Source: Allopontixanthobacter sediminis
GTDB taxonomy: Bacteria; Pseudomonadota; Alphaproteobacteria; Sphingomonadales; Sphingomonadaceae
Direction: 5' to 3'
NCBI RefSeq assembly: GCF_009828115.1
Contig: NZ_WTYL01000002.1
Coordinates: 930,001 to 994,000 of the forward strand
DNA: 64,000 nucleotides
Positions 1-64,000 of the stretch are shown here, piece by piece; the stretch's first letter is position 1; each line of letters begins with the position of its first letter. The notes below the pieces were generated by a model that worked only from the letters and a program-made list of their open reading frames with translations, made no database searches and had not been told where the DNA came from. The translations under genes and the position numbers were made by a program.

Positions 1-1
1 T

Positions 2-511
2 GATTACCAGGAAAGCTGGCAGCCCGCCGCGATGTCGGACGCAGCGATTGCCGCAGCGCAGGAAATGGCAGCAAAGGTGGTCGATAACCTTGCGGGAGAC
101 GGCGCAGGCTACGGCCTGTTCGGGGTCGAGTTCTTCGTCAGGGGCGACGAGGTGATCTTCTCGGAACTGTCACCCCGGCCGCACGACACCGGGATGGTCA
201 CGCTGATCTCCCAGAATTTGAGTGAGTTCGACCTGCACGCCCGCGCGATCCTTGGTCTGCCGATCCCGGCCCCGATCCGCGCGCGCCCCGCCGCGTCGGC
301 CGTGATCCTGGCGGATCGGGACAGCGACACCCTGTCGTACGGCGGTCTGGCGGAGGCGATGGCGGGCGGCGCGGACATCCGCATCTTTGGCAAACCGACC
401 GCGCGGCCTTACCGCCGGATGGGCGTTGCGCTGGCCGCGGCGGGGACTACCGACGACGCCAGGCAGACCGCAGCGGATGCGGCGGGCAAGGTTCGCCTGA
501 TATATGACTGA
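2..511 (+). CDS. purT: Formate-dependent phosphoribosylglycinamide formyltransferase (PurT), C-terminal part
   Basis: The first 169 visible codons are open from the window edge and match the end of PurT, the ATP-grasp enzyme that makes formyl-GAR from GAR, formate and ATP in de novo purine synthesis. The stretch [10 protein letters not shown], followed by [16 protein letters not shown] and [18 protein letters not shown], is the characteristic ATP-grasp metal/ATP-binding segment and C-terminal fold of this family. The 5' part lies outside the window, so the start is not seen. A formyl-THF deformylase gene (purU), which would supply formate, is about 6 kb downstream. Confidence 0.93.
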
Positions 512-605
512 ACCGACACCCGCGTATGACCAGCCTGTCACCGGCAGGACCTAATCGTTTCACATAGAACGGATAGCGGCGCTGCAACCTTTCAGGGAGC
601 ATCCA

Positions 606-2930
606 ATGTCCAGGTTCACTTCACTTCACGCCGCTTTGCTGTGTTCGGCTATTTTCATACCTGGCGCGGCTCAAGCCCAGCCGGTCGATGAGAGGGGTTC
701 CGCCGCGGATGACACCACCATTGTCGTCACCGCACAAAAGATCGAACAGCGCGCCGTCGATGTGCCGATCACCATCTCGGCAGTCAGCGGCGAACGGATC
801 AAGGAGCTGGGGGTCAGCGATCTCGACGAATTGTCGAACTATATTCCCGGCCTCAATATCCAGGAGCAGAGCGCCAACAATCCCGGCATCGTGATCCGCG
901 GCATCACGTCGGACAGCGGGTCCGCGCAGCAAGGACCACGGGTCACGCTGTATTACAACGGCGTCGATATCTCTCGCTCGCGCGGTTCCTACCAGTCGAT
1001 TTACGATTTGGAGCGGGTCGAGGTGATCAAGGGACCGCAGGCGACCCTCTTCGGCACTGCTTCGGCGGTCGGCGCGATCAGTCTGGTATCGGCGAAGCCC
1101 CGCCCCGGTCTCTCGGCCGAAGTGACTGGAGGGTACGGCAATTTCGACCAGACATTGGTTGGCGGCTATATCAATGCCGGATCGGACGTGGTGGCAGGCC
1201 GGATCGCGTTCGAATGGCGAACGCGCGACGGCTATGTCGAAAATTTGGCCGCCTCGCAGGAGGAAGAGCTTTATGCGCAGGACCAGCTTGGCGTCCGGGC
1301 TTCGCTACGCTTCACGCCGATCGACGCGCTGACGATCGACCTCACCGGCACGTATGACCGCCAGCGCAACGGCGGCACCCCGTTCATTTCCGGCACCTTC
1401 CCGACGGAGGCCGGCCCCGCCAATCCGTTTGGCCCGGCCAATCTGGGCGGCTCCCCGTTTTCGGCAGACCCATTGGGCGATGCGCAATTGGGCCTGGTCC
1501 GCGATGTCTATGATGCAAATTTCACGCTGGCTTATGAATTTGCGGACGGGTGGACCTTTACCACCGTCAACGGATACCGCGAATTCGACAGCGCCGAGGT
1601 GTTCGATGCCGACGGCAGCGCCGCTCCGTTCCTTGAATTTGCCGAGATCGCGGTTGGTTCGCAATTCAGCCATGAGGCCCGCTTCAGCTACAACGATCCT
1701 TCATGGCGAGCGTCCTTCGGGTGGAATTATTTCACCGAGGATGGTCGCCAGAACGTGCCGTTCTCGACCGAGGAAGGCGTGTTCCTGCAATGCCTGACCA
1801 CTATTTTCGGCGCGCCGCTGATCCCCGGGATACCGTGTGTCGACAGCAACGGCGTGGTGACCGCAGCGCAAGTGACGGCGCTAGCTACCGGCGGGTTGGC
1901 GACAGCGATTCCCTACCGGTCGGAGTTCGAGAACCAGGGCGACAACCAGAGCTATTCGGTGTTTGCCGATGCGACGTGGATCCCCGTTCCTTCGCTGGAG
2001 GTCACGGCGGGCGTGCGCCTGCTGATCGAACAGCGCAAATCGGGATATTTCGCTAATGTGCCCCGCTCGGCGCTTTCGGGTGGTCTTTCGCTGATACCCG
2101 GGCAGATCGACACTGCCGGAGAGACTTACGAGGCCGATGGCAGCTTTTCGGCGGTCCTGCCGCGCATGAACGTTCTTTACCGCATATCCGACGATGTGAA
2201 TGTCTTTGCCACCGTGTCCAAGGGTCGCCGGTCGCCGGTGGTGCAATTGAGCGCGGCGCGTGTTGGCGGGGTGGCCGCCCCCAACCTTCAAGTGGTGCCG
2301 CAGGAAACGGTATGGAACTACGAAGTCGGCCTGAAGGGTGCAGCGGGCATCCTGTCCGGATCGCTCGGCGTCTATTACCAGAAGTATGACGGGTTCCAGG
2401 TCAGCGTCACCCAATCCGATGGCACCACGCGGACGGAAAGCGCTGGCAAGGCGAGCAACTTCGGTGTCGAGGCGGAAGTGCAGCTGCGACCGACCGACTG
2501 GCTCAGCGTCTTTGCCAATGGTGGCTATATCGACGGCGGGATCGACGAAAACAATGATTTCGCTCCGGTTTTTTCCGGTGCACGTTTTCGCCTGCAGCCG
2601 GAATGGCAGGCCGCAGCCGGCTTCACCATCGATGCGCCGATCAGCGATGGGATCCGCTTCTTCGCTACCCCCAGCGTGACCTATCGCAGCCGGATATTCT
2701 TCGAATTGCCCAACAACCCGGTTACTTCGCAGGATGCTGTCACGCTGTTCAATGCCCGGGCAGGCGTCAGCTTTGCAAACGAGGCCTTCGAATTGGCCGG
2801 GTTCATTCGCAACGCTTCGAACGAAGATTATCTGCTGGATGCTGGCAATACCGGCGGCGCGTTCGGTATTCCGACCTTCATTCCGGCAGAGCCGCGCTTC
2901 TACGGGGTGCAGGTCACGGCCCGCTACTGA
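606..2930 (+). CDS. TonB-dependent outer-membrane receptor
   Basis: This 774-residue protein begins with a signal peptide (about residues 1-24, ending AQA). A TonB-box-like TTIVVTAQK follows, then a plug domain with IRGI and the conserved VIKGPQATLFG near residues 136-147, and finally a long beta-barrel ending in aromatic Tyr. Such receptors move large substrates across the outer membrane using TonB/ExbBD energy. The substrate cannot be read from sequence; sphingomonads use many of these for glycans and plant compounds as well as iron. A strong ribosome site (CAGGGAGC) precedes the ATG. It stands alone and ends at a shared terminator before katG. Confidence 0.93.
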   Translation: MSRFTSLHAALLCSAIFIPGAAQAQPVDERGSAADDTTIVVTAQKIEQRAVDVPITISAVSGERIKELGVSDLDELSNYIPGLNIQEQSANNPGIVIRGITSDSGSAQQGPRVTLYYNGVDISRSRGSYQSIYDLERVEVIKGPQATLFGTASAVGAISLVSAKPRPGLSAEVTGGYGNFDQTLVGGYINAGSDVVAGRIAFEWRTRDGYVENLAASQEEELYAQDQLGVRASLRFTPIDALTIDLTGTYDRQRNGGTPFISGTFPTEAGPANPFGPANLGGSPFSADPLGDAQLGLVRDVYDANFTLAYEFADGWTFTTVNGYREFDSAEVFDADGSAAPFLEFAEIAVGSQFSHEARFSYNDPSWRASFGWNYFTEDGRQNVPFSTEEGVFLQCLTTIFGAPLIPGIPCVDSNGVVTAAQVTALATGGLATAIPYRSEFENQGDNQSYSVFADATWIPVPSLEVTAGVRLLIEQRKSGYFANVPRSALSGGLSLIPGQIDTAGETYEADGSFSAVLPRMNVLYRISDDVNVFATVSKGRRSPVVQLSAARVGGVAAPNLQVVPQETVWNYEVGLKGAAGILSGSLGVYYQKYDGFQVSVTQSDGTTRTESAGKASNFGVEAEVQLRPTDWLSVFANGGYIDGGIDENNDFAPVFSGARFRLQPEWQAAAGFTIDAPISDGIRFFATPSVTYRSRIFFELPNNPVTSQDAVTLFNARAGVSFANEAFELAGFIRNASNEDYLLDAGNTGGAFGIPTFIPAEPRFYGVQVTARY

Positions 2931-2959
2931 TCGCGCGAACACCGGGCACACCAAAAGGA

Positions 2960-2994
2960 AACCTCCCCGTGCGGATGGCACGGGGAGGTTTCTT
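2960..2994. terminator. Bidirectional hairpin terminator between the TonB receptor and katG
   Basis: A perfect 12-bp stem (AACCTCCCCGTG / CACGGGGAGGTT) with a 7-base loop is followed by a short T-rich tail on the plus strand and preceded by A-rich sequence for the minus strand. It sits between two convergent genes and can serve both. Confidence 0.8.
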
Positions 2995-3017
2995 GCGACC
3001 CGATATCGGGCTCGGGA

Positions 3018-5258
<2,241 letters not shown>

Positions 5259-5286
5259 TTACTCGAAACGATTAACGCCATTAACC

Positions 5287-5305
5287 TGATCGTTTTATGC
5301 GATCA
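5287..5305. promoter_or_regulatory. Palindrome in the katG / nitronate monooxygenase divergent intergenic region
   Basis: TGATCG and CGATCA form a perfect 6-bp dyad separated by 7 A/T-rich bases. It lies between two divergent genes, about 80 bp upstream of katG and 110 bp upstream of the other gene. Peroxide-responsive regulators such as OxyR or Fur-family proteins commonly control katG, but this site does not fit a well-known consensus, so the regulator is unassigned. Confidence 0.35.
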
Positions 5306-5413
5306 CAGATGAGGTTAAGGGCCAGTCACTTCATGACACTCCGGATGCCAGCATAATTTGACCGCCATGTGGCACCGCCCTAAGGCGCAGGCGCAATTTT
5401 ACCCGGAGCCGCA

Positions 5414-6436
5414 ATGACCGCTTATCCCAAGACTTCCGCCCTGATGCAGCGCGGAACCGACTTCCTCGGCAGCGAATTCGCGGTTCTGTGCGGCGCGATG
5501 AGCTGGGTTTCGGAGCGGAACCTGGTGTCCGCGATCAGCAACGCAGGCGGATTCGGCGTGATTGCCTGCGGGGCGATGACCCCGGACCTGCTCGACACGG
5601 AAATCGCCGAGACGAAGAAGCTCACCTCCAGGCCGTTCGGCGTGAACCTCATCACCATGCACCCGGCGCTGTTCGACCTGATCGACGTTTGCGCCCGGCA
5701 CGGGGTCACGCACGTGGTCCTGGCAGGCGGCATTCCGCCCAAGGGCAGTGTCGAGGCGATCAGGGCATTCGGGGCCAAGGTCATCGTTTTCGCGCCGACG
5801 CTGGCGCTCGCGAAGAAGCTGCTACGCCAGGATCGCGGAGCCGGCGGCGATGCGCTGGTGATCGAGGGCATGGAAGCCGGCGGCCATATCGGCCCGGTGT
5901 CGACCAGCGTGCTGGCACAGGAATTCCTGCCGGTGTTGGCGGAAGACCACTTGGTGTTCGTGGCCGGCGGGATTGGCCGCGGGGAAGCCATCGCCGGCTA
6001 TCTGGAGATGGGCGCAGTTGGCGTCCAGCTCGGTACCCGCTTTGCCTGCGCAACCGAAAGCATCGCGCATGAGAATTTCAAGAAAGCGTTCTTCCGCGCC
6101 AGCGCCCGCGACGCGGCTACCAGTGTGCAGGTCGACCCGCGGCTGCCGGTAATTCCGGTGCGTGCCCTCAAGAACAAGGGCACCGAGGAATTTACCGCCA
6201 AGCAGATCGAAGTGGCCAAGCTGCTCGACAGCGGCACCATCGAAATGACCGAAGCGCAGCTGCAGATCGAACAGTATTGGGCGGGCGCGCTGCGCCGGGC
6301 GGTGATCGACGGCGATATCGAGAACGGTTCGATCATGGCGGGCCAGTCGGTCGGCATGTTGAAGGAAGAAGAGCCAGTCGCGGACATCATGCAGCAACTG
6401 ATGTCGCAGAGCGAAGCGGCCCTGTCGCGCCGGTAA
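5414..6436 (+). CDS. Nitronate monooxygenase / 2-nitropropane dioxygenase family flavoprotein
   Basis: This 340-residue protein has the FMN-dependent TIM-barrel signature of the NMO/NPD family. It includes an N-terminal [23 protein letters not shown]-type segment, [10 protein letters not shown] near residue 152, and [10 protein letters not shown] followed by [11 protein letters not shown] near residues 183-210. Members oxidise alkyl nitronates; FabK enoyl-ACP reductases share the fold, so the exact reaction is uncertain. The stop codon lies one base before the purU start, so the two genes are probably co-transcribed. Confidence 0.85.
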
Positions 6437-6437
6437 C

Positions 6438-7292
6438 ATGGCCGATCCGCTTGTCCTGACCCTCAGCTGCGCGGACCGGCCCGGGATTACCGCCCGGGTC
6501 ACGTCTTTCCTGTACGAACGGGGCGGCAACGTGCTGGAAGCGCAGCAGTTCAACGATCAGGTCGGGGCGGCGTTCTTCATGCGGGTCGAGTTCGATCCGG
6601 GCAGTGCAGAGCGCGAGACACTGCGCGTGGAATTTGCGCCGTTGGCCCAAGAATACGGGATGCGCTGGAAACTGGTGCTGCGCGACCGCCCGCGCCGGGT
6701 CCTGATCCTGGTCAGCAAGTTCGATCACTGCCTGGCGGATTTGCTCTACCGCCACCGCGTCGGCGAATTGCCGATGGAGCCGGTTGGGATCATCTCCAAC
6801 CATCCGCGAGATGCGATCAGCCACACGCATATTGGCGATATTCCATTTCACCACCTGCCGGTCACTGCGGCGACGAAGGACGAGCAGGAAGCGCAGGTCC
6901 GCCTGATCGCACAGGACACTGCGGCGGAGCTGGTCGTGCTGGCGCGCTACATGCAGATACTGTCGGACGAGCAGTCCGCGTTTTTCGCGGGCCGCTGCAT
7001 CAATATCCATCACAGCTTCCTGCCCGGCTTCAAGGGTGCCAAACCCTATCATCAGGCCCATGCGCGGGGGGTGAAGATGATCGGGGCGAGCGCGCATTAT
7101 GTCACGACCGATCTCGATGAAGGTCCGATCATTCATCAGGCGGTGGAACCAATCAGTCACGCTGATAATCCGGACGATCTCGTCCGCAAGGGCCGCGAGA
7201 TCGAAAGCCGTGTGCTGGCCGAGGCGGTACGGTTGCACCTGGAAGAACGGGTGCTGCTCAACGGCAGCAAGACGGTGGTATTTCGCAGCTGA
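6438..7292 (+). CDS. purU: Formyltetrahydrofolate deformylase
   Basis: The 284-residue product has an N-terminal ACT domain ([17 protein letters not shown], about residues 7-85) and a C-terminal formyltransferase-fold domain. The active-site block [19 protein letters not shown] lies near residue 188, with [12 protein letters not shown] near 224 supplying the catalytic Asp. PurU hydrolyses 10-formyl-THF to formate and THF. The formate can feed PurT, whose 3' end opens this window. The gene starts one base after the preceding stop codon. Length and motifs are typical. Confidence 0.95.
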
Positions 7293-7336
7293 CATGCCAT
7301 ATCGCTGAAGCAATCAGACCGGGGGGTAGGGGCTTG

Positions 7337-8698
7337 ATGGACAATTCGAATGCGGCTCCGGTCAGGAAAACGGTCTGGTCCCGCGCCCGCGCAATGGCTG
7401 AATTGGCCCCGCCGGAACGCAACCGCTACGTCGATTTCCTTCGCGCGCTGTCCATTCTCGCGGTCGTTGTCGGACATTGGCTGGTCGCGGCCCCCTATAT
7501 CGAAGACGGCGCCGCGCAGGGCGGGCATTTGCTTGGCATCCTGCCATGGACCCAGTGGCTGACCTGGGGGTTCCAGGTCATGCCGCTATTTTTCCTGGTC
7601 GGCGGTTTTTCCAACGGCGTCTCGTGGTCCGCGAACCGGCGGCAATCGAGCACCTATGCCCACTGGTTCACCAGCCGGTTCCGGCGCCTGATCTATCCGG
7701 TCCTGCCGCTGTTCCTGATCTGGACGGTAATCGCGGTGTTCGGGACCGCGCTAGGCGTGGAACGGCAGATCGTCGCGTTGGCAGCGCAATTGGCGCTGAT
7801 CCCGGTGTGGTTCCTGTCGGTCTATATCATGGTCACCGCTGCCGTTCCGCTGACCCATGCGGCGTGGAAGCGGTGGGGGCTCGGTTCGTTTTTCGCACTC
7901 GTTGCCGGGGCGGTTGCGGTCGATATCGCCACGTTCCAGTTCGGTGTGCCGCATGTCAAATTTGCCAATTTCGCCTTCGTGTGGCTGGCAGTGCACCAGC
8001 TCGGCTATGCTTGGGGCGAAGGCTATTTCGCCCGGCCCGCGCGAGCCTTCGCATGGGGACTAACCGGGCTTGCCGCACTGCTGGCGCTGGTGTTCATCGG
8101 CCCCTATCCCGTGGCGATGATCGGCGTTCCGGGAGAAGCGACCACCAATTCGATGCCGCCGACACTGGCGCTGCTGGCGCTGGGCATCATGCAAACCGGC
8201 TTTGCCCTGGCGCTGGAGCCGCAGGCGCGCCGGATGCTGGCCAATATTCGCATCTGGACCGGAGTGGTGCTGATCAACGGCATGATCATGACGATTTACC
8301 TGTGGCACCTGACTGCTTTCGTGCTGGTGATGGTGGCGGCGTATCTGCTCGGCGGAGTGGGGCTGGAAGTCGCCCCTGGCAGCGGGGCGTGGTGGCTAGC
8401 CCGGCCCGTGTGGTTCGCGCTGTATATCGCGGTGACCCTGCCGCTGGTGATGATCTTCGCCCGGTTCGAACAGGCGAAGGAGAACCCGGCGGCGGCGGCC
8501 AAGGGCGACGTGCCGCACTGGCGTCTCGGTGTCGGTCTCGCGCTCGCCTGCGTCGGCCTGGCCTCGACCGCCGTCCTCAGCATCGCCAGCCCGCTGGGGG
8601 TGACCGGGGTACGGCTGTGGATCGTGGCGTTGCCGTTCATTGGCGCGGCGCTGGTCCGGTTCGGACCGGTTTACGACCTGACCCGGCGGAGGGCCTGA
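7337..8698 (+). CDS. Acyltransferase family 3 membrane protein
   Basis: This 453-residue integral membrane protein begins the conserved region with RNRYVDFLRALSILAVVVGHWL-type sequence and has about ten hydrophobic spans. It has the layout of acyltransferase-3 (OafA/YiaH-like) proteins that O-acylate cell-surface glycans or other exported molecules. A histidine in the first membrane span (VVGHW) fits the family's catalytic histidine. ATG at 7337 follows a purine-rich ribosome site; an in-frame TTG lies one codon earlier. The acyl acceptor is unknown, and the neighbouring genes do not indicate one. Confidence 0.85.
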   Translation: MDNSNAAPVRKTVWSRARAMAELAPPERNRYVDFLRALSILAVVVGHWLVAAPYIEDGAAQGGHLLGILPWTQWLTWGFQVMPLFFLVGGFSNGVSWSANRRQSSTYAHWFTSRFRRLIYPVLPLFLIWTVIAVFGTALGVERQIVALAAQLALIPVWFLSVYIMVTAAVPLTHAAWKRWGLGSFFALVAGAVAVDIATFQFGVPHVKFANFAFVWLAVHQLGYAWGEGYFARPARAFAWGLTGLAALLALVFIGPYPVAMIGVPGEATTNSMPPTLALLALGIMQTGFALALEPQARRMLANIRIWTGVVLINGMIMTIYLWHLTAFVLVMVAAYLLGGVGLEVAPGSGAWWLARPVWFALYIAVTLPLVMIFARFEQAKENPAAAAKGDVPHWRLGVGLALACVGLASTAVLSIASPLGVTGVRLWIVALPFIGAALVRFGPVYDLTRRRA

Positions 8699-8796
8699 TT
8701 GCGCTGCGAACAGCTGGACTTAAGCCGCTATGGACGCCGCCGGTCCGGCTGATAGACTGCTGCGCTGCAATGTGTTGAAATCAGGAGCCTCCCCCC

Positions 8797-9699
8797 ATGT
8801 GCGACAGAACGACCCCCGCCGAATATGATACCACCAACGCTGACTGGCGCGAAGCAGCGATGGCGGGCTTCAGCCGCCGCCAGTTCGGCGCGATAGGCGC
8901 CGCTGGGGCTGCCGCGACACTGGCGGCCTGCGCGGGGGTCGACCGGGCTACCGCAAGCGAAGGCGGCCTGACGGAAAGCAATGTCACCATCCAGACGCCC
9001 GATGGAATGATGGACGCGTTCTTCGTGCGTCCCGCCAGCGGTAAGCACCCCGCGGTAATCTGTTGGCCTGATATCGCGAGCTTGCGTGATGCCTTCATGA
9101 TGATGGCCCGCCGGACCGCCGCGGAAGGCTACTCCGTGCTCGTCGCCAACCCCTATTACCGCGACACGAAGGCTCCGCAATTCGCCGACTTCGCTGAATT
9201 CCGCACGGACGGCGGTTGGGACAAGGTCGGCCCGTGGCGCGCCAAGCTGACCGCCGAAACGATCACCCGCGACGCGAAGGCACTGATCGGCTGGCTCGAC
9301 GCGCAGGACAGCGTCGACACGGCGCGCGGCATCGGCACCGAGGGTTATTGCATGGGCGGCCCGTTTACCGTGTGGACCGCTGCGGCGGTGCCGACGCGGG
9401 TAGGCGCGGCGGCGTCCTTCCACGGCGGCGGACTGGTGGGGGACAGCCCGACCAGCCCGATCAACCTGCTCGATGTCACCCGTGCCAGCCATCTGATCGC
9501 CATCGCCCAGAACGATGATGCCAAGGCGCCCGATGAAAAGACCAAGCTAAGGGCTGCCGCGGAGGCGACCGGCACTCCGGCGCAAATCGAAGTCTATGCC
9601 GGCGACCATGGCTGGACCGTCATCGACAGCCCCGCCTATGCCAAGGAAGCGGCGGAAAAAGCCTATGCCGACAAAATGGCGCTGTATTCGAAACTTTAG
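8797..9699 (+). CDS. Exported dienelactone hydrolase family protein
   Basis: The 300-residue protein has a Tat-type motif (SRRQFGAIG, residues 27-35) followed by a hydrophobic run and LAACAG. This suggests twin-arginine export and possibly lipidation. The mature part is an alpha/beta hydrolase of the dienelactone hydrolase family. The nucleophile is Cys in GYCMGG near residue 184 instead of Ser, and the histidine is in AGDHGW near residue 270. The ribosome site AGGAG precedes the ATG. The substrate is unknown. Tat export is unusual for a family whose classical members are cytoplasmic. Confidence 0.85.
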   Translation: MCDRTTPAEYDTTNADWREAAMAGFSRRQFGAIGAAGAAATLAACAGVDRATASEGGLTESNVTIQTPDGMMDAFFVRPASGKHPAVICWPDIASLRDAFMMMARRTAAEGYSVLVANPYYRDTKAPQFADFAEFRTDGGWDKVGPWRAKLTAETITRDAKALIGWLDAQDSVDTARGIGTEGYCMGGPFTVWTAAAVPTRVGAAASFHGGGLVGDSPTSPINLLDVTRASHLIAIAQNDDAKAPDEKTKLRAAAEATGTPAQIEVYAGDHGWTVIDSPAYAKEAAEKAYADKMALYSKL

Positions 9700-9733
9700 G
9701 TTGGTTCGGGGTTAATCCGTGGGGGAGGGAAAA

Positions 9734-11041
9734 ATGCGCATACTCACACTTGGCATGGCGGCAGCGGCGCTGCTCGCGAGCGGTTGCATGTCACCGCAGG
9801 GCGCTGCATTGCGCGATGCGTCAGCCGCATCGCGATCCCCCGATGCCGGCATGGCACTGGATCCGGCGCGGATTGACCGGACGCTGGAGACCATGGTGGA
9901 GGAAGGCCGGGTCGCCGGCGCTTCCGTCATAATCTGGAAAGACGGCAGTGAAGCCTATTTCAAGGCCGCCGGAATGGCGGACCGCGAAGCAGAGAAGCCG
10001 TTCACCCGCGACACGCTGGTGCAGATATTTTCCATGACCAAACCAGTGACCGGCGTGGCGCTGATGACTTTGTGGGAACAGGGCAAGTTCGGCCTGGACG
10101 ATCCGCTTTCGGACCACCTGCCGCAATTCGCCGCCCTTAAGGTCGCGGACGGGATGGACGCCGAGGGCAAGATGATGCTGCGTGACCCGGCGCGGCCCGT
10201 GACCATTCGCGACGTGCTGCGCCACACGGCCGGCTTTACGTACGGCGGCGGCGAACGTCCGGCGGACAAGGCCTGGCAGCGGCTCGACCCGCTATCCGCC
10301 GACAAATCGCTCGCCGAATTTGGCGCGTTGATACCGCAGGTGCCGCTGCTTTACGATCCGGGGGAACAGTGGGAATACAGCGCGGCGGTGGATGTGCAGG
10401 CGCTGCTGGTGGCCCATTTCTCAGGTATGCCGTTCGACGCCTATGTGCGGAAAGCGATATTCGAACCGCTAGGTATGAAGGATTCCTCATGGGCGCCGCC
10501 GCAGGACCAGCTTGCGCGCCTCGCGATGATCTACGAAGCGGCTGACGGCGCGCCGCTCAGCCCGATGGACCGGGAGGTCTGGCTGACGCCGAATTTTCGC
10601 GGCAAGCCGATGCGAATGGGCGGTTCGGGTATCGTTTCCACGGTGGACGATTACCTGCGTTTCGCCCGGATGCTGCTGGGCGAGGGCGCTTTGGGGGATA
10701 CACGCATCCTAAGACCCTCGACCGTCCGCCTGATGGCGACCGATCACCTTGATCCGCGAATGACCGAGCGCGGCTGGCTGCCGGGCAAGGGACAAGTCGG
10801 CTTCGGCTTCGACTTCGCCGTCCGGATCGCCCCGCCTGCAAGCGCCGAGGAGAACGCCGGTGCGGTTGGCGAATTTTTCTGGGATGGCTGGCCATCGATG
10901 CTGTTCTGGGTCGACCCGGCCAACGACATGGCGGTGGTGTTCGCAGTGCAGAAGGTGCCGTTCGACATGACCCTGCACCATGATATCCGTGAGGCAGTGT
11001 ACGGAGATTTCGTTGACCCGCGCGGGCCTGATCCGCAGTAA
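9734..11041 (+). CDS. Beta-lactamase-fold serine hydrolase, lipoprotein
   Basis: Starting at ATG 9734 (preceded by GGGGGAGGGA) gives a lipoprotein signal with lipobox LLASGC near residue 17. An in-frame GTG 15 bases earlier is less likely. The catalytic Ser-x-x-Lys is SMTK near residue 99, the Tyr-Ser-Ala motif near 214 is the second active-site element, and the protein ends with the usual family C-terminal domain. Members include class C beta-lactamases, D-aminopeptidases and esterases such as EstB; this sequence looks closer to the esterase type. It probably acts at the periplasmic face of a membrane. Confidence 0.85.
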   Translation: MRILTLGMAAAALLASGCMSPQGAALRDASAASRSPDAGMALDPARIDRTLETMVEEGRVAGASVIIWKDGSEAYFKAAGMADREAEKPFTRDTLVQIFSMTKPVTGVALMTLWEQGKFGLDDPLSDHLPQFAALKVADGMDAEGKMMLRDPARPVTIRDVLRHTAGFTYGGGERPADKAWQRLDPLSADKSLAEFGALIPQVPLLYDPGEQWEYSAAVDVQALLVAHFSGMPFDAYVRKAIFEPLGMKDSSWAPPQDQLARLAMIYEAADGAPLSPMDREVWLTPNFRGKPMRMGGSGIVSTVDDYLRFARMLLGEGALGDTRILRPSTVRLMATDHLDPRMTERGWLPGKGQVGFGFDFAVRIAPPASAEENAGAVGEFFWDGWPSMLFWVDPANDMAVVFAVQKVPFDMTLHHDIREAVYGDFVDPRGPDPQ

Positions 11042-11148
11042 TTGTTCGGCCCGAACCCTGGCATGACGCCGCCGGGCACAGTCCGGTTTTGCTTGCCGTG
11101 ATGCGCCTGGGCGTTACGATGACAGGCTAGGGTTTATAGGGGTATTTC

Positions 11149-12162
11149 ATGGGCTACGTTCTTGGCTTCGCGCTTATTCTGCTGGTCGTCCTGTTGTTTT
11201 CAATGGTGCGGGTCGTCAAGCAGGGCTTCGTCTATACGATCGAACGGCTCGGCAAATACACTCTCGCTGCTCAGCCGGGCCTGCATTTCCTGGTGCCGTT
11301 CATCGACCGCGTCGGTCACAAGGTGAATATGATGGAGCAGGTCCTGGACATCCCCGGCCAGGAAATCATCACCGCAGACAACGCGATGGTCGGCGTCGAT
11401 GCCGTGGTGTTTTTCCAGGTGCTGGACGCGGGCAAGGCGGCTTACGAGGTGGCCAATCTGTATGGCGCGATCATGGCGCTGACCACCACCAACCTGCGCA
11501 CCGTGATGGGCAGCATGGATCTCGACGAGACCCTATCCAAGCGCGACGAGATCAACGCCCGGCTGCTGGTGGTGGTGGACGAGGCGACTTCGCCATGGGG
11601 CATCAAGATCACCCGGGTGGAAATCAAGGATATCCGCCCGCCGCTCGACATCTCGGAAGCGATGGCGCGCCAGATGAAGGCCGAGCGCCTGAAGCGTGCC
11701 GAGATCCTCGAGGCCGAGGGTGACCGTGCCAGCCGCATCCTGCGCGCCGAGGGGGAAAAGCAGTCCGCAATCCTGTCCGCAGAAGGCAAGAAGGAAGCAG
11801 CCTTCCGCGATGCCGAGGCACGCGAGCGTGCCGCCGAAGCCGAGGCGCGGGCGACCCAGGTGGTTTCCGACGCCATCGCCGGGAGCGGGAACGCAGCCAT
11901 CAACTATTTCATCGCCCAGGAATACACCAAGGCCGTCGGCAAGTTCGCGACCAGCCCGAATGCCAAGACCATCCTGTTCCCGATCGAGGCAACCCAGCTG
12001 ATCGGCTCGCTTGGCGGGATCGGCGAGTTGCTGGGCGACGTAATGAAACCCGGGACGGGCAATGTCACCACCCAGCTCCCGGAAGCCGACCCGCGCGAAC
12101 GGGTGCGGGTGCCGCGGGCCGGTGAAACGAGAGCGGCGGTTCCGCGCAGCGGGGATAGCTGA
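11149..12162 (+). CDS. SPFH/Band 7 (stomatin-like, QmcA-type) membrane protein
   Basis: The 337-residue protein has one N-terminal membrane anchor (about residues 3-22). It is followed by a Band-7/SPFH domain with [21 protein letters not shown] and [14 protein letters not shown], and an alanine/glutamate-rich coiled coil (about 175-245). Such proteins form cage-like membrane assemblies in the inner membrane and work with NfeD partners in membrane-domain and protease control. The nfeD-like gene follows after two bases, which is the classical arrangement. Confidence 0.92.
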
Positions 12163-12164
12163 CG

Positions 12165-12665
12165 ATGGACGATCTTGGCTCGCTTGATCCGCACTGGATA
12201 TGGCTGTCGATCGGCCTTGTGCTGGCCGCGCTGGAAATGGTCGTACCAGGGGTCTACCTGATCTGGCTCGCCTTGGCGGCGCTGACTACCGGTGTGCTGA
12301 CCTTCGTGCTCGACCTCGGCGTAGCGGTGCAGGTGACCAATTTTATCTTCCTGTCGTTGATCGCCGTTGTTTCCGCCAAGCGCTGGCTGCGCGACCGGCC
12401 GATCACGAGCGTTGATCCGCTCATGAACGACCGCCAGGGCCGGATGATCGGACAAAGTGCCGTGGTGACCGTAGCGATCGAGGGCGGTGCCGGCCGGGTC
12501 CGCTACGGCGACAGTGAATGGGCGGCGCGCGGTCCCGACCTGGCAGTAGGTGTCCGGGTCCGGATCACCGGCGCGGATGGCACCCGCCTGGTGGTCGAAC
12601 CTGCACCGCTGCTCGACCAGGTCAAGCCGGCCGACGAACCGGGGATCGGCCCCGAGCCGACCTGA
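12165..12665 (+). CDS. NfeD family membrane protein (OB-fold)
   Basis: The 166-residue protein has two or three hydrophobic segments in its first half (about 15-75) and a C-terminal OB-fold domain (about 85-155). The latter contains GQSAVVTVAIEGGAGRVRYGDSEW, typical of short NfeD proteins. It starts two bases after the SPFH gene and is almost certainly its operon partner. Confidence 0.9.
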   Translation: MDDLGSLDPHWIWLSIGLVLAALEMVVPGVYLIWLALAALTTGVLTFVLDLGVAVQVTNFIFLSLIAVVSAKRWLRDRPITSVDPLMNDRQGRMIGQSAVVTVAIEGGAGRVRYGDSEWAARGPDLAVGVRVRITGADGTRLVVEPAPLLDQVKPADEPGIGPEPT

Positions 12666-12667
12666 GC

Positions 12668-13621
12668 TTAAGCTCCGCCGCCCGGCATCCGCTGCGCAAA
12701 CCGGCCGTGCTTGCGGTACTTGACCATCCAGCGTTCGAGGAACAATTCCAGCGGACGGGGGTCGATACCCAATTTATGAATTCCGGGATGTTTCCCTGAC
12801 GGCACGTTGCCTTGCTTCAGAAGGATCCACTGGTCACGGCCCATCGGGGTACCGGGCAGCGCGGCGAAGATGCCTGAGACGGTATCGGGCATTTCGATAA
12901 ATATCCGCTTGCGGCCTTGGGCAGCGGCAATGCGCTGGTGCAGTTCCAGCATGGTGATCGCCTCGTCCCCGGCGATTTCGTAGGTCTTGCCGCCGTGTGT
13001 GCCGGGGTTGGCCAGAGCCGCCACCACCGCATCCGCCGCGTCATCAACGAACAGCATCTGCAGTGGGGCGTGCGGAGCGAACACGGGCAGGACCGGCAGG
13101 GTCGAGATCATACCCGAAAATAGCGCGAGAAACCCGTCGTCTTCGCCGAATAGCAGTGACGGGCGAAGGACCGTCGCCGAAGGAAACGCCGCGAGCACGT
13201 CCAGTTCGGACTGGGCCTTGGCGCGCGCGTATTCCGCTTCTGAATTCAGATCGGCCCCGATGGCGCTGATATGGACCATTGCCCCCGCGCCCGCGTCCGC
13301 CGCGGCCTCCGCGACATTCTCCGCCCCTCCCGCGATCAGCTGCATCAAATCGCCGTCGAAGGCACCGACCAGATTGACCACCGCGTCCGCCCCGATCATC
13401 GCCGCCTTCACGCTGGCGGGATTGGTGACATCGCAACGCGCGAACTGGATCTGGCCGAGGTTTGCCAGAGGTTTGAGGACAAACGCCTTTTCCGGGTTGC
13501 GGCTGGCAATGCGCAGACGTGCGCCCTGATCCAGCAGCGCCTGGGCGACATGGCGCCCGAAAAATCCGCTTCCGCCGGTGATCACCACCAGCTTGTCCTG
13601 CAACGTCCTGCCGCTAGCCAT
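12668..13621 (-). CDS. NAD(P)-binding Rossmann protein, complex I NDUFA9-like family
   Basis: This 317-residue extended-SDR protein carries VVITGGSGFFGRHVAQALL at its N terminus, the NAD(P)-binding glycine motif. DVTNPASVKAAM and VNLVGAF follow, as in NDUFA9-like proteins of alphaproteobacteria. Longer open sequence exists upstream, but the ATG at 13621 starts the domain directly and is the best start. Family members associate with respiratory complex I or act as ubiquinone-related accessory proteins. It converges on nfeD with only two bases between the stop codons. Confidence 0.82.
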   Translation of the reverse strand: MASGRTLQDKLVVITGGSGFFGRHVAQALLDQGARLRIASRNPEKAFVLKPLANLGQIQFARCDVTNPASVKAAMIGADAVVNLVGAFDGDLMQLIAGGAENVAEAAADAGAGAMVHISAIGADLNSEAEYARAKAQSELDVLAAFPSATVLRPSLLFGEDDGFLALFSGMISTLPVLPVFAPHAPLQMLFVDDAADAVVAALANPGTHGGKTYEIAGDEAITMLELHQRIAAAQGRKRIFIEMPDTVSGIFAALPGTPMGRDQWILLKQGNVPSGKHPGIHKLGIDPRPLELFLERWMVKYRKHGRFAQRMPGGGA

Positions 13622-13827
13622 CGTTATCCGCCTGTCCGATCCGGGTAATACCTGTGCGCGCCATGCCGGAATGCCGCCCCTATCGCAACCGTTCGCGCCG
13701 CACATTCGTCATCCAGCCACGAGCAATTGCGAGCGGCACCCCGCATTCTGATTGACACGACCGCAACCGCTTCGCTATCGGCCCCCTCCTACCCGCGGCC
13801 CGGCTTCGAAGTCCGGACCGCTCCGGT

Positions 13828-13914
13828 GCCCAGATGGCGGAATTGGTAGACGCACCAGCTTCAGGTGCTGGCGTTCGCAAGGACGTGGAGGTTCGAGTCC
13901 TCTTCTGGGCACCA
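13828..13914 (+). tRNA. tRNA-Leu (CAG anticodon)
   Basis: The acceptor stem GCCCAGA pairs with TCTGGGC. The anticodon stem CCAGC/GCTGG encloses the loop TTCAGGT, giving anticodon CAG for CUG codons. A long variable arm and the T-loop GTTCGAGT are as expected for a class II leucine tRNA. CCA is encoded at 13912-13914. The 3' end is the integration site of the adjacent island and remains intact after integration. Confidence 0.97.
13890..13914 (+). repeat. attL: 3' end of tRNA-Leu forming the left island junction
   Basis: CGAGTCCTCTTCTGG at 13894-13908 recurs exactly at 48539-48553 in the same orientation. In both places CACCA follows, with one G missing in the right copy. The shared sequence covers the T-arm and 3' acceptor strand of the tRNA, the standard target of P4-type integrases. 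Confidence 0.85.
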
Positions 13915-13921
13915 ATAATTT

Positions 13922-13998
13922 GATCGCCGGCGCTCGCTGGCGATTTCCAAACCCCTTGAAATCGTGTATAAAAATGTCAGTTTTGATCGCTGGCGATC
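13922..13998. promoter_or_regulatory. Two palindromes containing ATCGCYGGCG inside the left island end
   Basis: ATCGCC and GGCGAT form a dyad at about 13923-13944, and GATCGC-TG-GCGATC is a perfect dyad at 13985-13998. Both share ATCGCYGGCG and lie between the att site and the integrase gene. Plausible roles are integrase arm-type sites, excisionase sites or an operator for the integrase promoter. This is inference from position. Confidence 0.4.
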
Positions 13999-14019
13999 GT
14001 TGACGTTCGTTATAGGCCT

Positions 14020-14055
14020 GGGGGCCTCGGGGGCCTTTCTTGCCCTGAGGCCCCC
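14020..14055 (+). terminator. Strong hairpin between tRNA-Leu and the integrase gene
   Basis: GGGGGCCTCGGGG and CCCTGAGGCCCCC pair over about 12 of 13 positions with a loop of about ten bases. There is no long T tract, so it could be a terminator for the tRNA transcript or an RNA structure in the leader of the integrase mRNA. Confidence 0.45.
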
Positions 14056-14099
14056 GCGCAAAACGGGCCTGGTGACGCCATTTCTGGAGGCGAGGCCCC

Positions 14100-15320
14100 A
14101 TGGCGTTGACTGATCTACTAGTGAAGCAAGCGAGCCCCAGGGAACGCGATTTCAAAATCTCGGACGGCGGCGGGCTCTATCTGTTGGTGCGGCCCAACGG
14201 GTCAAAGCTATGGCGGATGAAATACCGCCATTACGGCAAGGAAAAGAAGTTGTCGTTCGGCAGCTATCCCGAGGTGGGGCTGAAGCAAGCGCGCCTGCTG
14301 CGCGATGAAGCGCGCGTCGAGATCGGCCGCGGAGGTGACCCGGCGCGCCGCAAGCGCGAGGAAAGGATCGCCGCCTACATTCGCGCAGGAGACACGTTCG
14401 CAGCGGTTGCCTTCGAATTCATCGCCAAGCGCGAGGCCGAAGGTTTGGCGATGGCAACGCTGGTCAAGTCGAACTGGCTCGCAAGCGTTCTGAACAAGTC
14501 GATCGGTCACCGGCCAATCGCCGAGATCACGCCGCACGAGATGCTCAGCGTGCTCAAGAAATACGAGAGTGATGGCCATTACGAGAAAGCCCGGCGCCTG
14601 CGTAGCTTCGCCTCGCGGGTGTTCCGATACGCGGTGTCGACGCTCCGCGCCGAGCACGATCCGTGCTCTCCGCTCAAGGGCGCGCTGATCTCACCCAAGG
14701 CCAAGCACTACGCCGCCATCACCGATCCGGTCGAGCTTGGCGGGTTACTGAGGGCGATAGATGTTTACGAGGGGTACCCAAGTACGCGCTTCGCGCTTCA
14801 GATCGCGCCTCACGTGTTCGTTCGGCCCGGCGAACTCCGTCACGCAGAGTGGGACGAACTGGACTGGGACGCCGCGGTCTGGCGCATTCCGCCAGGTAAG
14901 ATGAAGTCCCGCCGCCCACACGCGGTGCCGCTTTCGCGTCAGGTGCTCGCGATCTTGCAGGAAGTGCGCGGGATCAACGGCGGGTCAAATTACATCTTTC
15001 GATCGCTTCACGCGCGTGGCCGCCCGATGAGCGAGAACACAGTCAACGGCGCGCTCAGAAGGATGGGCTACACTGGAGACGAGATGACTGCGCATGGAAT
15101 GCGCGCCACAGCATCAACTTTGCTTAATGAATCTGGGCTATGGAGCCATGACGCGATCGAACGCGCCTTGGCCCACCAAGACAACAATGTCGTCCGCGGC
15201 ATCTACCATCGGGGCCAGCACTGGGAAGAACGCGTCCGCATGGCGCAGTGGTGGAGTGACTTCCTCGATCAGCTTCGTGCTAACGGGGCTAAGCGCGGGG
15301 AGAAAGACAGTGGCGGTTAA
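14100..15320 (+). CDS. P4-type tyrosine integrase of the island
   Basis: The 406-residue protein begins with the DUF4102 arm-binding domain (DFKISDGGGLYLLV, WRMKYRH, SFGSYPEVGLKQAR; residues 15-70). A central core-binding domain follows, then the catalytic domain. Catalytic residues can be followed: Arg in VRPGELRHAEW near 240, Lys in KMKSRRPHAVPL, HGMRAT near 331, the second His in LAHQDN near 356, and the nucleophile Tyr in RGIYHRG near 367. It recombines the tRNA-Leu 3' end with the element's attP. Its position directly next to attL identifies it as the island's own integrase. The next gene overlaps its end by 11 bases. Confidence 0.95.
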   Translation: MALTDLLVKQASPRERDFKISDGGGLYLLVRPNGSKLWRMKYRHYGKEKKLSFGSYPEVGLKQARLLRDEARVEIGRGGDPARRKREERIAAYIRAGDTFAAVAFEFIAKREAEGLAMATLVKSNWLASVLNKSIGHRPIAEITPHEMLSVLKKYESDGHYEKARRLRSFASRVFRYAVSTLRAEHDPCSPLKGALISPKAKHYAAITDPVELGGLLRAIDVYEGYPSTRFALQIAPHVFVRPGELRHAEWDELDWDAAVWRIPPGKMKSRRPHAVPLSRQVLAILQEVRGINGGSNYIFRSLHARGRPMSENTVNGALRRMGYTGDEMTAHGMRATASTLLNESGLWSHDAIERALAHQDNNVVRGIYHRGQHWEERVRMAQWWSDFLDQLRANGAKRGEKDSGG

Positions 15321-15927
15321 GCGAACAGTTCGACCGGTCAATGCAATTTCGGTCCGAGACAAACGATTTCGGCGAGTGGTGCCGCTTGCCAAGACTCGTT
15401 TGGAGGTGCCGCTTATTGCCGAGGGCGTCATAGCCGATCTTCGCAAGGGATGTCTGACGAGCCTCGCTGAGTACCTCCGCGTCAATCGGGGCATCCCTGA
15501 TAGTAGGATTGCCGCGGAACTTTGCGAGCTGATCGCCGGGAAGCCAAGCCGCACCAAATACAGGGTTCTGGTTATCGAAGCCCCTCGAAAGAAGGGCGCG
15601 CCATCAAAAACGCCGGGCAAAAAGCCGACCAAGACGCAGCTGGCGCAATCGGCCTCATTTCGAATGCATGTAGAATTGGGAGACAAGCCCCAATTTGCAG
15701 CAGAGAACGCTGCAGAGAAGAAGAACACCACCGCTGGAGCGATCCTCCGGTCAGTGAACGCGGTGGAAGAGTACGAGCAATATACCGTCGCGCAGGCAGA
15801 GGAACATGCCTCACGCGAAGCCAAGCACGAGCAGGTACAGGTGATGAGAGAAGCGGCGCTCGCCGCGCTGCGCGATGACACAAACGCTGCCTTGGCGGGC
15901 CCTGAATCAGATAAGTGTCGCGACTAA
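15310..15927 (+). CDS. Hypothetical protein following the integrase
   Basis: A GTG at 15310 inside the end of the integrase gene opens a 205-residue frame beginning VAVKRTVRPVN. I do not recognise the family. The N-terminal third is basic, the middle has a Lys/Pro-rich stretch (KKGAPSKTPGKKPTKTQ, about residues 96-112), and the C-terminal part is Glu/Ala-rich and probably helical. The translational overlap suggests coupled expression with the integrase, so a role in integration control or DNA binding is possible but unproven. The reading frame is well maintained and is not a shadow of another gene. Confidence 0.6.
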   Translation: MAVKRTVRPVNAISVRDKRFRRVVPLAKTRLEVPLIAEGVIADLRKGCLTSLAEYLRVNRGIPDSRIAAELCELIAGKPSRTKYRVLVIEAPRKKGAPSKTPGKKPTKTQLAQSASFRMHVELGDKPQFAAENAAEKKNTTAGAILRSVNAVEEYEQYTVAQAEEHASREAKHEQVQVMREAALAALRDDTNAALAGPESDKCRD

Positions 15928-16005
15928 AGCGAGTCAAGCCGATCGTAGCGAACTAGCGCGGCCTCACCTAACTGGAGGCGGTCCTCAGCAGATGGAGCCG
16001 CTCAC

Positions 16006-16194
16006 ATGTCGTTCAATCCCACTAACCCCCAGCCCTTAGTTTTCTCGATCAAAGAGGCAACGCAAGTAAGTAAGCTCGGCAAGACGCGGATCTATGAACT
16101 GATCGCTACCGGTCAGCTCCAGGTTACGCGCATTGGCCGCCGCACGCTGGTGCGTGCCGATTCGCTCCGCGCTCTGATCACGCCCGCCGACTAA
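16006..16194 (+). CDS. Small helix-turn-helix protein (AlpA/excisionase-like)
   Basis: The 62-residue protein contains FSIKEATQVSKLGKTRIYELIATGQLQVTRIGRRTLVRADSL-type sequence, the winged helix-turn-helix of the MerR/AlpA/excisionase fold (residues 13-57). Proteins of this size next to tyrosine recombinases usually direct excision or activate the recombinase gene. A purine-rich stretch (GGAGCCG) lies upstream. It is the first gene of a three-gene run ending in a second recombinase. Confidence 0.8.
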   Translation: MSFNPTNPQPLVFSIKEATQVSKLGKTRIYELIATGQLQVTRIGRRTLVRADSLRALITPAD

Positions 16195-16245
16195 GCAGAG
16201 GGCCTATTTAGGTCACCGCTTGGCGGTGACCGGTGGCTGCCGATC

Positions 16246-16722
16246 ATGACACGTCGATACGATCCGCGCCGTGCGCTGCCGCACCTGAGCTACACTCGGG
16301 AGCAGCTTGCCGGCACATTCAAAGTCACTTTGACGACAATCTGGTCCTGGACGAAAAAGGGGCTGCACCCGATCGACAGGAAGCGGCCATACCTCTTCGC
16401 TGGTGGTGACGTTCGCAAATTCCTGCAGGCGCATAACAAGCCGCGCCAGCCCACCGGACCAGGCCAGATCTATTGCGTTGCCTGCAAGCAAGTGACCCAG
16501 CCCGCTGGGAAGGTGGTCGATTTTATCGCGCTCAGTCCGACGAATGGCGACTTGGTCGGCCGCTGTCCCAACTGCTCGCGGCGCATATTTCAGCGCGTTC
16601 GCACTGCCGATATCGCGACTAAAGCGGGTTCTCTTACCGTTCGCTATGAGGGTGATGTCGCAACTATAAACACAGATGCTGAGCCTTCTCGTACCGAACC
16701 TTTGAACGAGGGGGGGGTGTGA
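16246..16722 (+). CDS. HTH and zinc-ribbon protein upstream of the second recombinase
   Basis: In this 158-residue protein, residues 15-60 form a helix-turn-helix-like region (YTREQLAGTFKVTLTTIWSWTKKG). Two Cys pairs, CVAC (about residue 79) and CPNC (about 106), form a likely zinc ribbon. The family is not known to me. The stop codon overlaps the recombinase start (TGATG), so the two are translationally coupled, and a DNA-binding accessory role is a reasonable inference. Confidence 0.7.
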   Translation: MTRRYDPRRALPHLSYTREQLAGTFKVTLTTIWSWTKKGLHPIDRKRPYLFAGGDVRKFLQAHNKPRQPTGPGQIYCVACKQVTQPAGKVVDFIALSPTNGDLVGRCPNCSRRIFQRVRTADIATKAGSLTVRYEGDVATINTDAEPSRTEPLNEGGV

Positions 16723-17837
16723 TGCGCTTCAATCCCGACAACGAGCGCGTCAAGCGTCGCTACTTCCATGAGCTTCGCGAAGCCGACGGGCTTGCCGAAG
16801 TTACGATCGACCATGCTGCCAGGGCAATTGCCGAATTTGAGCGGTTTAATGATTGGGCGGAGTTCAAGCTCTTTCGCTCAGGGGACGCCAGCAATTATCG
16901 AAAGCATCTGCTGGCGGCGGGCGGGAAACGTGCGAGCGCTTTGAGCAACCGCTCAACGGTCCACACAAAACTCATGCAGGTACAGAAGTTTTTCACCTGG
17001 CTGTCGAAACAACCTGGTTTCAAGTCGCGGATAAGCCCCGCCGATGCAAAGTACTTCAAGCTGTCCAACCGCGACCGGCGACTGGCTAGCGAACGGCCCC
17101 TAAAGCCGACGCCGACGGTAGAGCAAGTCAAGCATGTGATCCTCTCTATGCCCGCGATGACCGATCTCGACAAACGCGACCGCGCCTTGATCGCGTTGCT
17201 CCTCCTCACCGGCATTCGGGTGTCCGCGGCTATTACATTGAAACTTAAGCACGTCCGAACAGACGGGAGCATCTTTCAGGACGCGCGCGAGGTCAAAACA
17301 AAATTCGCCAAGACGCAGACGACTTACTTTTTCCCCGTCGGCGAAGAGATCCGGCAGATTTTTGCGGACTACGTGAGTCATTTGCGGAAGACACTGCTGT
17401 GGGGCGATGACGATCCACTTTTTCCAATGACGCATCAGGCTCTCGATGAGCAGCGTTGGCTTAGGCCGATTGGCTTGTTGAAACAGCACTGGAAGACGTC
17501 CGATCCTGTGCGGCACATTTTCAAGCGCGCGTTCGAAGCGGGCGGGGTTCCCTATTACACGCCGCATTCGATCAGACGGACGCTCGCTCGTCTCGGGGAG
17601 CGGCTCTGTAACACTCCGGAACAAATGAAGGCCTGGTCGCAAAACCTTGGTCACGACGAGCTTATGACGACCTTTAGCTACGGTGCCGTGCCGCTTCAGC
17701 AACAGGCGACGATTCTCTCCTCTATCGAGGCAAATCCGCCTGCGAAAGAGGCGCAAGATCTCCGTCAACTCGCGGAGATACTCTCCCAACCCAGCATCCA
17801 AGCCTTAATTAACGGGATCAACAACAAAGAGAAATGA
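16722..17837 (+). CDS. XerC/D-like tyrosine recombinase
   Basis: The 371-residue protein has an N-terminal SAM-like core-binding domain (residues 10-110) and a catalytic domain. Catalytic Arg is in LLTGIRVSAAI near 165, HSIRRTLARL near 281 gives His and Arg, LGHDELMTTFSYG near 308 gives the second His, and the Tyr nucleophile follows near 318. It differs from the P4 integrase by lacking the DUF4102 domain. ATG 16722 overlaps the upstream stop; a GTG one codon earlier is possible. It may have mobilised an earlier element inside the island or resolve element dimers. Confidence 0.9.
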   Translation: MRFNPDNERVKRRYFHELREADGLAEVTIDHAARAIAEFERFNDWAEFKLFRSGDASNYRKHLLAAGGKRASALSNRSTVHTKLMQVQKFFTWLSKQPGFKSRISPADAKYFKLSNRDRRLASERPLKPTPTVEQVKHVILSMPAMTDLDKRDRALIALLLLTGIRVSAAITLKLKHVRTDGSIFQDAREVKTKFAKTQTTYFFPVGEEIRQIFADYVSHLRKTLLWGDDDPLFPMTHQALDEQRWLRPIGLLKQHWKTSDPVRHIFKRAFEAGGVPYYTPHSIRRTLARLGERLCNTPEQMKAWSQNLGHDELMTTFSYGAVPLQQQATILSSIEANPPAKEAQDLRQLAEILSQPSIQALINGINNKEK

Positions 17838-17990
17838 CATGCCCTTGGAACAGCAGATTACGCGCCGCGAACAATCGTTCGACTATGACGGAATCGCGCG
17901 ATTGGGAGAGCGCAAGGCTCTAAACTGTGTTTCTTTTTAAGAGCCGCCCAGCGATCCCAACAGCCTCGAGAAATTGAAAGAAACGATAAG

Positions 17991-18518
17991 ATGTCAAATT
18001 TTTTCCAAAAACCGCTTTTTGCCCTTTCCGACATCACCACGGCTTTCAAACGTCAGCTCGGATTTGCGAAACAGATTATGGAGGAGGATTGGAATAATTG
18101 GGTCAATTTTGATAGGGTCGATGAGGAAGACATCGTCCCTTGTCTCTATTGCCCCTTTGAGCCGCTGCATCTCAACGTTGAAACTACTTCAGTACGGCGG
18201 GTCATTGAAAACGGGGCCACTTGGTTGGAAAGCCGCACTCCCTTCGTTGGAGACTCAGAATTTTGGCATTTTTGGGTCGGTAAACCGGACTACAATATGA
18301 AGGGCGAAATCATTCGCCGCGAGCTTGTGTTGGTTGAAAGTGATGGAGACCAATACGACGCGAGCGACCATTTTCTTGAACGGATCTTCGCCATCGAGAA
18401 TATTTTGAAACGGCAGGGCGAGTTCATCAAAGAATTTGAGGCTTCCGTGCCTAGCCTGCTCCAAATTGAGCTTCTTAAGCGCAAGTCGTCGCAGCTTATC
18501 ACCCTTGTCGATTACTGA
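17991..18518 (+). CDS. Hypothetical protein
   Basis: This 175-residue acidic protein has no signal peptide or membrane segment. It is rich in aromatic residues in its middle (EFWHFWVG, about residue 90) and ends in a probable long helix (ERIFAIENILKRQGEFIKEFE). I do not recognise the family. It has its own start codon (ATG 17991), an A-rich upstream region and a GC-rich hairpin terminator just after it, so it looks like an independent single gene in the island. Confidence 0.55.
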   Translation: MSNFFQKPLFALSDITTAFKRQLGFAKQIMEEDWNNWVNFDRVDEEDIVPCLYCPFEPLHLNVETTSVRRVIENGATWLESRTPFVGDSEFWHFWVGKPDYNMKGEIIRRELVLVESDGDQYDASDHFLERIFAIENILKRQGEFIKEFEASVPSLLQIELLKRKSSQLITLVDY

Positions 18519-18557
18519 GCCTATCGAGGAAAGGTGCGGGCCTGCGGTATTGAGGGA

Positions 18558-18579
18558 GGGGCCCCACATGGGGCCCTTT
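18558..18579 (+). terminator. Rho-independent terminator after the 18.0-18.5 kb gene
   Basis: A 7-bp all-G/C stem (GGGCCCC / GGGGCCC) with loop ACAT is followed by TTT, 40 bases after the stop codon. Confidence 0.7.
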
Positions 18580-18781
18580 GCCTATCTAATTGGCACACTT
18601 CACCGCGAGCGCTCCACACCCGTGGAATGGATATCGGTCCTGCTACAGGACTCGCCTCAATAAATGGAGCCGGGCAGTTAGCCGCAGTCAGCATTTGAGC
18701 GACAAGGGGGCGCAAAGCATCCCGGCACGCCTAGATGGTCGTTTCTCAGGGTCGACGTTATGTAACTGCAAACCGCGTTCC

Positions 18782-19477
18782 TCAGCGGACGATCGCGCGC
18801 CGGTATCCTGCAGCGCGCGCTTCGGCTTCAGAGCAGAAAATTTCCTCAGGGCGGGTCACGTCGTAATATGGCATACCGGGCAAGTGGTAGATCCATTGAC
18901 CCTTGCGATTGCGGTTACCCTTGATGGTGCAGCCATAAGACTTGGCTTGCTGAGCCTGTGGTCTGCGCTGCGCAGTTAAGCGCTGTTCGCGATTTTCCGC
19001 CGCTATCTCAGGTCCATGCCGAAATTCGCTGGGAGTGACGAAGGTCGAACTCCAGATGCCAGCTCGATCCGCTTTGGCTCTTGTTTCGATCGCGACATAA
19101 TCTGAACTGTATTCGCGGTAAGCTACGGCCCATCCATATTCGACCATTGTCGCATTGAGGGAAGATCCGAGAGTATTGCACACACTCAGATGGCGGCCGT
19201 GGATGTCGACAGCATCGCTGGAGCACTCCACCCGCTTGCCCTCGACTAGGCTTTTTAGGTTGAGCTTGGCTTCCTCGCCGCATGGCCATTCCTTGCCGTC
19301 TGTCTGGCAGGTCTGCGCAAGCTCCGGAGCATCGATACCGAATAGGCGGATCTGGCGACCGTCTATCACCAGGGAGTCTCCATCTCTCACCTCCGCGGTG
19401 CCCGCGAAAATCTCGGCCTGTGCAGGAACAGCAAGTGCGCCAATAATCAGCGATCCAACAAGTCTAATGCGTCGCAT
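18782..19477 (-). CDS. Secreted thermonuclease-like (SNase domain) protein
   Basis: From ATG 19477 (ribosome site AAGG upstream) the product has 231 residues with a signal peptide ending at AQA near residue 21. The SNase fold follows: [24 protein letters not shown] carries the calcium-binding Asp and the first catalytic Arg, and [10 protein letters not shown] carries the second Arg. The C-terminal 80 residues form a Cys-containing extension ([24 protein letters not shown]) resembling an excalibur-like or DNA-entry-nuclease tail. It probably degrades DNA or RNA in the periplasm or outside the cell. It is divergently placed from the DUF2075 gene. Confidence 0.85.
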
Positions 19478-19558
19478 GCCCAACCTTCTACCGAATGCTG
19501 ATGCTATATTGGCCGCGCACAGTTTAAAATCCTTTAAGCGCTTCAAAGCATTGCCTCT

Positions 19559-21526
19559 TTGCAGTCTATACGACATTCATTGGCGATGCACCGCACATTT
19601 GTCTCACTCCGCGCCTCCGAAGTAAGTCGGGTGAGCGATGCCGAGCTTTACGGCCAGCTTGCTGGAAAACTATCATTTGCGGTCGAGCCTGCGCAGCGTT
19701 CCGCCTGGAATTATCAGATCACGCATTTGCGCGAACTTGCCCGGCAATTACCTGACGCGCATTTCTCGATGGAGTTTCTGATCCCAAGAATGGGGCGCCG
19801 GGCGGATCTCATCGTGCTTCACTCGGGCATCATCTTTGTCGTCGAATACAAAGTCGGATCGAAGAGCTTTGATCGATCGAGCCTCAATCAGACTTACGGC
19901 TACGGTCTCGATTTGAAGCACTTCCACCAGCCGAGTCACGACCGATCCATTGTTCCGATCCTGGTGGCCACAGAAGCGGCTGGTGAACAGTCATGCGCGC
20001 TGGAATGGGACGATGACGGGCTCGCCCAACCTCAAAGGGTAAATTCAGAGGAGCTTGCTCCTCTGATCAATTTCACCAGCCGAGTTTACGGTGAAGGCGG
20101 TTTTATCGATCCAGCCGCATGGCTTGCCGGCCGTTACCGGCCAACACCGACGATCGTGGAAGCCGCGCAGGCTTTGTATAGTGGTCACGATGTCGAAGAG
20201 ATCTCCCGCTCAGAAGCCGGCGCAGAAAATTTGACCAAGACGGCTGACTATGTGTCGGCAGCGATTGAGGATGCCAAGAACAACAAGAAGAAGATCATTT
20301 GCTTTGTTACCGGCGTCCCCGGGTCCGGGAAGACGCTCGCAGGTTTAAACCTAGCGACCGCACGGCAACGATCGCATTCCGATGAGCATGCAGTGTTTTT
20401 GTCTGGCAATGGTCCACTGGTCGCCGTGCTTCGGGAGGCGCTGGCGCTTGATGCTGTTGCCCAGTCAAAGGCGAGCGAGAAACCGAGTTCGAAGGTTCTG
20501 GAAAAGAGAAGGGCTTCGGCGTTTATCCAAAACATCCATCATTTTCGCGATGATGCACTGACATCGGCTCTGGCGCCGGATGAGAAGGTTGTGGTGTTTG
20601 ATGAAGCACAGCGCGCCTGGGATGTCGCGCAAACATCAAAGTTCATGCAGCAGAAGAAAGGCCAGGTTGGATTTTCCATGTCCGAGCCTGAATTCTTGCT
20701 CAGTGTAATGGACCGTCATCGAGATTGGTGCGCGATTGTCTGCCTGGTTGGTGGCGGCCAAGAGATCAATACTGGTGAAGCGGGCATCGATGAATGGCTC
20801 AGGGCATTGGAAAGGTCGTTTCCGCATTGGGAGGCGCACATTCCTGATGCTCTTAAAACGAGCATTAAATTACCTGGTCAGGTGCACGCGCCCTCACTTC
20901 ACCTGGCGACCTCGATCCGCTCGTTTCGCGCTGAGAAACTATCGGATTTTGTTGGGCACGTGATCGATGGTGATGCCGACGCCGCCAAGCGGGTCCATGC
21001 AGAGCTCTCTGACTATCCGCTATTGATCACGCGGGATCTCGACCAGGCTCGAGAATGGCTTCGTTCGCAAAGACGGGGAGCAGAGCGGGCTGGGCTGCTT
21101 GCTTCATCAAACGCGGCGCGCCTCAAGCCGCACGGCGTGTTTGTGAAGGCTAAGATCGAACCTGAGAAGTGGTTTCTAGCTGAGGTTGGTGACGTTCGCT
21201 CTTCAGATGCCTTAGAGGATGCCGCTACCGAGTTTGACGTCCAAGGTCTTGAACTTGATTGGGCGTGCCTCTGCTGGGATGCCAATCTTCGCTGGACCGA
21301 CGGTGCTTGGGAAACGCTCCAATTCCGCGGGTCGCAGTGGCAGGCAGTTAACGATCCTGAGCGACAGTCATACATTGCCAACTCTTATCGGGTGCTATTG
21401 ACGAGGGCGCGGCAGGGTCTGGTGGTCTTTGTGCCTGATGGAGCCGAGAATGATCACACGCGGCCATCGAAAGTATATCAAGAGATCTACGAGTTTCTTA
21501 GAGAATGTGGGTTTTCCAGTATTTAG
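19559..21526 (+). CDS. DUF2075-type nuclease-helicase
   Basis: The 655-residue protein combines two parts. Residues 70-100 look like a PD-(D/E)XK nuclease core: Asp83 in RRADLIV and Glu96-x-Lys98 in VVEYKVG. An SF1-like ATPase follows with Walker A GVPGSGKT near 251, Walker [13 protein letters not shown] near 344, and a helicase motif VI-like [17 protein letters not shown] near 620. This is the DUF2075 family, seen often among defence genes, but with no reaction I can name securely. The start may be ATG 19559 or the ATG at 19586. Nothing nearby overlaps it, so it may act alone. Confidence 0.8.
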
Positions 21527-21815
21527 GTGTCAATCTAAGCTGGTCAGCCAAATTTCTCTACTAAGGGCAGGAAGTGGGCCAATTGCGGACCGGCAGTTCT
21601 CTGCAGGCTCGCATTATAACCGGAATTTCATGGATCTATAGAGCAGCTGGCTCATGATCAGCGGGTGTTAGGTTGGAGCCTGGAAAATTGAAGAAAACGC
21701 CCTCCGCGTCGGTTACAAGGGCATATACGATCAGTGATAGTACAATGGGGCAACCGCGATGATTGGCGTTGATGATAGGTCGCAGACGCTCTCTTGCCCA
21801 ACCTGATAGCGCCGC
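21527..21815. other. Intergenic region without a convincing gene
   Basis: About 290 bases separate the convergent DUF2075 and PemK-like genes. Only short open stretches are seen. The segment CCAATTGCGGACCGGCAGTT at about 21579-21598 resembles, in opposite orientation, sequence at 24500-24540, and may be a remnant of a dispersed intergenic repeat. Confidence 0.4.
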
Positions 21816-22544
21816 TTACTTCTTTCCCAGCGTCAGAGTGTTCGGCCCCAAGGCTTTTGCAGGGGTGGCAGACGCCGCCGTTGCAGCTGTGGCCGCCGCA
21901 TGCGATGGGGCCGACGCTAGAACCAAAACCTTTTCAACGATTCCAAAGATCGCTGTCATGTCGTGCGCTTCGACCTTCGGGAACACCGGAGAGCCCTTCA
22001 GGGACAAAATAGCGCGAAGCCGGTTCACATTGACGGTATAGAGGTGATCGCACACGACATAGGCCGTCCGGCCTTCTGCATGGCCCTTGGGATTGGGGTT
22101 TTTCGAGAGCTGATGAAAGTGCGTCCCCGCCTGCTGCTGAGCACTGGTGACAGGCAGGATGATACAGGTGTCGTGCAGTGAATTGGCAGCGCGAATGACG
22201 ATACCGGGATGCTCGTTCACGAACTCAGGCACATAAGCGTCGTGCGGAAAATCGACCCAATACATCTGCCCGACACGCGGACGGCTTTGAATGCGGCGCT
22301 CGCGGCGGCTGATCGGGACGTATCCGGCCTTGATAATTTCATGATGCTGCGGAAACGGATGACCGAGTTCGGTCGTCATGTTCTCGACCGCCGGCATGTT
22401 CCTAAAATTGATTGGGACAAAGCCTTTCGCCAGTAAATCTTCGTTGGTCGGTATTGGCGCATAGCCCGCTGCGAGCAGTTCGTCCTCGGTCGGGAGCGGC
22501 ACTTTCATATTCGGCTGATCTTCTGAAATATCGTCATGCGGCAT
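21816..22544 (-). CDS. PemK/MazF-type toxin-like protein with an N-terminal repeat region
   Basis: The PemK-like domain spans about residues 88-200 of 242 (RPRVGQMYWVDFP, EHPGIVIRAAN, CIILPVTSAQQ). These proteins are mRNA-cleaving toxins of type II toxin-antitoxin systems. Before it, three copies of a motif E-(D)-(L/I)-(L/I)-x-(A/K)-G-(Y/F)-x-P-I occur at about residues 20-31, 35-45 and 69-78. No separate antitoxin gene is adjacent, so this N-terminal part could inhibit the toxin in cis or position it. The Ala-rich C-terminus is probably disordered. The next gene upstream in the same direction ends 33 bases away. Confidence 0.72.
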   Translation of the reverse strand: MPHDDISEDQPNMKVPLPTEDELLAAGYAPIPTNEDLLAKGFVPINFRNMPAVENMTTELGHPFPQHHEIIKAGYVPISRRERRIQSRPRVGQMYWVDFPHDAYVPEFVNEHPGIVIRAANSLHDTCIILPVTSAQQQAGTHFHQLSKNPNPKGHAEGRTAYVVCDHLYTVNVNRLRAILSLKGSPVFPKVEAHDMTAIFGIVEKVLVLASAPSHAAATAATAASATPAKALGPNTLTLGKK

Positions 22545-22577
22545 GGAAAGGCTACTTTTCCCCGGAGGCTGTTTGTC

Positions 22578-23741
22578 TCATTGCGGTGTGGCCGTATTCA
22601 TTGGCCGACTAAATTCACCTCGCAGGGCATCGAGCGCTATTTGGGTGTAGCCGGCTTCGTAAATTTCGATCTGGGTACGGCGCTTATAGTAGGAAAGTCG
22701 ACGACCCGGCGTATCCGCCTCAATCCGCATGCGCGCCACGCCGCGGATTGCCGGCGCGCGACGATGCTGCGCCAGCGTCACCAGCATGTCGATGCCATAG
22801 CGTTCGAGCAGGTTGCTGCGCTCTTCCGAAAGGTTGGCCGCAGCGTCGAGCATCGTGCGGGTGAGATGATAGACATCGTCACCTTCACCCTGATGATACA
22901 GGGCTGCCGGATCGACCGGGAATAATGGCTCGGCGTCCGATTCCTCGCTGTCGAAGATCCACGCTTCATACCAGATGGCCCCGATCTTCTCGAGCATCGC
23001 CACCCGCGCCCAGAAATCCTCCCAGGCTCCATCTTTGCGGCGGCTTTTCGAGCGATGATAACCGGCCCAGTCATCCCCCGCAGACTTTGACCCGCCCACC
23101 AGGCGAAGGGCCCAGACGGAATGGATGCCAATCTCAAAAACCTTGCGGGCAGGATAAGCCTCGGGCGGAGTCTGGCTCAGCGAGCTGATCGGCACGCCGA
23201 ATGTCGCATCGAGCTGGACCAGGCCATAGAGGTCCACCAGCATTCGCAGCAGCAGCGCGTCGCCGGTCTCGCGGACACGGCGAAGCATTGAAGCCTCAGT
23301 CTCGATGCCCGTTACCAACGCGACCGGCAGAAAGATCGGGTCGCTGTCGAGAGGGATCGGCTGCAGACGATATTGCGGATAAAGCTTCGTTGAGCGATCA
23401 GTGTGCGCGACAAACCCATGCTCGATTAGATCGTCGATCGCGACCTTGGCCCGTGGTTTGCCCATACCCGTATGTTGCTCGCATGCCTTGGCAGACCATT
23501 TGCTGAGTTGATGGTCGCTGCCGGTGCCGGCAAGCAGCACGATATATGCGGTGACCAGGTTCAGCCTGTTGCCAGTCTCGACCTCCCACAAGCGTTCCCA
23601 GGCTGCACGATCAATGGCAAGGAAATTGCCACCTCTTCCCTTCCCTCGAACGCGATCGATACCGCCTGATTCGCCTTCATGGGACGCCGAACCGTCCAAA
23701 GGCGCATTTCTCGATCGTTCCATGAAGGCGTGATAGCACAT
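22578..23741 (-). CDS. Putative winged-helix protein, possibly replication-associated
   Basis: This 387-residue protein is not a family I can name. Residues 45-115 look like a winged helix (RAAWERLWEV, LVTAYIVLLAGTG, SKWSAKACEQHTGMGKPRAKVAIDDLIEHGFV), followed by a large mixed domain. The ATG at 23741 follows GGGGACAAAAAG; ATG 23723 is an alternative. Immediately upstream is a 9-bp tandem array. A PemK-like gene follows in the same direction. A plasmid-type initiator with iterons plus an addiction gene would fit, but a repressor with its operator array is an equal alternative. Confidence 0.5.
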   Translation of the reverse strand: MCYHAFMERSRNAPLDGSASHEGESGGIDRVRGKGRGGNFLAIDRAAWERLWEVETGNRLNLVTAYIVLLAGTGSDHQLSKWSAKACEQHTGMGKPRAKVAIDDLIEHGFVAHTDRSTKLYPQYRLQPIPLDSDPIFLPVALVTGIETEASMLRRVRETGDALLLRMLVDLYGLVQLDATFGVPISSLSQTPPEAYPARKVFEIGIHSVWALRLVGGSKSAGDDWAGYHRSKSRRKDGAWEDFWARVAMLEKIGAIWYEAWIFDSEESDAEPLFPVDPAALYHQGEGDDVYHLTRTMLDAAANLSEERSNLLERYGIDMLVTLAQHRRAPAIRGVARMRIEADTPGRRLSYYKRRTQIEIYEAGYTQIALDALRGEFSRPMNTATPQ

Positions 23742-23753
23742 CTTTTTGTCCCC

Positions 23754-23826
23754 ATCAAGGGAATCAAGGTAATCAAGTTATTCAAGGACATCAAAAACAT
23801 TGGAACACATCAAAAAAATCAAGAGA
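23754..23826. repeat. Exact 9-bp-period tandem array (ATCAAGGNA), iteron-like
   Basis: ATCAAG-type units begin at 23754, 23763, 23772, 23781 and 23790, with exactly 9 bases between starts. After a degenerate unit and a one-base slip, two more begin at 23809 and 23818. The array lies 12-85 bases upstream of the minus-strand gene starting at 23741, the place for iterons or a multi-site operator. Confidence 0.7.
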
Positions 23827-24041
23827 ATAGGATCACGCGGTTCTCCGTCTGTTTGGCAAGGAATGGCTGAAATCAGGGGTTTAGGACACAATTGCGAGTT
23901 GAATTTTAACGTCTTGGGCCTATATAGAACTGACAGCTTCGGCTGCTTCGGCTTAACGGCCTTTTGGAACTACACCGCAAGGTGCTCGGGGAGAGCTTCG
24001 TAAGAGGCTCTCCCCTTTCCTCATCCAGGTCCCCTAGCATC

Positions 24042-24330
24042 ATGCACCTTTCTGGTCGCCGATCGCGCGTCGCGCGTTCAACCCTCACCTTCGAGCAGGG
24101 CTTCCAGCTTGCCGCCAAGCCGGTCGCGGCCGAGTTCGTCGAGTAGGTGCTGTTGTGCGCGATCGACGATCTCGAACCCACGCTGACGCGCAACGGTTAC
24201 TGCACCGGCGCGATCGTGAGCCAGCTTAGCACCTGGCAATCCGATGTGCGCGCATTCCTCGCCGGACCACTGGACGCCGTACAAACACGAACTGAATAAG
24301 CTGCTTCGCGAAGCGTGGGTGCCGATATGA
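24042..24330 (+). pseudogene. Decayed short coding remnant
   Basis: From ATG 24042 a frame runs to TAG 24144-24146, stays open afterwards (VLLCAIDDLEPTLTRNGYCTGAIVSQL), then a frame change near 24285 leads into KHELNKLLREAWVPI ending at TGA 24328-24330. The pieces read like one protein of about 95 residues broken by a stop and a shift. The family is not recognised; a chance arrangement cannot be excluded. Confidence 0.35.
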
Positions 24331-24863
24331 TGCCGGTCTCCAAACCTCATTGTCGAATCCGTGAGTATGCCAAGACAAGCATCGGGAATGTCGTGAAGTG
24401 ATGAAAGCTGCCTTTCAAAGCCCGATTAGCGAACGTCGCATTCTGGTCGCAAGCGGACGCGCGCAGTTTCAGTGTCGAACGGCAGCTTTATCGTGTCCAG
24501 CTATCAACTCCGAACTGTCGGCTATCGGCCCAATTGCAGACAACGGTGGCGGTCCTACTACCGTCTTCGATTTGCCAAGCTAGGCCTCTGAAACTCGATG
24601 TATCTTCGCAAGACCTAGCCCGCGAAGGCCCCGGTGCAGGACCTTGAAGGTTCACTCAGCAGAAAAGTACTCGCTCTCGAGCTTTAATTTACTGATATTG
24701 CTTGTTTATCTTACGCTGCTTTTAAATGGAGCCCCGATCTGGGCCCCATGACCCTACCGGTGCATGGGGTTTGAGCTCTGTTAGGCCGAATCGCGCCTTT
24801 CCCCGTCAGAAGCATCAGGTGCTACATCTCGATCTGTAGGGCTTCCGTTTGACCCGATTAGCT
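24331..24863. other. Intergenic region with repeat remnants and no intact gene
   Basis: About 530 bases hold no plausible gene. They contain the left copy of the 120-bp inverted repeat (24668-24790) and, at 24400-24560, sequence with scattered AACTGYCGG and CCAATTGC words shared with 21.58 kb. Confidence 0.5.
24668..24790 (+). repeat. Left copy of a ~120-bp imperfect inverted repeat (att-adjacent sequence)
   Basis: Starting at ACTCGCTCTCGAGC, this segment matches the reverse complement of 48422-48548 at roughly 80 percent of positions. It includes TTACTGATATT, CTTGTTTATCTTACGCTG, AGCCCCGAT and GACCCTACCGGTG. It ends in GGGGTTTGAGCTCTGTTAGG, a degraded version of the tRNA T-arm-like end of the right copy. 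Confidence 0.75.
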
Positions 24864-25871
24864 CTAGTCATGGCCGCCAATCGCAGGCCCCGGTATGTAT
24901 GTCCGCTTCAAAGGCAAAAGCATTTGATAGCGCGGCTCGAACTGATGGTAATGTGAATAGATCAACTCGATCAGTATCGGTCCATCGATAAGGCGCAGAT
25001 TCGGTTTGGTGCGTTCAAAGGTGCGAGCATCAGGCGAAAAGCTCCCCAACGTAACGAACAATCCGTGTTCACCATTTTCGATCGCGCCATGAAGTTGCTG
25101 CACTTCAGGCCTGCCAATTGTTGTTAGAATTTGTTTGCACTGTACCTTGATAATAGGCGGCTCGAAGCCGAGTTCGTCACGGTGAGCGATAATGTCGATC
25201 CCCCCGTCACCGGAAGCTTGTGTGACGCGGCTGTGATAGCCCATGCATTTCAACAGATGTGCGACGAAATGCTCGAACTGATATGGCGTCTGATTAGCTT
25301 TTAGACGCTTGATAATGAAATCTTCGGTCGACTCTTCCACCTGCAGCGATACTTGCTCGGCACTGACTTCCTCGTCGATATCTTGGGCCTCGAACGCATC
25401 CCCCTCCATTGCTGCGAGAAATTCGTCCGCATGCGTAGTCACTTGGAACAGCGTGACGGCTGATCCAATCTCATTGAGCGCGCTTTGAGAAAAAGAGGCA
25501 CGAGGAACCGACGCGATCCATTTTACGGCGCGGCGGTTTGGGCATCTTACTGGGGCGTCGGGAACATATTGATAATCGCCCTCGATGATCCCGATATTGA
25601 CCATCCGATTTGGCTTAGAAGGAAATATGACGATATCGCCTACCTTCATTTCAAGCGCAAACCGATAGATGACACCCGCGTTAACCGGGATTGCACCCGG
25701 CTTTTTCTCTGGATAGGCCTCGGCAACTTTGGCTTTGAATGCATCCCTGTTAGGCGCGATCGACGATAGATCGCCAACTTTGTGCCAGCCAATCGCGATG
25801 TAGCCATTTTCTATTGGCCGCAAATCGTGATCGCGCGCCATATGGACGCCCCAAATCGTGGTATCTCTCAT
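24864..25871 (-). CDS. Mrr-like restriction endonuclease, last gene of the hsd operon
   Basis: In this 335-residue protein, residues 1-125 form a PUA/EVE-like reader-type region ([39 protein letters not shown]). The C-terminal half is an Mrr-type PD-(D/E)XK domain with [12 protein letters not shown] near 221 and VQCKQI near 242, carrying the catalytic Asp and the Q-x-K signature. Mrr enzymes cut methylated DNA. The start overlaps the hsdR stop by four bases (ATGA), so it is translated with the type I enzyme. A reader plus nuclease next to an hsd operon suggests a type IV activity added to the modification-based system; this is inference. Confidence 0.85.
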
Positions 25872-28800
25872 TTTCTGATCTCTCGAAGAAGAATTTCGGC
25901 TTGGGCCAAAACGGTCTGAACGGCCTCATCAGCTAGGTCAGGTGGATATCCATACTTCTTAAGTATACGCTTCACCAATACACGCATTCGAGCGCGAGCG
26001 CTTTCTCGCTGATGCCAATCTACGGTGACGTTGCTATTCAATTGCTCCAATAATTCGTGTGCGATCACGCGTAATTTTTCGTCTCCCATTGCCTCGACCG
26101 CGCTTTCGTTCTCGGCAAGGGCATCATAGAATGCAATTTCTTCCTGGCTTAATCCTCGAACCTCACCCCGCGCGCGTGCCGCCTGCATGTCCTTGGCGAG
26201 CGAAATAAGTTCTTGGATCATCTCAACAGCAGAAATTGCACCTGCGTGATAGCGCGCGACCGCCTCTTCCAGCCGATTTGAAAACGCACGGCTTTCGACC
26301 AAATTTGTCTTCGAACGGCTCACAATCTCGCCATTGAGCAATTTCTTCAGAGCTTCGAGTGCGAGATTTTTCTTATCCATCTTTTCGATCTCCATAAGGA
26401 ACTCGTCAGACAGGATCGAAATATCGGGCGATTGGATGCCAGCGACCTTGAGGATGTCGATTATTTCAGATGAGGCGACCGCCCGATCGATAAGCTGTTG
26501 CACAGCGAAGGAGCGATCCTTTTCGCTGATTTTTCCCGTCGCAGTGTTCTTGGCTAGCGAGGCTCGGATAGCCTGAAAGAAACCGACCTCATCTCGTATG
26601 GCTCGTGCCTCATCACTCGCAGAGGCAAGCGCGTAGGCTTTTGAGAGCTGTAGCACCATGTCGAGATAGCGACGGTGGGCCCGCTTTTTGTCTTCTTCAT
26701 TCTTTTGCTTTGCAGCTTCGGATTCCTGCCATTTTAACACCCAGTCGATTGCACCGCCTAGGCAAATTAGGCGTTCACGTGGCTGACCATCCACTCCTGG
26801 GCGGTAGTCAAAACCGTGGAGCAGATCGCGGATAGACTCATAGCGTTCCATCATCACTGCAACCGCTGCGGCTTCGTCGATACCTGTCTTATCGCGGTCC
26901 GATTCAGTGTATTGGCCAAGAGCGCTTCGTAGGTTCTGCGCAATGCCAATATAATCAACGACCAACCCTCCGGGCTTGTCCTTGAACACGCGGTTCACGC
27001 GTGCAATTGCCTGCATTAGACCGTGTCCACGCATAGGTTTGTCAATATACATGGTATTCATGCAAGGCGCGTCGAAGCCCGTTAGCCACATGTCGCAAAC
27101 GATAACTAGGCGCAGAGGATCGTCAGGATTTCGCGCTCGCTTGGCAAGATCGTCGCGTCGCTTCTTTGCACCAATGTGTTGTTGCCAATCCAGTGGATCA
27201 GAAGCCGCGCCGGTCATCACAATCTTGACCAAGCCTTCACTGTCTTCTGCAGAATGCCAATCCGGGCGCAGCTCAATGATCTTGTTATAGAGCGCAACAC
27301 ATATGCGGCGGCTCATGCACACGGCCATCGCCTTGCCGTTCAAAGCTTCGAAACGAGCTTCGAGATGCGTCACCATATCTGCCGCGACCTGTTCCAACCG
27401 CTTGTCAGAGCCGACAAGTGCTTCAACGGCGGACCATTTGGCCTTCATCTTTTCGGCTTCGGTCAAAGACTCATCTTCGATCAACGCCTCAATCTCCGCA
27501 TCGATCAGTGGTTTTTCGTCCTCATTAAGTTCGATACGTGCCAGACGGCTTTCATAGTAGATCGGCACCGTCGCACCATCTTCCACCGCGCGACTGATGT
27601 CGTAAACGTCTATGTATTCGCCAAAAATAGCCGGAGTGTTGATGTCCGCTGCTTCAATGGGTGTTCCGGTGAAGCCAATAAAAGATGCGTTGGGCATGGC
27701 CTGACGAATGTAGTGGGCATAGCCGTAACGCCGAATTCCGGTTTCCCGGTTTAACTTAGACTCAAAGCCATATTGACTTCTGTGAGCTTCGTCAGCGATG
27801 ACGATGATGTTGCGGCGATCAGATAAAAGCGGAAAGCTTTCCTCGCCGCGTTCGGGCGAGAACTTCTGCACTGTGGTGAACACGACACCGCCCGCTGCCT
27901 TGTCGAGAAGCTGCTTAAGGACGTAACGGCTATCCGCCTGTTCTGGGTTCTGACGGATAAGGTCACGACACAGACCGAAGGTTTCGAAGAGTTGATCGTC
28001 TAGGTCATTCCGGTCAGTTAGAACCACTATGGTGGGGTTCTCCATCACTTGCGATTTGACCGCAAGGCCCGCGAAGAACGCCATAAGGAGGCTCTTACCT
28101 GAACCTTGGGTATGCCAGATCACTCCGATCTTGCGGTCACCTTCTGGCCGCGTAGCATCTATCGCTTCTCTCAAGGCCTTCTTTGCCCCGTGGAACTGGT
28201 GATACCCCGCAACAATCTTGAACGGGCCATCGCCCTTGTCGCCAAAGACGATGAAATCGCGGATCAGTGCGAGTAGATTCTCTTTGGCAAAGACCCCAAG
28301 CAGGAGCGTTTCCAGTTCAGGCGTACCACGATGGGCGAAGTCTTCGCCATTGACAGTTCGCCAAGGCATGAATCGTTCCTGGTCAGCAGTGATCGATCCA
28401 ATGCGCGCTTCCATCCCATCGGATGTCACAAGTACGGCATTTGTGCTGAATAGGCTGGGGATTTGGTGCAAATAAGTCTGCAGTTGATTGTAGGCACCAG
28501 TTAGCGTCGCGTTCTGAGCTGCTGCGTTCTTCAGCTCCAACACTGCAAGGGGGAGTCCGTTGACGAACAAGACAATGTCCGGTCGGCGATTGGCCCGGTT
28601 CTCCACAACAGCAAACTGATTGACCGCGAGCCAATCATTGGCATCTGGGCGATCAAGATCGATGAGCCAAATCTTTGTTGAAGTAGCCTTGCCCGTTTCG
28701 TCTCGATATTCGACATCGACACCTTCGGTAAGCAACTTATGGATGCGCCGATTTTCTTCGACAAGTGAGGGAAGCTCGCCCGACAACACCCGTCGCAGGC

Positions 28801-29005
28801 CTTCATTCCGTGCCGGTTCGAGAGCATCGGGGTTGAGCTGGGCAATCGCCGACTCCAACCTCCCGATAAGAATTACATCGCCGAAGGATCGCCGCTCTGG
28901 CGCGACGCCATCGGGCGCGATCACGGAGCCGTGGAGATAGGACCAGCCAAGCTCTTGCAGGGTTTCCAACGCTGCCAATTCAACGATGTCCTCGTTGATG
29001 CTCAT
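25868..29005 (-). CDS. hsdR: Type I restriction enzyme R subunit
   Basis: The 1045-residue product is the motor and nuclease subunit. The N-terminal nuclease site is [21 protein letters not shown] near residues 138-160 (Asp and Glu-x-Lys). The SF2 translocase motifs include HTQGSGKS near 298, [24 protein letters not shown] near 405 and [10 protein letters not shown]-terminal helical region binds HsdM/HsdS. It overlaps the SIR2-like gene upstream and the Mrr-like gene downstream by four bases each. No frameshift or missing catalytic residue is visible. Confidence 0.97.
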
Positions 29006-30021
29006 GCAACACCTTCCAAAAGCGTGATAAGCAGTTGCTCGATCATTTGGTCATGAGCATCGGTCGGGTAATAGATTGGATGTATTCCCGCCTCAGCCAG
29101 AAACTCTCTGCGCTGCTGGCGGTCATTCTCCGGGAGTGGCAAAAAGGCATAATGGAGGGGTCTACCAACTGGTGCATTGGCGTGAAGATGTTTCAATGCC
29201 TCGACTGTGCGGTCGTCTGTCAAACTACACCCAAGAAAGAGAAGGCTCTTCGTTCCTGTTATCGCATTGATTACCTCAGCCAATGTCCTTTGCTCTGTAT
29301 AAGTAGCTGAATACTCTTGTGACGTCAGGACACGACCATGCGCAGTATCGGCTTCACCGTGGAGACGAAGCAAGCAATGCGGTTCATTGCCAATCCTGCC
29401 AGGAGCATCTCGCAGCGCTGCCCCCGAGAAGGTATTTGCGAACGGGATACCTGCAATGTGATATGCATGTGTAAGCACATAATCGAAATTCGTCGTAACT
29501 ACCTCTTGCCCAAAGATGCGAGGCAAGAGCTGAACCGGCCCGTCCACGCGCCTTTTGTGGGAACCAAGTTTCGCAAATACCTCCTCAGCTAGCACCACTG
29601 GACCGAGTATATCGTGCACTGCCTGAGCTGCTTCTTCGTATTGGGCCGCAACCAAAAACGCATCAATCTCCTGCACCCTGTCCGGCGCATCCGCCAACAG
29701 CGACTTAAGAAAGTCACCCCACAGCCTATGCCCACTGGCGCAAGACATTCCCGCGCCCACGAAAGGAATTACAGCACCTTGCTTGATACGGTGGATGAGT
29801 GCTTCTAAACGATCGCGACAGCCGTTTTCGTCTAAAAATTCCATTACTTGATCGCAGGCGTTCGCGCGTTCAGCAGCGACCCAATCAACCAGCAAGCCGT
29901 TAAAAATGTCTTGATCCATTTTGGCCAAGACTTCGGCACGAGACCAAACCTTCGTGCGAATCTCAATATCGCCTTCTTCGTTCAGTTCATCAATAAACCG
30001 CTGCCTGAAATACTCTTCCAT
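29002..30021 (-). CDS. SIR2-like domain protein inside the hsd operon
   Basis: The 339-residue protein has an N-terminal helical region of about 75 residues, then a SIR2-type Rossmann domain. The motifs are PFVGAGMS near 85 (NAD-binding), [12 protein letters not shown] near 175, LLRLHGE near 217 and [13 protein letters not shown] near 263. Bacterial SIR2-like proteins act as NAD-depleting effectors in Thoeris, DSR and related defence systems. The gene abuts hsdS with no gap and overlaps hsdR by four bases, so it is made with the type I complex. Acting as an abortive-infection backup is inference; a different NAD-dependent role is possible. Confidence 0.85.
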
Positions 30022-31386
30022 TCAAGCCCCCCCCACCTGAGGAGGGCTGACCTGCACCTCGCCAGACATTAGGCGTGGCAATAAATAGGCGCGGGTTTCG
30101 GCAAGGGTTCGATTTTCTTGTGCGGCACTCACGATCCTTGCGAATAATGGCTCGGCAATTTCGCCAAATGCGGAGATAAGCTTGGCACTGGAAGGAACTG
30201 CCGATGTGATCGGACGAAAGTTCTTTTTGCTAATTTCCTGAAAGGTGGAGCCGTTGGCATTGGCAGTTATCTTGTTCATGTTAGCTTTGCACCAACAATA
30301 CAGATAGGCGCTCCCAAACTCCTTATTAGGCAATAGGCCGATAAAGCCCTGATTGATCGCGACCGGAACTTGGGCAATCGCCAGATAGCCAATAGGGGCG
30401 CGGGAGGAGAGCAGCACCGCACCCACGGGAAGTAGCCCCGAAGTGATCTTGGCAAGGCCGGCGTCGCTAATCTGCCGTGATGTATCAAAGAGCGCGAGGT
30501 CATTCATACCCGACAAGTCCTTGGGGGTTGCCCAATGATGCAGTCCGGGGGACCAAAGGCTGTCATCACGCGTGCTGGGTGTTGTGCCTCCCACTGCTTT
30601 TATCAAATCGCCAATTTCGGTTTCAAGCCACCCCACCGGCAAGCCATCACTACCGAAAGACATAGGAAAGAGAGCTGCAAGTCCGGCGGCGCGTTGGCGG
30701 TCCGGGGTCAGCCCGGCCATAACTGCGGTTGGATCGGTTGTGCCCGCTTGAGCTCGGCGCACTGGACCAAAATCTACAAACCAATCTTGAAAAATTGCCA
30801 GCGCCATCCCCTCCAACGTCTCATTGATCCGCCGGTTGAGTTCAATTTGATCATCCAGGTCAGATAGAATTTCTGCTGTTTCGCGCTGTTTTCTAAGATT
30901 CTCGGGGAACTCAAACGAATGGGTTGTAGCAAACAGTGTGTATTGGAAACGGGCAACGCCGGTGTGCTGGATATGGAACGGGCGCAACGCGCCTGAATGG
31001 TATTCGGCTTGTAGTTTCCAAAACAAATAAGCAGGATCAACAGCAGATAGGTCAGGCCTAAGAAATCGCGCAAAGCTTGCACAGATGAGGGGTAACCTTG
31101 CTTGTCGAATAACCCGCTCGTTTATAAAAACAGTTCGGCCAGTTGGCTGATCTTTTGTGCCGCCCGCCGTTTCGATCAATAGATCATTGAGCTGTAGCGC
31201 TTTGCGTCCGGCTATATCCTCCCGTATGTATCGAATTGGCAACGTCGATAAATCACCATATCGAACTCGCTCAAAATCTGTTCCTCGAATTACCTGCATA
31301 GGCACGAAACCGGGACTAGGTTCGCCCAAACCCCATTCCCCATCGCGTGTAAAGCTTAGCAATTGTGAGAGTGTGTGCACTGGCAT
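30022..31386 (-). CDS. hsdS: Type I restriction enzyme specificity (S) subunit
   Basis: The 454-residue protein has two target-recognition halves. Each ends in the conserved helical spacer: TAEILSDLDDQIELNRRINETLEGMALAIFQDWF near 170-200 and ENRTLAETRAYLLPRLMSGEV at the end. It confers the bipartite DNA target on the M2S and R2M2S complexes. ATG 31386 overlaps the hsdM stop by one base (TGATG), and a TTG just upstream is less likely. The first half starts directly without the usual extra leader. The recognised sequence cannot be deduced. Confidence 0.93.
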   Translation of the reverse strand: MPVHTLSQLLSFTRDGEWGLGEPSPGFVPMQVIRGTDFERVRYGDLSTLPIRYIREDIAGRKALQLNDLLIETAGGTKDQPTGRTVFINERVIRQARLPLICASFARFLRPDLSAVDPAYLFWKLQAEYHSGALRPFHIQHTGVARFQYTLFATTHSFEFPENLRKQRETAEILSDLDDQIELNRRINETLEGMALAIFQDWFVDFGPVRRAQAGTTDPTAVMAGLTPDRQRAAGLAALFPMSFGSDGLPVGWLETEIGDLIKAVGGTTPSTRDDSLWSPGLHHWATPKDLSGMNDLALFDTSRQISDAGLAKITSGLLPVGAVLLSSRAPIGYLAIAQVPVAINQGFIGLLPNKEFGSAYLYCWCKANMNKITANANGSTFQEISKKNFRPITSAVPSSAKLISAFGEIAEPLFARIVSAAQENRTLAETRAYLLPRLMSGEVQVSPPQVGGA

Positions 31387-32972
31387 CAAGCAATCTTCGC
31401 CAATGTTTCAGAAATCTTGTTCTGTAGCGCGGCACTTTCTGCAAAATGCGATTCAAGGCGTTCAACAAGTCCCGCAAGCCGATCAGCAAACAATATGCCA
31501 TCATCTTCCGCCTCGATACCCTCGATGTAGCGCCCCGGTGTCAGGACATGGCCATGCTTGCGAACTTCTTCCAGCGTCGCTGACCGACAAAATCCCGGAA
31601 CGTCCTGATAATCGCCAAGGCCAGCCTCCGGCTTCGCCCGCCAGCGGTGATATGCGTCGGTGATCTTGGCAATGTCGTCTTCAGAAAACTCTCGCCTTGT
31701 ACGGTCCACCATGTAGCCTAGGTTTCGGGCGTCGATGAAAAGGAATTCCCCCTTGCGGTGACGGTGGCCATTGGCGCTCTTGTCGCGTGCCAAGAACCAC
31801 AGGCAGGCAGGAATCTGCGTAGAGTAGAATAGTTGGCCCGGCAGAGCGACCATGCAATCTACCACGTCCTTTTCGATCATGTCTTTACGGATGTCGCTCT
31901 CGCCCGATTGCTGCGACGACATAGAGCCATTGGCCAGCACCACGCCAGCAGTGCCGCGTGGAGCAAGATGATGGATGATATGCTGCAACCACGCGAAGTT
32001 GGCGTTGCCAGCCGGCGGCTGGCCAAATTGCCAGCGGACATCGCCTTCCAACTGCGGTTGCCACCATTCCGAGATATTGAACGGGGGGTTGGCCATCGCA
32101 TAATCGAATTTGAGTTGGGGGAATGCATCGTTGAGGAACGAGCCTTCATTGTTCCACTTGATATCTGCATCAATGCCCCGCACCGCTAGGTTCATCTTGC
32201 AGAGCTTCCAAGTCGTGTGATTGCGCTCCTGCCCGTAAATGGCAATATCGCTGCGGCGTCCTTGATGGCTTTCAATGAAGCGTTCGGACTGCACAAACAT
32301 GCCGCCGGACCCACAGCACGGATCGTAAACTCGACCATTATGCGGCTCCAGCATCTCAACGATGGTTTGAACGACCGATCTAGGCGTAAAGAACTCACCG
32401 CCGCGCCGCCCTTCAGCTCCTGCAAACTGGCTGATGAAATATTCATAGGCTCGGCCCAGCAAGTCGCGGGAGTTTTTGCCTGCGCCGTGCATCCCCACTG
32501 TCGAGAAAAGGTCAATCAATTCACCGAGCATTGTCTTGTCGAGTTGCGGGCGGCCATATTCCTTTGGCAGGACGTCCTTCAAAACTGACGCGTTGGCCCG
32601 CTCAATCGAATCCATTGCATTGTCGATTAGGCTGCCGATATCGCCTTCGCGCTCCTTTCCAGTATTTACGTCAACAAAGGTGATCTTCGGGCGTTTGGCA
32701 TTGGCCTGCAAATTATCCCACCGCGCCTCAGGCGGAACCCAAAACACATTAGCGGCCAGATATTCTTCTGCGTCCTCCGGGTCGGCATACTCCTCTTGCA
32801 GAAGCTTCTTGCGATGAAGCTCAAATGCCTCCGAGATATATTTGAGAAATATTAGACCCAGCGCGACATGTTTATACTCTGAGGGTTCAAGGTTGCCACG
32901 AAGCTTGTCTGCCGCCTTGAATAGCTCTGCCTCAAACTCAAGGTCACTGCCACTATTTCCCTGAGATGCCAT
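31386..32972 (-). CDS. hsdM: Type I restriction-modification DNA methyltransferase (M) subunit
   Basis: The 528-residue N6-adenine methyltransferase has the N-terminal HsdM helical domain (residues 8-130), the SAM-binding motif [10 protein letters not shown] near 219 and the catalytic ANPPFN near 294. It modifies adenines in the bipartite target defined by HsdS and protects host DNA. It is the first gene of the minus-strand operon hsdM-hsdS-SIR2-hsdR-mrr. The start is preceded by AGGGGAAG. About 200 bases upstream separate it from an IS3 remnant and should hold the promoter. Confidence 0.97.
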
Positions 32973-33191
32973 TGAATCACTTCCCCTTTAACATAGCTCT
33001 AGCGGGAAAGGAGGCAGCGCTGCAACGCCGATTGCTCCTACTTTGAAATGAGTTGCATGACCCAACGCAGGTTTATGTCAGTTGATATTCGAACCTGAAC
33101 TAAGCATGTTCCCCGTCAGCACCTATGGCACAAAATTGATGTTGTGATTTAAGGAGGATTTGGGTCTCGTCGTAGTGACGAATTAGCGAAG

Positions 33192-33530
33192 ATGAGATCC
33201 AAAACCTCGGAACTCAAAGCGAGTGCTAAGCGAGTAGCAAAAGACATCCGCCGAGCTATCAGGCACCACTTCGCAGCAGAGGACAGAATCAGGATCGTGC
33301 TGGAGGGCCTGCGCGGCAATGACAGCATCACCGAGCTGTGCCGCACGGAAGGCATCGCCCAGAGCCTATATTGCACCTGGTCGAAGGAGTTCATGGCGGC
33401 TGGCAAACGCCGACCGGCGGGGGATACCGCCCGTGCAGCGACAAGTGATGAGGTCAAGGATCTGCGACGAGAGTCGCACGATCTAAATAAATGCGTGGCC
33501 GACCTGACGCTGGAGAACCGTCTGCTCTAA
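33192..33530 (+). CDS. IS3-family transposase OrfA (remnant)
   Basis: The 112-residue product carries an HTH-type OrfA region (EDRIRIVLEGLRGNDSITELCRTEGIAQSLYCTWSKEFM) and a leucine-zipper-like C-terminal half (EVKDLRRESHDLNKCVADLTLENRLL). OrfA binds the IS ends. The downstream orfB is inactivated, so this copy cannot transpose by itself. Confidence 0.8.
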   Translation: MRSKTSELKASAKRVAKDIRRAIRHHFAAEDRIRIVLEGLRGNDSITELCRTEGIAQSLYCTWSKEFMAAGKRRPAGDTARAATSDEVKDLRRESHDLNKCVADLTLENRLL

Positions 33531-33562
33531 AGAAGCATGCTCGCGGATGAGGGAGACCAAAG

Positions 33563-33907
33563 ATGAGGTATCCTGCATTCGAGAAGCTGGAGATCATCCG
33601 CATCGTCGAGCTAGCGCATCTGCCCTCCAAGCAAACACTGTCCTAGCTCAGCATCGTTTGCCCGACCCTCTACCATTGGTATGATCGGTATCTCGCAGGC
33701 GGGCTTGTAGCGCTGGAGGGTCGGCCATCTGCGCCAAACAGGGTGTGGACTCGTATCCCGGCGCACATCCATGATCAGATCTTCGAACTGCCGCCAGAGC
33801 AGTCGGAGCTGCGTCCGCGCGAACCACCTGTACGGCCAATCGGCAGAAAACGCTACTTCGTGTCGGAAGCGACGGTTTACCGGCTGCTCATGGTGATAGC
33901 TCGTTAG
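33563..33907 (+). pseudogene. Truncated and stopped IS3-family OrfB
   Basis: A frame beginning MRYPAFEKLEIIRIVELAHLP is interrupted by TAG at 33644-33646. It then continues as ITCPTLYHWYDRYLAGGL-like sequence, recognisable as IS3 OrfB, and stops at 33905-33907. The whole DDE integrase core is missing, so the element is dead. It marks a past insertion between the hsd operon and the exported-protein genes. Confidence 0.85.
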
Positions 33908-34055
33908 AATTCGCCAACCTCAAGGCGAGCGCATAACACGCGGTTCCATTCAGCATGGCGATAGATCACGCTGTTCTCTGAAATCATATGCCGGTTTAAT
34001 CTACTCTCAATGTATTTCCTGCTTTACGTTCTTCATTGAAAATCAGGGGGATATT

Positions 34056-34574
34056 ATGATTCGGTTTGCAATAGGAACTGCGCTGCTCACGATTAGCGTC
34101 GCCGCATCAGCACAAGATACGCGCCCCGTCCTTTGGGATCAGGTTCGTGCAGGCATGACAGTTTCTGAAGTTCGCGCAGCGTATCCAGAACGCGGTGGCA
34201 AAGTGAAATGGCATAAGGCCAAGCAGACTGAAATTGAGGACGTCACAATCCTGGAAGGGTGCGAAGCTGAAGTCGAGATCCACCACGAAAGTGGGACTGT
34301 CGATGCTGTGAAGGTAAAAGGAAAAGGCTCCTTGGGGGGGCGTTGTTCCGATAAAGTTCTCGGGGCCCTTTCAGCAAAATATGGACAGCCTATGGTTCAG
34401 CGCGCCCGCGAACAATCTATCCTCGCCAGAGAAGGTGAAATCGTAGTGTGGAACAAGGATGGCATCACCATGCGGTTCAAACAGTTCACCAATGGCGCGT
34501 TCGGCGGAGCGGGCCTCGGGCAGTCGTCGTGGGAACTTGCCTATACTGCATCAGCAAGCGAGATCGCACTTTGA
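34056..34574 (+). CDS. Exported protein of unknown function
   Basis: The ATG follows a good ribosome site (AGGGGG). The 172-residue product has a signal peptide (MIRFAIGTALLTISVAASAQD, cleavage near 20). The mature part starts WDQVRAGMTVSEVRAAYP, a short pattern also seen in BamE/SmpA-like folds, but I cannot assign the family. Three exported or short proteins follow nearby in the island. Confidence 0.7.
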   Translation: MIRFAIGTALLTISVAASAQDTRPVLWDQVRAGMTVSEVRAAYPERGGKVKWHKAKQTEIEDVTILEGCEAEVEIHHESGTVDAVKVKGKGSLGGRCSDKVLGALSAKYGQPMVQRAREQSILAREGEIVVWNKDGITMRFKQFTNGAFGGAGLGQSSWELAYTASASEIAL

Positions 34575-34641
34575 GAATCTATTTGGGCTATTGCCCGCCC
34601 AAGCCGCGACGGGTCTTCTAAATTTTATTGGAGTTGTAACG

Positions 34642-34983
34642 TTGAAGCGTATGATCATTGCCTTTGCCGCTTTCCTCGCCCCCAGCTGCGCTACTGCGCC
34701 CGCAGGGAGCGCAGCCGGCATCAGGAACAACGATCCGGTTGTCCAGGTCGCAACGTCAAAATCTGCGGAAGAGCTCACTCGGTGCATGTCTCTGAAGTTT
34801 GTAGACATCTATGGTTCTCCAAACGTGATGCGCACGGAAACTGGTGCGACGATCATAGTTGGAGCCCCTCCAGAGATCGTAGTCGATGTAATTGATCGAT
34901 CTTTAGTTTCTCTCTTTATGGCAAAGAAGCTGTGGGGTAGCGTCGACGATAAATATCGGGCCGCGGTTCAAGCCTGCGCTTAA
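34642..34983 (+). CDS. Small exported protein, possibly a lipoprotein
   Basis: A TTG start at 34642 (or ATG 34651) gives about 113 residues with a hydrophobic leader ending LAPSCATAP, a possible lipobox. The mature part has a Cys near residue 52 and a hydrophobic stretch IVVDVIDRSLVSLF. The start lies 67 bases after the preceding exported-protein gene and may be co-transcribed with it. The family is not recognised. Confidence 0.5.
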   Translation: MKRMIIAFAAFLAPSCATAPAGSAAGIRNNDPVVQVATSKSAEELTRCMSLKFVDIYGSPNVMRTETGATIIVGAPPEIVVDVIDRSLVSLFMAKKLWGSVDDKYRAAVQACA

Positions 34984-35082
34984 TTTGGAGCATTCAATTT
35001 GGGCTGGTCTCGTGTTGAGTTGGAGATGGGGTAGCGAGGATCAGCAATCGACGAAGTTTCAATATCATCTCACTCCGGCAGG

Positions 35083-35505
35083 TTGGGGCGCGCGAAGCTT
35101 TTGCGCGATCCATTGCAAAGTTTCATTGCAGTAGGGAGCGCCGTATTGGACAAGCATCTTCGAAAACTTATGCATGAACGCCAAAATGCGAGGGCCAAGC
35201 TCACCGACGCACACAGGGCCATCATCGGATTCGTTGCGGAACAATTGTCGGATCAGATAGATCAACGGGCCGACGGGCTTCGGAAGGCTTACATCATTGG
35301 TCATCTAGCGGAAACGTTGGCTGGAAGTCCCGATTATGATCCCAAGAACGTTTCCGTAGATCAGTTCGTTCAATTCGTGCTTTCGAAGAAAGGCCACTCT
35401 GCGCGTGGCAATGGCTTGGATTATCGCACTAAAGAAGAGGAACGAGCCTACGGAAATGCTCGAGAAGCATGGTCATACGTTCTCAAAGAAGCACGGTTGC
35501 GATAA
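35083..35505 (+). CDS. Hypothetical protein
   Basis: The frame of 140 codons begins at TTG 35083; ATG 35173 is an alternative. The product is helical and charged (KHLRKLMHERQNARAKLTDAH, KAYIIGHLAETL), with no signal peptide. I cannot assign a family. No ribosome site is clear, so the exact start is uncertain. Confidence 0.4.
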   Translation: MGRAKLLRDPLQSFIAVGSAVLDKHLRKLMHERQNARAKLTDAHRAIIGFVAEQLSDQIDQRADGLRKAYIIGHLAETLAGSPDYDPKNVSVDQFVQFVLSKKGHSARGNGLDYRTKEEERAYGNAREAWSYVLKEARLR

Positions 35506-35739
35506 TCGCTCCACAGAACAGTGGCACAAACGCAGCAATTCTGTTGGCGGAGCGCGCGTATCAATCCTGAATAGCGCCCGCCCGGCAGTCATGAGCTGGT
35601 GCAGCTTATGAACGCCCTTTCGGACACTCCCGTCACAGATTGACCTAAGTGTTCTCTATTTGTCGGTTGCTTAGTGTCGCTGCGCCAACGAACCAGAAGG
35701 ATTTGGCTAGGTTGGAACTCTTGTTTGCCACCGCCACGG

Positions 35740-36204
35740 TTACTCCGGTCGGGCTGGATTTGTGCTGCTATACGTAAACCACGTAGTGACGTGGTCAGGA
35801 GGTGTGCACTTGTTTGCGATCAGTAGGGTTGTAATTCGATCCCCGGTTGCAAGGTATTCGGCGTCATCGCTTTCCATCCGCTCGCGCGCCAATTTTACCT
35901 TATCGGCTGAAGAAGGTCCGGACGAGGTTCTGCGGTTCGGAGTGCCTCCAAGCCCACGTAGCCGAGCTTCGGAAATGGCAAGTTCTCGCTCATACGGAGC
36001 CATCTGAGCTTGAGAATCTCGCTCCATTTTTAACATCCGTGCGTTAAGGTCATGGCTGAACGAAAACATCTTCTCGTTGCTGTCGAACTCCTGAGCTAAC
36101 TTTGTGCAGGCTGGGCTTGCCGTGGCCGATGTCTTGGATGCCGCAGCAGATGCCGGTGCGGACGGTGCTAGAAGCAATGCTCCAATAATAAGTAGAATTT
36201 TCAA
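35740..36204 (-). CDS. Exported protein of unknown function with a coiled-coil middle
   Basis: A TTG at 36204 preceded by AGGGAGC starts a 154-residue product with signal peptide LKILLIIGALLLAPSAPASAAAS. The mature part holds a Cys pair distant in sequence (ACTKLAQE near 34, ANKCTPPD near 132) and a charged helical segment (about 40-80). It resembles no family I can name. It is convergent with the plus-strand genes at 34-35.5 kb. Confidence 0.55.
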   Translation of the reverse strand: MKILLIIGALLLAPSAPASAAASKTSATASPACTKLAQEFDSNEKMFSFSHDLNARMLKMERDSQAQMAPYERELAISEARLRGLGGTPNRRTSSGPSSADKVKLARERMESDDAEYLATGDRITTLLIANKCTPPDHVTTWFTYSSTNPARPE

Positions 36205-36537
36205 ACTGATGCTCCCTACGATTTCCGTTGTGCTAGCATGAGCCGACGTTCGAATAAAGAGTCGAGCAATAGGCAAGACCAAGCATGTCTGTCACATGTC
36301 CACCCTGGTAGCCGCCGTTCCAGCCCCTTTGATACGATCCTCAAACCAGCCGTTGCCATCAAGCGCTCATCAATGTCCTGAGATAGGCCGTTTGCTGACA
36401 GTCAGCTTTCAGCTTGCCGAAGGTAAAAGCGGACTTTGCCAGATATCAACTGCCTGAGCTTAGCGCGCCGGACATCGAAAGCGGCATCGAAAGCTGCCCT
36501 GTGAGCGCTGCGATAGACTGTCCGTCTATACGGCGTA
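36205..36537. other. Intergenic region without a convincing gene
   Basis: The 333 bases between the exported-protein gene and the DUF1488-like gene contain only short open frames with poor starts. No terminator, tRNA or repeat was seen. Confidence 0.4.
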
Positions 36538-36915
36538 TTGCGGCACATAGTCTTGCTCGGCAGAATTGCCCCCGTGAACGTTCGGATCGTCAGCCCGGGA
36601 AACTTTGACCGGCACGAAGCCCAAGTGCGTTTTGTTGCAACCGTCGATAAGCGGCCCGTGCACATTACGATCACAACCTACGCCATAATTATCATCGGTG
36701 AAGCGCTCGGCATGGCGAGCGGCGATCGCCTCGTAACCTATGCAGCGAGCGGGCGGTTGCTAGTTGCCGTGGTGGCCGAAGTCATCCGTGCAGCCGTAGC
36801 GCCTCGCGATATCTACCTTGTGACCAAGGATGACGTGTTGACCGTCACCGGCAGAAGTCGTGAGGGGAACGATCATGCTCCCAAAAAAATGGACTGGCTA
36901 ATTGACTCGTTCTGA
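36538..36915 (+). CDS. DUF1488-like small protein
   Basis: The 125-codon frame holds VRFVATVDKRPVHITITTYAI, then AASGRLLVAVVAEVIRA and DIYLVTKDDV. This resembles the DUF1488 pattern of small cytosolic alphaproteobacterial proteins, whose function is not known. TTG 36538 and GTG 36574 are both possible starts and no strong ribosome site supports either. The HEPN-type gene begins 13 bases after its stop. Confidence 0.45.
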   Translation: MRHIVLLGRIAPVNVRIVSPGNFDRHEAQVRFVATVDKRPVHITITTYAIIIIGEALGMASGDRLVTYAASGRLLVAVVAEVIRAAVAPRDIYLVTKDDVLTVTGRSREGNDHAPKKMDWLIDSF

Positions 36916-36928
36916 GCTTGGATAGCGC

Positions 36929-38011
36929 ATGAGCAAGGAAAAGCCCGCCAAAGTTTTGCCCTTCGACGAGGGCGTAATCTTCGGTCAGATGGCCGATAGC
37001 GCTTTCGACTTTCTCGACCAAGCCGCAGCCGATCTGGAGAAGAAGCCGAAATACGCCGTGATTCACTTTGCGACGGCGATCGAATTGATCCTAAAAGCCC
37101 GGCTATTGAAGGAGCATTGGGCCTTAGTCGTCACAACAAGCGGGGATGCCGACCGGCACGCCTTTCAGAACGGCAGCGCCAAAACCGTCACCGTGGATCA
37201 GGCTATAAAGCGGCTCGAGCAGATTGCCGATCAGCACCTGCCAGCGGGAGCACCGGAAGCCTTCAAAGCGATCAGCACCCACCGCAACCGCATGATCCAT
37301 TTCTTTCATGAGGCTACGTCACGCGAGGCCGAGGAAACGGCACGAGCCAAGGTGACCGCGGAGCTGTTGCTGGGCTGGTACTATTTGCTGCGCATGTTCC
37401 GCACTTGGGAATCCGATTTTGTCGAATACCGACCACGCATCCAGCGGGTCGAATGGTGTATGCGCCGCCTGCGCGAATATCTTCAGGTGGTATTTGATAA
37501 GCTTCAACCGCAGCTTGTCGAATTGGCTGCGAAGGGTGCGACATTCCACGGCTGCGCGAGTTGCGGCTTTCCGAGTGCCCGCGTCGTCTACATTGATGAC
37601 GTGATTGACGACCTGAGTTGTGGTGTCTGCGGCTTGACAGATACGCTTGTGACGATGCCCTGCCCGCAGGAGGATTGCCAAGGGACGCTGCGCCTGACCG
37701 GCTACAACAATGCGGGCGATGCCTGCGATACCTGTAACCAACAAATCGAACGCAAGCATCTGGTCGCATTTCTAGACACGGAACATGAAGAGTATTTCGA
37801 ACTCACGGTCAAGAATTGCGGCCTCTGCACCAGCCCTGGCAGCGTCGTACCGCACAACGAACTATACGTCTGCGCGAACTGCTTAGCCCATGCAGAGCAA
37901 ATCCCGTCCTGCGAATGGTGCAGTGAGATGCAGCTCGGTTACGATCTTGAGTTCAGCTATTACAAGGGATGTGAGTTTTGCGACGGTAAAGGCGGCTGGG
38001 ATGCGGATTGA
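36929..38011 (+). CDS. HEPN-like RNase domain with a large zinc-ribbon C terminus
   Basis: In this 360-residue protein, residues 20-130 resemble a HEPN domain: helical, with HFATAIELILKARLL and the canonical R-x4-H motif RNRMIH at 119-124, the RNase active-site signature. The C-terminal 150 residues contain eight Cys pairs or clusters (CASC, CGVC, CDTC, CGLC, CANC, CEWC, CEFC and others), several zinc ribbons probably binding nucleic acid or a partner. The next gene also has a HEPN-like R-x4-H motif and starts 17 bases later. A two-protein conflict system is a reasonable inference. Confidence 0.75.
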   Translation: MSKEKPAKVLPFDEGVIFGQMADSAFDFLDQAAADLEKKPKYAVIHFATAIELILKARLLKEHWALVVTTSGDADRHAFQNGSAKTVTVDQAIKRLEQIADQHLPAGAPEAFKAISTHRNRMIHFFHEATSREAEETARAKVTAELLLGWYYLLRMFRTWESDFVEYRPRIQRVEWCMRRLREYLQVVFDKLQPQLVELAAKGATFHGCASCGFPSARVVYIDDVIDDLSCGVCGLTDTLVTMPCPQEDCQGTLRLTGYNNAGDACDTCNQQIERKHLVAFLDTEHEEYFELTVKNCGLCTSPGSVVPHNELYVCANCLAHAEQIPSCEWCSEMQLGYDLEFSYYKGCEFCDGKGGWDAD

Positions 38012-38027
38012 AGGGTCGAGGTAAGCG

Positions 38028-39389
38028 GTGGCCTCTAAAGCGGAACTTGCCTCCCTCATCATTGATGAGCTTCTCTTAGGACAGCGACCCGATCGAGTTG
38101 CTGAGCCGTTCCGACCTGAAGGCCCCTTTGACACGTCACCGCAACTGCCCGCCGGGAACGGTCGCTGGCTACCGTTTTCGCGAACGGGGCAAAAGCACAT
38201 CGACGCCTTCGCCAAGGTCGTCGTCGACAATGACCCGCGCATCGCCAAGTCGTTTGGCAAAACCGACGTGGCAAAGATCGTTGGGCGCGCTTTCGGTGCG
38301 GCCTTTGCGGGCGTCGACAACGACCTTGAACGTTTCGTAATCGATGAGCAGGTTTTTGCTGCGGCCTGCGACGAGTTGGCTTCGGCACTCAGCCCGGCCC
38401 AGACAACCGAAGATCTGATATTAGGATGCTGGGCCCTGACTGGCGTGGGCACGGAGGATCTTCGGATCGGCCCGGTCAGGTTTGTTGATCGCCGCATTTG
38501 GCTCGCTGAGATGGCGGCTGGCGGCGGGTTGAGCGCGACAAGCGCCCGTCGTATCCGCGCGCGATGGGATGGCCGTAGTATCCGGCCCCGCAAGCCGACG
38601 TCCGACACCGTGTGGGAGCGTGGCACCATCGCTACCGTGGGTGATACCGATACGGTCTGTGTCGTCGTGACAGCGGGAATGGCACACAAGGTGGCCGAGC
38701 AGAAAGGGTTGCTGGCCGCGCGGATCGCGCTTACGACCTTGGCGCTACATTGGGAGACGCCATCAAAGGCGCTGGATCGCATGGGCCTTCTGCATGACGG
38801 GCCGCTCTATCGACGCGAGTCGATCATCTTTACGGGCGACGGCCTTGTCCGCACCTCCACGGACTCTTCGGGCATCAAGGGCCATTTCATCACCGATGAA
38901 TGGCGGGAGATGCGTAAAACCATCGATTGGCTCTGGGGGCCGGTTGGTCAGGCCCTAGCGGCGTACGTGCAACCGTCGCAGAGTCCGGTCCGGCCTACGG
39001 TCATGAACGCACTATTCGCCGCGCTTTGGTGGTTCCATGAAGCCAGTCGTGAACGCTCGCCGCTTATCGCGATTGTCAAATACTTCGCATGCCTCGACGC
39101 TTTGACGGGAGGAAACGAAGATGCAGGCGTTCGCGACCTCATCAAAGCCCGTCTTGGCTTTAACCCGGATGACCCGCTCACCGAGAACGGGAAGACCGTC
39201 AAGCAAGCTGTGCGGGAAATGTATAGGGCCCGAAGTTTGACTATTCACGGCACTAACAGCTTGCTCGGGTACGATTGGGTGGATTCACGCGGCCTTGCAG
39301 AGAGCATTGCGTCACACTGCCTTCGATCATGTTGCGATTGGATTCATAGCAACCCGACGACGGATGACCTAGCGGCCCTTAGGCGATAA
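38028..39389 (+). CDS. Large protein with C-terminal Apea/HEPN-like domain
   Basis: The GTG start at 38028 follows GAGG and gives 453 residues. The last 130 residues look like an Apea-like HEPN domain: FACLDALTGG, LIKARLGFNPDD and YRARSLTIHG near 400, whose R-x4-H (RSLTIH) is the active-site signature. The N-terminal 300 residues show no domain I recognise. It lies immediately downstream of the HEPN/zinc-ribbon gene and is probably in the same operon. Apea-type HEPN proteins are found in defence loci as RNase effectors; the trigger here is unknown. Confidence 0.75.
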   Translation: MASKAELASLIIDELLLGQRPDRVAEPFRPEGPFDTSPQLPAGNGRWLPFSRTGQKHIDAFAKVVVDNDPRIAKSFGKTDVAKIVGRAFGAAFAGVDNDLERFVIDEQVFAAACDELASALSPAQTTEDLILGCWALTGVGTEDLRIGPVRFVDRRIWLAEMAAGGGLSATSARRIRARWDGRSIRPRKPTSDTVWERGTIATVGDTDTVCVVVTAGMAHKVAEQKGLLAARIALTTLALHWETPSKALDRMGLLHDGPLYRRESIIFTGDGLVRTSTDSSGIKGHFITDEWREMRKTIDWLWGPVGQALAAYVQPSQSPVRPTVMNALFAALWWFHEASRERSPLIAIVKYFACLDALTGGNEDAGVRDLIKARLGFNPDDPLTENGKTVKQAVREMYRARSLTIHGTNSLLGYDWVDSRGLAESIASHCLRSCCDWIHSNPTTDDLAALRR

Positions 39390-39637
39390 GGTCGATCGCT
39401 ACTCCCCTGGATCGTGCGCCAATCGGGTGTCGCGCACGTTTTCGATCCACTTGCACCATGGCAAAAGTCGCGACATATCGCTCCGGAAGGCGAAAGTCTT
39501 GCTCTCTACGCCCTCCCGTCGCACATCGTCATGGCTACTGGATAGCAGCCATCCAAGCCGGTTCTCCGTGACAGCTATTGTGATCGCTGCCTCGACCCGC
39601 CCGTGGATCCGTTCTGGAACTCTCGAAATAAGTTGCC

Positions 39638-39675
39638 CACATTAATCTATGTGCTATGTCACATTAAACAATGTG
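39638..39675. promoter_or_regulatory. Two 16-bp inverted repeats, probable operators of the HTH gene
   Basis: CACATTAATCTATGTG (39638-39653) and CACATTAAACAATGTG (39660-39675) share CACATTAA and ATGTG arms, and their centres are 22 bases apart, two helical turns. They lie 15-53 bases before the ATG of the HTH protein, a placement typical of autoregulation in restriction-modification control genes. Confidence 0.72.
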
Positions 39676-39690
39676 GGGCACTGCTGGGCG

Positions 39691-39981
39691 ATGCCGTATG
39701 CGGATTTTCTGACCGAATTGACGCGTGCCGGCCTCACAGTGCGCGGCTTTGCTGACTTGGTCGGAATGAACCCAAACTCGATCACTAACTATGCGCGTCA
39801 GGGCGAGCTCCCGGTTCACTTGGCATTTATAGCGGTGCTCGTTGCCGAACTTGCCGTGCATCGCCTAGACTATCGGAATGCTATGGCCAAAGTTCCGTTG
39901 GCACCGAAGAAGCCGCGCGGGGGCGCCCGAAGAGGGCATTTTGGCGGCGATCGCCAGGCCAGCCTGGACCTGCCGTCTTGA
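39691..39981 (+). CDS. Small HTH regulator of the downstream methyltransferase/nuclease
   Basis: The 96-residue protein (start ATG 39691; a longer frame upstream would overlap the operators) has an HTH of XRE/Cro-like type (VRGFADLVGMNPNSITNYARQGELP, about 14-40) and a basic C-terminal tail. Twin palindromes just upstream suggest autoregulation like that of R-M control proteins. Its stop overlaps the methyltransferase TTG start by four bases, so one transcript carries regulator, methyltransferase and nuclease. Confidence 0.75.
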   Translation: MPYADFLTELTRAGLTVRGFADLVGMNPNSITNYARQGELPVHLAFIAVLVAELAVHRLDYRNAMAKVPLAPKKPRGGARRGHFGGDRQASLDLPS

Positions 39982-42900
39982 TCGACTGGCGCACCACAAT
40001 GGCGCGCTACGGCGGCGACGTTGCCAGTCTGCATTTGCTCGATGCCGACACGCCAGACCTATTGCCTTATGCAACCTTGGTAAATGCCCGGCGCCGCGGC
40101 AGCGATACGTTGGGGGTAGTCGGCGCAATATATGAGTGGCAGGAAGCGCCACTAATCTTTCTTGTCGAAGCCGATCTGGTAGCGAGCGACGAGCAATTGC
40201 AAAGCTTGCGGCGCCTGCTCGCGATGCGCGGAGATGCGCCCTATCTTGGGGTCGTCGCGCCGGGCCGGTTGGATGTCTATCTCATTGCCCTCGACAATAA
40301 GCGGCCGAGCCAGGTTCGGGTTCGTGAGGGTCTGGATACAATTGCTGACATCGATCTTTTGCCGCGTCTCGCTAACGTCCGGCCCAAGGCGGCGCGCACG
40401 CGGCAAAACTGGATTTCCGACGTCGTCTTGAAACTCTTAACGCAGGCAATCAAGGACCTGATTGCAGATGCCGATGTCGATGATGAAGATGCGATCTCGC
40501 TAGTGGGCCGCGCGCTGTTTACGCGGTTTCTTGGCGATCGCAATCTGCTGCCAGACGATATCGGATCGTTGCCAGCTTCCCACAGTCTCTTCGATGACGC
40601 GACGCGCGCAGAAGCAACTTCGGCATGGCTGGATCAGATATTCAACGGCGACTTGCTGCCGCTCAGCGAAGGCTTATTCGAAAGGCTGAACGAAAGCGCC
40701 TATCGTGTGCTCGGCGATATTATGCGCCGGGCTCCCGGTGGCCAACTTCAACTCGACTGGCAGGAAAGGTGGGATCGCCTAGACTTCGCTCATATTCCCG
40801 TCGGCGTGCTGAGCCAAGCTTACGAGCTGTACCTGCGCAGCCATCAATCTTCTCGCCAGCGGCGCGAGGGTGGGTTTTATACGCCCCGCCCGATCGCCGA
40901 TCTTCTGGTACGCGCATCGTTTCGGGCGTTAGATCGGGGCGGTGGCAGCGCGGAAGCGCGCATACTCGACCCGGCGGCTGGCGCCGGCGTTTTCCTGCTA
41001 ACCGCATTTCGCGAGTTGGTCGCCGCCCGCTGGCGCGTCTCCGGAAAGCGTCCCGACACCGCAAAACTGCGCGAGATTCTCTACAATCAGATCACTGGGT
41101 TCGATATCAATGAGGCAGCACTGCGCTTCGCGGCGCTAGGCCTCTACCTTTTGTCCATTGAACTCGATCCCGAACCTCAGCCGGTCGATAAGCTGCGCTT
41201 CGATGATCTGCGAGACGTGGTGCTGCATCGCCTCGGAGTGGTTGGCAAAAAAGGCCATCACCTCGGCAGCCTCGGTCCCGAGGTTGGGCCGGAGCACAGT
41301 GGTCGCTACGACATTGTTGTCGGGAACCCGCCCTGGGCCAGCGGCACCAAACTTCCAGATTGGTTGCTGGTACGTCACGAGGTTGCGCGTATCGCGTCGC
41401 GCAGGGCCGGCAAAGACATCGCGCCGCTGCTTCCCAATGAAGTTCTTGACCTACCCTTTTTGTGGCGGGCGATGGACTGGGCCAAGCCGGGCGGCCAGAT
41501 CGCCTTCGCGCTTCATGCCCGGCTGCTTTTTCAGCAGGGCGATGGCATGGCCGACGCCAGACTCGCACTCTTCCGTGCCCTCGATGTTACGTCCGTCATC
41601 AATGGCTCAGAGCTACGCCAGTCGAAGGTCTGGCCCGAAATAGATGCTCCCTTCTGCTTGCTGATTGCCACCAACCGTATTCCCGGTCCCGATGCGGGGT
41701 TCCGATTGATCAGCCCGCGTCTAGAAGCTTCGCTAAACTCGGCTGGCAGCATGCGGATTGACGCCCATGCCGCCGAAATCATCGCGACCGAAGATCTGGC
41801 GCGTACGCCCGAGTTGTTGAAGATTTTATTCCGTGGAACCAAGGCAGACCTGTCCTTGGTGGAGCGCATCCGCTCCAAGGGCTTCCCTACACTTGCGGAA
41901 TATTGGAGCGAGGTCGTCGGCGGCTCGCCCAAGGGCTATTTGACCGGATCAGGCAACGGATATCAAACGCTTAAAAAAAGCAGTCGCACGCGCAAGAACG
42001 GGGATGGCAAGCCGGGGGTTCCGGCTGACTATCTGCACGGTCTCCCCGATATCATGGCCAAGAGCCTCGATGACATCCTGGTTGATACGGGACGGCTTTT
42101 TGCTTTCCAGCACCGCCGCATCCACGACCCGCGGGATCAAGCAATCTTCGCAGGGCCACTGGTGCTGGTGCATCAGTCGCCGCCCGCAGGCAGAGTGAGA
42201 CTACGTGTTGGCGTGGCGGCCGAAACAGTTGCGTATAATGAGAGCTTTTATGGCTTCAGCACGGGTGCACTTGGCTCGGACCAAACACTGGTGCGATTTC
42301 TCGCTCTTTTGCTCGGTAGCCGCTTCGCTCTGTGGTTTGCCCTCGTCACGAGTGGCAAATTCGGGTTCGAGCGCGACGTCGTCGAAAAGGCCGCGCTCAA
42401 CCGCTTGCCTTTACCCGACTTGCGGTTGTTCAGCAAACTCCAGTCCACGGAAGTCTCTTCGCTGTTCGACGCCCTCGTTCGGGGCGACGCTTCCTGGTCA
42501 GATGTGGATCAATGGGCGGCAAACCTCTATGGCTTGGGCGCGTCCGATCTTCAGGTTATCGCCGATACGCTCACCTATAATGCGCCATTCAGTTCTGCAA
42601 AAAAAGCAGCGCAAGCGCCCCCACGGGATTTGGAAGGCTTTTGCACGCAGGTCGAACGCGAACTTTCGCCATGGGCAAAGCGGTTTGGCACAGTCGTCAA
42701 AGCAAAACCCATAAAGGCCCGCCCGCTTTCACCTTGGTGTGGAATAATAATTGAACGAAACGGCGGCGCTTGCGATGTCGACGTCCGAAAACATTGGGAC
42801 GGATTGATCCTTCTGGCCGACGCGAGCGCAGCTACCGAAATGGTGGTGCACGCCACTCCGAACACGCTGTTCGTCGCCCGGCTTGCCCAACAACGCTATT

Positions 42901-42983
42901 GGACTGCGACCCAAGCTCGACTTCTGGCCCAGCATATCGTCTGGAACGAACTTGAATTCCTCACGGGAAAAGGCGCCGAATGA
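39978..42983 (+). CDS. N6-adenine DNA methyltransferase, large PglX/Eco57I-like
   Basis: The 1001-residue protein has a SAM-binding motif DPAAGAGVFLLTAF near 329 and a catalytic NPPWASG near 449, identifying an N6-adenine methyltransferase of gamma-like order. The preceding HQSSRQRREGGFYTPRPIADLLV segment is typical of type IIG/PglX enzymes, and the C-terminal third is a probable target-recognition region. The N-terminal 150 residues have only a degenerate nuclease-like pattern. It starts at TTG 39978 or ATG 39999. It overlaps the nuclease gene by four bases. It is probably the modification part of a phage-defence R-M system; BREX-type PglX is the nearest relative but other BREX genes are absent. 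Confidence 0.85.
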   Translation: MIDWRTTMARYGGDVASLHLLDADTPDLLPYATLVNARRRGSDTLGVVGAIYEWQEAPLIFLVEADLVASDEQLQSLRRLLAMRGDAPYLGVVAPGRLDVYLIALDNKRPSQVRVREGLDTIADIDLLPRLANVRPKAARTRQNWISDVVLKLLTQAIKDLIADADVDDEDAISLVGRALFTRFLGDRNLLPDDIGSLPASHSLFDDATRAEATSAWLDQIFNGDLLPLSEGLFERLNESAYRVLGDIMRRAPGGQLQLDWQERWDRLDFAHIPVGVLSQAYELYLRSHQSSRQRREGGFYTPRPIADLLVRASFRALDRGGGSAEARILDPAAGAGVFLLTAFRELVAARWRVSGKRPDTAKLREILYNQITGFDINEAALRFAALGLYLLSIELDPEPQPVDKLRFDDLRDVVLHRLGVVGKKGHHLGSLGPEVGPEHSGRYDIVVGNPPWASGTKLPDWLLVRHEVARIASRRAGKDIAPLLPNEVLDLPFLWRAMDWAKPGGQIAFALHARLLFQQGDGMADARLALFRALDVTSVINGSELRQSKVWPEIDAPFCLLIATNRIPGPDAGFRLISPRLEASLNSAGSMRIDAHAAEIIATEDLARTPELLKILFRGTKADLSLVERIRSKGFPTLAEYWSEVVGGSPKGYLTGSGNGYQTLKKSSRTRKNGDGKPGVPADYLHGLPDIMAKSLDDILVDTGRLFAFQHRRIHDPRDQAIFAGPLVLVHQSPPAGRVRLRVGVAAETVAYNESFYGFSTGALGSDQTLVRFLALLLGSRFALWFALVTSGKFGFERDVVEKAALNRLPLPDLRLFSKLQSTEVSSLFDALVRGDASWSDVDQWAANLYGLGASDLQVIADTLTYNAPFSSAKKAAQAPPRDLEGFCTQVERELSPWAKRFGTVVKAKPIKARPLSPWCGIIIERNGGACDVDVRKHWDGLILLADASAATEMVVHATPNTLFVARLAQQRYWTATQARLLAQHIVWNELEFLTGKGAE

Positions 42984-43702
42984 GCGGGCCTGCCTCAACG
43001 CCACGCCCTGACCAAGTCGGCGAATTGACGCGTGGCCTGGACTTGCCGTTGCCTGCAATAGGTGGGCCAATAATGATGGTGCTCGCCGAAGCCATCGCTG
43101 CCGCATTTTCAGCGATCCGCATTGAATGGCCCCAAACGCTCGCTACCGGCAGCGAGCCCGAGGTCACCGCGCTCCTCGTCAGCCGGCTCAATGCGATGGC
43201 CGACGACAACACCGAGGAGTCTGGACTTTGGCGCAGCTTGGTTCGGTGCGTCGGACGAAGCGATGAATGCATCAGTTACGACGGCGCGCATCTGGAAAAG
43301 CAGCCGGACCTCTCGATCTGGCTCACGGACCGATCGGCACGATTTCCCCTTACGGCGGAAGCCAAGCTGCTGGATACGTCGAGCGGCAAAACCGAGACCT
43401 TATATTGCTCGCAAGGCGTACGCCGATTCCTCGTGGGGGAATACGGCTGGGGAGGACGCGAAGCGTTCATGCTGGGATATGTTCGCGATGGTTCAACCAT
43501 TCCCGCCAAGCTCGCACCTTATTTCGGACAGTCGAGCCATGCTGCGACCTACAATGTCGAGGTCGGGCCGATCGCAGTCGGCATGGGGGGCGATTCGAGC
43601 CGTTCGCAACATGGACGCAATTTCACCTTTAGCCATTTGTCACCGCCAGATAACGTTCCTGGTTCCATCGACCTATGGCATGTCTGGCTCCAAGCAAATT
43701 GA
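42980..43702 (+). CDS. PD-(D/E)XK-type restriction nuclease partner
   Basis: This 240-residue protein has a PD-(D/E)XK core: EKQPDLSIWL near 106-115 and LTAEAKLLD near 125-133 supply PD and E-x-K. It overlaps the methyltransferase by four bases (ATGA), so it is the likely nuclease of the pair. I do not recognise a closer family. The other domain positions and the cut specificity are unknown. Confidence 0.72.
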   Translation: MSGPASTPRPDQVGELTRGLDLPLPAIGGPIMMVLAEAIAAAFSAIRIEWPQTLATGSEPEVTALLVSRLNAMADDNTEESGLWRSLVRCVGRSDECISYDGAHLEKQPDLSIWLTDRSARFPLTAEAKLLDTSSGKTETLYCSQGVRRFLVGEYGWGGREAFMLGYVRDGSTIPAKLAPYFGQSSHAATYNVEVGPIAVGMGGDSSRSQHGRNFTFSHLSPPDNVPGSIDLWHVWLQAN

Positions 43703-43727
43703 ACGCCGCAGGGATGGGCGTCGTCCG

Positions 43728-44183
43728 TCAGAGCCTGCGTCTAAAGCCATTCTCAGAGCGCGTCCAAAGCGAGCGGTAGATCCGCTCAGCCATCGCAAGG
43801 TCCAGCACATGTTTGCCGTGCGGCTGCGATGTAACGAACTGCCCAATTTCCGTGGGCGTGAACGAGAAATTCTCGGGTAATTTCAGGCGGCGCTTGGCAA
43901 CGCCATCGGCTGCGTTGCACTGATCACAAAGGACTGTCGGGTTGAAGCGCGCGGTGCCGACGCCGTCCCAGCTGCGCGCATGGTCATGATGCTCGTGCAG
44001 CGCAGCCAGCCAGTCAAGAAACGGATGGTCCGAATTGGGAAAACGCTTCGTCCAGCGCAGAATCTGGAATTTCGATCGCCGGCAGCTTGGGCATATCCAA
44101 TCGGGGCCCACCCGCGCCCAGAGCTGGTGGCAATGCGCGCCCTTGAAGGCCGCGAACTCCTCTGCGGTCGGAACCTTGCGCAT
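43728..44183 (-). CDS. HNH-like protein downstream of the U49 protease
   Basis: The ATG at 44183 is favoured because GAGGAGGGCAAAG lies directly upstream; in-frame ATGs at 44210 and 44213 are alternatives. The 151-residue product has CPSC near residue 32, HEHHDHARS near 64 and CDQCNAADGVAKRRL near 84. Together these form a zinc-containing HNH-type nuclease fold. It follows the U49-like protease gene in the same direction with a 26-base gap, so both are probably expressed together. Confidence 0.7.
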   Translation of the reverse strand: MRKVPTAEEFAAFKGAHCHQLWARVGPDWICPSCRRSKFQILRWTKRFPNSDHPFLDWLAALHEHHDHARSWDGVGTARFNPTVLCDQCNAADGVAKRRLKLPENFSFTPTEIGQFVTSQPHGKHVLDLAMAERIYRSLWTRSENGFRRRL

Positions 44184-44209
44184 CTTTGCCCTCCTCACGC
44201 CCGCTCCCA

Positions 44210-45079
44210 TCATTCACTGCGTGAGTAAGCCATGAGCGAAGAGATAAATCCGTCGAGCGGATTCTCGTCCGCCGGATTCTCGCTAACTGGATCGAAATAC
44301 GCCTTTAGGGCGTAGCTGCTGATCTCAAACGCCAGAGAGTCGTCGCCGAGTTTTTCGAAATAATTGAATGCCTCGCCTAACCGTTGATTCGCCGGCGGAT
44401 GCGTGACTTTCGACCTGCGCACCTCGTCAATTAGGCCAATCCAGACAAAGGCGACGCAGATGGCCGCCGCCCGGAAATCGCGATGCTTATCGCTGGGCGG
44501 GCTTTTCAATATCCAGGCAATCGCCCACTCGTCTGCCTCCCGCTCCTGATCGTGGGACCGGCCGCTATAGGCTTGATGACCCATAACGAGATGGCCGATC
44601 TCATGCAGGACCACAAAGCTTACCGCCGCCAGGAACAAATTGTTTATCAGGCCGTCGAACGACGATCTCGATGCACCGGGGTCCGGATCAGGAAGTGCTT
44701 CGTCCCACGGCGCGTCAGGATTCCGAATGATCTCGAGCGCCGCTCGTTTGAGCTCCATAGCCATCCGACCTGCCGGCAATGTCATCAAGTCGAGCTGTTC
44801 GTAACCCGCCTCCCTCGCCATCCGGGCAGTCGAGAAGATCGCCCATACCGATGCAGCGACGGCCCACAGGCTCAGGAGCGCCGCATATGTTCCTTCGATG
44901 GTCTTGGAATTCGGCAGCGCCTCAAAGTTGGCCGATCCACTCGCGAAATCGAGCGGCCAGGTTTCGCCGCCCATTTCATCGACGAGTTCGATGGCGCGTT
45001 CAGGCGCGATACGGAATGGGCTCTCACGTATTTGCGAGAAAAAGCCGGTCGTCAGCCTTTCGGAATCACTCTGGGTCAC
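44210..45079 (-). CDS. Lit-like zinc metalloprotease (peptidase U49 family)
   Basis: The 289-residue protein has HEIGHLVMGH near residue 158 and a downstream EREADEWAIAWI near 178, giving HExxH plus a third Glu ligand in the order of Lit-type peptidases. E. coli Lit cleaves EF-Tu when a phage peptide is present and so blocks phage growth. Other zinc metalloproteases share this arrangement, so the substrate assignment is inference. The start is GTG 45079 because an in-frame stop lies just upstream. An HNH-like gene follows. Confidence 0.75.
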   Translation of the reverse strand: MTQSDSERLTTGFFSQIRESPFRIAPERAIELVDEMGGETWPLDFASGSANFEALPNSKTIEGTYAALLSLWAVAASVWAIFSTARMAREAGYEQLDLMTLPAGRMAMELKRAALEIIRNPDAPWDEALPDPDPGASRSSFDGLINNLFLAAVSFVVLHEIGHLVMGHQAYSGRSHDQEREADEWAIAWILKSPPSDKHRDFRAAAICVAFVWIGLIDEVRRSKVTHPPANQRLGEAFNYFEKLGDDSLAFEISSYALKAYFDPVSENPADENPLDGFISSLMAYSRSE

Positions 45080-45292
45080 CGATCATCAATTCACAAAAGT
45101 GCAAGTCAGGAATCTTCAGTCAGGCGACGTTCTGCGGCCGCCTTCACCTCGGACTGCAGCAATTCAATGCGTTCGACAAGCCATTCGAGTTCGAGGCCAC
45201 TGTTCCTGTAGGGCCGGGAGAGTAGACCTAATGCAGAAGGCTAGGCAGCGGCGCACGAACTTGCTGTCGTGGGACCATACCGGCCTTTCCCT

Positions 45293-47542
45293 TCAAATTG
45301 CCGCGAGTGCTATCTCCGGAGCATAACCGCCCTTGAGAGCGCTGAATGTCGCTGCCGCGACATCGGGCGCTGCGACTAGGATCGCTTCGGGATTGCCGAG
45401 ATGCACATACCGGATCGCGTCCGAGCTCGCGATCAAGTCGGCCAGTTGCCGATCCCAAGCAGCACGCTCCATCGCACAAGCGGCAAACACGCGCTCCTTC
45501 AGGCGTTCGTACCAGTCCGACCGCCAGGGATTGAGATCCTTGTTGGTCTGGATCTGTATTGCGTCGCCAACCGTATCGTCGAACTGACTGTCTGTTTCGA
45601 ACCCGCGAATGATATCGGCGGCGATATCCATGCGCAGCACCCCGCCTACGATATGCGACCAAGGCACCGGAACGCCCGCCTTGCTCATGATACCGCCGAA
45701 GTGAACTGCGCGATTGATCAGCCGCATGATGAAGCGGGCGGCTTGTTTACTCCGGATCGGTAAGGAGGTTCCCACCACAGCCAGCGCGCCGCAGGCGAGG
45801 AAGCCGTTGGCGACAGTCGCGTGCGACCGGTCGAACCCGTGGGTGTCGCACGCGCTGAGGACGACAATCGGCGGAATCCGGACTTTGCCGCGGAGACTCC
45901 AGACATCGAACGCCTTACCGCCAATGATCAGGCCACCGGGCGCATCGCCATCGGGGTGATCGCCATGACTGTCGACGATCAGCATTGGTCCCCGGAAGCG
46001 ATTAATTTCGCCAGCGAAGTCCTCGGGATTTTTCGGTGACGCAAACTTGCCGATGATCGGCTTTTGCTGTCCGTCCATCGTATTCACCGCGCCAACGCGC
46101 AGGTGGGGCGCAATCTGATCGCCGTCATCAAACATCGAAAGAACGAGATAGTTGCGAAAGGAATCGGGCGAAATCGCAAGCGGGACAGGCGCGCGTATCT
46201 GGTCGAGGAACAGATTGCCGGGGGTCGTGTCAATCCGCGAGACGTCAAAGCGTATCCCGAGCGGCAATCCACCAATTGGCAGCCATTCTAGCGGCGCGTC
46301 GGCAACGATCTTGATGCCGCTGCGCGAACGGCCGATCAGTTCCAGATGCTTGGGAGGTATGGCGTCGCGCAGCGCATCCTGGACGATGTGAAAGATACGC
46401 GATGATTTGACGCGCGGCGGGTTTTCATGGGCCCGTAAAAAACGGGCGAGCTGGCCGACCACGCCGGCTGTACGATTCACGGCCGGAGGAAGGCGGATCG
46501 TCGCAGCCAGTGTTCCGGTCGCGCGAAGGCCGACACCCAGCGTCGTTAGCTTCATTTCCGACCCACGCAGGCTAAAAATAGACGCTATGCTAATCTGTTG
46601 GCGCGCGATTGTTGTATCGTCTCCTTCTGGATTGAAAGGCATCTCCATCGTGTAACCTCTTTGTCGATCGAGCGCGCGAAAGGCTCGCTTCAAAAAGGAC
46701 GCGTCGGCAAGGCGCTCCATCTTCTTTACCCTCCCGCGATACATACCAGGTGCAAGCAGGACGATATCGGGCCGGTTGCCGAGCGCTGTGAGATCAGGCT
46801 CGCCCGGATCCCTGCCGCCCTCCGCTTCGTCGGTCCAAAGCGCCATTACCGCCTCGGTCGATCGCGTGATCGCGTCGATATAATCCTGTGCGGACGGAGC
46901 GATCAGCCGCCCCTCCTCCTCTTTGTTCGGGAGCTCTCCTGCGCCGATCAACGTCATTTCGTTCGGCGCGGTGACATTGTGCCAATGAAAATGCAGGCTG
47001 GAAGGGCGGCGATCGATCAGGCGCCACGCATTCAAGGCCGCGAGATGCGCGTCAAAATCGAGCGATTTGTCCATCCGGCCTGCCTTTTGCGCGAGTTGGA
47101 TAAGATGATGGCGCAAAACATCCTCTGTCAGATCCTCGGGATGCAGCGCGCCGCCCTTCCTGTGCAGGCTGATGTGGATGGGCTTGAGCCTCAGGTCGCG
47201 GCGCCAGGCGGACACCCGCTTTGCAGTGTCTTCGGTTGCCGAGAAGAGGACCATGAAGGGCAACCCCGGACGGGGTTTGCGCTTGCCGACCAGGGTCGAG
47301 AGATTGATGGGCGTCCAGTTCCAGGCGCCAACGCCAGCGCGCCGGCGAATGAGCCGTTCTTCCAGTTCGAGCGTCGGTTCGATTAGATCGCTGGGAAGCG
47401 GAGGAATATATTTGAAGTAAGGCAGATATTCGAGGAGGCCCGGCGCAAAGCCCTGAAACGGTGTTACCTGCTGAGGCTCCCAATCGGGCAGCGCAAAAAC
47501 ATAGGCGATCTCAAAGGGCGCAAGTGTGGCGGGGTTAATCAT
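45293..47542 (-). CDS. CHAT-domain (caspase-like) protein
   Basis: The ATG at 47542 has a strong ribosome site (GAGGAGCC); a longer frame begins at 47578. The 749-residue product ends in a CHAT peptidase domain: the catalytic His is in IVDSHGDHPDGDAPGG near 524 and the catalytic Cys in VLSACDTHGFDRSHATVANGF near 561. The preceding 500 residues contain no repeats I can identify. CHAT proteases act in bacterial immunity, for example cleaving gasdermins or partner proteins. A frameshifted PRTase-like gene is divergent at 47630. Confidence 0.85.
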   Translation of the reverse strand: MINPATLAPFEIAYVFALPDWEPQQVTPFQGFAPGLLEYLPYFKYIPPLPSDLIEPTLELEERLIRRRAGVGAWNWTPINLSTLVGKRKPRPGLPFMVLFSATEDTAKRVSAWRRDLRLKPIHISLHRKGGALHPEDLTEDVLRHHLIQLAQKAGRMDKSLDFDAHLAALNAWRLIDRRPSSLHFHWHNVTAPNEMTLIGAGELPNKEEEGRLIAPSAQDYIDAITRSTEAVMALWTDEAEGGRDPGEPDLTALGNRPDIVLLAPGMYRGRVKKMERLADASFLKRAFRALDRQRGYTMEMPFNPEGDDTTIARQQISIASIFSLRGSEMKLTTLGVGLRATGTLAATIRLPPAVNRTAGVVGQLARFLRAHENPPRVKSSRIFHIVQDALRDAIPPKHLELIGRSRSGIKIVADAPLEWLPIGGLPLGIRFDVSRIDTTPGNLFLDQIRAPVPLAISPDSFRNYLVLSMFDDGDQIAPHLRVGAVNTMDGQQKPIIGKFASPKNPEDFAGEINRFRGPMLIVDSHGDHPDGDAPGGLIIGGKAFDVWSLRGKVRIPPIVVLSACDTHGFDRSHATVANGFLACGALAVVGTSLPIRSKQAARFIMRLINRAVHFGGIMSKAGVPVPWSHIVGGVLRMDIAADIIRGFETDSQFDDTVGDAIQIQTNKDLNPWRSDWYERLKERVFAACAMERAAWDRQLADLIASSDAIRYVHLGNPEAILVAAPDVAAATFSALKGGYAPEIALAAI

Positions 47543-47629
47543 AATCGGCTCCTCAGCCGCGATAGGCGAATAAGCCATTATCGTCCAAGTCCGGCTTTCC
47601 CCTCCTGATCAAAGCGCTACGCTCGCCTC

Positions 47630-48361
47630 ATGACGGGAAATGATTCGCGATCGATATCGCTTCCCGACGATGCCGCGCTACGCCTGCCCGATACGCGAAT
47701 GGAAAAACTTGGCTGTCGCAGTTCGAGGACGAAGACCTTGAGCTTGCCGCCCGCTTCCTCGGCGCGCTGATGCTGGTTTCGCATTCGGCCTTCGAGCGCG
47801 CCCTGTCCCGCCTTCTCCAGGAAGAAGCCGCAAAGATCGAATGGCCGGTCGCACTTTACGCGAGACCGAGCCGAGCGACGACTATTTTAAAGTCCATGCG
47901 AATGCCATGGATCCGTTAGCTCCGCTCGATGCCGCGCCGCGGGGCGACGACCTCGGCAGCGAGGTCCGGATCGGCAACATGATCCGCAATCTCGTCAAGG
48001 AACAATCGGGAAAACTCCTCAATGATCGGCGCTTGAGAGGCTGCGCAAGGAGAAGGCGCGCGCCATTTCCGTCGTCGCTGTTTTTTTCGGGTCCGGGAAG
48101 CGGACGAGCGAATTCATTACCGCGATGTGGCACTCGCCGAGCATAGCCTCGTGGCACAGCCGCTACCAGATAGGGTTTTTTGCCAATGCCTATTCGGGAA
48201 CGCGAATGGGCATGGAACGGGTTCGCAAGCTGAAGTCCGCGCCGCGAACTCGCATCCACCGCGATTGCCCAACCTTTGACGAGATGCCATGGCGCAAGGA
48301 CGCCCGCTACAAACACTTGCTAACGGCAGATTTTGGGCGCCAGCCTTGCAGTTCGTTATGA
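47630..48361 (+). pseudogene. Frameshifted PRTase-like protein gene next to CHAT
   Basis: The protein reads in pieces: a start MTGNDSRSISLPDD, then FEDEDLELAARFLGALMLVSHSAF, then VRIGNMIRNLVKEQSGKLL, then ISVVAVFFGSGKRTSEFITAMWHSPSIASWHS, RYQIGFFANAYSGT and RVRKLKSAPRTRIHRDCP. Each piece is in the next lower frame, so three single-base losses are implied (near 47700, 47865 and 48030). FGSGK with its hydrophobic strand resembles the phosphoribosyltransferase loop found beside CHAT proteases. It is very likely inactive, unless the losses are sequencing errors. Confidence 0.65.
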
Positions 48362-48421
48362 CTATAATTGGGGCGCGAAATAGACATTAAGAGCAGGAAA
48401 AATCGCACTAAGTTTGCGCGA

Positions 48422-48548
48422 TTCGGCAGAACAGGACTCGAACCCCATTCACCGGTAGGGTCGTGGGGCCCCTATCGGGGCTCAATCGAAAGCCAGCGTA
48501 AGATAAACAAGTAATATCAGTAAACTAATGCTCTAGAGCGAGTCCTCT
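48422..48548 (-). repeat. Right copy of the ~120-bp inverted repeat, ending in a tRNA-like sequence
   Basis: On the minus strand this reads ACTCGCTCTAGAGC ... CTGATATT, CTTGTTTATCTTACGCTG, GACCCTACCGGTG and then GGTTCGAGTCCTGTTCTG, which differs from the tRNA-Leu 3' end by one base in 18. The left copy at 24.7 kb is the opposite orientation. Confidence 0.75.
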
Positions 48549-48557
48549 TCTGGCACC
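48539..48557 (+). repeat. attR: copy of the tRNA-Leu 3' end at the right island junction
   Basis: CGAGTCCTCTTCTGG is identical to 13894-13908 and is followed by CACCA with one G missing. The sequence to the right returns to ordinary flank genes. Confidence 0.82.
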
Positions 48558-48901
48558 ATTTGTTTCTTTGCAAAGATGCGCGATCGAGCGGAATGTGCTG
48601 GAAAACGAAAACAAATCCCCAGAATGTGTTCGTGCCAGATCACGACCAGCCCCTGAAATCCGCAGTTTGGGGTCATTTTTGTCAGGCTGAGTGCATCTAA
48701 CTGTCCGAACGGGATTGCGGTTGTCGTGCGCAGGCGCGCGCTCGACAGCATTGAGGCGCACTCCATTCCCCTGGGCGACAGTATCTGCAAAGCCACCGTT
48801 TAATTGCCTCGGCCGCCTCTCCAGAACCAGCCGTTCGTTCACACATACTTTTTTGCATTTCCGGTTGCCTGATGACGCGCAGTCCCCAATTGGAGTTCCA
48901 G

Positions 48902-49618
48902 ATGACCAAAGGCCTTGCCCATCAGGATCATGAAGAGCGCGCGCGCCTGCTGTTTGGCATCGCGCTGGTTTCGGTGGTCCTGTGGCAAACCTATATCGGC
49001 AGCATAATTCTATACCCTTTTACTATTCTGGCGACCTGGTTTCACGAGATGGGCCACGGCATCGGCGCCATCGTGACAGGGTCGCAATTCGAACGACTGC
49101 TGATCTTTCCTGATGGTTCCGGCGTTGCCATGTCCCTCCGCCCTTCCGACGGCTTCCGGGTAACGGATGCGTTCATAGCTGCCAGCGGACCCCTGGGCCC
49201 TGCGATCGCGGGAGCGCTGCTGATCATTGCGTCTCGCAGCGCACGAGCAACGCGTATTGCCTTGTTGGTTCTGGGCGGAGCATTGGTCGTATCCACTGTC
49301 ATATGGGTGCGCTCCCTGACCGGGTGGATATTCCTTCCCGCCATGGGACTTGGGATCCTCGGACTAGCGCTGCGGGGGTCCGACTCGTGGCAGCGCTTTG
49401 GCATCCAACTCCTCGGAGTGCAGGCGTGTATCAGCGTGTGGAGGCAGTTCGACTATCTCTTCAGTGCCGGGGGCTCCATCGGCGGAACGCCCCAACGGTC
49501 GGATACGGGCGCAATCGCCGATCTGTTGTTACTACCCTACTGGTTTTGGGGCGCTGTCATCAGTGCGATGACTATGGCCTTGCTGTGGTGGAGTTTCCGG
49601 ATTGCGTTCCGGCGATGA
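48902..49618 (+). CDS. M50-family-like membrane metallopeptidase
   Basis: Started at ATG 48902 (GGAG upstream), the 238-residue integral membrane protein has HEMGH near residue 48 in a membrane segment, a typical intramembrane zinc protease motif, followed by GAIVTGSQFERL and four or five more hydrophobic spans. The second ligand, usually an NxxPxxxLDG-type Asp, is not obvious, so it may be a minimal or divergent M50B-like protein. It is the first gene outside the island's right border. Its promoter region is the 340 bases to the left. Confidence 0.78.
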   Translation: MTKGLAHQDHEERARLLFGIALVSVVLWQTYIGSIILYPFTILATWFHEMGHGIGAIVTGSQFERLLIFPDGSGVAMSLRPSDGFRVTDAFIAASGPLGPAIAGALLIIASRSARATRIALLVLGGALVVSTVIWVRSLTGWIFLPAMGLGILGLALRGSDSWQRFGIQLLGVQACISVWRQFDYLFSAGGSIGGTPQRSDTGAIADLLLLPYWFWGAVISAMTMALLWWSFRIAFRR

Positions 49619-49769
49619 ACTAAGCGAAATGAACACTCAACGCTTGCCTTCGTAAAAAGGCGAACCTGGGAGTAGCCAAGCCGTCGTTAGTTCAGAAGCC
49701 AATCTGAAAATCGGGGCTATCTCCAGTCCGCTCGTAGATTCATGACTGTCATGGCTGTAGCGCCAGATC

Positions 49770-49970
49770 ATGAGCGTCGTCGCAACCATCATGAATTCGT
49801 CTACGGGCCTTGCCATTCAGAAGATCAAATTCGAGCGCATGCCCAAGCCTTGGGTGACGTTCCATCTCGAAACGGGCGAACAAGTACAGGCTGACCGGGT
49901 TCATGTCGGCAAGCCGGCAGAGGGAAAGTTCATCACTCCAGTCGAGGTTTGGGTAACGCCCAAGGGATGA
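49770..49970 (+). CDS. Possible small protein of unknown function
   Basis: A 66-codon frame with ATGs at 49770 and 49791 encodes a beta-rich, charged product (KIKFERMPKPWVTFHLETGEQV, VEVWVTPKG). Codon usage is plausible, but there is no convincing ribosome site and the family is unknown. The gap from 49619 to 49769 holds no gene. Confidence 0.35.
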   Translation: MSVVATIMNSSTGLAIQKIKFERMPKPWVTFHLETGEQVQADRVHVGKPAEGKFITPVEVWVTPKG

Positions 49971-50312
49971 CTACCGCCTGCCGGGGCCGCTAGCGAAGCG
50001 GTCATTCATGGTCTGGACTACCCAATTCCAAGGTTGTCCCGGCTCCATCAAATTTTCGCAGGCTTGGATGACCGGCAGGAGGGTGTTGCCATCGCGCGCT
50101 TGTCGATGACGCACGGTCGCGGTTCATTAAGAGCGGACAATCAAGAAGCTTGGACGCTCTGCTCCGGGTCGGGGCCCATCATGGGGCTGCGCAGAATCTA
50201 CAAGAACATGAGATACATGACGCCCAAAAAATTCGGTGATTCCGCTTGTTGCTATTGAATACAACTTGCAATAACGGCAGTGCAGGATGGGTTGGCGGGA
50301 CACGAGTTGAGA
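49971..50312. other. Intergenic region without a gene
   Basis: About 340 bases separate the possible small gene from the PepSY cluster. No open frame with a plausible start and no hairpin terminator was found. Confidence 0.4.
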
Positions 50313-50993
50313 ATGCATACACCAGTTTCGCAGCGCACGACTTGCGGCCCGGAGCTCGGCACGCGAACGCCCGGCAAGCGCCGCATTCCTGCGTTCTGGG
50401 TGCGCCAGTTTCATACCTGGCACTGGATGAGCAGTGCGATCTGTCTGGCGGGAATGATCCTGTTCGCGGTCACTGGAATTACCCTGAACCATGCGGGCTC
50501 GATCGAGGAAGAGCCGCGGGTGACTACGCAGGAACATGCGCTGCCTGCCGCATTGGTCGCAACGCTGGAGGCTGTATCGGCTAGTGCTGGGCCGGAGACA
50601 CCGGTCCCGCCCCCGGTGGCGGAATGGCTGGACGAGACAGCCAATGTCGCCGTGGCCGGCCGAGCGCCCGAGTGGAGCGAAACCGAACTTTATGTCCCGC
50701 TGGCACAGCCGGGCGGCGATGGCTGGGTGTTGATCGACCGGTCTAGCGGTGACGTGATCCACGAAACCACCGACCGCGGCTGGATTGCCTATCTCAACGA
50801 TCTCCACAAGGGTCGCGACACCGGTACGGCCTGGTCCTGGTTCATCGACATATTTGCTGCAGCCTCCGTGATCTTCTCCCTCACAGGGCTGTTGCTGCTC
50901 CAGCTTCACGCAAAAAAGCGGCCGTCAACGTGGCCCATCGCGGGCGCGGGTGTGCTGATTCCGCTCTTCCTCGTCCTCTTCCTCATCCATTGA
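50313..50993 (+). CDS. PepSY-associated membrane protein
   Basis: The 226-residue protein has a membrane anchor near residues 30-60 (FHTWHWMSSAICLAGMILFAVTGITLNH) with the double-His pattern of PepSY-TM proteins. It also has a middle periplasmic part and two further spans at the end (IFAAASVIFSLTGLLLLQLH, GVLIPLFLVLFLIH). Such proteins carry electrons or assist siderophore-metal reduction across the inner membrane. ATG 50313 is chosen from two candidates; ribosome sites are weak. DUF2271, DUF4198 and ApbE genes follow. Confidence 0.78.
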   Translation: MHTPVSQRTTCGPELGTRTPGKRRIPAFWVRQFHTWHWMSSAICLAGMILFAVTGITLNHAGSIEEEPRVTTQEHALPAALVATLEAVSASAGPETPVPPPVAEWLDETANVAVAGRAPEWSETELYVPLAQPGGDGWVLIDRSSGDVIHETTDRGWIAYLNDLHKGRDTGTAWSWFIDIFAAASVIFSLTGLLLLQLHAKKRPSTWPIAGAGVLIPLFLVLFLIH

Positions 50994-51013
50994 ACTGCAC
51001 CAGGAGTTTCCCC

Positions 51014-51532
51014 ATGCGGGTATCAATCGCTTTTGCCTTCGCCGCCACTGGCCTTGCCGCCGCTCCCTCCGCTGCGCAGGAAATGGCCATCAGTGTCGAG
51101 ATTCCACGGCTGAAAGTCGCCGAATACCACCGGCCCTATGTTGCGGTCTGGATCGAGGATGCAGCCGGCAAGTCGGTGCGGACGCTCGATGTCTGGTACG
51201 ATGTCGACCTCAAGCCCGAGGACGGAGCCAAATGGCTTCCCGACATGAGGACGTGGTGGCGCCGCGCCGGGCGTTCGATGACGATGCCTGCCAACGGCGT
51301 CACCGCGCCGACCAAGGCGCCCGGCACCCATTCCCGCACATATCGGCAGGGCAGCCGTCCGCTCGCAAACCTTCCTGCCGGCAGTTACAACTTGCAGGTC
51401 GAAGCCGCCCGTGAAGTCGGCGGGCGAGAGCTTGTAACCGTCCCATTCCAATGGCCACCTAAAGCACTCACTTCCGCCAGCGCGCGGGGTAAATCAGAGC
51501 TTGGCGCCGTTCGCCTGACCACCAAGCGCTGA
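51014..51532 (+). CDS. Exported DUF2271-family protein
   Basis: The 172-residue protein has a signal peptide (MRVSIAFAFAATGLAAAPSAAQ) and a mature domain with VEIPRLKVAEYHRPYVAVWIEDAAGK and VRTLDVWYD, as in DUF2271 proteins. It begins 20 bases after the PepSY gene, preceded by AGGAG. DUF2271 proteins commonly occur next to PepSY and ApbE genes and probably support periplasmic redox or metal handling; their biochemistry is not established. Confidence 0.8.
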   Translation: MRVSIAFAFAATGLAAAPSAAQEMAISVEIPRLKVAEYHRPYVAVWIEDAAGKSVRTLDVWYDVDLKPEDGAKWLPDMRTWWRRAGRSMTMPANGVTAPTKAPGTHSRTYRQGSRPLANLPAGSYNLQVEAAREVGGRELVTVPFQWPPKALTSASARGKSELGAVRLTTKR

Positions 51533-51583
51533 ACCGCTCAGCCAATTCAGCCGCCGCAATCATTCGCATAAAAGGAACCGTTC

Positions 51584-52387
51584 ATGCTCGCCAAACCTGG
51601 TCTTCTCGTTCTTGGCCTCGCTCTGGGTCTGTCCACGCTACTCCCCAGCGAAGCGGAAGCGCATCGCCGCTGGCTGCTCCCGTCCTCAACCGTGTTAGCA
51701 GGTGAGAGTGATCTCGTGACTGTCGATGCCGCCGCCTCTAACGGCCTGTTCCTGTTTGATCATCGCCCGATGGCACTCGATTCTCTGGTCATAACCGGGC
51801 CGGATGGTGCGCCGGTCGATCCTACCATTCTCGGCGCGGGAGCCTATCGCAGCATGTTCGATGTGCCCTTGAGGGCGCAGGGCACCTACCGGATCGCGTT
51901 GGTCAGTGACGGCGTGATGGGATCATATGAGCTTAACGGCGAACGTCACCGCTTCCGCGGCAGCGGCGACGCTTTACCAGCAGGCGCGACCAACATCAGC
52001 AGCAGTCGCAGCAATTCGCGAACCGAGACATTCGTGACGCTAGGGGCCCCGACAGACACAGCGCTCCAGCCGACGGGCAGCGGCCTCGAGATGATCCCCG
52101 TCACCCACCCCAACGACATCGTTGCCGGCGAACCGGCAGTGATGTGTTTCCTGCTCGATGGCCAGCCGGCAGCCGACCTTGAAGTCGAGTTCGTGGCTGG
52201 CGGGACGCGCTACCGGGACGAACCGGGGATCGTGATGCTGCGCACCGATGCCGAGGGCCGCGTGACGCTCCAGCCAAGCGAAGCCGGGATGTATTACCTC
52301 GAGGTTTCCAGTTCGCAGGACGCCGCCAATGGCCAACCAGGGCGCCGTGCTTCTTACACCGCGGTGCTCGAATTTCTGCCGCTCTGA
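51584..52387 (+). CDS. Exported DUF4198-family protein (possible metal-binding)
   Basis: The 267-residue protein has a signal peptide ending near AEAH (about residue 26). Its mature part begins HRRWLLPSSTVLAGESDLVTVD, an N-terminal His as in DUF4198/NikM-like periplasmic metal-uptake proteins, and it is rich in beta strands. The gene lies in the PepSY-DUF2271-DUF4198-ApbE cluster. ApbE starts five bases after its stop. Confidence 0.78.
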   Translation: MLAKPGLLVLGLALGLSTLLPSEAEAHRRWLLPSSTVLAGESDLVTVDAAASNGLFLFDHRPMALDSLVITGPDGAPVDPTILGAGAYRSMFDVPLRAQGTYRIALVSDGVMGSYELNGERHRFRGSGDALPAGATNISSSRSNSRTETFVTLGAPTDTALQPTGSGLEMIPVTHPNDIVAGEPAVMCFLLDGQPAADLEVEFVAGGTRYRDEPGIVMLRTDAEGRVTLQPSEAGMYYLEVSSSQDAANGQPGRRASYTAVLEFLPL

Positions 52388-52392
52388 AATTG

Positions 52393-53403
52393 ATGCCGGA
52401 CGAAGGGCAGCAGGAGGTCGAACAACTCCTGCTTCCTCCCGGGCCGATGCCGGATTTTCCGCCCCATCCGGTCGGCGGCAGAACTGTGCGGCTTCACGGC
52501 GGAACGATGGGAACCGATTGGTCGTTGGAGGCGGTCGCTCCTCCGGAGATGACCGATGGAATGCTGCGCACCGCGCTTGATCACGTTTTCGACCGTGTCA
52601 TCGCGCAGATGAGCCAGTGGGACGAGGAATCCGACCTCAGCCGCTTTAACCACGCCGCTCCGGGAAGCCGCCATCGATTGCGGAACGAGTTCGCTTTGGT
52701 TCTCGATTGCGCGCTTAATATTGCCAGAGCTACTTCGGGTGCATTCGATCCCACCATTGGCGGGGCGTCCGAGCTATGGGGTTTCGGCCATACGGCCGGT
52801 CCCTGCCAGCGCCCATCCTCAGAAGACGCCGTAGGGACTCGAAAGCTTGACTGGCGTGACGTCGCGGTATCGGAACGCGGCCGGGTCCTGCTCCAGCCGG
52901 GCGGACTAAAGCTCGATTTTTCCGGCATTGCCAAGGGCTTTGCAGTCGATGCCGGCGTAATCGCACTGAAAAAGTTGCGTGTTGATCACGTCCTTCTGAA
53001 TATCGGCGGCGAACTGCGTGCATCGGGTTTGCGGCAGGATGGTCTTCCTTGGTGGGTCGATCTTGAAACACCGCCCGCCAGTTTGGCGCAGTCGGCACGG
53101 ATTGGCCTACTCGGCTGGTCCGTTGCCACGTCAGGAAACTATCGTCGCCGGCGTGCCGCGTCCGGGCAATCATGGGGTCACACGATCGAACCAGAAAGTG
53201 GGCTGCCGCTTGCAGATGACATTCTGTCAGTGACGGTTCTGCACCCTGGGTGCATGCAGGCTGATGCACTGGCCACAGCAATCATGGTGCTTGGCCCGGA
53301 AACAGGCGCCGTGTTTGCGAATGCCAATGCCATTCCTGCGCGTATGGTGACGAAATCTGAAGTCTGGGAAAGCAAAACCTGGACCCGGTGGCTCAGCCCG
53401 TGA
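52393..53403 (+). CDS. apbE: FAD:protein FMN transferase
   Basis: The 336-residue protein shows the ApbE core: GGTMGTDWSLE near 40, QMSQWDEESDLSRFNH near 75, LDFSGIAKGFAVD near 175 and QADALATAIMVLG near 290. ApbE covalently attaches FMN to Thr residues of redox proteins in the periplasm or on membrane complexes. No classical lipoprotein signal is seen in the N terminus, which is unusual for an exported ApbE. ATG 52393 is chosen over TTG 52390. It closes the cluster. Confidence 0.88.
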   Translation: MPDEGQQEVEQLLLPPGPMPDFPPHPVGGRTVRLHGGTMGTDWSLEAVAPPEMTDGMLRTALDHVFDRVIAQMSQWDEESDLSRFNHAAPGSRHRLRNEFALVLDCALNIARATSGAFDPTIGGASELWGFGHTAGPCQRPSSEDAVGTRKLDWRDVAVSERGRVLLQPGGLKLDFSGIAKGFAVDAGVIALKKLRVDHVLLNIGGELRASGLRQDGLPWWVDLETPPASLAQSARIGLLGWSVATSGNYRRRRAASGQSWGHTIEPESGLPLADDILSVTVLHPGCMQADALATAIMVLGPETGAVFANANAIPARMVTKSEVWESKTWTRWLSP

Positions 53404-53654
53404 TCTTCATATTCGGCCTGATGAACGATGGGCCGATGATGCCCGCCTACCCGCGAGAGGCCTGAAGTATGGCGAATTGACGCTTTATTGACGGTTCAGC
53501 CGGTTGACCGCGATGCGTCCCGCAGGGCATTCAGAAACTCGCAAGACCGTATCGCAGGCTAAGTTTCAAGGATCACGAACACTCCGTTCGGCGGTGATGG
53601 CGAAGCTTTGCCGAAAGCGGCGCGGGATTGGGTTCAACTAAAAGGGGAAATATC

Positions 53655-54104
53655 GTGAAACTGATCAAGAGCACCTTAGCCGCCGCTGTTATGGCGATCG
53701 CACTGCCATTTGCCGCTCCCGCTGCCGCGCAGGAATTCCCGCTGGTTTCGGGTGAATACGTCTCGATGGCCGGCGTCGTCGTCGAAGATGGAGAAGGCGG
53801 ACTGAAATACGCCGAGTGGCTCGCGACCGAATGGAAGAGGTTCCAGGAATACGCCAAGTCGCAAAGCTGGATCAGCGATTACGGCATCTACGCCAATTCG
53901 AACGCGCGGGCCGGTGAACCCGACATCTTTCTCGTGACCCAGTTCGCCAGCCTGCCCGATGCGGCCGAGGAAGAACGCCGGAACAAGGCGTTCGATGCAT
54001 GGTCGAAAACCACGGTTCGGGAACAGATCGCCGCGAGCGGCAACCGGTCCGAATATCGCACGGTGATCAGTTCGATGTTGCTGCAGGAACTCAAACCGCG
54101 CTGA
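53655..54104 (+). CDS. Exported protein of unknown function
   Basis: GTG 53655 follows AAAGGGGAAAT. The 149-residue product has a signal peptide (LIKSTLAAAVMAIALPFAAPAAAQ) and a mature domain starting EFPLVSGEYVSMAGV. The domain has Trp-rich helices (KYAEWLATEWKRF) and an IFLVTQF strand. It looks like a small dimeric alpha/beta-barrel-type protein, but the family is unknown to me. Confidence 0.65.
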   Translation: MKLIKSTLAAAVMAIALPFAAPAAAQEFPLVSGEYVSMAGVVVEDGEGGLKYAEWLATEWKRFQEYAKSQSWISDYGIYANSNARAGEPDIFLVTQFASLPDAAEEERRNKAFDAWSKTTVREQIAASGNRSEYRTVISSMLLQELKPR

Positions 54105-54240
54105 AGCTGTAAAGCGCAGCCAGATCTTCGGCGGGCGGGATTGCGACCCAGCCGCCCGCCGGAGTTCATCCCGACATCTCGGCAGAGGAGGATCTTGCCG
54201 TGGCGCAGCCAGCACCGAAACTCGGCCAGATTAACCATCG

Positions 54241-55059
<819 letters not shown>

Positions 55060-55147
55060 GCGGAAAGGGGCGCGATGCAAGCGATCACGATAGCACCTTC
55101 TGCGCCAATAATGCCGACCACACGATCGAACAGAGAGGGTAAAAGCT

Positions 55148-56488
55148 ATGGCTACCGCAGCCACTGAAGTACGCCTGATGACATCCGTGCAGGCGACGCC
55201 CGATGTCCCGCAACCAGCGTCGGCGGATGATCGCATCGCGGCACTCGATTTCGTGCGGGGTGCCGCGTTGTTCGGCATCCTGCTGATGAACATCACCGGG
55301 TTCGGCCTGCCGCATGCTTACGGGAACCCCACGAATGCCGGCGGCGCCGAGGGGCTCAATCTGCTGTCCTGGATCATAATCCAGATCGGGTTCGAAGGCA
55401 CCCAGCGTGCGCTGTTCTCGATGCTTTTCGGCGCAGGCATCATCCTGTTCACGTCGCGGCTCGAGGCAAAAGGCCGAACCGACGTCGCGGATATCTACGC
55501 GCGCCGCAATCTGTGGCTGGCCTTTTTCGGCCTCGTCAACGGCTTCATCTTCCTGTGGAGCGGGGACATTCTGTTCTATTACGGCCTGATCGCGCTGATC
55601 GCCTTCCCGTTCCGCACGCTCGCGCCCAAATGGCTCTTCGCCATCGCGGCTGCCATGCTCGCGTTCGGGGCCACCTGGGGTTTGCTGGACAACATGGCAC
55701 TGCTCGAGCAGCACGCGGCTTACGAACTTGTCCAAGACAAGGACGCGCAGGTAACTCCGGAACAGAAAGAGCTAGCCAAAGAGTGGCAAGGCGCGCTCGA
55801 AGGATTCGAATACACGGCAGAAGAGCAGCAAACTTACGTCCGGGCACGAACCGCCAGTTATACCAGTGCACTCGCGCAGGTTGCCGAAGAAACGCGGCGC
55901 GCCCAGAGTTGGGGTTTCTATCGCCACATCTTCTTCGATGTCTTCAGCATGATGCTGATCGGCCTGGGGCTGTTCAAACTGGGTGTCTTCACGCTCGAAC
56001 GGCGGACTCGATACTACGTGGCATTGATCGCAGCGGGATATGGCATCGGGCTGACCGTCAACACGCTTGAGACCCGGTGGATCATCGAGAACGGTTTCAG
56101 CCTGCTCGCCTACAGCCAAACGCGGCTGACCTATGACCTTGGCCGCCTCGCAACCACGGCGGGACATTTGGGTTTGCTGCTCCTGATTGCACGTTCCGGC
56201 ATCCTTCCGTGGTTCCAGCACGCACTTGCGTGCGTTGGGCGGATGGCGTTCACCAATTACCTCACGCATTCGGTGGTCTGCGCGATCTTCTTCGTCGGGC
56301 TGGGCTATTTCGGCCAGCTCGAACGGCACGAACTCTATTATATCGTGTTTGCAATCTGGGCGGCTCAACTGGTCGCCAGTCCTCTGTGGCTGCGCCATTT
56401 TCAGATGGGACCGCTCGAATGGATCTGGCGGACCCTCACCTATGCCCAGGCTCCGAAATTGCGTCGACCCACGGCGGCGGCCGCATGA
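55148..56488 (+). CDS. DUF418 membrane protein
   Basis: The 446-residue protein has the DUF418 layout: an N-terminal cytosolic stretch, then DFVRGAALFGILLMNITGFG, MLFGAGIILFTSRL and eight or so hydrophobic spans. A C-terminal block contains GRMAFTNYLTHSVVCAIFF and GPLEWIWRTLTY. The function of this family is not established. It overlaps the APC permease by four bases, suggesting coupled translation and perhaps a common transport task. Confidence 0.87.
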   Translation: MATAATEVRLMTSVQATPDVPQPASADDRIAALDFVRGAALFGILLMNITGFGLPHAYGNPTNAGGAEGLNLLSWIIIQIGFEGTQRALFSMLFGAGIILFTSRLEAKGRTDVADIYARRNLWLAFFGLVNGFIFLWSGDILFYYGLIALIAFPFRTLAPKWLFAIAAAMLAFGATWGLLDNMALLEQHAAYELVQDKDAQVTPEQKELAKEWQGALEGFEYTAEEQQTYVRARTASYTSALAQVAEETRRAQSWGFYRHIFFDVFSMMLIGLGLFKLGVFTLERRTRYYVALIAAGYGIGLTVNTLETRWIIENGFSLLAYSQTRLTYDLGRLATTAGHLGLLLLIARSGILPWFQHALACVGRMAFTNYLTHSVVCAIFFVGLGYFGQLERHELYYIVFAIWAAQLVASPLWLRHFQMGPLEWIWRTLTYAQAPKLRRPTAAAA

Positions 56489-57843
56489 CCGCACCCGGGC
56501 CACCTGCCACCGACCTCCAGAAGCGCCTCGGCTTGCCGTTTGGCATCGCGATCATGGCCGGATCGGTCATCGGAGCGGGCATCCTCAGGACTCCCGGCGT
56601 GGTGGCCAACGAAGTCCCCTTGTTCTGGGCGGCGATATTCGTCTGGGCGCTCGGCGGGGTTTACGTGCTGCTGTCGGTCAATGTTGCCTCGGAACTCACA
56701 GTTGCCCTGCCGCGGGCGGGCGGCATCTATGTTCCGGTCCGGGAGGCGTTCGGAGACAGTATGGGCCTGCTGGCGGGATGGGCGATGTGGGCCGGATTCG
56801 CCGCTGGCGGGGCCGCGCTTGCCCTGGCGTTTGCCGAGTTCCTGACGTTCGCGATCCCGGCCGCTGCCGCGTTCACTGCGCCGATCGCGATCACCGCCCT
56901 GTTACTCGTCACTGCGTTCAACTGGCTCGGGGTCGAAGAGGGCCGCGTATCGAACATCGTGGGCCTGATGCTCAAATTGGCGCTGCTCGGCTGCGTGATC
57001 GTTGCCGCCTTTGTGGTCGAGCCTATCGCGCCATCCGGCACGACAGCTGTCGCCGCACCGCTCTCCGCGCCTGAAGCAGTTATCGGCTGGATCGCGTTCA
57101 TTACCGCATTGCAGATCGTGCTCGGCGCCTATGATGGCTGGCAGGGCCCGACCTTCTTCGCCGAGGAGGACAAGGACCCGGCGCGCAACATCCCTCGCGC
57201 CTTCTTCACCTCGGCCGTGATGCTGCTGGTTGTCTATCTCGCCATAAACCTGTGCGTCTTGACCGTGCTCGATCTGGAGGCGCTGCGCGAATCCGATTTG
57301 CCGGTAGCTCTGCTGATCGAGGGCCTGCTTGGTCCGGTGGGAACGAAGGTGACCGGGCTGGCGGCTGCGATCATGGCGTTGCTGACGCTTAATGCCCTCG
57401 TCATGACCCATCCGCGCATCCTGTACGGCATGGCGCGGGACGGGTTGTTCATCAGGAGCGCGATGCTGGTAAATCGCGGCGGGACACCGTGGGCGGCGAT
57501 GTTGATCGGAACGGCGGTCGCGATTCCGATGATTCTCACCGGCGGCTATGTCTTTGTCTTCAAGATCCAGGTCGCGACCGGAATTTTCGCGGGAGTGCTC
57601 TACAACGCGTCGTACTTCGCGCTGCGGTTAAAGCGCCCGGACATGGAACGTCCGTTCCGGGCAATCGGTCACCCGGTTCTCCCCGCGCTGATCCTGGCGA
57701 TCACCATCGCGCTGTTTGCCGCAGTCGTCGCCGCTGATCCGGTCAGCGGATTGTGGGTCGCTGGCCTGATCGGCATCTGCGTCCCGGTAGGCCTTCATCT
57801 CGGGCGCGAGAGACGCAAAATTGACTTGGAAATTGCATCATGA
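56485..57843 (+). CDS. APC-superfamily amino acid permease
   Basis: ATG 56485 overlaps the DUF418 stop (ATGA). The 452-residue protein has about 12 membrane spans with the APC signature GIAIMAGSVIGAGILRTPG in the first span and PRAGGIYVPVREAFG in the second. It carries amino acids or amines by symport or antiport; specificity is not readable. It is followed by a convergent gene. Confidence 0.9.
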   Translation: MTAPGPPATDLQKRLGLPFGIAIMAGSVIGAGILRTPGVVANEVPLFWAAIFVWALGGVYVLLSVNVASELTVALPRAGGIYVPVREAFGDSMGLLAGWAMWAGFAAGGAALALAFAEFLTFAIPAAAAFTAPIAITALLLVTAFNWLGVEEGRVSNIVGLMLKLALLGCVIVAAFVVEPIAPSGTTAVAAPLSAPEAVIGWIAFITALQIVLGAYDGWQGPTFFAEEDKDPARNIPRAFFTSAVMLLVVYLAINLCVLTVLDLEALRESDLPVALLIEGLLGPVGTKVTGLAAAIMALLTLNALVMTHPRILYGMARDGLFIRSAMLVNRGGTPWAAMLIGTAVAIPMILTGGYVFVFKIQVATGIFAGVLYNASYFALRLKRPDMERPFRAIGHPVLPALILAITIALFAAVVAADPVSGLWVAGLIGICVPVGLHLGRERRKIDLEIAS

Positions 57844-57858
57844 CGGCCTCTCGGGGCC

Positions 57859-58362
57859 TCACTGGCGGCACGGCGAGCCTTCATACTCGGTGCGGTTGGC
57901 GACGTATTCCGAGCCGTTCCAGCGCATGACGGGGAAGCAGAAGCCAGGGCCGCCGACTTCAATATCCGGCCAGCCATCGGCCCCCAGCGTGCCGAGGAAT
58001 TCGGGTATGCCTATGCGTTCATCCATGATCCGCCAGGCACCGTCCGGTCCCCGCGATACCAGCGTGTATCCATAGCCGGTCATTCCGAAACAGTATGTGC
58101 CGCCTTCGGTGACCAGCGCATCGGGAAAGCCATCGCCGTTGAAATCTCCGCGTTCCATGATCGCGCCGGGTTCGTAGCTCGCGGAGCCGGGGTCGCCGCA
58201 TTTGCGCCAATTGTCTCCTGAAAATTCGAAGCCTGCCGCCTTGAAGATTTCATCGTCGGAAATTAGTTCGACCGCCGCCTCGTCGCCGGGTTGCGGGTGT
58301 TCCTGTGCACATCCCGCACCGGGAATCGAAAGAAAGCAAATGAGCGGGCAGGCGTATCGCAT
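57859..58362 (-). CDS. Lipoprotein with an FG-GAP/VCBS-like calcium-binding motif
   Basis: The ATG at 58362 gives a lipoprotein signal with PGAGC lipobox near residue 18 and 167 residues in total. The stretch RGDFNGDGFPDALV near 93 is an FG-GAP/VCBS-type calcium-binding loop. Four mature Cys residues may form disulfides. The rest is not recognised. It lies convergent to the APC permease. Confidence 0.7.
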   Translation of the reverse strand: MRYACPLICFLSIPGAGCAQEHPQPGDEAAVELISDDEIFKAAGFEFSGDNWRKCGDPGSASYEPGAIMERGDFNGDGFPDALVTEGGTYCFGMTGYGYTLVSRGPDGAWRIMDERIGIPEFLGTLGADGWPDIEVGGPGFCFPVMRWNGSEYVANRTEYEGSPCRQ

Positions 58363-58616
58363 GGGCTTGTTCCCCTGAAGTGATGCGACGGACTTTTGTA
58401 ACCCCCAACGAGCTGGCACACAATGGCGTGCGTCACGGGTAAGGTAGCACCCAAGTTGCGGGAGGCAATTGGCAGATAACTTACCCTTGCGTCGCCCCGC
58501 CAGAGTGGTAGCGCTACCATGTTGGGATCGGAACAAAACTGTGCCTTGAAAGCCAGCGGCCCATCAAACCCTCGCCAGCGTAAAAGGCGCGGCGATAGCG
58601 CTGGGGAGTGAGTTGG

Positions 58617-61169
58617 ATGCGAATCAGGCAAACATGCATGCTGGCGGTAATCGTACCGCTGCTTCTGGCCCAGTCGGGGCCGGCCAAGGAAGAGCTATCG
58701 CTGGGCGATCAGGGATATCTGAAGGCGCCCGGCCTCGAAGTGATCGTGTTCGACGATATCTATCCTGACGGACATCAGACCGGCGTCACGATCGTCCAGC
58801 ATGGCCGCCGTGTCGCCGCGAATGGCGATGTGCGGCTTGAACCGGAGCCGGGCCAGTGGTCGCCAATGCCCGTCTCTGCCGGCGAACGCACGATCGATGC
58901 CGCGACCGGTACCATTCGCCAGACCCTGCGCTATCCCGACCCCGCCAAGGACGGCCGCGGTTTCAATCCGATTTTCTATCCCGATCTCGAAATCGAATAC
59001 ACCGTCACGGTCCAGCCGGCGGGCGGTAACGGGTTCCGCATCACCGTCGACCTGGCCAAGCCATTGCCGCCCGAATGGATCGGCAAGGCGGGCTTCAACA
59101 TGGAGCTGTTTCCGGGCCACCTGTTCGGCAAGGCCTGGTTGATGGACGGCAAGGCGGGTCTGTTCCACAACCAACCGAACGGCCCGGTTGCTACTCTAGC
59201 GGGCGGCGCGGTGGCGGTGCCGCGCAACGCACAGGAGAATGGCCCGGTCCAGGATCCCAACAGCCAGCAACTTGCGACACCGCTGGCGACCGGTCAGCGC
59301 CTTACGGTTGCGCCCGAGACCGAACTGCAGCGTATCCGCTTCGAGAACCTCGGCTCGGGCGAACTCGAACTGATCGACGGGCGTTCGGCGCATAACAATG
59401 GTTGGTTCATTGTCCGGACCGCGATACCCGCCGGCGCGACGACGCGCGCGGTCGAGTGGCTGGTCACTCCGGATACTGACGCAGACTGGAGCTATGGTCC
59501 GGTCATACAGGTCTCGCAAATCGGCTATGCGCCCGCACAGCCGAAACGTGCGGTGATCGAAATGGCACGCGGGGAAAAGCCGGCGGGTGCGGCTACGCTT
59601 TACCGGCTTACCGGCAAAGGGCGCGAACAGGTCCTGTCGGCGGTGCCGCGGCCTTGGGGTGACTTCCTGCGGTACGACTATGCCTCGTTTGATTTCAGCG
59701 CGATCAATACGCCGGGACTTTACCAGATCGCGTACGGGAAAAGCGTTTCGCATCCATTCCGGATCGACAACGAAGTCTATTCGCGGCACGCCTGGCAGCC
59801 GACGCTGGAATACTTCCTGCCGGTCCAGATGTGCCACATGCGCGTGAACGAGAAATACCGTGTCTGGCACGGCCTTGGCCACATGGACGATGCGCTGATG
59901 GCACCTCTTTCGCTCAACCATATCGATGGTTATGTGCAGGGCGATGCGACCCTGACCAAATATGCGCCGGGTGATATCGTGCCGGGGCTTGACCGGGGCG
60001 GCTGGCACGATGCAGGGGACTACGACCTGCGCGTCGAATCGCAGATTGGCACCACTTACATGCTCGCCAAAATGGTCGAGGAGTTCGGTCTCGATTACGA
60101 CGCGACCACGATCGACCAGGAACGCAAGGTGGTGGAAATTCGCGACCCGGACGGGGTCAACGATGCGGTACAGCAAATCGAGCACGGCCTGCTGTCCGTA
60201 CTCGGCGGCTACCGGTCGCTGGGACGGCTTTACCGCGGTATCATCACCCCCAGCCTGCGCGCCTACGTGATGCTGGGCGACGCTGCCAACCATACCGACA
60301 ACACGCTGAAGAAACCGGTCGAGGGACTGGGTCTCGACACCAGTGGCAACCCGATCCTTTGGGACGACCGCTGGGTCTTCACCGAGGACAACCCGAACCG
60401 CGAATTGTATGTCGCGGGAGGCCTGGCCGCGGCGGGCCGGGTGATGCGCGCCAACGGGTCTCCGCTGGGCGAGGAGGCGATCGCGGCCGCGCGGGAGCTC
60501 ACCCAGCGGGCGATCGGGCGGTCCGACAGTGTCGGCAACAAGACATTCGCGCTCGCCGAACTTGCCGAGGCGACCCGCGATTCGGTCTACATCCGACAGC
60601 TCGCTGCGATGGAAAAGGCGATCATCGCCGATGTAGAGAACAGCGCCTGGCGGCTCGCCTCGATCGAGCCGCTTCTGCCCGCGGGCTTCCGCCGCCGACT
60701 CGCCGAAGCGGTGGCGACGTATCAGCAAAAGATGGACCGCAGTGCGCAGAGCAACAGCCCGTACGGTGTGCCCTACGAACCGGAAATCTGGGGCGCTGGC
60801 TGGACGGTCCAGTCGCTAGGGGTTCGCCAGTGGTTCTTTCATAAGGCTTGGCCGGATGCCACCTCGCAGGACAGCTTCCTCAACGCGCTCAATTTCGTGC
60901 TCGGGGTACATCCCGGCGAAAATACCGAGAGCTTCGTTTCCGGGGTTGGGGCGGATTCGCCGCTGGTTGCGTACGGCGTCAATCGGGCGGACTGGTCGTA
61001 TATTCCGGGCGGCGTAATCTCCGGCACCAATTTGGTACGCCCGGATCTGCCCGAACTGAAGGAATGGCCATTCTTCTGGCAGCAGGGAGAATATGTGATG
61101 GGCGGCGGCGCGACCAATTACATGTTTCTCGCGCTGGCCGCCGACGAACTTTACGCGCCTGAGCCGTAA
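58617..61169 (+). CDS. Glycoside hydrolase family 9-like enzyme
   Basis: The 850-residue protein has a signal peptide, an N-terminal region of about 290 residues of unknown fold, a CelD_N-like Ig domain (VSQIGYAPAQPKRAVI, near residue 300) and a GH9 catalytic domain. GGWHDAGDYDLRVESQ near 463 carries the Asp pair, and QGEYVMGGGATN near 825 supplies the likely acid Glu. The usual HHR segment is replaced by YGVNRADWSY. It probably hydrolyses beta-linked glycans or glucosaminides in the periplasm; the substrate is uncertain. Confidence 0.85.
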   Translation: MRIRQTCMLAVIVPLLLAQSGPAKEELSLGDQGYLKAPGLEVIVFDDIYPDGHQTGVTIVQHGRRVAANGDVRLEPEPGQWSPMPVSAGERTIDAATGTIRQTLRYPDPAKDGRGFNPIFYPDLEIEYTVTVQPAGGNGFRITVDLAKPLPPEWIGKAGFNMELFPGHLFGKAWLMDGKAGLFHNQPNGPVATLAGGAVAVPRNAQENGPVQDPNSQQLATPLATGQRLTVAPETELQRIRFENLGSGELELIDGRSAHNNGWFIVRTAIPAGATTRAVEWLVTPDTDADWSYGPVIQVSQIGYAPAQPKRAVIEMARGEKPAGAATLYRLTGKGREQVLSAVPRPWGDFLRYDYASFDFSAINTPGLYQIAYGKSVSHPFRIDNEVYSRHAWQPTLEYFLPVQMCHMRVNEKYRVWHGLGHMDDALMAPLSLNHIDGYVQGDATLTKYAPGDIVPGLDRGGWHDAGDYDLRVESQIGTTYMLAKMVEEFGLDYDATTIDQERKVVEIRDPDGVNDAVQQIEHGLLSVLGGYRSLGRLYRGIITPSLRAYVMLGDAANHTDNTLKKPVEGLGLDTSGNPILWDDRWVFTEDNPNRELYVAGGLAAAGRVMRANGSPLGEEAIAAARELTQRAIGRSDSVGNKTFALAELAEATRDSVYIRQLAAMEKAIIADVENSAWRLASIEPLLPAGFRRRLAEAVATYQQKMDRSAQSNSPYGVPYEPEIWGAGWTVQSLGVRQWFFHKAWPDATSQDSFLNALNFVLGVHPGENTESFVSGVGADSPLVAYGVNRADWSYIPGGVISGTNLVRPDLPELKEWPFFWQQGEYVMGGGATNYMFLALAADELYAPEP

Positions 61170-61311
61170 GCGTTCGAACCTGGCGGTTTTGAACGCCAAC
61201 CCGGTGGCTTTCTCCGACAGGAGCCCTTGTCAACGAGCCAGAATGCGCGATAATTTGGCGCGGCATCGGCGGTATTCAGCAGCGCTGACCGCGTCTGAAA
61301 AGGAGAAGGCG

Positions 61312-61944
61312 GTGGCCGAGAACGGATTTTTCAAAGTTTCCCGCCGAGGCGTCCTGGCAGGCGGTGTCGTCTCGGCAGCGGTTCCCCACAATTCAATTCT
61401 GAATGCCCGGGATATTCCTGCCGGTATGGCCGTTGAGGCAATTATGCCCCTACGAATGAAGATCAACGGCGAAGCCCGTGAACTGGAACTCGACACCCGC
61501 ACGACATTGCTCGATGCGCTGCGAGAACATCTGCAACTGACCGGCACCAAGAAGGGCTGCGACCACGGTCAGTGCGGTGCCTGCACCGTGATCGTGAACG
61601 GCGAGCGAATAAATTCCTGCCTGAGCCTGGCGGTCCAGCACGAGGGCGACGAGATTACCACCATTGAAGGTTTGGGCACACCGGGCGACCTGCATCCGAT
61701 GCAGGCGGCCTTCGTCAAGCACGACGGCTACCAATGCGGTTATTGCACGCCGGGGCAGATTTGCTCGGCGGTTTCAGTCCTCAAGGAAATCAGGAACGGA
61801 GTGCCGAGCCACGTGACCGACGACCTTGCTGGCGACATCGGTCTCTCGAACATCGAATTGCGTGAGCGAATGAGCGGCAATATTTGCCGCTGCGGAGCCT
61901 ATTCGAACATCGCCGAGGCCATGACCGAAGTAGCGGAGGCGTAA
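61312..61944 (+). CDS. paoA: Aldehyde oxidoreductase, [2Fe-2S] subunit (PaoA-like)
   Basis: GTG 61312 after AAAAGGAGAAGGCG gives 210 residues with a Tat motif ([10 protein letters not shown]). It binds two [2Fe-2S] clusters: a plant-ferredoxin-type [11 protein letters not shown] near 87, and an alpha-helical [12 protein letters not shown] and CRCGAYSNI near 145-195. A longer frame upstream starts at 61189 but lacks a ribosome site. The subunit passes electrons from the molybdenum cofactor. The FAD subunit starts two bases after its stop. Confidence 0.92.
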
Positions 61945-61946
61945 CG

Positions 61947-62897
61947 ATGCGAAGCTTCACCTATGAGCGCGCCCGTACTCCGGCCGAGGCGGCCAGTGCC
62001 GTTGCCACAATGCGGGGGGCGAAGTTCCTCGCCGGGGGAACCAACCTTCTCGACCTCATGAAACTGGAGATCGAAGCGCCCTCCCACCTGGTCGATGTGC
62101 AGGACCTTGATTTCGGGGAGATCGCGGATACCGACGACGGCGGTATCCGGATCGGAGCGATGGTTTCGAATACCATGCTTTCCGCACATCCCAGGGTGCG
62201 GCGCGATTATGCGGTCCTGACGCGCGCCATCCAGGCCGGCGCTTCTGGGCAGCTCCGCAACAAGGCGACCACAGCTGGCAACCTGCTGCAGCGAACCCGC
62301 TGTTCGTATTTCTATGATACCAACATGCCGTGCAACAAACGCAGGCCCGGTGATGGGTGCTCCGCGATCGGCGGATCCTCCCGGCAATTGGGAGTAATCG
62401 GGATTTCCGATTCCTGCATTGCTACCTATCCCGGCGATATGGCGGTGGCGATGCGGGTCCTGGACGCGGTCGTGGAAACGGTCACGCCAGATGGTTCAAC
62501 CCGTTCGATCCCGATAGCGGATTTCCACCGCCTATGGGGTGATACGCCGCAGGAAGAGACGGTCCTCGAGCGCGGCGAACTGATTACGGCGGTCACGCTG
62601 CCACGCCCGCGGGGGGGCAAGCATTTCTATCACAAGGTTCGCGACCGGCGTTCGTATGCGTTTGCGCTGGTGTCCGTTGCGGCGGTCATACAGGACGACC
62701 AGACGGGGCAAGTTGCCTTCGGCGGGGTTGCTCCCAAACCCTGGCGCGTGCCGGAAGCGGAGGAACTGCTGCCCCAAGGTGCCGCCGCCGTGGTCTCGCG
62801 GGCCTTCGCCGAAGCGCGCCCGACCGACCAGAACAAGTTCAAGATCCCGCTTGCCGAGCGAACGCTGGCAGGCATCATTGCCGACGCGAGGAGCTGA
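61947..62897 (+). CDS. paoB: Aldehyde oxidoreductase, FAD-binding subunit (PaoB-like)
   Basis: The 316-residue protein has the FAD-binding [13 protein letters not shown] near residue 27 and [21 protein letters not shown] near 105. [20 protein letters not shown] is the Cys pattern for the additional [4Fe-4S] cluster of PaoB-type subunits. The CO-dehydrogenase flavoprotein C-terminal domain completes it. The start is ATG 61947, and the catalytic subunit follows after two bases. Confidence 0.92.
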
Positions 62898-62899
62898 CG

Positions 62900-64000
62900 A
62901 TGGAATTCAACGCCCCGGCAGGACAGAACCTTTTCGACCGCGCAAAGATCGTCGGCAAGTCGACACCTCGGATCGATGGACCGCTCAAGGTAACCGGCAC
63001 AGCTCCGTATGCGGCGGAACGTCACGGCGTGGCCGCCAACCAGGCGTATGGCTGGATCGTCGGTTCGGCTATTGCCAAGGGTAGGATTCGGTCGATGGAC
63101 CTCGATGCAGCGCGCCGCGCGCCGGGTGTGATCGCGATCGTCGCAGCGACCGAACACGAACCCGTTGGAACCAGCGATTACAACTACGCACCGCTGTTCG
63201 GGGGAAACGAGGTTTCCCATTATCATCAGGCAATCGCAGTGGTGGTGGCGGAAACCTTCGAGCAGGCCCGGTCGGCGGCCGGGCTGATCGGCACTGAGTA
63301 TGACCGCGTGGACGGCAGTTTCGATCTCGCCAGCTCGAAGGACGGAGCGCCTCTGGCAAGTGAGGGCGGCAGTGATTTCGCGAAACTTGGGAAATTTGAA
63401 GAAGCGTTTGCCGCGGCGCCGGTAAAAGTGGACGAGACCTACACCACGCCCGACGAATCGCACGCTATGATGGAACCGTTCGCGACCATCGCCGCGTGGG
63501 ATGGACCCGATCTCACTCTCTGGACTTCGAACCAGATGATCCATTGGGGCAAGCAGGCCATGGCTTCGATCTTGGGGATGCCCGAGGAGAACGTCCGGGT
63601 CGATTCGCCGTTTATCGGTGGCGGTTTCGGCGGCAAGCTGTTCGTGCGGGCCGATGCTGTCATGGCCGCGCTTGGCGCGAAGGCTGCCAACCGCCCGGTC
63701 AAGATTGCGATGCAGCGACCGCTCATGTTCAACAACGGCACCCACCGGCACGCGACCATCCAGCGCCTGCGGATCGGGGCGGAGCGTGACGGCAGGATTA
63801 CCGCGATCGCCCACCAGAACTGGTCCGGCAACATCACCCAGAAGGAAGGCGAAAACGGTACGCTGCAGACGCCGAAACTCTATGCGGGCGCAAACCGCCT
63901 GATCGAAAACCGGATCGCCCAGCTCGACCTGCCGGAAGGCAACGCCATGCGCGCACCGGGTGAAGCGGCGGGTCACTTGGCGCTGGAAGTCGCGATGGAC
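62900..64000 (+). CDS. paoC: Aldehyde oxidoreductase, molybdenum-cofactor subunit (PaoC-like), N-terminal part
   Basis: The frame is open from ATG 62900 to the window end (about 367 codons). It begins MEFNAPAGQNLFDRAKIVGK and shows the family motifs STPRIDGPLKVTGTAPYAAE, and later GGGFGGKLFVRADAVMAALGAKAANRPVK. It contains the molybdopterin-cytosine-dinucleotide site that oxidises aldehydes to acids; the catalytic Glu and C-terminal domains lie beyond the window. Confidence 0.92.
   Translation, partial: MEFNAPAGQNLFDRAKIVGKSTPRIDGPLKVTGTAPYAAERHGVAANQAYGWIVGSAIAKGRIRSMDLDAARRAPGVIAIVAATEHEPVGTSDYNYAPLFGGNEVSHYHQAIAVVVAETFEQARSAAGLIGTEYDRVDGSFDLASSKDGAPLASEGGSDFAKLGKFEEAFAAAPVKVDETYTTPDESHAMMEPFATIAAWDGPDLTLWTSNQMIHWGKQAMASILGMPEENVRVDSPFIGGGFGGKLFVRADAVMAALGAKAANRPVKIAMQRPLMFNNGTHRHATIQRLRIGAERDGRITAIAHQNWSGNITQKEGENGTLQTPKLYAGANRLIENRIAQLDLPEGNAMRAPGEAAGHLALEVAMD

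Follow-up and report, generated by a model that had tools for sequence, protein, structure and literature searches.

In Allopontixanthobacter sediminis, a three-gene operon preceded by two palindromes (positions 39638-43702) raises the question of how a small regulator, a large methyltransferase and a small nuclease could function together. Is this a relative of the BREX systems, a conventional type II restriction-modification (R-M) system, or an enzyme in which modification and cleavage have been separated? The window, i.e., the whole stretch of 64,000 nucleotides analysed here, corresponds to positions 930001-994000 of contig 2 in a 3.16-Mb genome whose close relatives belong to Sphingomonadales (e.g., Croceibacterium). 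The genes succeed each other in the order HTH regulator, N6-adenine methyltransferase (MTase) and small nuclease, and, as the preliminary description of the locus had stated, they overlap by four bases at each junction (TTGA at 39978-39981 and ATGA at 42980-42983). Their coordinates, with those of the upstream elements, are collected in Table 1.

Table 1. Features of the operon (positions in the window).
Feature	Position	Strand	Remarks
Putative operon promoter	39633..39660	+	TTGCCC 39633-39638, 16-bp spacer that O1 would fill, TATGTC 39655-39660
Operator O1, CACATTAATCTATGTG	39638..39653	.	Kept in 7 homologous operons
Operator O2, CACATTAAACAATGTG	39660..39675	.	22 bp from O1; spacing conserved; decayed in L001
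HTH (XRE/Cro-like) regulator, 96 aa, probable autorepressor	39691..39981	+	Weak HTH_31/HTH_17 matches (Pfam), conserved N-terminus
Type IIG-like gamma-class N6-adenine MTase, 1001 aa, TTG start	39978..42983	+	Pfam, PADLOC, AlphaFold, Foldseek
Predicted PD-(D/E)XK nuclease, uncatalogued family, 240 aa	42980..43702	+	Invariant residues, AlphaFold topology

The region around the cassette (18782-47578) is an apparent defence island which also encodes an SNase, a Schlafen-group-3 helicase, a MazF-like toxin, HEC-08, a Lit-like peptidase and a BovA-like CHAT protein. The island carries, moreover, a type I R-M operon (HsdR/S/M, 25868-32972) that encloses a SIR2-like gene, and an Mrr-type nuclease (PDC-S02) adjoins HsdR. 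At 36929-39389, the HEC-08/DUF3644 gene is followed, 16 bp on, by the gene of a 453-aa protein with no family above the cut-off and with relatives on Sinorhizobium plasmids; these two genes possibly constitute a two-gene defence system. On the other side (43728-45079, minus strand), convergent with the nuclease gene, a Lit/peptidase U49-like gene (44210-45079) overlaps by four bases the gene of a 161-aa Cys/His-rich HNH-like protein (43728-44213) that has relatives on 12 plasmids. A flanking module common with locus L008, where a 160-aa gene and a peptidase lie downstream, was considered and rejected, since these proteins are unrelated to those of the window.

Operators and control of the operon

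The two operators are 16-bp palindromes with centres 22 bp apart, as described earlier. Across the entire 3.16-Mb genome, their pattern, CACATNAANNNATGTG, is matched at exactly two positions, which are the two sites of the cassette, and the reversed-control pattern is found 0 times in the same genome. The motif occupies the same place in seven homologous operons, i.e., L001 (Croceibacterium xixiisoli), L007 and L008 (Agrobacterium and Allorhizobium plasmids), L017 (a viral-collection contig) and L049, L050 and L051 (three genomes of the same family). Two sites in the 22-bp register are present in L007, L049 and L050/L051, and the second site is weaker in L008. Three operators in 22-bp steps are seen in L017 (at about 5600-5720), where the regulator probably starts with GTG. 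In L001 (3640-3996), O1 is good, O2 is decayed and the HTH gene is frameshifted, with MTase and nuclease intact; this locus thus reads as a natural version of the cassette without its regulator.

A TT-rich hexamer abuts O1 in the window and in most relatives (TTGCCC, TTTACC, TTGCAC; TTKMCC-like), and the two operators have a TATG-like hexamer between them in the window and in most homologous loci. In the window, this putative promoter has 7/12 consensus matches, and a generic sigma-70 consensus scan of the region retrieved nothing. O1 would fill the -35/-10 spacer and O2 would cover the start region. Because the operators appear in this way to overlap the promoter, which is a repressor geometry, the HTH protein is most likely an autorepressor.

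The HTH gene does come directly after the palindromes, as previously noticed, but its listed start (39649) lies within O1, the first ATG of this open reading frame being part of the ATGTG half of the operator. In most homologues the N-terminus M-[PQL]-Y-[AT]-[DE]-F (M-x-Y-x-[DE]-F) is conserved, and it reads MPYADF in the window. Judging from this conservation, the true start is the ATG at 39691, and the operators are therefore non-coding.

The likeness to R-M control circuits that had been noted at the outset holds for the paired operators and the HTH gene, but the placement of the operators suggests repression, and not activation of the nuclease gene by an activator-type C-protein. In a classical C-protein circuit, the HTH protein would activate from one operator and repress from the other, delaying the nuclease, and a small HTH gene in first position with paired palindromes of A-rich centre, as in C.Csp231I, is what such a circuit would present. 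However, the putative -35 and -10 enclose O1, and O2 follows directly after the -10; MTase and nuclease are transcribed together, leaving the nuclease without a separate delay; and the frameshift in the L001 regulator has left MTase and nuclease open. We consider this circuit unlikely, and autorepression remains the reading that we favor.

The methyltransferase and its neighboring nuclease

The MTase had been called PglX/Eco57I-like. The Eco57I part of this description stands (Pfam, 1.1e-7, beside N6_Mtase at 4.3e-15), but homology to PglX is weak (PADLOC, 3.6e-7), and far below that to the best PADLOC model, the type IIG REase_MTase_IIG PDLC03623 (5e-30). This model aligns with other members of the MTase family along their entire length, at scores of up to 833 bits, and therefore describes the family of the cassette. 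As patterns, motif I (DPAAGAG at 331 in the window's protein) is present in 35/35 aligned members and motif IV (of the NPPY type, NPPW at 450) in 33/35, and the target-recognition domain (TRD) probably extends over about 600-870. With the AlphaFold model (pLDDT 75.8), Foldseek retrieves first the type IIG enzyme BpuSI (5.5e-18), and CamA, PglX, DrdV and MmeI among further near matches. By profile and predicted fold, the MTase is nearest to type IIG enzymes.

What defines a type IIG enzyme is an N-terminal cleavage domain (PMC3874165). Among 14 type IIG-like relatives at greater distance, 12 possess a D...[AVI]-E-[LF]-K site near the N-terminus; in the MTase family of the cassette, a D...ExK expression is matched in 3/35 members, in a non-conserved segment. 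The chain thus lacks a conserved N-terminal D...ExK nuclease site. Residues 1-116 retain an alpha-beta-beta-alpha-beta-beta arrangement and could be a decayed nuclease domain. Phage records gave no match to the MTase, and single-family scans of viral contigs with divergent MTases found nothing. In L010 (4574-7737) and L041 (4870-7903), the MTase gene is in two ORFs and the nuclease is still open; these are possibly decaying copies or sequencing frameshifts.

The nuclease downstream carries five residues invariant in 35/35 aligned members (D110, E127, K129, Y142 and H234) and two conserved in 33/35 (E59 and H211), the motif of the window being Q-PD110...(A)E127-A-K129. In its AlphaFold model (mean pLDDT 82.7), a helix and a strand are followed by a strand starting right after D110, a strand with E127-x-K129, a helix and a strand, so that D110 stands at the start of strand 2 and E127/K129 in strand 3. 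Signature and modelled core topology both place the protein in the PD-(D/E)XK superfamily, as first proposed, with a predicted nuclease activity. The part after about residue 150 is more variable. Single-sequence, family-member and profile searches gave no match in Pfam, PADLOC, NCBIfam, PHROGs or PDB; Foldseek found no confident relative among solved structures (the best, the type IIS enzyme PaqCI, has an E-value of 0.25) and weak matches only in the viral set. The nuclease family is new to the libraries and open-access papers searched. With the window's own genome included each time, it was found in 4/399 genomes at the level of the order, 9/385 at that of the class and 7/398 at that of the phylum, and it is also present on plasmids of Rhizobiaceae, Bradyrhizobium, Roseibium, Sphingobium, Pseudomonas and Burkholderia.

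A reduced BREX relative, in which a PglX-like MTase would work with a substitute effector nuclease without DNA degradation, would account for the PglX folds among the structural matches and for the weak PglX profile matches. Nevertheless, neither PglZ (PF08665) nor BrxC/D (PF10923) has a match in the whole genome, in agreement with the earlier remark that no other BREX gene is present, and BREX membership was rejected on this ground; moreover, type IIG models score far higher, and the nuclease is conserved as a predicted catalytic PD-(D/E)XK protein. We judge this relationship extremely improbable, and the proposed position of the cassette "between type II and BREX" is not supported, the MTase being nearest to type IIG by both sequence and fold.

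Linkage of the pair and choice of the target

When the nuclease is taken first, the MTase is directly upstream in 18/18 distinct genomes. When the MTase is taken first, the nuclease is present in 27/29 loci (i.e., 17/17 plasmid loci and 10/12 viral-collection contigs with room for it), the loci without it being L019 and L055. Pairwise distances of the two proteins are correlated (Mantel r 0.95; maximum 0.19 in 2000 shuffles), and the linkage is near-obligate over 16-75% identity. The family search that had been called for therefore finds a recurrent pair, which none of the searched libraries contains in this form; with the twin operators, this recurrence supports the minimal self-regulated MTase and nuclease cassette first put forward. 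The pair, carried by plasmids and defence islands in many Proteobacteria, is probably a self-regulated R-M system.

The regulator is XRE-like in the window's group and MerR-like elsewhere: L044 matches MerR_1 at 2e-5, and those of L012, L014, L020 and L043 are similar to it by eye (L012, which was tested, has no Pfam match). It is RHH-like in L015, L016, L042 and L047 (Antitox_RHH at 0.0055 for the latter). With three kinds of regulators upstream of one pair, the control gene thus changes while MTase and nuclease persist together. Before MerR-like and RHH-like regulators, the search for twin palindromes revealed no common motif, only scattered inverted repeats.

Both proteins show 88% identity between the loci L044 and L045. 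Their MTases share about 95% identity, but 38% over roughly 100 residues near 620-720, and the first 150 residues of their nucleases stay 90-98% identical. If the recognition stretch can change in this way under a nuclease that stays mostly the same, it is probably the MTase that provides the nuclease with its target, a lead that comes mainly from this one pair.

Could the nuclease, on the contrary, read the target itself, the large MTase only methylating the same sequence, as in an ordinary type II system? The MTase and nuclease genes are adjacent and the nuclease signature is present, type II systems normally have M and R as distinct genes, and the variable C-terminal part of the nuclease could read DNA. 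The replaced recognition stretch of L044/L045, facing a nearly unchanged nuclease, and a linkage so tight over such divergence, which suggests dependence, both speak against this explanation, which we hold to be possible but rather doubtful. The many plasmid copies could also evoke an addiction module or, with a non-protective MTase, a modification-dependent (type IV-like) nuclease. However, self-methylation combined with a methyl-dependent nuclease would be self-destructive, and addiction, a known side effect of R-M systems, is no alternative to them; we regard both as very unlikely.

We consider it probable that the locus is an autoregulated "split type IIG" R-M cassette with a separate nuclease guided by the MTase: an MTase that has lost the fused site, accompanied by a nuclease encoded on its own, suggests that the type IIG architecture has been split. 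The HTH protein would bind the two palindromes over its own promoter and keep the operon low. In a new host, the operators would be unoccupied, and the MTase, whose translation precedes that of the nuclease on the same mRNA, would methylate the host adenine sites. The small nuclease, whose translation would be coupled to that of the MTase, would then cut DNA without the mark, probably acting in complex with the MTase and receiving its target from the TRD. Guidance by the MTase would also account for the sharing of one transcript by M and R in the absence of a delay circuit. The cassette, which sits in a defence island, would play an anti-phage role. Several points weigh against this model: PDB and Foldseek provide the nuclease with no confident solved relative; the promoter is weak by consensus; the guidance of the nuclease relies mainly on one locus pair, and L019 and L055 are without nuclease; and the single transcript leaves the nuclease undelayed unless it depends on the MTase. 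More tentatively, the cassette may represent a whole split type IIG class, in which an MTase-TRD chain would have lost its own nuclease and recruited a docking PD-(D/E)XK subunit, specificity would change by TRD swap alone, and XRE-, MerR- and RHH-type repressors would be exchanged.

The PADLOC models PDLC03623 and PDLC03603 ("REase_MTase_IIG") match MTases without a fused nuclease site and with a separate nuclease downstream, and an annotation made with them would wrongly suggest a single-chain type IIG enzyme. For the MTase family labelled in this way, cutting most likely sits in the neighboring "hypothetical protein" of ~240 aa. Naming the nuclease family would correct the defence annotation of many alphaproteobacterial plasmids (Agrobacterium, Rhizobium, Roseibium and others), as well as that of about 1-2% of the sampled proteobacterial genomes. 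In plant-associated bacteria, such restriction, when carried by plasmids, could influence transformation and conjugation. The cassette also offers a test of the delegation of cleavage to a separate subunit by a type I/IIG-like enzyme, and of control-gene swapping among R-M operons.

Comparison with known systems

No cassette combining such an MTase with a separate nuclease was found in the open-access literature searched; the MTase may already stand in REBASE as a putative type IIG enzyme. Type IIG enzymes (Eco57I, BpuSI, MmeI, DrdV; PDLC03623/PDLC03603) are likewise gamma-class N6A MTases with a TRD, of about 1000 aa. They carry their cleavage domain in the chain, whereas the MTase of the cassette, without D...ExK, is followed by a nuclease of another family. 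With BREX PglX and MADS Mad2, the MTase shares a general homology; PADLOC MADS matches are weak (mad1 0.005, mad2 1e-17), and the operon has three genes.

C-protein type II systems (C.AhdI, C.Esp1396I, C.Csp231I, Kpn2I) possess, like the cassette, a small HTH gene and paired palindromic operators. They differ from it in operator sequence, the sites of the cassette deviating from the canonical form GACTtatAGTC (PMC3115060), and in that the cassette is a single M-R operon, with sites apparently overlapping the promoter and a regulator class that is not conserved across the family. C.Csp231I has paired operators with A-rich centres (CTAAGN5CTTAG, PMC3115060), but neither this protein nor this site is that of the cassette. 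In the RptR type I R-M islands, the operon's promoter is repressed by the product of its first gene, via palindromes overlapping the -10 (PMC12255303). This logic of autorepression is like the one proposed here, although RptR islands involve 6-bp TAGCTA direct repeats, a different protein and type I R-M. Finally, in "type 1 1/2" systems such as AhdI, a type I-like MTase is served by a separate endonuclease, as we propose for the cassette; in AhdI, M and S are distinct subunits (PMC3874165), whereas in the cassette M and TRD form one chain.
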